Positions 1 to 64,000 of a DNA stretch of 64,000 nt are shown here, piece by piece. The position numbers and the translations under genes are program-made. The notes beneath the pieces were generated by a model. That model saw only the letters and a list, made by a program, of their open reading frames with translations, made no database searches and was not told the origin of the DNA. This DNA comes from Paralichthys olivaceus (taxonomy: Eukaryota > Chordata > Actinopteri > Pleuronectiformes > Paralichthyidae), in the NCBI RefSeq assembly GCF_024713975.1, contig NC_091099.1:17341501-17405500 (forward strand). The letters run 5' to 3'. Position 1 is the first letter of the stretch; each line of letters opens with the position of its first letter.

Positions 1-3000
1 AGACTGGCCGAACAAAGACACAGACCAATCAGCACCCGGATGATAATTATGACTCAGCTCATTCAGGCACATTGCTTTACATTCCTCCCCCCTGGGAAAA
101 TATGACGAGTTAGTGAGAGATTCTTACGGGTGAGTTTAGAGTTCGGTCCCTGGCACAGCGGACTGTAAAAGCAAATCCTAAACCGGAGGGATTTGCTGCT
201 GAATGGAGCAGGACTAGCCTGGGCCACATTGAGTCCACATTACACATTCCAGCTGCCTTTACTGTGTGCACGAGTGTGACTGAGTGCAAGAGCTAGACTC
301 TAGCTAGAGGCTCTATGTGTGTGTGAGAGAGAATCTGTGTGAGGAGAGGGAAAGGGGTTCGAATCAAGACGGAAGATATTTGTGAAAACAGCAGATTACA
401 AGCAGCCGCTCCCTGTGACCTCGATGTAGAAATCATGACTCCACTACAACTGCAAGTCTGGACCTGTGATTGTCTGTCTGTGGTTATGATGATGATGACG
501 ATGATGATAATGACTAAAAGCAGACATGAAAACAGATGAGCAGAACGGGCTTCAGGTTTCACCGCCTGTCAACTAGTCCCCAGTGACAGCCCTGTCTTCC
601 AGATATCAGTCATGACATGGATTATATCCAGCGACGCATCAAATCAGCTACAGTTAAACAGAGGAAATGTGGGGATGATTGCGTTTGAGGGACATTGTAA
701 CAGAACAGGGTCTGACTGAGAACTACAGATGCTCTCTAAACGTTGGTTATTAAAGGCTAACATTACTCTGACTTTGTATTGTCCTTTATTTTGCCTGTGC
801 AATTGTAACACAAAAGAGCATGAAAGACTACAAAGCTTTCCAAACAGTCTAGTCTCAAACATATGGCTGCAATAGATGATTATTGTCAGTATAGATTTTT
901 TGTCTAAAATCTTTAAATTCTCATTCTTTACAGCCCGAAGTGATGTGTCCAAAACCAACCATATCCAACTGATGAAGATATGAGGCAGAGAAAGGCAGCA
1001 AAATTCTCACATTTGAGAAGCTGTAAAGTAATGAATGTTTGATGGATGACTGAACTGATTAACCTGCAGTTACCTATTGGAGATGGTGGGGATTGGGAAA
1101 AGCATCAGCTCTAACTAAAAGTGGTGAAAAGGTTACAATAACTAGTGTGAAAATGTGACAACATATGACATCTGTAGCCAAACAACACAAACACAGTGGC
1201 TTGATTTAAACATTTCATTACACAAAAACAGATCATTAGAATCAGTGTGTTAAAAAAATCTGCCATGAAAAATAGAACATGCAGCTCCTGAATCCTCTGC
1301 AGAGTTTTATGAGGCAGCGAGCTTGTTCCTATTCCCTACACTGAGTGGACAGCAGCAAGCGTCTTGTCTGAACTGGGACTGAGGCCAAAGCAAACTGGGG
1401 AAGCGCATGGAAGAAATATTAGACTGAAGATCAGGAGAATGTAAAATGCAGAAGGAAACTTAATACACTATGCGCAGCTTCAGATAACAGTGAGGTACCT
1501 GAAAAAACGTGAACTGGAAAACCCACATACTGTGTAATTTGTGAACTTACTGGTTTCAGTTACCTGGTTCAGTCTTTTGGGGTAAATTTTATGGAGCCGT
1601 GATGTTCTTGGCTTGTTTCTGGTCAGGCACATTTATTGCACAAAGTCTCTATAGCTATAGCTTTCAGGATATCAAAATGATAAGTCCAAGTTTTGTGAGA
1701 TGAGAGGAGCACATATTAAACATTAAAATTTAATTAACAGGACAAATTAACAATGTCTTCACTCTCACAAACTTAACATAGCACTCCTCTAACAGAGGAA
1801 AAGAAAAGACCTTTATTGTTTCAGCTGAACCAGAGATATCATCTTTTTCATTCCACATCGTCCTTGTCCAAACCCGCCCCCTGCATTACCCACGTTGCAT
1901 CTCAACCACAGACAGCTGGGACAGAGATTCAGGTGCTGGTAGCAGCTAATGTATCTTTGAGTCACTAGCCTCAAGCAGAAATTTGGAGCAGTTACAGAGC
2001 TCTGGTAACATCACTTCATTCTAAATCCACTGCCAGGTTTCTGTTATATTTAAAATTTAAGACTAGGAACCCAACCTATGCCTACTGAAATTACATCACA
2101 CAATTTATCAGACTTCACAAATAGCTTTATGCAACTTTATGCCACATTTTCAGTCATACAACCCAGGAACTATGGACAAGCTGTAGAACAGATGAGATAC
2201 TCTTTTCCACTACAGCCTTATTTTCCTCTTCAGACTGGTCAGACCATACATTTTACATGATATTCTTGTCTTGTGCAGCTTTTATTCCACATTTATACGT
2301 TCTTCCCTTTGGCATTTGCCAATCAATCTCATCATTCTAGGAACTAAGAGGAGGCAGAGCGTCAACTAGTTTGTCATAACGGCTTCACGTCAGTCAGTTC
2401 TGCCTCCTGACACATCAGCCTTACCCACACTCCTGCTGCAGCCGTGCACACAGCCTGCAACGCTGACACTGGATAGAAAGGGAACACTCAGAACTGATCG
2501 AAAACTATTTATTCATCACTGTTGGCAGGTGCACTGAAGAAGACGACTTACCTGTCAAAGCATCAGTGATTTAATAGCCAAAGTAGCAATTTTCTAACCA
2601 CTCTGGTTGAACTTCAATTGAAACAGTCATTAAATTGATTAGTTAATCAACAGAAAAGTAATAGAAACAAACAACTTGTTAAGTTGTTTCAGTTGTATAC
2701 TAAAGCAAGAATGCTAATTATCTGCTTGTTCCAGCTTTTAAAATGTGATTATTTGCTGCTGTTTTAATTTGAAGAAAAATATGTCTCTCCATGGAAATTG
2801 CCCAAACAATTCTCCAGAAACATATCTACCTATCCCCCTCGCTCTTTCTCACCCGAACACACATGGACATCGTAAACAAAGAGCCACGTAGTAAATGCCA
2901 TTCTGCTTGCTAATGCAAAGTTATCTAGCTATGAGCGACAACTCCAGTAGCAGCACACACACTTTTCAGCGTTCAAACAGTGTGTGTGTGAGACAGACGA

Positions 3001-6000
3001 GGGGCAGGTAGACAACATGGTGGTTTAATAGTTTCAGCATTGATTCGAAAAATGAGCGCAGCTTTATAGATTCCCACTAACAAGCTGTCCCTGGGGGCGG
3101 GGCCGCCCACCTTTGATTAGAGGGTGTAACCTTTTCAGATATCAACGTAAACGTAAGCATCGGCGCTGCAAGGTCCAAGATGGTTTGAAACACTGTGTGC
3201 AAGGAGAGCCATGTTCAACCCATAAATGTAGATTTTTTTTCTACATTTGTTAATACATTTTTTCATTAATTTTCATTAATCATATACTTAAAAAACAACA
3301 TGTAAATAAGCAGCATCTCATAAAAGTTAATTGGTAAAACTAAAAGTAACATTGAACTTTAAGAACTTGTTACTTTCATCAGTTTGTGGACTTTTTATAA
3401 ACTTATTGATAGATTAATCAATAATGAACACATCCGTAAATTGACGCCATAATTCAGATTTTATTCTGGTTGAACCAAAACACTTTGACATGTTAGTAAA
3501 TCGCTGGGATACATCAGAATTAAGTACTAATAGATTAGGATAAACCGACATGCTATTTACTGTTGGTTTCCATGGTAATAACCAGGACCCCCTCTTGCTG
3601 TAATAATGTATAGGATGAAGCTATAGCAGGGGGCACATTAACATCTCATAAATAACTGGGACACAATCTATTATCCAGCAGACTCAGTGGATACAAATCA
3701 CTTTCTGAGAGCTCCATGGAAAGTTAACAATAGCAGTATAAAAAAGAAGGGGGGCTGTCTACTGTGGATCCGTATCCGCTGGCCCACGTCCCTGCTCTGG
3801 GATCGAGTGCGGAGCTTTGGACATGATCCCTGTTCTCAGCCTCATGCCTGCTCTCCTAAGTAGGCCGGTCTGAGGTCTGAGCTCCAGATCCACTGGGAGG
3901 ACGCCAGGGAGGAGGAGGAGGTGGCGGGAGGGAGGGAGAGAGGGGGAGAGGGGGAACTTGAGGGGGAATGGAAGGGTCCGAGGATTGCACTGATTTGGGA
4001 TTTGTTGCCACGGCAACCCCGCTGCTTTTTTTCCATGTTGAAAATGCAGAGCGCAGCAGGAGACTACATGCATGCTGATTTTTTTCCATCTCTCTCCATC
4101 TCACAACCTACAGCGAGTTTGCATTTTTTATCCCCTAAACCAGTCATCAACACCCACCACGATGTGACACTCACATCACAGAGTAGCCCTGACACAGTTG
4201 TGTGCTAAACAACATTTCCCACCTGTTTTCCTGGCAGTACAGTAAGCAGGAGATAGGGAGGTGGATTTGAAGGAAACAGGAGCTGGGAGGTGGGGAGTGA
4301 AGCATTATGGATGCTACAGTGCTGACATTACACATATGCTTCATATGGATTCTGTCCTTTTCCTGCTGTAGCCCTGGGCAGATAGTAACTGTGTCGATAC
4401 TAAACAAGAGGTTTTCTAAAAGGGTATGAGTAGAGCTCCTGCTGTGAAGAACCACCACCCCCACAGCAGCCCTGCAATGCCAGACTAGCGCTCCACACGC
4501 CAACATCACTGCGGAAGCCTGTGCAATTGTCCCACTTTTGCTGGACGAACCAATCACACCACAGACCAGCTACAGGGTGACTTCTGTCTGGGCCACACAC
4601 AGAAACAGGAAAAGCAAGGTCGCAACCTCTGAGTCACCCCTCCAGGGTCCAGTAAACCTCCTGCCATCACTGCCTGGAGGGAGGACGGGGGTCCTAGAAA
4701 ACTCCCTTCTCTCCACCCCTGGTTGTCTCGCTCACAGAAGGCAGTGGAGAACAAGCGTGACTGTTGGCATGAATCACGGGTGAGCTCAGCCTTGCTTTTC
4801 TAAAGAGCAGCCTTTTCTCATCCTGGCCAAGACAATGAGGACATGAGTGAAGGAGCTGGCTCCATTATGGTGGCCTTGCATAAAGGCTGTATTGTGCACA
4901 GTATAAAGTGGGCTTTTTTCAGGAGACGCAGGCTGTAGCACCGTGCTGTGTGGTGCTGAGCTGAGCAGTGCTGAGCATGACAACCAGGCATGCATCACCC
5001 ACACACTGCAGCAGGTGAAGCTTTACTTCTACTGTAAGATCTGTTTGAACTTCATCAAGGATAGCCACACAAAGAGTCTCATCATATTCGCCTCTTCTCT
5101 TTGCTCCTTTCCATTTGCACTGACGCACATTCTCAACGCACCCTGCTTTTACGCTCATCACAGATGTCACCTGTGACCGCAGGACTGAGCAGTGATGACA
5201 GACTGGTCAGTGCTGTTGAGCGAGTGTGTGAGAGGGGACAACAGACACCTCAGCCAGAGCCTATGGCCTAAAGAGGCCAGGACAGACAGGTGACACAGCA
5301 GCAGATCTCACAGGCAGTAAGATTGAACGCAGGCTGATTAGCACTGCTGCTATGGTTACAGCAGCTTGACTGACAGCCTTGCTCCTCTCTAAGCTTTCCC
5401 TGCGGCCAAGCTCTGCCTGCAGTCAGATAGTAGACAACCAAGTTCAATACTGCTACAGTTATACTGAGCTAATATGGTTTTCAGAAAGAACAGGTGTTAC
5501 TGTTAAACCGCATAAAGATATATATAAACTGTGCTGTGAAGGCAATGTTCTTGCATATATGGCTATCTTTTCATGACAGGCTTTTTTCAGATTAAACTTG
5601 GTAAAAGATTTACCAAGAAAATAATTGCAGGCTCAATCATCAATGAAAACATGAACACTCAGTAGAGCACAACCGTCACCTCAATCAAGCTGCATTGAAC
5701 ACAAATATAAGCAGACCCCTAAATACACTTGATTTTCTTTCCATCTAGATATACAAATTGTTCTGTGGGAAACTGGCGAAAATGTCAAAAAAACACCCTG
5801 TCTCACAATGTTAAATTTGTTGGATCAGGCAGCTGATCCGTGTGTAATTTTAGTAGTTTTTGCATAATCCTGCTAAAAAAAACATACAAACACCAGTGAA
5901 AACGTAATAACCGTTACTTGAAGCCCTTAAAGTACCTGTGATTTTTTTCCACATCTCATTGTTACATCTTCTGCTTGTTACTGATAAACTTTCTCGGGTT

Positions 6001-8258
6001 TCCCAGGGTGTCATAGTGGAAACAATGTGGCTGAAACAAAGACCACATTTACCAAAGTCCGACAAATCAAGTGATGCAGTAATTTTTAAAGCAAACTTCA
6101 GGTATGTAGTGAGATTGGCTGTTGTTTAAGCCATCATCCACTAACTAAAATGATCAAGAGAGGATAAGCATTAAGATGCGGGTTGCTTTCTACGTATAAC
6201 ACCAAACCCTGTTAATTTCCAAAACTACTCATATTACTCACATCTCATGTTAAACAAGTACAGATATTACAGAGTCACAGACATTTGTCAGATAACTAAT
6301 ACCGCAATTTTTATGAATTGTAGGTTCACATATGTACATAATGGGGGAAAGCTTGAGATTTAAATATACAAGTGCATCCAGAATTGCATGGAATTAATAT
6401 TGATTAAAAAACTCTCTTCCAGAAATATGTCAGGAAGAGCTTAACAATGTCTCTGAAATTAAAAACACCACTTACTACACGTGATAACACAGCTGAGTTT
6501 ATGAATGGGATGAAAAGCCAGCATGAATTGTGACAGATAAGCCTTGTGGACGCAGCTGGTTCATAGCAGGGTACTGAGATCAACAGATAAGAGCCTGATT
6601 TTATCTGGCAGCCTGCGGCGGGATCCTGTCACTCCAAGATGATGATGATATACATTACAAACATTATCCTGCTTTTGAAAATCAAAGTAAAAAGCAAAGT
6701 TTTGTAGGAGATCTTTAGTGGATGAAATGATGGTCAGAACAAACAATGGTAGAGACTGAATTATGGAAACTGCAGTCAAACTAGACATTGGGTGTTAATT
6801 TCTTTCCTGTAAATTTGCATTTATAGACCAGATTTGCAGAGTAGTAGTAGTACATTTAAGTGAGTTTCTAAATAAAAAGACGTCCGGATTATCACAAACT
6901 ACGGTTTGGCTCCTTAAAGAGATAATTGATGTTGTTTGATTTGTGTCTGGACATCATGTCACCTGCTGTTCATTTGTGAGCAGAGCATTAGCATCAGAGA
7001 GAGCGACAATTAGCCTCCTCTCACTGCCTGTCTGTGCTCATCCTTGCACCAGCAGGTCCTGATAGCCTTTCATGGCAGTTAAAAGGGAATAATGGGCCAA
7101 ACTGCTATCTAACAAGGGCAGATGGCAGGATGGGGTTGAGGTTATCAGAATATCGGTGTCCATATCAAACTGCAAACACAAGCAACTTTCAGAAGCCATT
7201 GTAGTGGTTTTAAAAACATCAAAATTTCTACTCTTGTCTGCAGTTTCTCATTATACATTGAGTCTGAAGTAAAGGAAGAACTGTGGAAAACTTGCTTACA
7301 CCATGCTTTAAATTAAATGGAAATTTGATAATATCATTAACAAGGGGCCTGACAATAATTTCAGCTGTTGAACAGTGGACTACTTTCTCTGTCCCTGATA
7401 AGAACGAAACCCACTGAGCGTGAAGTGCAGCGAGCCTGGGGGTTTCCAAATTCAGCTAATTAAAAAACCAAACACGAGGATTAAACATTTATTCTTTTAT
7501 TAAACCAGGGAGAACTTAATTATGAACACTGCACCGCACCTAAAATATGTGATCCTGCTCAAGTGTAATAACGTTGGTGTGGATGAAGACGCGACTACGT
7601 CTGCTTCCAAATAAAGACTAAACAAGTTTCAAACAGCGTCCTGCCAAGAGTGATGGGAAAAAGGCAATATTATTCCCTCACCTGTTTCAAACATTAATAC
7701 TGCAGATGACCCAGATATGTGGTGTCAGGTTATTACTGTATAACTCAATCAAAAAGGTTCTCTGCCAGCTGGTTCAACGCTGGAGGGAGGGACGGGGGAG
7801 GCAGAGGTCATTGGTACCACCACAGCAGGCACTTCCAGATTCAGACGGAGATAGAGAATCGGGGGGTGAAAGTGGAAAAACTTGCAAGCAGCAGCATTTG
7901 TCTTGGGAGGCAACTGCTTGTGAGAGGGCCGGGCTGCATGCCGGTGCCAGGATTCTTGTGTTAATGCAGCAGAGAAAAGAGGAAGAGTTTGTATTCATGG
8001 CTATCTATAGACAGGAGTGGTGCCTGTGACATAGCAGCTGCTCCCCAAAGACTGGTGACACATTAACCTTCAGCCAGTTGTCTTGGCCTGCTGCTTCAAA
8101 CTGACCTCTCTCTCACACACACAAACACTTAATTAGTAAACGAAAGGAGGGACACGGAATAAAAAGTAGCCAAAAAGTCAATGAAGTTTTGGTTTTTGTT
8201 GTTGTTTTTGTCACTGCATTTGAAGCTCTGGCAAAAAAAACAGCCACTTGTGTGTATG

Positions 8259-8260
<2 letters not shown>

Positions 8261-8299
<39 letters not shown>
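8261..8299. repeat. (CA)n microsatellite
   Basis: Uninterrupted CA dinucleotide run of about 20 units. It creates spurious Thr-His frames that should not be read as genes. Confidence 0.97.
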
Positions 8300-8301
<2 letters not shown>

Positions 8302-9563
8302 ATACTGGACCATCATCTGATCTCTACTGGGACTCTGGGGATCAGCCCCACGTTGCTACAGCTGTTTCACAGCGGGTTAGGTTACCCTGATACCGCCATC
8401 CCGAAGGTCTTCACCAAGGGAACGACCCCACGTCAAACCAACACACGGCTGCACTCACATACCCCACCACCCTCCCCACAGATCCCTGCCCTCCTGCATG
8501 TACCAGGCTCAACACACAGTATTTTGAGCCCAGAACAGACACACACCTTCTGAAGCTCACTTACTGCAGAGAAGCTTGACAGCTTGTGGCTTTCAAACTG
8601 AAATCGTTTCACAAGAAATGAGAGAAAGTGCTTTGACAGCTCTTCCAATCAGCCGTCAGCAAAACAACATCAACTACATCAGTACTTTTTCTGGTTCCGA
8701 CCAAAACATTTCTGCAGCATGGTATCAAAACCTGTCACGTTTTTTGATCAGACGATTTCTCTTATAATCATATTTCTGCTGCGAGGCAATGTTTGATTTT
8801 AAGAAGTTTGCGTTCTTTTGCTACATTAGAAGAAAAGCAATGCTATAATGATATAAGATACAAGGCATTTAAAAAACATTGTTTTGATTTCAGTGATGAA
8901 ACTTAGGTTTCATAACAGCAGACACAATGTTAAATGAAATAATCCTAGTAACAGTTTTTTCATGCAAGTAGAAATTATTCAATATCATAAATAGATTCCT
9001 GACAAAATGATATAACTGTTATTGACAGTTGAAATTATTAAATGATAAATTGATTAATCAATCAACAGGAAATTCCTCAGAAACGTCTCTTCTCTTGTTG
9101 TTATTGATGAAATGTAAATATCAACGCAGGGCTGCCGCATTAGTTTTAGCTGATAAACTTTAGGTAATGGAAAAATACCTGCCTAATTATTTCAACCTAA
9201 ACTGGCAGGACAGGGTTAACAATATTTTTGAATCAATGTGTGCTCTCAGAAGGAAACAGCCATAAACACATGAGAACAACATATGTGGCAATAAACATGG
9301 TCTCACACTGAAATTAACTTCCTTCACCAGTTTGCCATGACAATGCCTCGCTCTAAAACAATGCTGATTTCCTACTGGACATCCTGCAGGCTGCACACAC
9401 TCAAACACAGAGAGAGAGAGGCAGATGAACTCCCACAACCGGACCTATGTGAAGGGGGATTCGTTGAAAGCTGAGATTCCTGGAAACTCTTTGCTCACAC
9501 TGTTTCCTGCGAAGGCTGCTGAGTCCGGCCTACCTGTCTGTGCAGTACTATACCTGCCTGCAG

Positions 9564-9564
<1 letters not shown>

Positions 9565-9604
<40 letters not shown>

Positions 9605-9764
9605 TGAGTGAGTGAGTGAGTGTGTGTGTGAGTAAGAGAGTGTATGTCTGTGTGTGTGTGAGTGAGAGAGTGTATGTGTGTGTGTGAGTGTGTGTGTGTG
9701 AGTGAGTGAGTGTATGTGTGAGCGAGTGAGAGAATGTGTGTTTGTGTGTGAGACAGTGAGTGAA

Positions 9765-9796
<32 letters not shown>

Positions 9797-9797
9797 C
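9565..9797. repeat. Compound (TG)n/(GAGT)n microsatellite
   Basis: A pure TG run passes into interspersed GAGT, GAGA and TG blocks over about 230 bp and ends in a GA run. The minus-strand frame through it is only His/Thr/Ser/Leu repeats. Confidence 0.95.
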
Positions 9798-10099
9798 TTC
9801 GACTGGCCTGTGAAACTATTTGGACCAGAAAGACAGGACACCCTGTGTAATGTGGGTCAGTGAGTGTTTTGGTAGCAACTATGCAAGACGATACACGCAG
9901 AGCAGCAGTTCCCTATTCTTTCCTCTCACGACAGCCTCGTTGACTTTAGTGACAACAGCCAGTTCGTGTTGCTGTGGGACATTTAACAACACGACTCGCA
10001 CTAATGTTTAACTCCTGTGGCCGCCACTGATAAACCTGAGTGAACGTGGCTTCCTGCTCAGTGTAGCTAACCCAGCAGTTAACCTGTGCGGCTGAGCTG

Positions 10100-10800
10100 C
10101 GGCCATTGACCGGTGAATGGGACAAAGTGAGCCGAGGACCGTGGGGAGAACACTGCAGCGTTGTTCGGCTCGTTGTGTTGTTCACTAAATGTGTCTTGAC
10201 TCAGCTCGGCCGTGTTTCTCTGCCATACATCCACACAAGCTACACCGACAATGTGAAACAAAAACCAGAGCTCTCACCAGAAACGATGAGCGTTGCTCCG
10301 ACCGGAGTCCCCGACCTCGGAGCTTCTCCTCAGGCCGGACGCCGTCTTTCCTACCGTTGTTCCCCTAAATTAAAATACAATAAAGCGGGTGAGCAGCCGC
10401 TTCTTCTTCTTCTTCTTCTCCACCTCCTGCTTCTTTGTGGTGTCGTGGAGCTGGAAGCTACTTTCTGCTCCTCGCTGTCGCTTATGTCCGCGGGGTTGTT
10501 GTTGTGTCGCCCGGCAGCATGGCTCCTCTGCGGGCTTTAAAGTTTCCCTCCCGGTAGAAACAGACAGGAGGCCCCGCTCTGCTCTGCCCTCCTCTCGGTG
10601 TGAGAGCGTGTTTAAACCCGGAGAGACCTCGGCAGTGCGGCGGACGATGTGGATGATGTTGGTCTGAGTGCGAGTCCTCCGCTGCCACCACAGTCCCCGT
10701 GCTTGCAGGCGGGAAACAGCGCCACCTAACTGTCGCTGCGAGAAACGACGCGGTGGCGGCCACTGCAGCCCCACAGCGGCCCCTACTGGAAAAAGCGCTG
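10100..10800. promoter_or_regulatory. CpG-rich island, candidate promoter
   Basis: This stretch is markedly richer in CG dinucleotides and GC than its AT-rich surroundings and contains a CTT/CTC pyrimidine run near 10,398-10,430. In vertebrate genomes such islands usually mark a transcription start. No coding exon with a convincing start and splice donor is visible on either strand, so the gene it serves is unknown. A leftward gene with a non-coding first exon is one option. Confidence 0.45.
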
Positions 10801-10867
10801 TACTGTGCACTCGTACAACTCAGCTCCCAATACAAAGCAACTAAAAGTAAAGCGGGCCTGTAATGAC

Positions 10868-10880
10868 CCCCCCCCCCCCA
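10868..10880. repeat. Poly-C run
   Basis: Homopolymer of about 12-13 C just right of the CpG-rich stretch. It marks the change from GC-rich DNA to the repeat-rich flank of the protease gene. Confidence 0.9.
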
Positions 10881-10959
10881 GTTTGTGCTGAAACTGTCTG
10901 CACTCATTCATTTGAATGGAGATTACAAAATAATAGGAACATGTTTGTCAGTAATATAT

Positions 10960-11018
10960 TAATTAGAAACACAGAGAAAGTAGTCATCATATTGAGTTAT
11001 TGAGATATTTTTTTAGAA
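10960..11018. repeat. Minisatellite monomer (CAGAGAAAGTAGTCATCATATTGAG type)
   Basis: A monomer of the ~47-bp motif that also occurs at 11,610-11,750, 22,590-22,760 and 26,650-26,755. Here and at 26.7 kb it runs directly into the sequence AGAACAGGGGTC, the end of a hAT-like element, so the two places share the same junction. Confidence 0.75.
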
Positions 11019-11424
11019 CAGGGGTCTCCAACCTTTTTTGCACCACGGACCGATTTAATGTAGGCATTATTTTCACGGACCTGCCTTCAAGGTGCGGCAG
11101 ATAAGTACAGCAAAAATAAAATAACACGACCTGGGCTTGTTTCTCTGCAACGAGTTGGTCCCATCTAGGGGTGATGGGAGACAATGACACCCGCAGTGTG
11201 TTCCTTATGTCCAGTCTGCTCCGTAATTTTGTCTTGGTTGCTGTCACTGCAGAAAAGCCCGCTTCACAAAGATGGGATGTTGGAAATGGTAGCAGGGTTT
11301 TCAGTGCTCTTGTGGCTATGTCAGGAAATTCTGGCTTGGTTTTCATCCAGAACATCGGCAAGGTTGTTGTCTCAAACGTACGTTTAAGGTCACCGGTGAG
11401 CTGTCCTCCAAAATCCCTGCTCAT
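10987..11424 (-). pseudogene. hAT-family transposase C-terminal remnant
   Basis: The minus-strand frame of 145 codons contains the hAT C-terminal dimerisation signature: aromatic residues then PFPTSHLCEAGFSA, followed by TKTKLRSRLD and LRVSLSPI, as in the ZBED5/SCAND3-like domesticated group. The N-terminal BED finger and catalytic core are absent. On its left, 11,018-11,055 reads CAGGGGTCTCCAACC..., like a hAT terminal inverted repeat. The domain call is confident from the motif; the exact hAT subfamily is not. The frame is open but there is no gene structure around it, so it is a transposon fossil. Confidence 0.8.
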
Positions 11425-11609
11425 GTTTAAAACATGTCAAATATCCCTCTGTCCACTCGCCCCCCCCACAATTCCAGTTTGGCTTTGAATGCAGCTACTT
11501 TATCTGCCAACTTGAACACAGTTGTCATTTTCCCCTGAAGTGACAGATTGAGTGATAACACCAAAAGATATTAAGTTACTAACCTATTGAATGAGCAAGT
11601 CGCAATTTT

Positions 11610-11760
11610 GAGACGCAGAGAAAGTAAATCATCATATTGACTTAGTAATATATATTTTAAAGACAGAGAGAAAGTAGTCATCATATTGAGTTATTAATAT
11701 ATTTTTAGAGACAGAGAGAAAGTAAGTCATCATACTGACTTAGTCCGAAATTTATTAGAA
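11610..11760. repeat. Minisatellite, ~3 degenerate monomers
   Basis: Three imperfect copies of a unit built from AGACAGAGAGAAAGTAGTCATCATATTGAGTTA. The same repeat flanks the second protease copy at 22,590-22,760. It lies just beyond the 3' end of the functional protease gene. Confidence 0.85.
11750..11757 (-). terminator. Candidate polyadenylation signal of the USP37-like gene
   Basis: AATAAA is present on the minus strand here (plus strand TTTATT), about 320 bp beyond the stop codon at 12,071. It is the first hexamer I noticed downstream, but its use is inferred. Confidence 0.35.
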
Positions 11761-12070
11761 GATACACCATACAATGGGCTGGGATTCGAGCTACCAATCT
11801 TCTGGTTTGTGGATGAAAAACAATATCAACAAAAACTCATCAAGCTTTTCTTGTGAGTTTTTATGAGTCCTACACACTGAACTTTTCAATACTGCAGTCG
11901 CTCAGGCTGATGGTTTCAATGTGATCAAAAGAAAGAACACCATTTACATCAGGCCCTATATTTGAGAAAAAGAGAAAAACTATGTCAGTACAGTCAATGA
12001 ATTTCACAACTCTTCAAAATTAAAAAAATGCTTGTGTACGATACAATCAGGTAAATTCAAAGTGTTGGAC

Positions 12071-12246
12071 TCAGTGTCGTAAACGTACGTGTCTTTTGTA
12101 GAAAAGGATGTAAGCATTTTTTTTAAAATGCTTACACATGGACTGCCCAGTTGTACGTGTGACAGTATTGTCATCGTAAATGACCCATTGGTCAGTGGGA
12201 TCATCTTCAGCTGCATCACGCTTGACCCCTGCACTAATGTAGTGTC
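12071..12246 (-). CDS. USP37-like last coding exon: His box
   Basis: Begins after acceptor TTTTAG and encodes GHYISAG, carrying the catalytic His, then WVIYDDN, the usual third-residue region (Asp or Asn). It ends FYKRHVRLRH and a TGA stop. The phase joins the previous exon through a split Gly codon. Confidence 0.88.
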
Positions 12247-13509
12247 CTAAAAGGAGACAAATCACTGTTACAAAAGGTGCTCTGATGTGTGGAGGTTATG
12301 AAAGGTAACAATTTTGTGACCAGGACCGTAACATCAAGACAAATATTTGCATTCTTTTATGGAGAGAGGAGAATTACGTAGCACTCAACTGGGCAGTTCC
12401 AGGGAAAATGACAGATGTAAAAAAAACACAGCAACTTCATTCAAATATCCTAATTTACAATAATAAAGAACTGAAAATACAACCATCTATCTATAATATG
12501 CCTGAGGACCTGATAGAGGACTGCAGAATGTGACAGTGTGACACTGTGTGATTAACTAACCTGAGTTTGCATTGGCTCCAAGGTGGCTGATGACACTCAC
12601 TAGACTGTACCAGCCCTGATCCTGAGAAGGCAATGGGTAAGAACTGTTAGTGAAAGTCCCTCACATAAAACCCCAGTACACATTTACCAAATGTTGACTT
12701 TTTACTTGGAGTTAGGTGAGTTTTTTTCTTACCTGGGTGGACGAGATAGTCAGCTCCCTGGAAATATTGATCGGGTCGTGAAGTTTCTTCGGGGTAAAAA
12801 GCGGAGTGAAGCAAAAACGCTTCACGTGCAGGATCAAAATTCTGCAGACAAGAAATAGAAGAAAGATTATTTAATATTTTTGATTGATAAAATTACTCAA
12901 TTTCAATTTAGATGAAATGAACTGGTGAAAACATCATGAGGATTATTCTACATTAAATTTCTGCCAATAGATCCATCTCACCTAAATCTTACACACTGGA
13001 CCTTTAAAGTAAAATCGGTTTGAAACTACATACCATGAAACTAAAAGTAATCAATACTTGATTTTTATTGTGATGGAAAACCAAATAAGTGAGAGTCTGA
13101 GAATGAAATTTACACATTGTGAGGAAATGATTGTCCTTATCCTGTGAAAAATGTCAAGTAAACTTGATGTGTGATTAAGGAATAAAGTATCCGTTGTGAT
13201 CTAACTGTGGTGGATGTGATGCCACTTACCTGGGCAGGGTATCAAAGCTGTAGCACTGGGTGGAGTTTGTGCCACCACAGACACAATTGCATTCCAACTC
13301 TGTCTTCTGAAAAACAATACAGAGATGATATGTTATCAGTGATATACGGGGTGTGTGTGTGTGTCAGAGAGAGAGATAATTGTGGTCACATGGTTGTGAA
13401 TTAAAACTGAAAGACAAACAACGTCCAAACTTTGATGTGTCTCATTCACACCGACCAAAGACTCAAATGATAATATGCACAAATGGAGAGTACCATAATG
13501 AACTTTGTT

Positions 13510-13540
<31 letters not shown>

Positions 13541-16500
13541 TGATGGGATGACAGGACTGGACAGGGACAGACGTGACTCACCAGCAGGTAATTATCAAGC
13601 ATCTCTTTAACTGATTCTTGAGGTACCAGGTTCAGAGACAGGTTGTTGAAGACTTCCTCATTCATAGATCTCTGTCCACATCTGCAATATAAAACAATGT
13701 GCATGAAATTACAGACGCAATAAACAAGAATAAAATAAATGTGTTTTATCTTCATTGGGATTTACTTCATGCACGCCCGGGTGCTCTTCATCTTGAACAT
13801 CAGGTGCTTCTGGATGGGGCATACGTAGATGTCTGCCATACCGGGCAGTCCTGTAATCACGGGGCATAAACTTCGGATGTGATCCAGAAAGGACGTCAGA
13901 AATTCATGAGCATCCTGCAAAAGGAAAGACGCAGAGGGTTCAATGCAAGAGGAAAAACTATCAAGACGAAAAAGAAACAAGACAAACCTTCAAACTAGCC
14001 AACACACCTTCTGCCCCATGTCCAAGAACTCTGCATACCTCTTGCCCACTTCCATTTTGAAGGCAAAGAGGGCCTTGAGTTTGTTTCCATTATTAGGGGA
14101 GCGGTGACACCTCACTATGTTCATGAATGCACTGTAGAGGGTGAGAAAGAAAAAGGAAACCTCTGTTATCACCACTGACAAAAACACACACATCAGATTT
14201 GTGTTTGTTTGCGGTGTGTCGTGTACCTGAGAAATTCAGCTTCGGGATCCAACTCCCACATGTCTTTTAGAACCCTGATGTCTCTGGTGAACTCTGTCAG
14301 AGTGAGCACACTCTGGAGGATGGAGTTCATGTAGCAGATTTGACTGGGGTTTGGAAACCTGTCAAGGATGAAGGTGTTTGACAAAACAAGTTGAATTTAC
14401 AAAACTTGCATAAGTGAAAACATCAAGTGCTGAGGTTTTTCTAGAATTGAAGCTCGAGTATGTAATCAAACAGCCGGTGATCAATGATCAGCTGATTTGA
14501 TTTCTTGTGTGTGTGTGTTTATGCAGATTTACTCACCCAAGACTTTCCTCACAGTCCAAATCACTGCTGATGTCAGAGGAGGGACTCCCAGAAAATACAT
14601 GACTGGTAAGAGGAAGACACACACACACACACACACACACACGTCAGTAAACATGACAGACATGAGTGTAGCATTTATTCTCAATGAACCCTTTGCTGAC
14701 TTAAAGGTACGGTGTGTAGAATTTAGTGGTATCTAGTGTTGACGTTGCATGTCGCAGCTGAACACCCCTCACCTCTCTACCGGAGCTTTAAATCAGGATC
14801 TGTCTAATAAAATAATGACTAAACTGAACAAGATTACAATCTGATCAGACATCCAAACGCCAGTATGTGCTTCTACTATGGCCACAGTTCAGTTGGAAAT
14901 ATTGAGTTCTTGTTTACAGAACTCCTCCTGTTACTGTCTTTGGTTTTAAATGTCAACTTGTAAACTGTGTAGTGTGTAGTGATGTGTAATGAGTGTCTTT
15001 ACTTGTTGTTAGTCTGCTGAGAGGGACTCTGCTCCGCCTTCTTTGAGTTCTTTCCCACTTCATTCTGATGGAGGAAAAATAAAGTCTCATGGTTCAATAT
15101 TACAGTTACACACTTGTTTTGTGATGAACATGTCCACACTGGTGAATGTGTGGTTTATTTGAAGCTGTAAAACTCTGTGGGAGACTTACTTGTATGATGC
15201 TGAGATCTTTGAACTCTTGTACCCCGCTGTCTTTCACTATGTTCTGTCCAGCACATAGTTTTAAAGTTGCTGGAGTATTGGTGGAGTCACCTCTGTTGAC
15301 AGACACAAATACACTACAGTTCTCAATGTGGATAAAAATTCTCTTTAAAAAATGTATTTAAAATTTTTCTTTTTGATAAAATAATTAATCTTAAAAAATC
15401 TCCCTTGGTGGAAGAGTACATGTGTTTTCTTTTTTACCCTAACCTTTCATAGACTGTTTTACTTAGGTTAACCCGCAAATGTTCATGTGAGACTCAGCTT
15501 GCACAGAGATATCTGACAATCCTTTTTTTTGGTAGTGGAGGCAGGTACTGATCAATGATCAGCTGATTTGATTTCTTGTGTGTGTTTATGCAGATTTACT
15601 CACCTAAGACTGTCCTCACAGTCCAAATCACTGCTGATGTCGGAGGAGGGACTCCCAGAAAATACATGACTGGTAAGAGGAAGACACACACACACACGTC
15701 AGTAAACATGACAGACATGAGTGTAGCAGTTATTCTCAAGTGACACCCTTAGCTGACTTAAAGGTACAGTGTGTAAAATTTAGTGATATCTAGTGTTGAC
15801 GTTGCATGTTGCAGCTGAACACCCCTCACCTCACCCTCTCCTTCCAAACATGAAAAAGAACCTGTGGTACCTTCAGTTGTCATAAAAACTCAAAAGATGT
15901 TTAGTTTGTCCAGTCTGGACTAATGTAAAAAACATGGCCGCCTCCGTGGAGAGGGTCCCCTCGATGTAAATATAAGGTATTTAAATATAAAGGGTCTTTT
16001 CTGGTGTAAAGAAAACTACAGTTCATACAATTTAGATGAAACGAACTAGTGAAAACATCATGAAGATTATTGGACATTACATTTCTGCCAATAGATCCTT
16101 TCACCTAAATCTTACACACTGGAGCTTTAAATCAGGATCTGTCTGATAAAATAATGACTAAACTGAACAAGATTACAAATCTGATCAGACATCCAAACGC
16201 CAGTATGTGCTTCTACTATGGCCACAGTTCAGTTTGAAATACTGAGTTCTTGTTTACAGAACAAGTCTTTGGTTTTAAATGTCAACTTGTAAACTGTGTA
16301 GTGTGTAGTGATGTGTAATGAGTGTCTTTACTTGTTGTTAGTCTGCTGAGAGGGACTCTGCTCCGCCTTCTTTGAGTTCTTTCCCACTTCATTCTGATGG
16401 AGGAAAAATAAAGTCTCATGGTTCAATATTACAGTTACACACTTGTTTTGTGATGAACATGTCCACACTGGTGAATGTGTGGTTTATTTGAAGCTGTAAA

Positions 16501-19500
16501 ACTCTGTGGGAGACTTACTTGTATGATGCTGAGATCTTTGAACTCTTGTACCCCGCTGTCTTTCACTATGTTCTGTCCAGCACATAGTTTTAAAGTTGCT
16601 GGAGTATTGGTGGAGTCACCTCTGTTGACAGACACAAACACACTACAGTTCTCAATGTGGATAAAAATTCTCTTTTAAAAATGTATTTAAAATTTTTCTT
16701 TTTGATAAAATAATTAATCTTAAAAAATCTCCCTTGGTGGAAGAGTACATGTGTTTTCTTTGTTACCCTAAAATTTCATAGACTGTTTTACTTAGGTTAA
16801 CCCGCAAATGTTCATGTGAGACTCAGCTTGCACAGAGATATCTGACAATTCTTTTTTTTTGGTAGTGGAGGCAGGTGCTGATCAATGATCAGCTGATATG
16901 ATTTCTTGTGTGTGTGTGTTTATGCAGATTTACTCGCCTAAGACTGTCCTCACAGTCCAAATCACTGCTGATGTCAGAGGAGGGACTCCCAGCAAAGACA
17001 TGACTGGTAAGAGGAAGACACACACACGTCAGTAAACATGACAGACATGAGTGTAGCAGTTATTCTCAAGTGACACCCTTAGCTGACTTAAAGGTACAGT
17101 GTGTAGAATTTAGTGATATCTAGTGTTGACGTTGCATGTTGCAGCTGAACACCCCTCACCTCACCCTCTCCTTCCAAACATGAAAAAGAACCTGTGGTAC
17201 CTTCAGTTGTCATAAAAACTCAAAAGATGTTTAGTTTGTCCAGTCTGGACTAATGTAAAAACATGGCCGCCTCCGTGGAGAGGGTCCCCTCGATGTAAAT
17301 ATAAGGTATTTAAATATAAGGGTCTTTTCTGGTGTAAAGAAAACTACAGTTCATACAATTTAGATGAAACGAACTAGTGAAAACATCATGAGGATTATTG
17401 GACATTACATTTCTGCCAATAGATCCTTTCACCTAAATCTTACACACTGGAGCTTTAAATCAGGATCTGTCTGATAAAATATTGACTAAACTGAACAAGA
17501 TTACAATCTGATCAGACATCCAAACGCCAGTATGTGCTTCTACTATGGCCACAGTTCAGTTGGAAATATTGAGTTCTTGTTTACAGAACTCCTCCTGTTA
17601 CTGTCTTTGGTTTTAAATGTCAACTTGTAAACTGTGTAGTGTGTAGTGATGTGTAATGAGTGTCTTTACTTGTTAGTCTGCTGAGAGGGACTCTGCTCCG
17701 CCTTCTTTGAGTTCTTTCCCACTTCATTCTGATGGAGGAAAAATAAAGTCTCATGGTTCAATATTACAGTTACACACTTGTTTTGTGATGAACATGTCCA
17801 CACTGGTGAATGTGTGGTTTATTTGAAGCTGTAAAACTCTGTGGGAGACTTACTTGTATGATGCTGAGATCTTTGAACTCTTGTATCCCGCTGTCTTTCA
17901 CTATGTTCTGTCCAGCACATAGTTTTAAAGTTGCTGGAGTATTGGTGGAGTCACCTCTGTTGACAGACACAAACACACTACAGTTCTCAATGTGGATAAA
18001 AATTCTCTTTAAAAAATGTATTTAAAATTTATCTTTTTGATAAAATAATTAATCTTAAAAAATCTCCCTTGGTGGAAGAGTACATGTGTTTTCTTTGTTA
18101 CCCTAACCTTTCATAGACTGTTTTACTTAGGTTAACCCGTAAATGTTCATGTGAGACTCAGCTTGCACAGAGATATCTGACAATTCTTTTTTTTGGTAGT
18201 GGAGGCAGGTGCTGATCAATGATCAGCTGATTTGATTTCTTGTGTGTGTGTGTTTATGCAGATTTACTCACCTAAGACTGTCCTCACAGTCCAAATCACT
18301 GCTGATGTCAGAGGAGGGACTCCCAGCAAAGACATGACTGGTAAGAGGAAGAATCACACACACACGTCAGTAAACATGACAGACATGAGTGTAGCAGTTA
18401 TTCTCAAGTGACACCCTTAGCTGACTTAAAGGTACAGTGTGTAGAATTTAGTGATATCTAGTGTTGACGTTGCATGTTGCAGCTGAACACCCCTCACCTC
18501 ACCCTCTCCTTCCAAACATGAAAAAGAACCTGTGGTACCTTCAGTTGTCATAAAAACTCAAAAGATGTTTAGTTTGTCCAGTCTGGACTAATGTAAAAAC
18601 ATGGCGGCCTCCGTGGAGAGAGTCCTCTCGATGTAAATATAAGGTATTTAAATATAAAGGGTCTTTTCTGGTGTAAAGAAAATTACAATTCATACAATTT
18701 AGATGAAACGAACTAGTGAAAACATCATGAGGATTATTGGACATTACATTTCTGCCAATAGATCCTTTCACCTAAATCTTACACACTGGAGCTTTAAATC
18801 AGGATCTGTCTGATAAAATAATGACTAAACTGAACAAGATTACAAATCTGATCAGACATCCAAACGCCAGTATGTGCTTCTACTATGGCCACAGTTCAGT
18901 TTGAAATACTGAGTTCTTGTTTACAGAACAAGTCTTTGGTTTTAAATGTCAACTTGTAAACTGTGTAGTGTGTAGTGATGTGTAATGAGTGTCTTTACTT
19001 GTTAGTCTGCTGAGAGGGACTCTGCTCCGCCTTCTTTAAGTTCTTTCCCACTTCATTCTGATGGAGGAAAAATAAAGTCTCATGGTTCAATATTACAGTT
19101 ACACACTTGTTTTGTGATGAACATGTCCACACTGGTGAATGTGTGGTTTATTTGAAGCTGTAAAACTCTGTGGGAGACTTACTTGTATGATGCTGAGATC
19201 TTTGAACTCTTGTACCCCGCTGTCTTTCACTATGTTCTGTCCAGCACATAGTTTTAAAGTTGCTGGAGTATTGGTGGAGTCACCTCTGTTGACAGACACA
19301 AACACACTACAGTTCTCAATGTGGATAAAAATTCTCTTTTAAAAATGTATTTAAAATTTTTCTTTTTGATAAAATAATTAATCTTAAAAAATCTCCCTTG
19401 GTGGAAGAGTAAATGTGTTTTCTTTGTTACCCTAACCTTTCATAGACTGTTTTACTTAGGTTAACCCGCAAATGTTCATGTGAGACTCAGCTTGCACAGA

Positions 19501-21506
19501 GATATCTGACAATTCTTTTTTTTTGGTAGTGGAGGCAGGTGCTGATCAATGATCAGCTGATTTGATTTCTTGTGTGTGTGTGTGTTTATGCAGATTTACT
19601 CGCCTAAGACTGTCCTCACAGTCCAAATCACTGCTGATGTCAGAGGAGGGACTCCCAGCAAAGACATGACTGGTAAGAGGAAGACACACACACGTCAGTA
19701 AACATGACAGACATGAGTGTAGCAGTTATTCTCAAGTGACACCCTTAGCTGACTTAAAGGTACAGTGTGTAGAATTTAGTGATATCTAGTGTTGACGTTG
19801 CATGTTGCAGCTGAACACCCCTCACCTCACCCTCTCCTTCCAAACATGAAAAAGAACCTGTGGTACCTTCAGTTGTCATAAAAACTCAAAAGGTGTTTAG
19901 TTTGTCCAGTCTGGACTAATGTAAAAACATGGCCGCCTCCGTGGAGAGGGTCCCCTCGATGTAAATATAAGGTATTTAAATATAAGGGTCTTTTCTGGTG
20001 TAAAGAAAACTACAGTTCATACAATTTAGATGAAACGAACTAGTGAAAACATCATGAGGATTATTGGACATTACATTTCTGCCAATAGATCCTTTCACCT
20101 AAATCTTAACACACTGGAGCTTTAAATCAGGATCTGTCTGATAAAATAATGACTAAACTGAACAATATTACAAATCTGATCAGACATCCAAACGCCAGTA
20201 TGTGCTTCTACTATGGCCACAGTTCAGTTGGAAATATTGAGTTCTTGTTTACAGAACTCCTCCTGTTACTGTCTTTGGTTTTAAATGTCAACTTGTAAAC
20301 TGTGTAGTGTGTAGTGATGTGTAATGAGTGTCTTTACTTGTTGTTAGTCTGCTGAGAGGGACTCTGCTCCACCTTCTTTGAGTTCTTTCCCACTTCATTC
20401 TGATGGAGGTAAAATAAAGTCTCATGGTTCAATATTACAGTTACACACTTGTTTTGTGATGAACATGTCCACACTGGTGAATGTGTGGTTTATTTGAAGC
20501 TGTAAAACTCTGTGGGAGACTTACTTGTATGATGCTGAGATCTTTGAACTCTTGTACCCCGCTGTCTTTCACTATGTTCTGTCCAGCACATAGTTTTAAA
20601 GTTGCTGGAGTATTGGTGGAGTCACCTCTGTTGACAGACACAAACACACTACAGTTCTCAATGTGGATAAAAATTATCTTTTAAAAATGTATTTAAAATT
20701 TTGGTTAACCCGTATATGTTCATGTGAGACTCAGCTTGCACAGAGATATCTGACAATCCTTTTTTTTATTAGTGGTGGCAGGCAGTCTTTCACTTACCTC
20801 TTGTGTGAGGCGAAGCTTCTTCCTTTGTCAACTGTTTTTGGAAAAGTTTTTTTCTCCTGTAGAGTAAAAACAAATTTCATGCAGTTGAATTGTCCAATAT
20901 TATAAAAGAATATATATCTTATTAACTTCTAAAATCTATTCAATGTGAAACCTTACCACTGGTGTACCGAAGAGTCGGTCATACCAAGATGTCTGTCTGA
21001 TCGGCTTGTGAGTGACAGTCTTGATGGCTGAGGGATTGTCTTTTTTGATGTCCTCTTTCGGTCTCTTCTTAAATAGCTTTTTAGTTTTTTCGATGAAGAG
21101 TTTATGCCAAGTAGTCTGTCTGATCGCCTGGTCAGTGACAGTCTTGATGGCTGAGGGATTGTCTTTTTTGATGTCCTCTTTCGGTCTCTTCTTAAATAGC
21201 TTTTTAGTTTTTTCGATGAAGAGTTTATACCAAGTAGTCTGTCTGACCGCCTGGTCAGTGACAGTCTTGATGTCTAAGGAATTGTGATTTCTGATGTCCT
21301 CTTTCGGTGTCTTCTTACGTAGCTTTTTAGTCTTTCCAGTAAAGAGAGGTTCATGCCTAGATGTCTCTCTGATTGCCTGGTCAGTGACAGTCTTGATGGC
21401 TGAGGGACCGTCTTTGTTGACGTCCTCTTTCCGTCCACTATTATGTAGGTTTTTATTTCTCACTGCTTCTGTGGTTGTAGCTGCTGGAACAATTGTGGAG
21501 TCATCT
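12071..21506 (-). CDS. USP37-like ubiquitin-specific protease with tandem-amplified exons (5' end missing)
   Basis: Removes ubiquitin from substrates, acting as a cysteine isopeptidase of the USP family. Exons in transcript order: 20957-21506, 20798-20856; then five triplets 20525-20627/20338-20399/19604-19669, 19183-19285/18999-19057/18272-18337, 17854-17956/17670-17728/16938-17003, 16519-16621/16332-16393/15604-15669, 15190-15292/15003-15064/14537-14602; then catalytic exons 14227-14358, 14008-14131, 13766-13914, 13582-13681, 13230-13306, 12733-12841, 12561-12621, 12071-12246. They sum to 2,686 nt and hold one frame throughout (894 codons and a stop after one phase nucleotide). The Cys box (ICYMNS), the middle finger region, the LILHVKRF strand and the His box (GHYIS, then YDDN) are all present, so the protease could be active. 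The order and motifs resemble USP37/26/29. No ATG precedes the first exon, so at least one upstream exon is missing from my model. Confidence 0.82.
12561..12621 (-). CDS. USP37-like exon before the His box
   Basis: Twenty codons (YSLVSVISHLG...) plus one base. Acceptor CTTCTCAG, donor GTTAGT. This is the conserved strand leading into the catalytic His in the USP37 group. Confidence 0.87.
12733..12841 (-). CDS. USP37-like exon, LILHVKRF strand
   Basis: Encodes ILILHVKRFCF..., the USP motif usually seen as LILHLKRF, over 36 codons. Acceptor TCTGCAG, donor GTAAGA. Its first base completes an Arg codon left open by the previous exon. Confidence 0.9.
12903..13009. mobile_element. MITE fragment between protease exons
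   Basis: Right-hand portion of the element found in the cassette array (GATGAAATGAACTGGTGAAA through CACACTGGACCTTTAAAG). Further fragments lie at 26,955-27,025 and 28,418-28,457 in the dead copy. Confidence 0.7.
13230..13306 (-). CDS. USP37-like exon, Cys-rich finger
   Basis: Encodes ELECNCVCGGTNST... and ends FDTLPR. This corresponds to the USP37 region with CEKCGGK before LPRVLILHLKR, so it probably belongs to the zinc-ribbon-like finger. 77 nt; the paralogous exon at 27,206-27,283 has one extra base. Confidence 0.88.
13582..13681 (-). CDS. USP37-like exon, palm/finger segment
   Basis: Encodes CGQRSMNEEVFNNLSLNLVP..., matching the family segment in which a Cys pair is followed by a FNDLSIDLP-like strand. 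Acceptor ATTGCAG, donor GTGAGT; 33 codons plus one leading base. Confidence 0.88.
13766..13914 (-). CDS. USP37-like exon, DAHEF box
   Basis: Starts exactly at the codons for DAHEFLTSFLD, the family's ubiquitin-tail groove motif (NDAHEFL in USP37), and runs to KMKSTRACMK. 49 codons plus two bases; acceptor TTTGCAG, donor GTAAAT. Confidence 0.9.
14008..14131 (-). CDS. USP37-like exon after the Cys box
   Basis: Encodes AFMNIVRCHRSPNNGNKLKA... ending EFLDMGQK, the helical segment between the Cys and DAHEF boxes. 41 codons plus one leading base; acceptor CTCTACAG, donor GTGTGT. Confidence 0.86.
14227..14358 (-). CDS. USP37-like exon, catalytic Cys box
   Basis: Encodes FPNPSQICYMNSILQSVLTL. The Cys before YMN is the nucleophile position of USP enzymes (usual form NLGNTCYMN). 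The first base completes a Gly codon opened by the last cassette exon (GG|G). Acceptor CTTGACAG, donor GTACAC. This is where the tandem-cassette region joins the protease domain. Confidence 0.9.
14537..15292 (-). CDS. Cassette unit 1 (exons A, B, C) next to the protease domain
   Basis: A 15,190-15,292, B 15,003-15,064, C 14,537-14,602. A encodes GDSTNTPATLKL... to DLSIIQ, B encodes NEVGKNSKKAEQSPSQ..., C encodes HVFSGSPSSDISSDLDCEES. C ends GG, making Gly with the protease exon; the C exons of the other units end AG, making Arg with the next A exon. Confidence 0.82.
15604..16621 (-). CDS. Cassette unit 2 (exons A, B, C)
   Basis: A 16,519-16,621, B 16,332-16,393, C 15,604-15,669. Acceptors GTCAACAG, TCCATCAG and TTACCAG; donors GTAAGT, GTAAAG and GTGAGT. 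The A exon is identical in protein to units 1, 4 and 5. Confidence 0.82.
15758..16130. mobile_element. Inverted-repeat MITE in cassette unit 2
   Basis: Starts TTAAAGGTACAGTGTGTAAA and ends TACACACTGGAGCTTTAA, so its ends are inverted copies of AAAGsTCCAGTGTGTA. It has no coding capacity. The same element sits at 17,088-17,459, 18,426-18,798 and 19,754-20,126, and internally deleted at 14,701-14,793, so it was present before the array expanded. Confidence 0.8.
16938..17956 (-). CDS. Cassette unit 3 (exons A, B, C; GC donor)
   Basis: A 17,854-17,956, B 17,670-17,728, C 16,938-17,003. B lacks one Asn codon at its 3' end (59 nt, still in frame). A has Ile for Val in DSGVQEF. The donor after C is GCGAGT rather than GTGAGT, a permitted but rarer GC-AG border. 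C has HVFAGSPS where units 1 and 2 have HVFSGSPS. Confidence 0.78.
18272..19285 (-). CDS. Cassette unit 4 (exons A, B, C)
   Basis: A 19,183-19,285, B 18,999-19,057, C 18,272-18,337. B is the short 59-nt form and its KKAE segment is altered (ctttaag on the plus strand, Leu for Lys-Glu context change). C has a normal GTGAGT donor. Confidence 0.78.
19604..20627 (-). CDS. Cassette unit 5 (exons A, B, C; GC donor)
   Basis: A 20,525-20,627, B 20,338-20,399, C 19,604-19,669. This is the first unit in transcript order and receives exon 20,798-20,856. B is the long form with Val for Ala in KKAEQ. The donor after C is GCGAGT, as in unit 3. Confidence 0.78.
20798..20856 (-). CDS. USP37-like upstream exon B'
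   Basis: Encodes EKKTFPKTVDKGRSFASHK plus two bases that form Arg with the A exon of unit 5. It starts in phase 0 and ends in phase 2, the same borders as the B exons, though the B-to-C step is skipped here. Acceptor TCTACAG, donor GTAAGT. Confidence 0.72.
20957..21506 (-). CDS. USP37-like large upstream exon A' with 41-residue internal repeats
   Basis: 183 codons from acceptor GTCAGCAG to donor GTAAGG. It opens DDSTIVPAA, resembling the cassette exon opening GDSTNTPAT, and shares the acceptor context GTTTGTGTCTGTCA. The body is about three copies plus a part copy of a 41-residue unit containing SAIKTVTDQAIRQTTW, then LFIEKTKKLFKKRPKEDIKK. It is strongly basic and probably disordered or coiled. 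Two of the 123-bp units at 21,013-21,260 are nearly identical. I do not recognise the repeat. Confidence 0.72.
21013..21400 (-). repeat. 123-bp coding tandem repeat inside exon A'
   Basis: Period 123 bp (41 codons), about three copies, marked by TCAGTGACAGTCTTGATG recurring near 21,013, 21,134, 21,257 and 21,380. The outer copies are more diverged than the central pair, suggesting stepwise growth. Confidence 0.88.
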
Positions 21507-21823
21507 CTGCTGACAGACACAAACACACCTGCTGATTATTCTTATTCTACTTTGAACAAAGTTCTGGCTGTTGATAAAATCTCTTTTTAAAAGGACAAAT
21601 CAACTCAAACCAGACCTTATTCTCACAGAGTGAAAGCAGTCGCAATTGGGTCTCAAAGCTTGAGTTTACGCAACCTCTAATTTTTAACGATAACAATACA
21701 ACCATAATCTAGCACAGATGTGATGAGCGCTACTTTCGTTTTTTTCAGTGACAACCTGCTTGTTCCCCATTCTGACCCTGTTAGACATATCATCACATTT
21801 ATTACAGGAGAATACTTCTCCTT

Positions 21824-22005
21824 CTCACTCAGAAGCCTCTGGTCCAGGCTCTGGTCATCTCACGCCTAGACTACTGCAACTCCCTTCTGGCTGGTCCACC
21901 CGCTAGTGCTATCCGACCACTGCAACTCACCCATAACTCAGCAGCTCGACTGGTCTTTAACCTACCTAAGTTCATTCACACTACTCTGCTCCTCAGCTCC
22001 AATAA
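21824..22005 (+). pseudogene. Non-LTR retrotransposon reverse transcriptase fragment
   Basis: The plus strand encodes QALVISRLDYCNSLLAG followed by AIRPLQLTHNSAARLVFNLP, a signature of the C-terminal end of CR1/L2-type reverse transcriptases. It is about 60 codons with nothing on either side in frame. Clade assignment is from memory of the motif. Confidence 0.82.
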
Positions 22006-22009
22006 GCCA

Positions 22010-22230
22010 CACTATGGTTGACACCACAGGTACAACATTTTGGTCGTTCATGGTTACATATTCATGATCGTTTCACATCTAGCACATCTTCTCCCCTTAT
22101 CTCCCATATTTCTGCTGTATGACCAAATCTTTGACAATTATAGAACATCATTGGCCTGGGAATATACTCTTTGACACTACAGCATAGAAAGCCAAGAGTC
22201 ATATTTTTTGGGAGCACTTCCTCTTCAAAC
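22010..22230 (-). pseudogene. Decayed zinc-knuckle ORF1 of a retroelement
   Basis: On the minus strand a broken frame resembles the CCHC gag-like ORF1 of L1/Tx1 elements: FYNCQRFGHTAE, then HERPKCC. Stops interrupt it. Identification is tentative. Confidence 0.45.
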
Positions 22231-22589
22231 TCAAGCACTATTGTTCTGGTTTTTCTATTTCCTATGTCAGTGTAATGTTATTTTGTTCTTACCCTCTAAG
22301 TTTCTCACTTCTGCTCTTGAAAAGATTAGCGATGCTTAATAGAAAAGATTTCATGGTTAAACGTTGATTTGAGTTGAGTTTGCTGAAAAATATTTATCTG
22401 GCAACCTAAAGTTTATCTTTCTTCTTTGTGGCAACCCATGATAAGGGGCATTACTGCATTCCTTTATTCTTTCATTCAGTTGCTTTGTGGGTAGCCATAA
22501 AGCCAACATCATAGGCAGCACATTCTTCAGTTTAAAGGCTGCCAGTAGATCAATCCTATAGTTCAGTGTATTTGCTGAATTCTTTCATC

Positions 22590-22760
22590 CTATGAGTTAT
22601 TAAGATATTTTTTTAGAGACAGAGAGAAAGTGGTCATCCTATGAGTTATTAAGATATTTTTTAGAGACAGAGAGAAAGTGGTCATCCTATGAGTTATTAA
22701 GATATTTTTTAGAGACAGAGAGAAAGTAGTCATCATAATGAGTTATTAAGATATTTTTTA
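22590..22760. repeat. 47-bp minisatellite, ~4 copies
   Basis: Four near-identical monomers of CATCCTATGAGTTATTAAGATATTTTTTAGAGACAGAGAGAAAGTGGT type in a row. It sits at the 3' boundary of the dead protease copy, as the related minisatellite at 11.6 kb does for the live copy. Confidence 0.92.
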
Positions 22761-22769
22761 GAAGATACA

Positions 22770-22880
22770 CACTACATTTAATGCGTTCAACATAAATTTT
22801 TTGGGGTTCAGAATCATCTTGCCCAAGGACACTTATGCATGGGCTGGGAGTCGAGCTGCCAACCTTCTGGTTGGTGGATG
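22770..22880. repeat. Teleost interspersed repeat fragment
   Basis: Contains the widespread fish repeat segment GGGCTGGGAGTCGAGCTGCC AACCTTCTGGTTGGTGGATGAC, also at 11,770-11,815 and 62,560-62,610. Non-coding. Confidence 0.65.
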
Positions 22881-23682
22881 ACAAACAATATCAACAAAAA
22901 CTCATCAAGCTGTTCTTGTGAGTTTTTATGAGTCCTACACACTGAACCTTTCAATACTGCAGTCGCTCAGGCTGATGGTTTCAATGTGATCAAAAGAAAG
23001 AACACCATTTACATCAGGCCCTATATTTGAGAAAAAGAGAAAAACTATGTCAGTACAGTCAATGAATTTCACAACTCTTCAAAATTAAAAAAAATGCTTG
23101 TGTACGATACAATCAGGTAAATTCAAAGTGTTGGACTCAGTGTCGTAAACTTACGTGTCTTTTGTAGAAAAGGATGTAAGCATTTTTTTAAAAATGGTTA
23201 TACATGGACTGCCCAGTTGTACGTGTGACAGTATTGTCATCGTAAATGACCCATTGGTCAGTGGGATCATCTTCAGCTGCATCACGCTTGACCCCTGCAC
23301 TAATGTAGTGTCCTAAAAGGAGACAAATCACTGTTACAAAAGGTGCTCTGATGTGTGGAGGTTATGAAAGGTAACAATTTTGTGACCAGGACCGTAACAT
23401 CAAGACAAATATTTGCATTCTTTTATGGAGAGAGGAGAATTACGTAGCACTCAACTGGGCAGTTCCAGGGAAAATGACAGATGTAAAAAAAACCACAGCA
23501 AATTCATTCAAATATCCTAATTTACAATAATAAAGAACTGAAAATACAACCATCTATCTATAATATGCCTGAGGACCTGAATGTGTGACACTGTGTGATT
23601 AACTAACCTGAGTTTGCATTGGATCCAAGGTGGCTGATGACACTCACTAGAGAAGGCAATGGGTAACAACTGTTAGTGAAAG

Positions 23683-25086
23683 TCCCTCACATAAAACCCC
23701 AGAACACATTTACCAAATGTTGACTTTTTACTTGCACGTGATCGTAATCTCAGTAATTGCTGGATATGTCAACACATGCCAGCATCAATACACTCTTCAA
23801 TGTTTAATCCAATCCCATTCAATAAAGCCGACTACGAAATGTTCAATTGGAATGACCTTGCTTCAAGATTCAAAGATGAGGCAAACGATTGCTACACTCC
23901 AACCTACCACGTAGACTTTGCAAGGTCCACCCAAAATGCAGACATCGCTCTATACGTCGCTAAAACAGTTAATGACCAATATCTGCCGAGCGGATTTAAT
24001 TGCACCACACTGCTCCGCGTCGCTCATATGCAAATGTACGTAGAGATAAGTTTCAATTATCAAGTCCAAATAATACTGGCTCAGACAAATGGTTCAAAAC
24101 CTTCTGAACACCAGGTGTGTGTTCCCGAGCCATATTCTACCAGTATTCTGGTTGAAGCTTTAGTATATGTGCAACCATGGTTTGGCACTAGGTCCATAGG
24201 TTCAGTTAAAATACAGATGCGTAACTGTTCAGATCCCCAGCAGAGTGAACAAACACCCGAACGAGATTGCCGAACCTACGTGCCCCCTGTATCCATTCAG
24301 GAGCTGCATAATGTTTCTTTATGTTTCCGCGTAATAGGGAAAGGATATGAGGATTGGGGACAGAGCAGCTGTAACACTGTAATAATCCCTCACATAAAAC
24401 CCCAGAACACATTTACCAAATGTTGACTTTTTACTTGCACGTGATCGTAATCTCAGTAATTGCTGGATATGTCAACACATGCCAGCATCAATACACTCTT
24501 CAATGTTTAATCCAATCCCATTCAATAAAGCCGACTACGAAATGTTCAATTGGAATGACCTTGCTTCAAGATTCAAAGATGAGGCAAACGATTGCTACAC
24601 TCCAACCTACCACGTAGACTTTGCAAGGTCCACCCAAAATGCAGACATTGCTCTATACGTCGCTAAAACAGTTAATGACCAATATCTGCCGAGCGGATTT
24701 AATTGCACCACACTGCTCCGCGTCGCTCATATGCAAATGTACGTAGAGATAAGTTTCAATTATCGAGTCCAAATAATACTGGCTCAGACAAATGGTTCAA
24801 AACCTTCTGAACACCAGGTGTGTGTTCCCGAGCCATATTCTACCAGTATTCTGGTTGAAGCTTTAGTATATGTGCAACCATGGTTTGGCACTAGGTCCAT
24901 AGGTTCAGTTAAAATACAGATGCGTAACTGTTCAGCTCCCCAGCAGAGTGAACAAACACCCGAACGAGATTGCCGAACCTTCGTGCCCCCTGTATCCATT
25001 CAGGAGCTGCATAATGTTTCTTTATGTTTCCGCGTAATAGGGAAAGGATATGAGGATTCAGGACAGCAGCTGTAACACTGTAATAA
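23683..25086 (+). repeat. ~703-bp direct tandem duplication within the env block
   Basis: 23,683-24,385 and 24,386-25,086 are nearly identical. The duplicated piece includes about 50 bp of the protease-gene intron (TCCCTCACATAAAACCCC onward) at its left edge, so duplication followed the joining of env to the host sequence. The second copy differs by a two-base loss near 25,065. Confidence 0.92.
23776..24426 (+). pseudogene. Endogenous retrovirus Env surface-subunit remnant, copy 1
   Basis: A 216-codon frame with many N-x-S/T sites (for example near FNCTT and HNVSL) and spaced Cys residues, continuous in style with the Env stretch that follows. The 3' end is cut by the duplication junction, and the last codons are host intron. 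A hydrophobic leader-like stretch at 23,717-23,775 lies in another frame, so the N-terminus is also broken. No gag, pol or paired LTRs were seen. Identification as surface subunit rests on its position before the transmembrane-subunit remnant. Confidence 0.68.
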
Positions 25087-25645
25087 ATGTCACTCTAAAG
25101 CAGTCCCCACTACCTGAGAGAGTGTATCTAGTTTGTGGAGAACAGGCCTATCGTTGCATGCTAATGAAGAGTTGCATGGTGTCTGTTATTTAGCGTATCT
25201 AATTCCCATGATCAGAGAGATAGAATCCGCAGAAATAGCCTTGCTGTATCCTCCACTACACAGACACAGAAGGGAAATTACTCCAGCTCAAGAAGTATCC
25301 AGCCTCCTTTTTCCTTGGTATGATATGTATACATCCCAGCAGGAACTTAAGTCTCTATCTAAAGTCTTAGAGAGGCATCTTAATGTCTCATGTAGAGCTG
25401 AATTGGCTGAAAATAAAGAGTTGCAGGAAGTCAAAATAGTGGCCTTACAGAACCGCATGGCACTTGATCTCCTGTTGGCAGCGCCAGGGGGAACCTGTAA
25501 ACTTATAGTTACTGAATGTTGCTCCTACATCTCTGACGCAACAGCTGAAGTCCTAGACATGGCACATGACACAGCAGGAGGCATCAAAGAATTACATGAT
25601 AATCATTGTTTCACTTTTGGGAACTTTTCAGGTGTCTTTGGGTGA
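24479..25645 (+). pseudogene. Endogenous retrovirus Env remnant, copy 2 with transmembrane-subunit part
   Basis: Repeats the surface-subunit frame to 25,075, where a two-base loss relative to copy 1 shifts it into a stop. The transmembrane-subunit part follows in a frame open at 25,133-25,645 with further stops before 25,200. It has an Arg-rich cleavage-like site (HRHRRE) near 25,262, a LQNRMALD-type immunosuppressive-region match and a C-x6-C-C motif at 25,496-25,522, typical of gamma/delta-type Env. A TGA at 25,643 precedes a hydrophobic anchor-like stretch (to about 25,760). It cannot encode a full membrane Env as it stands. Confidence 0.8.
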
Positions 25646-25809
25646 TGGGGGTCTGGGCTGGTCAAATTCTTAACTACCCTTGTTGTCACACTTCTCCTGC
25701 TCATCCTCTTCTGTTCATGTTTGGTTTCAATAATCAAGATGATACTTAATCTTGCACCTGTCTCGAGTAGAGTAGTTAGCGCAGGGTCTTTTTGTTTCAC
25801 TTTTAGTTG

Positions 25810-26640
25810 AATAAGTGACATTTTTGGCCTCTGTCAGTAGTTGCATGTGATCTGTGACCTCCGTCATGAGCTCCTTTAATGCCTTGGTTTTTGAGGGGAT
25901 CATCATAAAATAAAGGTTTGCTTTATAAATGCCCTTGTTGGCCAGAAGACGGAACTCATGGGCACATGTAAGAAGTGATAAGGGTGGTACAAAAAAGGGG
26001 TTTTCATTTACCTCACTGATTGTATGAATTGATCTTAACTGAATGACAAGTTCAAAGAATAATGTTTGTGAATTTGTGGTTTTTTTTTAAAAGTCATTCA
26101 AATGTTTTTGATTTGTTGTTTAATTGAGAAGGATTTTGTAATGCATGATGTTGGATCTGTTCTGAAGGGGCTCCGGGCAATCTGAAAATGTATTAATTAA
26201 GGGTAATGGTAATCAGGATTGATCTTATGATCAATGAGGCGATTGTTATGGAATTTTCATAGACACTGTCTCTTGTCCTCTCTGGGGCAGAGTGCAACAG
26301 GCTGTTGTGTTTGGGAAGTGCGAGAGCTTGGCGAAGGTCAAAGCCTTCACTCCCTAGACATCACAGATATGAGACTGCGTAAGCACGCACTACTGTCTCC
26401 ATAACTAGAAAATACATTTGATTGTTTAGGAACAAGCACACCCATAGATTAAATGATCTGTTGGGGTTTAAAGTGTGACTGCAGGAAAGCAGACTTCACA
26501 ATATGAGAGAGCATCATGCACAGATGTTGTATGGATGAATTCTGATTTTCTCTTTGGCCAAGCTCAATAAATATTTCAGCATAAGACGTCAAAGGGTTCC
26601 TGAACGCTTTCTTCATTGATGAGTTGACCATTGGTCCGCA
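25810..26640. other. Unassigned sequence right of the env remnant
   Basis: AT-rich sequence without a recognisable protein. It may hold viral non-coding DNA, since it follows the Env stop and includes an A6G4 purine run near 25,993, but I could not find paired LTR ends. The minus-strand frame at 26,449-26,661 was not recognised. Confidence 0.4.
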
Positions 26641-26649
26641 GATTTTCCA

Positions 26650-26790
26650 CCACAGAGACAAAGAGAAAGTTAGTCATCATATTAAGTTAGTAAGATATTC
26701 ATTACAGACACAGACAAAGTAGTCATCATATTAACTAATTAAGATATTTTTTAGAACAGGGGTCCCCAACGTTTTAGGGGGAGTTAGGTG
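26650..26790. repeat. Minisatellite monomers and hAT terminus at the right edge of the insert
   Basis: Two monomers of the protease-flank minisatellite lead into AGAACAGGGGTCCCCAAC, the same junction seen at 11,010-11,030 beyond the live gene. The protease paralogue resumes at about 26,781. The block is therefore bounded on the right by sequence from a protease-gene 3' flank. Confidence 0.72.
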
Positions 26791-27311
26791 GGGTTTTTTC
26801 TTACCTGGGTGGACGAGATAATCAGCTCCCTGGAAATATTGATCGGGTTGAGAAGTTTCTTCGGGGTAAAAAGCGGAGTGAAGCAAAAATGCTTCACGTG
26901 CAGGATCAAAATTCTGCAGACAAGAAATAGAGGAAAGATTGTTTAATATTTTTGAGAAGACCCCCTCGATGTAAAGAAAACTACAATTCATACAATTTAG
27001 ATGAAATGAACTGGTGAAAACATCATTACTTAATCAATACTTGATTTTTATTGTGATGGATAACCAAATAAGTGAGAGTCTGAGAATGAAATTTACACAT
27101 TGTGAGGATTGTCCTTATCCTGTGAAAAATGTCAAGTAAACTTGATGTGTGATTAAGGAATAAAGTATCCGTTGTGATCTAACTGGTGGATGTGATGCCA
27201 CTTACCTGGGCAGGGTATCAAAGCTGTAGCACTGGGTGGTAGTTTGTGCCACCACAGACACAATTGCATTCCAACTCTGTCTCCTGAAAAACAATACAGA
27301 GATGATATGTT

Positions 27312-27556
27312 ATATTTAATTATTATTTAATTTTTCACTGTTACTGTCAAATTTGCACAATCCTCACCTTATTCACCTCATTCGCCTTGTTTCTGCCTTA
27401 TTTTTAACATGTTCATAGCCTTATTGTATTTTATGTAAATATTGTATTCTTATGTAAATTTGGTCGGTATTCCAGAAAGGACAGCACAAGAATTTCAATT
27501 CATAGGGAAACGTGTTCTCTGTGTATTTGACAATAAAATCTTTGAATCTTGAATCT
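27312..27556 (+). mobile_element. 3' end of a non-LTR retroelement
   Basis: About 245 bp absent from the live copy, inserted between GATGATATGTTAT and the (TG)n tract. It ends GACAATAAAATC followed by repeats of TTGAATC, the short terminal repeat typical of fish LINE or SINE 3' ends. Confidence 0.65.
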
Positions 27557-27567
27557 ATGATGAACTT

Positions 27568-27619
<52 letters not shown>
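27568..27619. repeat. (TG)n microsatellite in the dead copy
   Basis: About 25 TG units; the equivalent tract in the live copy at 13,514-13,540 is half as long. Confidence 0.95.
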
Positions 27620-28385
27620 GATGGGATGACAGGACTGGACAGGGACAGACGTGACTCACCAGCAGGTAATTATCAAGCATCTCTTTAACTGATTCTTGAG
27701 GTACCAGGTTCAGAGACAGGTTGTTGAAGACTTCCTCATTCATAGATCTCTGTCCACATCTGCAATATAAAACAATGTGCATGAAATTACAGACGCAATA
27801 AACAAGAATAAAATAAATGTGTTTTATCTTCATTGGGATTTACTCCATGCACGCCCGGGTGCTCTTCATCTTGAACATCAGGTGCTTCTGGATGGGGCAT
27901 ACGTAGATGTCTGCCATACCGGGCAGTCCTGTAATCACGGGGCATAAACTTCGGATGTGATCCAGAAAGGACGTCAGAAATTCATGAGCATCCTGCAAAA
28001 GGAAAGACGCAGAGGGTTCAATGCACAGAGGAAAAACTATCAAGACGAAAAAGAAACAAGACAAACCTTCAAACTAGCCAACACACCTTCTGCCCCATGT
28101 CCAAGAACTCTGCATACCTCTTGCCCACTTCCATTTTGAAGGCAAAGAGGGCCTTGAGTTTGTTTCCATTATTAGGGGAGCGGTGACACCTCACTATGTT
28201 CATGAATGCACTGTAGAGGGTGAGAAAGAAATAGGAAACCTCTGTTATCACCACTGACAAAAACACACACATCAGATTTGTGTTTGTTTGCGGTGTGTCG
28301 TGTACCTGAGAAATTCAGCTTCGGGATCCAACTCCCACATGTCTTTTAGAACCCTGATGTCTCTGGTGAACTCTGTCAGAGTGAG

Positions 28386-29660
28386 AATAGCATTTATTCT
28401 CAAGTGACACCCTTAGCTGACTTAAAGGTTCAGTGTGTAGAATTTAGTGATATCTACAAGGTGATATTTACCTGTATCCTTTTACTGTGTGGTTAAGATT
28501 TGCTGCAAGGAGTACACTTAACATTAAACATGTAGTACCAACATTGCAATCAAACTGTGATGTTTTATTTCCAGTGAGCAGGATTCAGATTGTAAATAAA
28601 GACACACTCTTCTCTGCAGAGTTAACACTAGTTTCACCACCTTTCAGTAAAACTACTACACATCTACCACACCCCTGTACTACTGACTCTGGGTTGTACT
28701 GAGCACTACGGTAAACAAAACATGTTCTTGCAATGTTAAGAAATACATTTTAAAGTTCTGGATCCAGATCCACGACAAAAACTCATCACTTACTAAGACA
28801 CTGTTCTAACATCCCACCAAATGTAATCAAACAGACAAACATAGCATTGTCCATTAAAAAAGACTCTGTTATGTTCACTGTCCTATTTCACTTCAGGTGC
28901 GTATTAATTTGGTGCATATGAAAGTGATTTTCCTCCATCCTCATCTACCTGAGCAAAACATTCCCCCTTCACATTTTCTCAAACTCTCCCTGAGCAACAA
29001 TCTCTCCACCTTCAGATCGCCTCACAAAACAATTTAAACATTCACTCTCTTCTGGGGCTACGGCCAGAATCCAAGAGGGAAAAAACCAGAGCAAACAGAA
29101 GGCTGCATACTTTCCGGCAAAACTTTACACAGTGGTAGAGAAGACGGCCTTGTTGAGGTGCCCACTTCAGCCGGAGGAGACGTTTGGCAAGAAGACCCTG
29201 CTCTGGTTCTGGGCCCAGGTTTATTGCATGTCACTTGATTTCTCAGACATGTCAGTGTTTTTTGCTGTCTGGCAAAAGTTGTTCATGTCCAACCTGTTGT
29301 GTAATTTCAGTAGCGTGCCCCAATTTTTAACTATAAAAACAGGCCACCAGAGGCCCATGTTACCTGGCCAAAGCAAATGTTAGATCCAAATATGGTGTCA
29401 CCTCACTTCCTGTAACTGCAGTGCAATGACTGAGTGATCAAAAGAGCAGAATAAGATGATCAAGTCAGAATTGAATCTTCAGCTGCTTCCAGTTTATTGG
29501 ACTCATCCTCTTATCAGAACTGCTCAGTCGCTCCCTCCCTCCTCTGACAAGCTCTCAATCATCCTCGGGGCTCCCTCCCTATCTCTCTCACTCACATCTC
29601 ACTCACCTCTCTCCCTCCCGTTGTCGTCCACTGCATGTACCTCAACACTTGAGACCCAGA
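28386..29660. other. Region between the protease pseudogene and ucma
   Basis: At 28,386 the dead protease exon jumps directly into MITE-flank sequence of the cassette array (CATTTATTCTCAAGTGACACCC), marking a deletion of the catalytic-Cys half exon and the cassettes. From about 28,470 on the sequence is single-copy and forms the upstream region of ucma. Confidence 0.6.
29332..29338 (+). promoter_or_regulatory. Candidate TATA box for ucma
   Basis: TATAAAA lies 336 bp upstream of the ucma start codon on the same strand. Transcription from about 29,362 would give a roughly 300-nt leader. It is a positional inference with no supporting transcript. Confidence 0.4.
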
Positions 29661-29667
29661 GCTAAAG

Positions 29668-29725
29668 ATGTCCTGCACGTATGCAACCGTCCTGGCTCTC
29701 CTCGCCGTGCTCCTCGCACTCTCTT
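29668..29725 (+). CDS. ucma: ucma exon 1, signal peptide
   Basis: ATG followed by [19 protein letters not shown] and one base; donor GTGAGT. The start was chosen because it directly precedes the hydrophobic leader and no earlier in-frame ATG improves it. Confidence 0.93.
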
Positions 29726-30144
29726 GTGAGTCTCATGCAGAAGAATGTTGGATTCGGGTTTTTGAATTTGTGGAGATGGATTTTTTTCTTTAGGTTTAGA
29801 CACACTTATAACAGCTTTTTATTCATTCATGTTTTGTTCTCTGACCCAGTGTCTCCAGAGGCCGACTCTGCAGCTGTGCCCAGCAGCACAAGCAACACTA
29901 CTGATCCACAAGGTGAGGAGCTGCACCAGCTGCACTGCTCCATCCTTACATCCTCAATCTGTCTTAATCCCTTCATGTTGTCAGCTGAACAACCTCCTGC
30001 TTCCACTGCAGGTCTCCTCAAGAGGATTTTCATGAAGGAGGCCGATGCCTCAAACTTCTTCAGGAGACGCAGCAGACGGGGAGCGAAGTCCCAGGATGAG
30101 ATTAACGGTGAGTTCACTTCAGGTTGTTAATGGCCAGCCAAAAT

Positions 30145-30178
<34 letters not shown>

Positions 30179-33100
30179 TCATCTGTTCTTTACAATGTAA
30201 GTACACATTCATCAGATGTACTCTCACACTAATTTCCACACTGTTATTTGCCAGAATGGACGTCATCATGTTGTACTATCAAATAATGCTATCACTGATG
30301 ACTCACAAGAAACCATTTATCCTAGTAAGTCATTTAGTCTCATTTTCAGAATTACGTTTTGAAGAGGAAATTGAATAATCCGGTGTAATAATGACTAATG
30401 ACTTTTAAAATTGTTCTGATTGAAAAACTGAATATGACTTTGAAATAGTGAACAGTTTTTGATTCAACACACCTGTTTACAAAACTTGACATTTATTTTA
30501 CAACTTAAAACAAAAAAATCTTCCAAAGAGGTTTAAGAAATGTTGACGTTTCACCTGCTTTTCATTCATATTGTTTGATTTATTGAAATTTTAATAGATA
30601 ATTTAACAGCTTGCTAAAATAAAAGTTAGTCTGGCACATTTAAAGTGGCTTGGATCAACTACTGTGCCTATACAAAATTCTAAAAACCAATAAATCCATT
30701 GTTCCTCGTAAATGTTTGCATATTTGAGGAAGTTTTAATGAATAGAAATGAGGGCAAACTGCTGTACAAGTACCAACAAAATTCTGAACTGAAAGAAACT
30801 TTTAATGCCCTTTAATGATTTTTTTTATCTCTTAATAGAACTGATATGATAACAGAGACAGGTGGTATTGGATATTATGACCCCAGTCATGGATTTATCT
30901 CTTGTTTTAAGAAAGACTTAAATTAGCTGCTCAGTAATAAATTAAATGACTTATTAAAATTCAGATCCTTTGCAGTCTGAATTGACAGTAAGAAGAACAG
31001 GTTTATTGTGGACTTAATGTTTGTCTGTGGCATCCAGCAGTTCAAATGATTGCACCAGAAACCACCTCCAACCTGTCTGAGCTCGGCCTCCTCCTCTGCT
31101 GGAGGCTACAGCAGGAGCCACAGGGCAGCATGGAGCTCTCTCTCTAACACACACACACACAGACTCACACAGTTTGGAATAGATGTGTCAATATTTTCCT
31201 AAAAAGTTTTGTGAAAATTCACATGCTGTGCAGTGTTTGAAGTTCTCAGGGGGCTTAAAAGCTCTGTTATGTACAGTTCTACCAACAGAAAGGTGAGAGC
31301 ACACACACACACACACACACGCACATACACATATATACACACACACCCACAGACACACACACGCGCACATCTTTGCACTTCTATCTTAGTGAGGACACTC
31401 ATTGGCATAATACATTCCCTAGCCCCTAACCCTAACCTTAACCATCCAAACAACGCCTAACCTAAACCTAATTGTTACCCTTACCTTAACCCTAAAACCA
31501 AATCTTAACTTGGTCAAAATGTCCTAACTTTTCATAAATATCCTCACTCTTTAGGGTCTATGCTTAAAATGGCCCTCACAAAGATATAAGTACAGGAACA
31601 CACACTGGTGCTATGAATTGGAGTTGTGTAACAGACTGTGGGGTTGTGTGCATGCGGCAACAACAACAAGACACTTTGTGCACTAAGCAGAGAATGCAGT
31701 GATGGACGAGTGAGTGGGTGAGCGTTTGGGAGGTGGACGTGGAATGTGCGGACACGCAGGCGGAGAGGGGTGAGAGAGACACCAAGTAAAAAAGTGAGAG
31801 AAATAAACTGTGCTCACTCTCCTGCTGCTTAATGACACAAAAGCACAACATCACTCTTTCAGGAAGATGAAATTTGTAGAGAAAAATATTTGATATTTGT
31901 AATAGTTATTTCAGTGGGTAGATAAGGTGACATACAATTTATAATAATAGACAAAAGACTCCAAAGAAAGGCTCCTTGACTTTGGGGTTTTTGTAGGAGT
32001 TGTGATGCATCACAAGAAGAAAATAACTGATTAACTGATTAACTCTGCTGTGCAACATCTACAGGGGACACCAAACCAAAAGTAATATACAATTTACCTC
32101 AGTTCTATTAAATATACTTTCTTCTGCAAGTAAATACTCACCAGCAATTAATCTGTGAACCTGAAACCTTCAAATGTGCATACAACCAAATGGTTTGAAA
32201 TCCCAACATGAGCTCATGCACAGACTTGTGTAGGGAATCCTGGCTAAAGGTCAAATGTCAAGACCAGACTTTGGAAAAGGTTAGCGTGGTGAATTGGAAC
32301 CTCTGCAATCTCAGCCAATGGCTCTTTCTAATGTTACTGCAGTCAGCAAGACTAGCGTGCCCACACTCGACATAATGATTACTTTAAACGCCCTCTGGTC
32401 TTCTTCATGTGTCCAGTCTCACTGCTCAGAGGTTACATGGCCGCCCAGAGTCCTCAGCCTCACTTCTGTATGAGACTTAAACCAAGTTTTAACTCTTTAA
32501 GCTCAAATGATTCATAAAAGTATTAAAACAATACTGAGATCTCCAGTTTGTTGAAAGAATCATTGTTTGCTGCAGAGGTTTTTTTATTGTCCATAAATTA
32601 AAATTTTTAAGACAATTTATTGTCCTAAAATAATTCCAATGTTTAGGATGAAGAACAACATCCGCAAAATCCTCAATCTTGCATTCTTATTTAAAGCTGA
32701 AGGTAATATTGGGCTTTAGCAGTCTGAGTTAAATAAACCTGGTGGGTTTAGAGAGACAGTCCTTTATTTTGCCTTGGAAACCGTGAACCTCTCCCTTGGC
32801 TTTGCTCTCTACCCACACACATCTTTATGGAGGATGAAAAGATGAGACATGAGTCATTAGCCTCTCTCCATCACTCAGAGATCCAGGTTTTGTGTGTCAG
32901 CCTTGGATACAATCACCATCCATGAATCACAGCTTCAACACACATGCCAGCTGTATGAAGACCAGAGCTTTGTTTCTCCACATTCACTGATTCAGTTTTG
33001 TGGTATTTTGTGGGGTTGCAGTTTAGTGATGTTATTGTTTTCAGCTTGTTTGTCTCCACTTGTTGAATTGAAATTGTGGCAGTTTTAGCAGCTGAGTCAA

Positions 33101-34374
33101 TCAGGTTATGTTTTTGTTTGCATTTGTCTCACATTAGCAGGATTACACAAAACTACTCAAAAGGTTTTCAGGGGATGGGTGGACCCAAAGAAGAACACAT
33201 TTAAGTTTTAGTGTAGATCCAGGATTTTTTTCATTTTATTTAACATTGGGAGGTAGGGCAACATTTTCATTGATTTTTCAGAAGATAATTCATTATCTTG
33301 ATGGAAAAAAATCAGGCATGTTTAAGGGACAGATCTTTTAAGAGTTTGGTGCAGATCCAAATAAAAATCTGGATCTCTCTGAATGCCATTCTAGTTTCCA
33401 GGGATGGACAGTTCTGTAACTGAGTATTTCCATTTCCTGTGACCTCTGCTTCGTGACATTTCAGAGTAAAATATTGCACTTTTTGTCAAATAAAGAAATA
33501 TTTTTGTAGCAGTCATCAGATGTCTCGCTCTCTTTAAATGTTTTCACATGTGACAAATGTGCTGTTACAAAAAAAAACTACAAACTGATGGGTAAATAGA
33601 AGGTCGGGCAGTTAAATGTCCATTCAAAGTGCTTCCCCAGCAACAAATCCACCGTCTTTGAGGGATGATAAAACTGAAGGATGAACAGACAGATTCTTTG
33701 ATCTTATTCAATCACAATTTTTTCGATACATTTCCTCAAACAATTTGACTCGATTAATTAAAATCAAAATTCTACATTGCTATGATTGATTGATTAATTA
33801 AGGATCAATGTTGTTTGGTTCTAACTTGTTCCCTTCGTTACCTTGTAAAAAAAGTCCATGTCAGGCCTTCTTAACACAAACACATAATATGTAGAATTGC
33901 AATGATTTTCTGATGTTTCTCTACATTTTAAAATAATTCACCCGTGCTCTCTTGTTTGGCTGTTCTAGGCAAAGGACAGATGACAATTAACTTCTGTATT
34001 ATTGATATGACATGATATGATATGATATAATTTGACATGACATGATATGATATATTTTCCTCCTCTGTGCTTGCAGCTGAGCAGAGGCTGGTTTTGGCTG
34101 CAGACGAGCGCAGAAGAGAGTTTCACGAGGAGCAGAGGAACGAGTTTGAGAACTACGCTGAGGAGGAGCACGATGGTACGTGAACTCCTTACATCTGATG
34201 CATGCAGCAGAGGAATATGGGTTCATTCAAAGTATCCAGTTCATTCATCTGCCAGAAATCCTCTCTAATCTTCCAGAGCAAGACGAGAGGACCAGAGTGA
34301 GCACCGAGCAGTGGAGGGAGTTTCACTACGACGGGATGCATCCTCCCCACGAGTACAACCGTCACTCCACCTGA
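29668..34374 (+). CDS. ucma: Ucma / Gla-rich protein (upper zone of growth plate and cartilage matrix associated)
   Basis: Secreted cartilage matrix protein whose glutamates are gamma-carboxylated by the vitamin K-dependent carboxylase; known for calcium binding and control of mineralisation. Five exons, 29,668-29,725, 29,850-29,912, 30,012-30,107, 34,077-34,175 and 34,277-34,374, join in frame to 137 residues; human UCMA is 138. Residues 1-20 are a signal peptide ([11 protein letters not shown]). Residues 42-57 ([16 protein letters not shown]) match the family's conserved block. RRRSRR at 58-63 is a furin-type site. Residues 74-137 are Glu-rich ([10 protein letters not shown]) and end [11 protein letters not shown], like human LHPSYLYNRHHT. 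Teleosts can carry more than one ucma paralogue, and I cannot tell which this is. It converges with camk1d. Confidence 0.95.
29850..29912 (+). CDS. ucma: ucma exon 2, propeptide
   Basis: Encodes [20 protein letters not shown], a poorly conserved Ser/Thr-rich propeptide. Acceptor ACCCAG, donor GTGAGG. Human UCMA is also variable here. Confidence 0.9.
30012..30107 (+). CDS. ucma: ucma exon 3, conserved core and furin site
   Basis: Encodes [20 protein letters not shown] and on to KSQDEIN. Equivalent human sequence reads KIFMQESDASNFLKRRGKR. Acceptor CTGCAG, donor GTGAGT. Confidence 0.95.
30147..30177. repeat. (TG)n microsatellite in ucma intron 3
   Basis: About 15 uninterrupted TG units, 40 bp past exon 3. 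Confidence 0.95.
31299..31360. repeat. (CA)n tract beside a dispersed repeat
   Basis: CA run with AT and GC interruptions that leads straight into the dispersed repeat at 31,375. Confidence 0.9.
31375..31600. repeat. Fish dispersed repeat with inverted ends
   Basis: Left end CTATCTTAGTGAGGAC and right end CCTCACAAAGATATAAG are inverted copies of each other. The interior is runs of CCTAACC/CCTTAACC, which look telomere-like but are irregular. Common in teleost introns; non-coding. Confidence 0.65.
33130..33415. repeat. Dispersed repeat, copy 1
   Basis: Contains GTAGATCCAGGATTTTTTTC, a lightly degenerate TTAACATTGGGAGGTAGGGC, TTTCAGAAGATAATTCAT and GTGCAGATCCAAATAAAAATC. Related copies are at 49,570-49,870 and 63,555-63,846. 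It is a familiar non-coding teleost repeat; I cannot name its class. Confidence 0.75.
34008..34056. repeat. (GACAT/GATAT)n minisatellite before ucma exon 4
   Basis: Irregular pentamer array of TGATA and TGACA that lies in the polypyrimidine/branch region upstream of the exon 4 acceptor. Confidence 0.8.
34077..34175 (+). CDS. ucma: ucma exon 4, Gla-rich segment
   Basis: Encodes the helical Glu-rich part, [20 protein letters not shown]. It follows a 4-kb intron ending in an ATATGATATGA minisatellite 10-70 bp before the acceptor. Donor GTACGT. Confidence 0.95.
34277..34374 (+). CDS. ucma: ucma exon 5, C-terminus and stop
   Basis: Encodes [20 protein letters not shown] and ends NRHST before TGA. 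The WxxxHYDGxHP pattern is the family's C-terminal mark. Confidence 0.95.
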
Positions 34375-34606
34375 GATACAGAGAGAAAGAAGAGATGTGA
34401 TGCTGTGGAAACCAATACTTAAAAGAGAAAGAAAAGTCTTGAACTACACAGTGATGCTTGTCACCACAGACCCTGACAGCTGCAGAGTGAAAAGATCAAG
34501 CACAGAATGAAATGTTTGAACTCCTTTTTAACCCTTGTGTTGCTGATATTGGCTTTATTTCTTCATGGCCTCCCTCTGACATCACTGCTTATTGTATAAA
34601 AGCAAT

Positions 34607-34612
34607 AATAAA
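34607..34612 (+). terminator. Polyadenylation signal of ucma
   Basis: AATAAA 233 bp past the stop codon, on the coding strand. Confidence 0.7.
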
Positions 34613-34741
34613 GATTCTTCTTCTAAACATCTAAAAAAAAACTAATGAGCATAAAACTATTGAAGTGGTAACCTAAGCAGATATTCTGTGTTTGATATCT
34701 TATGGAGGATGCATGAACAAGTAGTTATTCCTTTTTTCAGG

Positions 34742-34960
34742 GCTTCAACAATTATTTTCATTATTGATTAAGTGTTTCTATTCATGATTAATTGAAATGT
34801 TTTTTGGTCTGTAAAATGTCAGAAAACTGTGTGAAATGCTCAGTCCAACAAACAGCCCCGAAGCAAAGGCAGTCAATTATTGTTTAGTCGACAAAGACAA
34901 CCAGCAAATAGTCACATCTCAGGAATTGGAACCATGATTTCCACTTGAAAGAAACTCAAG
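34742..34960. repeat. Teleost interspersed repeat (ATTATTTTCATTATTGATTAA type)
   Basis: Begins TTCAACAATTATTTTCATTA and contains TGATTAATTG and AAAATGTCAGAAAACTGTG, the hallmarks of a very common fish MITE-like repeat. Shorter relatives occur at 2,610-2,700, 9,030-9,080 and 49,265-49,370. Confidence 0.6.
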
Positions 34961-35465
34961 TGAAAAGTCAAATGATGTATTTTTAAGATGAATTAAAGCC
35001 CATATACGTAATTTTTATAAATAAATGTTTCTGAGAAACCCAAATAGACCTTTTCAGGATTATCATGCGGATGTGTTTCTAAGAATAGTAATGTTAACAT
35101 TAACCACAGATATCTTATTATAGGCCACATATCTATGAAGTCTTTTACTGCAACATGTATAAGAAATTCTCATACAATTAACATTAAAATAAACAAACTT
35201 AAACATCAGCCATAAAGTATATACTGAGTTAAATAGATATAGGGCAATTTCAAAATTCCTATACTCACATATGTTCATATTTACTCACTTGTAATGACAT
35301 AAAAATAAACAAGTAAATTATTTGAAAATCTATATACAGCTCTGCAAAAAAATAAGAAAAGATGTACTCCACTGCATTCCAGAGTCTGTTGACTTTGAAA
35401 TTTGCAGGATAAATATTCATTTATTTTAACAAATTATCTTGCAGTGGTCTCAATTTTTTTCCAGG

Positions 35466-35470
<5 letters not shown>

Positions 35471-35512
<42 letters not shown>
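35471..35512. repeat. (AT)n microsatellite
   Basis: Uninterrupted AT run of about 21 units between the convergent ucma and camk1d 3' ends. Confidence 0.95.
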
Positions 35513-35514
<2 letters not shown>

Positions 35515-37668
35515 TGTGCATATCAAATGATAACTTCTATATAAGAGATGTGTACATACCCTAACTAACTTGAAATTTACTCTCTGTCAAAGAACCAACG
35601 ACACATACGAACAAGCCTCTTTTTTTAATACATGAATCTCTACAACTCCACAGAACAATATATAATACATGCATACTGAGGGGCTTTAAATGCACCATCT
35701 GATGTTTTCTTTTGGTGGTTTTTTTTGAGAGGGAAGACAAAAATAAACACTCAAGACCCAAGCAAACTGTGTGGTTGAGATTTGTATTTACACATTCACT
35801 ATCCAACATTTTTTTAATAATTCAAGATGGCGTAGCCCTTGATACTGGGCATGTTCTGGTGTAGGGTTCCTTTTCTTCCTCCCTCGTTCGTAGGAAAATG
35901 GAGGATCCACAGAGACAATAAAAAGACAGACCCCTTCTCTTTTCTGTGTGAACGAGGGAGAGAGCGCGAGAGAGAGAGAGCAGGAGAACGAGTCTTTCTG
36001 CTAAATTCAACAGGCTGGTATGAAAGCACAGTGATTAAACACAGAGAGAGAAAGTGACCTGTTTACAGACCAGACACTCCATGAGCGGAAGCAGAGCACG
36101 ATATTTTCACCACTCAACTGTACAATATACTGACCGCACACTTCTGCCATGGGAGCAAATTTGATACATTTGCATTCATTTGTCAATTTTTCTTTTTACT
36201 GCAGACATGAATTCACACTTCAAATACGTTCTTTAAATCTGTAATTCAAGGTCTTCATTGAGGAAACATCGCCTTCAGTGTGAGTTCCATGATGTTCATA
36301 TGTTAGTAATGATGGATTTAAGGGACGAAAACATTTGTCAGCCTCAATGGCACATTAGAATATTATGCACGATTTGGAGTAATGGTGGACTTGAGGAATG
36401 AATGATTTTGACAAAAATGTCCTCAATATAACAAGGGCAACAAGAAGAAAGTGGAAAAACTGAAATCTGTTTATAAACAAATTAATTATAAGTCCAGACA
36501 TGAATGTGAACACGAAAAAGTTCTTTAAATATGCGATTCGAGGTTGTCATTGGGGCAACAATCCATTCAGTGTGAGTTACACGATGCTCATATGTTAGTA
36601 ATGATGTAATAAACAAACCCAGTGACACATTAGAATAACATGCAGGATTAGGAGGGTTTGTCTTTTCAGCTCTTTCACCTTCCTCAGCAGCAGCGTCTGG
36701 TGTTTTGGACAGATTCATGTCGGAGCACATCCCTGAGAACTGCTCACAGAGCGACAACACGTGGTCGCCCTCCTGTGGTCGAGGAGGACTTCACATGCAC
36801 GTTAAAAATAATCAATCAAACATAACAGTGATTACAAATAAGCAACTATCACATATTGTGTCTTTATCATTTAAAGCCATAACTTTTCAGTCCAGTTGAA
36901 TTTTTTTTTTACATTTACACATTTCTCAAAGTGATATTTTTAGAAAAGTCGTAATGTAAGAAAATAAATAATCCGATACATTTAGTGCAACGCGGCTGCA
37001 CCCTCAGCGTTCACACCCCATGACCACAGCCTGCTTGTGTTTCTCGTACACACACACACTTTAAAGCGAAGAAGTTACACACCACTTTTGGGGGTCATGA
37101 CCGTTTGAGCCATTGTAGCAAATACCACAGCAAATGAACGAGCAGTCAAAAAACGACGAGAAGTTCAGAGTGCAGATGATGTCACGATTACTTCACCACA
37201 ACTTGAAGCTTATGTTTCACTTATCACTCCACAGTATAGTCCTAGACAGGATATTTACACAAGGCATACAGAGGAGCGTCCAGTCTCAAGACGCTCAGTC
37301 AGAAATGACAGCAACTTCAGTGAAGAGTTTTCCCTTTAGTGTGGCACTGCACACCAGCAGGTTGTTGGTCCAACCATGATGCAGCCTGAACATGGCTTCC
37401 CTCAACAACTTCTGCTTAACTTCTCCCCCTCTGTACTTCGGGGTCTGTATGACAGTGGGAAGCCAGGCATCGAGGGGGGCGGGCTCACAGCCATGGTAAA
37501 TGGAGCTGAAACAAACGCTCCTTAAATTCCTCCCGTGTTTGGCAGAAACAAGTGGGAGGCCGCGGGATTGGCAAACTGGGCGAAGACATCGAGTCACGAG
37601 GCGTGGGATGGTTTGATCCTGTCTCAAAGCTCCGTGGTCTCCCAGCTCACCTCCCGCGGAACCTGGCG

Positions 37669-59108
<21,440 letters not shown>

Positions 59109-59110
<2 letters not shown>

Positions 59111-59143
59111 GTGTGTGTGTGCGTGTGTGTGTGTGTGTGTGTT
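59109..59143. repeat. (TG)n tract upstream of camk1d
   Basis: TG run followed by a G-rich stretch (GGTGGGGGGTGGGGGGGGTG) just beyond the CpG-rich promoter. Confidence 0.92.
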
Positions 59144-59940
59144 TGTGGTGGGGGGTGGGGGGGGTGACAGATGCATGAACGACTCAAGTGTTCGCATTGC
59201 ACCAAATCACCGGTGTCATGATCTGTCTCTGCTCACATGTCCCCATGTGAACACCAGGTCTGGTTCAACGTGTTGTAAACAAACATGCGTTCATTTTAAC
59301 AGGTGGTGAAATGTACAGGCAGGGGCGTAGCCAGGAGTTATGGGGGCTCATGTGCAGTAGGTGCACCCCCCCTTCCATTTCATTCAGTTTGATTTCTTTG
59401 GCTTCAGGTTCACATTACATTACATTTTATTTAGCTGACACTTTCATCCAAAGTGATTTCCAATAAGTCTAATTAACCATGAGGGTAAACTCAAAACAGC
59501 AAGAATCATGTAAGTACACTAGCTTCAAAAAAGCCAAACTAAAAAGTGCTACATGTAAAAGAAACTTGACTTAGACCATGTTTTTAGTCAAGCTGTAGTC
59601 GGCAGAGATGTTTAACACCAAACTGCTTCGAACCCAGTGTAAATGAGAACAACTGGTTTTGACAATTGTCTAATGTGATGCTATTCTTCTTTAAATCTGA
59701 GCTGATAAATATAAAGGAGTAAAAAGTTGGATGTTTGACACTGTACTGGATTCAAGTAAAAAGCGGCAGAAAATTGACATACTTAATTCAAGTACTTCAT
59801 AAATGTATTTAACTGCAGTATTGTAGTACATATACTTCCCACCCCTGATCCCTCAGTATGTCTATGATTGTAACTATAGGCCATTATTTCAGGTCAAGGG
59901 TGAATTAGACTGGTTAAGACAAAAATAACTGAAGCACAAT
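59144..59940. other. Spacer between dhtkd1 3' end and camk1d promoter
   Basis: No exon. At 59,327 CAGGGGCGTAGCCAGGA resembles a hAT terminal repeat, and 59,410-59,470 (CATTACATTACATTTTATTTAGCTGACAC...) is a common fish repeat. Confidence 0.55.
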
Positions 59941-59959
59941 ACACGAACATGAAAATAGA

Positions 59960-59965
59960 TTTATT
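59960..59965 (-). terminator. Polyadenylation signal of dhtkd1
   Basis: AATAAA on the minus strand (CAATAAATC context), 875 bp past the dhtkd1 stop. Choice among possible hexamers is inferred. Confidence 0.45.
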
Positions 59966-60839
59966 GAAAAATATTTCCATTTGAACATTCTGCTTGTATT
60001 TACATTAGCCCTTTAATGCCATTACTTTGAATTTAAGTACCACTTTCAACTGTGATTTCATCATTAAAACAATCAAGTACCTCTTAACCCAAATTTGTAA
60101 CATAAAATGTACAAATATGTTTAATTCATGATAGAATAAACCTACCACAGGGGTAACAAATCTTCTTGTTATTTTCAGAAACATTTCATCTCCTTAAGTA
60201 TTCAATCCAGTTAAAATACTATCATTCTTATATAAATAGTTCAAGGGTAATGCTCCGAGATGTTACACTGATATCTTTCTGTTCAGAACCGTAAAAAAAT
60301 GAACAACTCAAGATAAAATGCATGACACAATTCAATAGTTTAGAGTCCTGAAGTGTGGAGCCTGTACAGGTTTGACACAGGCACATTACAACAATCCCCA
60401 GTGCTACAAAATCCACGCTCGCCTAAAAGTGTGTTTACTACAAGGCCTTGATTCAGATCCAAACTTAATTTGCGGACGTGTTTCTTCTTACCATAGACTC
60501 TTTAATTTTGGACCAATAAAGAAAACTGTCAGGCTAAATGAGAGAAAGGGAAAAGAAGTAAACAGAAAATAGGCCTTGCCTTCAAACCACAAAAACATAA
60601 CAATTAAAACTAGAGTTATATGTGTTTAAATAAAACACTTACTGTCTTTAACACTTTAATTTGTTCCTTAAATTATTGACCAATTAGTTTCACAGTTGTG
60701 CACATCATTTAACGATCTCATGTATCTTCCGTGCAGCAGCTTCTTTAATTTAGTGATAGAAGCTGAAAAACCACAGTAGTAGAGTAGTGTTGTGTGGTGT
60801 GGTACAGAAGTTGTGTACTGGTTATTTTATCTCCCAGTC

Positions 60840-60941
60840 TTAGGAGAAGGTAGCGTTGAGGATGGCCTCCTGCTGCTGGTGATGCAGGGTCCCGATGCCG
60901 ACAGCAGGTGCAGGCAGCGCGGGTCGGCTCACTAACCGGAG
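60840..60941 (-). CDS. dhtkd1: dhtkd1 last exon
   Basis: 33 codons [20 protein letters not shown] to ILNATFS and TAA. Acceptor CCTCAG; starts in phase 0. The human end is ILAKTFA. Confidence 0.95.
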
Positions 60942-63900
60942 CTGAGGAGGACATAGGAGTTTATTACACAGTTTATTTACAGACCATCAGGCTTTACAAT
61001 GTTGATTGTGTTATTCCAAACTCTGCTCACCTTGCAGGCCAGCTGCATCTCAAACCTGGGAGCCACAAAAGACCAGGGGCCCATGTTCTGAGGCTCCTCC
61101 TGACTCCAAACAAACTCTGTGGAGAAACGAAGGGACAACTGATTATAATACACAGTAAAGAAGGAGGTGATTCACAGTGTTTTACAGAAGGAGATCAGAG
61201 TTTCTTTTTCTTAATCTAAAGAAAAGAAATTCAGGAACAATTTTAAAACCATCTTTTAAGTTGCTTTCAATCTTTTTTAGGGTGATCGACTGTTAATAAA
61301 ATCATCTCAAATTATCTCTTTATCCCCAAAAAATCAGAAAAGACAATTTTGAGGTTCATCTCTGAGTTGTGTTTCCAAAATTGTTCACAACCTGCTTCAT
61401 GTCTGAAAGCTTGATTTTTCCTCAAGAAGCAAAATCTGCATTAAAAAAGTCTCAATATCCCTCACTACTGTTTGTGTTTTAGAAGCTTAACTGCTATGAG
61501 CACATGGTGAATTTGATGGTGACTCAGATGAGCATTGTAACATTTTGATCAACACAAATAGAAACTACTTTCTTGTAAAACCCAGCCAGACATGTGGCGG
61601 ATCCAGAGGTGACGTCAGGATTTGCTAAAACTGCCTGTAAATGAATCCTCCTTTTCCAATGGGCAGTGATTGTGGTGAGTTCATTCAGAGAAAAATACAG
61701 TTAAGAACCCAGAAATGACAAAGATTGGTGGGTGAAGAGAAGGATGTTGATTGCAGAAGTTCCTCAAGCTTGGAAAGTGTTGCACAACAAAATGAAGCAA
61801 TCCCTGACTGAAACTCATTTAGCCACTGATGACGGTTAAAGCAGCAGAAGTACTCGTTCTGCAGTCATTACCAGTATGTATGTCACATACACTGATCTAC
61901 CAGTATCTCTGGTTATTTAGTGTCAATGATAGTGGTGACCCTCAGAGGTCATCGATCATTTTTGTTCTGTTCTGGATTCGAATTTTTTTTTTTAGGATGA
62001 CAAGACAATAAAAAATGAGAATTAAAAGATAAGCCTGTGTGTAATGAATCTGTAAATTCCTCCAACTCCAGGTTTCTCTGCTTTACATTTATATTTGGAA
62101 CAAACTTCTACATCAGATTTTTATCCTAATCCCGTAAACACTTATTTCTCTTTACTATTTGGTCTTTTGTGGTTTGTTTCTTTAAATTAAATAATTTCCT
62201 TCCCCGTCTTATAAATGTCACAACATTCTTTAGCTTTATATGAAGAACTACATAATGGTTAGAGTGATATGATGTGCAAAATGGTATCGCATCAGTCAGG
62301 TGAAGCTACACTGAAGTACTTTCTGTCTACACACACTGAAGCCTGGGCTTACTTGCTATAAATGGACTGTATTTATATAAAGCTGTTTTAGTCTTAACAA
62401 CCACTCAAAGGGCTTTGCACTCATTTTCCCCCATTAACACAGCACTTCTGTATGCTGTGTGTTTTTACATCACATCATTCACACACTGATGACACAACTG
62501 TTACGAGCACATCGGGCTTCTTAACACTGCCATGTGGACTAGAGGAGATAGGGATAGAACCACCAACATTCTGGTTAGCCAAGGACCCGCTCTACCTCCT
62601 AACCCACAACATGCCCAGAAGCTAAATTAGATAGTAGCAAACCTACAGAAAACATATAGAAATGAACTAGAAAAAGACTCCAGCAAACTGCTGGAGTAAA
62701 GGTGCATGTGTACTGACTATGTGTGAGGGTGGAGCTCTGTGGAGCAGCAGGTCGGAGCTCAGTGCGAGGTCACTCTACCTTTGGCGTTGGGGTACTTGTT
62801 GAGCTCCTGCTGCAGAGCCACCAGTGGGAACGGACACAGCTCCTCCACACGCACCAGCGCTGTGTTCAGGTTTGCTGCAGATGCCTCCCTCTGTTTCAGC
62901 AGGGCGTAGTAATGCTTCCCTGAGCACAGCACCACCCTCTGGACACTGAGGGGGATTACATGACATGGGTTTATTGCATCCAACAACAAATAGTCAAAAT
63001 CCCTGCCCCAGTTTAATTCATATTGTTAGTTTGAGGACAGTGGCCTTGTGGGTGACCTGCAGGAAGAAGATCTCACTCGAGTGTGGGAGAGGATTACCTG
63101 CATGATACTGCTACTAGCCACAGTAAGGTAGAGACTTATAATAGTCCAGGTGAGCTTAGGATGCAGCAGAACAGTATTAGGCAACTGTGTATTATGTTCA
63201 CTGCTGCAGAGGAAACTTCCTGTTTATGAAGTTCACCACATCGTTTTCATCAGCAGAGCAGTCTGAACCGTTAGTTGAGTTACGAGCTGCACTAAATTAT
63301 TTGAGTTATAACGATTCAGGGCCCAAAAGGGGAAACATGTTCTCACTCACTGATGTTTAAACTTGATGCTTGGAATGAGACGTGATTGGTTGAATATGGC
63401 CGACTGTTTTGAACTGTTTCTCTGTGCAGCATCAAAACAACAGGGCTGTTTTAAAGTAACATCTAAAGTCAGATTGATTTATTATCTTTATCTTAGCTGA
63501 CACTGTTAATATATGATATGATGCACATAGATGAAGATTTGTGTTTTCATCAGCGTTAACTTATCTGTTAGTCAGCAGTATTACACAAAAAGGGAAGAAT
63601 TCAGTTTCGGTGTGGATCTAGGATTTCTTATTTTTCACTTTCTGTAAACTTTCCATTGATTTCTCAGAGAATAATTCATGGATCTTGATGAAAACAACCA
63701 GACGTGTGTAGGGGCCTGATATCTATGAGTGTGTGCAATGTGGTGCAGATCCAAATAGAAATCCAGATCTAGTGAATTTAAATTTTGGTTACATAAGGCA
63801 ACTGTTAGGCCTTAGTGGAGGTATGAACTCTACTGAGTGACACTAGTTCCTTCTGTAATTATCAGCTCTGACCTCTTAGTGATCTCTCCATTACATTACC

Positions 63901-64000
63901 TTAAAACACACATATTGAATCTATTTCAGTCCTTAAATCCCAACCACGTTTCAACACAAAGTGACACCCGCACTTTAATGTAGGTCACTTACAGGATGCT
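60840..64000 (-). CDS. dhtkd1: DHTKD1, 2-oxoadipate dehydrogenase E1, C-terminal part
   Basis: Mitochondrial thiamine-diphosphate enzyme that decarboxylates 2-oxoadipate in lysine and tryptophan breakdown, as the E1 part of the 2-oxoadipate dehydrogenase complex. Only the 3' end is in the window: exons 62,779-62,945, 61,031-61,116 and 60,840-60,941 join in frame, with a possible exon end at 63,993-64,000. They encode [17 protein letters not shown]..., [30 protein letters not shown] and [19 protein letters not shown], ending NATFS. Human DHTKD1 reads [43 protein letters not shown] and RLVGRPPLPVPAVGIGT. OGDH was considered; its C-terminus (GR ... ATGN) differs. The gene continues rightwards outside the window. 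Confidence 0.95.
61031..61116 (-). CDS. dhtkd1: dhtkd1 penultimate exon
   Basis: Encodes [20 protein letters not shown] then FEMQLACK. The SQEEPxNMGxW block is a strong 2-oxoacid E1 marker. Acceptor CCACAG, donor GTGAGC. Confidence 0.96.
62362..62612. repeat. Teleost interspersed repeat in dhtkd1 intron
   Basis: Begins ATGGACTGTATTTATATAAA, continues CAACCACTCAAAGGGCTTTG and ends CATTCTGGTTAGCCAAGGAC CCGCTCTACCTCCTAACCCAC. Very common in fish genomes; non-coding. Confidence 0.8.
62779..62945 (-). CDS. dhtkd1: dhtkd1 third-last exon
   Basis: 55 codons: [20 protein letters not shown], then [10 protein letters not shown] and NKYPNAK. Acceptor CCCTCAG, donor GTAGAG; the split codon makes Glu before FVWSQ. 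Confidence 0.95.
63555..63846. repeat. Dispersed repeat, copy 3
   Basis: Most complete copy: TGTGGATCTAGGATTTCTTA, ATTTCTCAGAGAATAATTCA, GTGCAGATCCAAATAGAAATC and the end GGAGGTATGAACTCTACTGAG. Confidence 0.78.
63993..64000 (-). CDS. dhtkd1: Possible dhtkd1 exon end at the window edge
   Basis: On the minus strand AGCATCCT is followed by GTAAGTGA, a strong donor, and two trailing bases fit the phase of the next exon. Only eight bases are in view, so the call rests on the donor and phase. Confidence 0.4.

Follow-up and report, generated by a model that had tools for sequence, protein, structure and literature searches.

The amino-terminal tail of a deubiquitinase of the olive flounder (Paralichthys olivaceus) is very probably built from phase-2 exon cassettes, whole units of which would be gained and lost in frame by unequal exchange. 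The gene lies on the minus strand of the window, as we call the whole stretch of 64,000 nucleotides that was analysed, and is annotated as a member of the USP family. From the comparisons set out below, the tail ahead of the enzyme appears to have been lengthened and shortened in ready-made steps.

Organization of the cassette array

Five direct copies of the unit were found at positions 15006, 16335, 17670, 18999 and 20341 (spacing 1329, 1335, 1329 and 1342 bp), in an array that spans 14.4–20.7 kb on the minus strand and whose units are 96.9–99.4% identical to one another. Each unit consists of exons A (103 nt), B (62 or 59 nt) and C (66 nt), collectively ABC, and the phases read for all five cassettes bear out the claim of an earlier note on this DNA that every set is entered and left in phase 2 (coordinates in Table 1). 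The five copies and the exon sizes given there also stand, but the repeat length of about 1.33 kb does not extend to unit 5, which is shorter because some 280 bp of its B–C intron are missing. Each of the 15 cassette exons is preceded by an AG acceptor, and a GT donor follows all but exon C of units 1 and 3, where the donor is GC. Both near-identical whole-exon units and equal intron phase at their ends, the structural marks of an intragenic multi-exon tandem cassette array, were therefore found. Since each cassette has equal phase at both ends and its own splice sites, its gain or loss is harmless to the reading frame. In the most likely course of events, the long homologous introns of neighbouring units would permit unequal exchange that adds or removes entire cassettes. 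All five cassettes are presumably used in the protein; because the copies are near-identical, their open frames in themselves say little about use.

Table 1. Positions of the gene's parts and of a neighbouring gene copy in the window
Feature	Positions	Strand	Basis or remark
E1, first coding exon, 62 nt, ATG, leaves in phase 2	22293..22354	-	sequence; three NCBI models begin with identical residues
Exon N1, phase 2 in, phase 0 out, holds the 123-nt tandem repeat	20957..21509	-	acceptor to 21509 (NCBI models) or 21506 (earlier note)
Minisatellite within exon N1, in frame, 3.7 copies of a 123-nt (41-aa) unit	20984..21435	-	tandem-repeat analysis
Exon N2, 59 nt, leaves in phase 2; closes the single two-exon N1–N2 cassette	20798..20856	-	splice model
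Cassette 1: A 20627-20525, B 20399-20338 (62), C 19669-19604 (GC donor)	19604..20627	-	splice model, unit alignment
Cassette 2: A 19285-19183, B 19057-18999 (59), C 18337-18272; skipped in the X8 and X9 models	18272..19285	-	splice model, unit alignment
Cassette 3: A 17956-17854, B 17728-17670 (59), C 17003-16938 (GC donor)	16938..17956	-	splice model, unit alignment
Cassette 4: A 16621-16519, B 16393-16332 (62), C 15669-15604	15604..16621	-	splice model, unit alignment
Cassette 5: A 15292-15190, B 15064-15003 (62), C 14602-14537; about 280 bp absent from the B–C intron	14537..15292	-	splice model, unit alignment
USP catalytic domain, exons U1–U8 (U1, which contains the Cys box, 14358-14227; U8 12246-12071, or ending at the donor after 12089)	12071..14358	-	Pfam UCH, E 2.2e-38 on P0001
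Alternative short last coding exon, ends GLM then stop	11944..11955	-	the model using it reproduces P0002 and P0003 exactly
Second, decayed USP catalytic copy	23140..28409	-	802 bp at 99.4% identity; begins within U1, past the Cys box; beginning of U7 missing

Gene model and annotated isoforms

The 25 exons of the earlier model, running from 21506 to 12071, join in frame with zero internal stops and encode 894 residues. That this model closes with no frame error was thus upheld, but its two ends were not: 21506 is an acceptor and not a start, and the stop at 12071 is an alternative ending. A first exon, E1, had been overlooked (MKSFLLSIANLFKSRSEKLR, phase 2 out); it is present in all three NCBI models read, each of which uses a donor at 12089 joined to the short last coding exon. 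With cassette 2 omitted, splice models made from the window reproduce P0002 (isoform X9, 852 aa) and P0003 (isoform X8, 859 aa) letter for letter, while P0001 (isoform X3, 934 aa) has five cassettes and matches its splice model but for one residue fewer. At 16393–16332, in cassette 4, the genome encodes one N more than P0001, and no canonical splice was found to account for the difference. The three gene models compared, P0001 being the one read from a cluster of seven sequences, are predictions, from RefSeq to judge by their names, and may themselves have arisen from mis-mapping, since short reads place near-identical copies poorly.

A further in-frame acceptor lies 21 nt upstream of every A exon and is used by P0001 in A1, A3 and A5, so that a cassette contributes either 76–77 or 83–84 residues. 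The 76–77 residues per copy of the earlier note are correct for the downstream acceptor and have to be raised to the higher figure for the upstream one.

The catalytic domain and family identity

Residues 628–928 of P0001 match the Pfam family UCH (PF00443) with 132.7 bits, far above the curated cut-off of 23.9. In a 28-row alignment C636 is nearly invariant and H880 invariant, and the YDD that follows W899 in P0001 aligns with the FND of USP2; we take C636, H880 and the YDD to represent the catalytic Cys, His and Asp/Asn positions of a USP. The UCH match and these residues confirm that an intact USP catalytic domain lies downstream of the cassettes, as had been claimed. By domain and residues the product of the gene is a USP deubiquitinase, and ubiquitin cleavage is predicted.

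Six genes of the flounder genome, the window gene on contig C7 and five on contig C10 (g1–g5, below), have catalytic exons of 906 nt each, with no stop and no length change. The introns of the catalytic span differ by 12 indels between C7 and g3, 15 between C7 and g1 and seven between g1 and g3, a tally that leaves out one event labelled U8, which is an unequal alignment end. For C7–g1 and C7–g3, about 2–2.6 stops are expected under neutral change, and the probability of none is 0.07–0.13, which makes the absence of stops a weak indication.

NCBI gives many relatives in percomorph fishes the name USP37-like, and rows of the 28-protein alignment are 33–71% identical to P0001. USP37 is marked by an N-terminal PH-like UCH_N domain (PF16674). 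No UCH_N match at E 0.01 was found in P0001, P0005 or P0009, so that these three proteins differ in this from USP37 proper, and the two UCH_N matches in the genome lie only at C10:20678049-20679543 (20.68 Mb), away from the clusters. USP37 itself was ruled out on these grounds.

The tail of P0001 contains zero Pfam families over the cut-off. Four weak matches inside the repeats, of which Nfu_N came nearest (26.7 against 27), were dismissed as chance, all four falling under their cut-offs; the protein collection lists Nfu_N for P0001. As the charge-hydropathy of the array is borderline, its disorder can only be presumed. The tail could serve as a flexible arm that sets the reach or the binding of the enzyme. 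An LSII core, which in our estimation resembles a SUMO-interacting motif, occurs in all seven ABC cassettes of the two loci compared, and the plaice cassette has YSIM instead. It seems unlikely to us that the interchangeable phase-2 cassettes form a length-tunable multivalent docking arm, with the number of LSII copies setting avidity for a modified target and with copy number polymorphic and under diversifying selection in an arms race.

Paralogues in the flounder genome

A DNA search of the flounder's own genome with a partial cassette found seven places, five of them in the window gene on C7 and two on C10 (at 91%). With the catalytic domain at least 61 exon-level matches were obtained, on C7, C10, C2 and, in one case, C12; this count is a lower bound because only the best candidates were scored. 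The relatives are clustered on three contigs. The C10 cluster (3,332,446 down to 3,288,465) holds the five genes g1–g5, each of which matches E1, N1, N2, C and U1–U8, and all of which retain a C exon ahead of the catalytic part. In the window gene, one N1–N2 cassette is combined with five ABC cassettes; g1 to g5 have 3, 3, 3, 2 and 2 copies of N1–N2 and 2, 0, 0, 0 and 0 of ABC. The length from E1 to U1 is 3916 and 3927 bp in g2 and g3 against 3124 and 3138 bp in g4 and g5, a difference of one N1–N2 cassette of about 800 bp. Catalytic spans of g2/g3 and g4/g5 differ by only 0.5–0.9%; since the shared upstream parts are only about 96–98% identical, the cassette change may predate the estimate from the catalytic span.

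Length also varies by other means in this family. The 41-aa unit of the N1 minisatellite occurs in other copy numbers in the paralogues. On C2, where at least eight matches to the last exon were found (48% identity), one gene in the 10 kb read has a 489-aa open frame of 201-bp repeats, six or seven copies, upstream of the catalytic exons (L051 2756-4225, minus strand), which is a candidate exon. Extra pairs of U7 and U8 exons lie about 2 kb downstream of g2, g3 and g4 (L010, L011 and L012 of the C10 cluster).

Cassettes in other species

Profiles of the two modules, N and ABC, were run on 81 fish homologues obtained in protein searches. Ten matched: seven flounder proteins (P0001–P0003 and P0005–P0008), two from plaice (P0009 and P0010) and, weakly, the unnamed protein P0039. 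P0009 has seven N matches, the first without its start, and one ABC match, while P0010 has two N matches and no ABC match. Thus one plaice model has a single ABC cassette and the other has none, whereas in flounder the cassette has multiplied. When residues 20–570 of P0005 were used as the query, a search of the 8000 candidates with the most words in common yielded seven proteins, every one of them from flounder. The comparison of the cassette protein with teleost homologues that the earlier note proposed accordingly yielded the modules in the plaice models and otherwise, among the 81 profiled, flounder proteins only plus the weak P0039.

In P0009 two families reach their Pfam cut-off by whole-protein score (DTX3L_a-b, 27.6 against 27; DUF4123, 25.8 against 25.8), with no single stretch passing; both were taken as chance. 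Diagonal scoring of self-matches, with a looser Cys-box pattern, gave a score of at least 60 in 30 of 66 fish models, flounder models among them (of the 81, eight were set aside as short and seven had no pattern match); weak scores mean little here because shuffled versions of low-complexity icefish proteins scored up to 105. A search for internal repeats by self-BLASTP yielded no useful signal.

History of the array

Among units 1–4, ten of the 11 two-versus-two differences pair 1 with 3 against 2 with 4, one pairs 1 with 4 and none pairs 1 with 2. The differences were counted by eye, and three of the ten stand in neighbouring columns and may reflect a single event, in which case the count is eight of nine. 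This pattern indicates that a two-unit block was probably duplicated. Together with the differing counts in the paralogues and in plaice, it favours the proposal of the earlier note that the gene was lengthened by tandem duplication of a symmetric three-exon cassette, which has to be widened, however, since a second cassette type and minisatellites also lengthen the region.

The C7 units are 92.2–92.5% identical to C10 cassette 1 and 89.4–90.6% identical to C10 cassette 2, and the two C10 cassettes are 94.1% identical to each other. To judge from these identities, the C7 and C10 arrays either mostly grew after the loci separated or were homogenised. The A-to-C span of C10 cassette 1 equals that of C7 unit 1 (1036 bp), while in C10 cassette 2 it is 515 bp. 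These lengths and the distribution of a MITE-like insert suggest two ancestral unit types, which would predate the separation of the C7 and C10 loci. The insert, at 19749–20130 in the B–C intron of unit 1, has 22-nt inverted ends that are 86% complementary, and counterparts in other units; related sequence also occurs at 12904–13023.

Rates of change and alternative explanations

That the copy number is an assembly error, with units extra or missing, is highly improbable. Misassembly is frequent for near-identical tandem repeats, but each of units 1–4 has private differences, and the cassettes turn up again, in other numbers, both at the C10 locus of this assembly and, from a different genome, in a protein of plaice. 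We also regard it as improbable that the array, though real DNA, is mostly silent, the gene or its cassettes being in decay and the mRNA using few or none of them. Such decay would fit the equal variation of exon and intron sites in units 1–4 (6/228 and 29/1091), because of which the array itself gives no sign of purifying selection. It would also fit a one-ratio codon model for five C7 and two C10 cassettes, in which omega is 2.07 and not significantly above 1 (p 0.12), the omission of cassette 2 from two of the three isoform models read, and the decayed USP copy that adjoins the gene. Against this, the five C7 units, and C10 units that differ from them by about 8–10%, retain their splice sites and frames. 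Between the five C7 units and C10 cassette 1, the sole exon indel is one of 3 bp in B (units 2 and 3), whereas the introns show 5–7 indels of 1–279 bp (the five comparisons are not independent). The six sets of catalytic exons free of stops and length changes point the same way, if weakly. Gain and loss of whole cassettes is the reading that we prefer.

Compatible with the gain and loss of cassettes, and tentatively entertained here, is the idea that they belong to an adaptive, fast-evolving enzyme engaged in an arms race, in which coding change is favoured and cassette number selected. By the Nei–Gojobori method dN exceeds dS in all ten C7–C10 cassette comparisons (dN 0.110–0.145, dS 0.044–0.113) and in all five C7–C10 catalytic comparisons (0.086–0.093 against 0.054–0.073). 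Exons outpace introns in g1–g2 (47/906 against 25/1356, p 1.3e-5), in g1–g3 (45/906 against 24/1354, p 2.7e-5) and, weakly, in C7–g3 (70/906 against 74/1335, p 0.043), and the clustering of the relatives on three contigs is also in keeping with an arms race. On the other hand, C7–g1 (70/906 against 70/1232, p 0.063) and the cassette unit (25/231 against 81/1096, p 0.083) miss the 0.05 level, and omega is not significantly above 1 either in the cassettes or in the catalytic exons of five of the six genes, g4 being left out (1.44, p 0.17). Simulation of neutral change gave P of 0.003–0.07 for C7–g1, 0.04–0.33 for C7–g3, 0.08–0.38 for g1–g3 and 0.03–0.19 for three cassette comparisons, ranges that depend on the transition bias assumed. 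Divergence of C7 and C10 introns is 5.5–7.4%. Between g1 and g2–g5, dN is about equal to dS (0.052–0.054 and 0.043–0.054) and both exceed the introns, so that some of the excess could stem from mutation bias or gene conversion in introns. Overall, these comparisons describe fast coding evolution with the frame preserved, and positive selection is suggested.

Comparison with known systems

The type of mechanism is already known, and this family, with its two types of cassette, adds a new case of a known structure; what is unusual is that two kinds of cassette, together with minisatellites, turn over within a single enzyme family. Literature searches for a printed account of the flounder cassette-USP family found none among the matches listed. 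The repeat region of titin and the repeated ligand-binding domains of TGF-beta receptors have reportedly been treated in published work (PMC9142044 and PMC13187141, respectively). In LPA the kringle IV-2 cassette is a folded kringle domain, whereas the flounder cassette, of three exons and 1.33 kb, has no Pfam family over the cut-off in P0001, and its counts were compared between paralogues and species. Kringle IV type 2 of apolipoprotein(a) is similar in being a multi-exon cassette in tandem within one gene; in humans, the unit is of 5.5 kb with two exons and its copy number is estimated per person (PMC10584998). The triplicate region of human NEB comprises eight exons present three times in one gene, with variable copy number (PMC9109913), and thus likewise repeats a multi-exon block inside one gene. 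Nebulin differs in being a muscle protein with a larger block; the flounder array forms the tail of an enzyme, has a smaller unit and differs in number between recent gene copies. Coding minisatellites are represented in the family by the 123-nt repeat of exon N1 and the 201-bp repeat in the open frame upstream of the C2 relative, but the array repeats whole exons and introns and not part of one exon.

Systems that show a change in the number of exon cassettes between close relatives are few. Here a single genome offers six related genes with catalytic spans 0.5–7% apart and tails that contain two cassette types in differing numbers. An assayable enzyme stands behind these tails, which makes the effect of tail length on the deubiquitinase measurable, as are the rates at which arrays grow, shrink and are homogenised.

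Neighbouring elements in the window

An ORF at 10987–11436 on the minus strand resembles, in our view, the C-terminal region of a hAT transposase; it gave zero Pfam matches at E 0.01. Part of the decayed second USP copy is covered by the NCBI model P0084 (231 aa). U6 and U7 of this copy are separated by some 3 kb of sequence that contains env-like ORFs on the opposite strand (23695–25645, plus); the last of these ORFs matches Pfam TLV_coat (E 1.4e-10). The first two have near-identical translations, as seen by eye, and lie in tandem about 700 bp apart.
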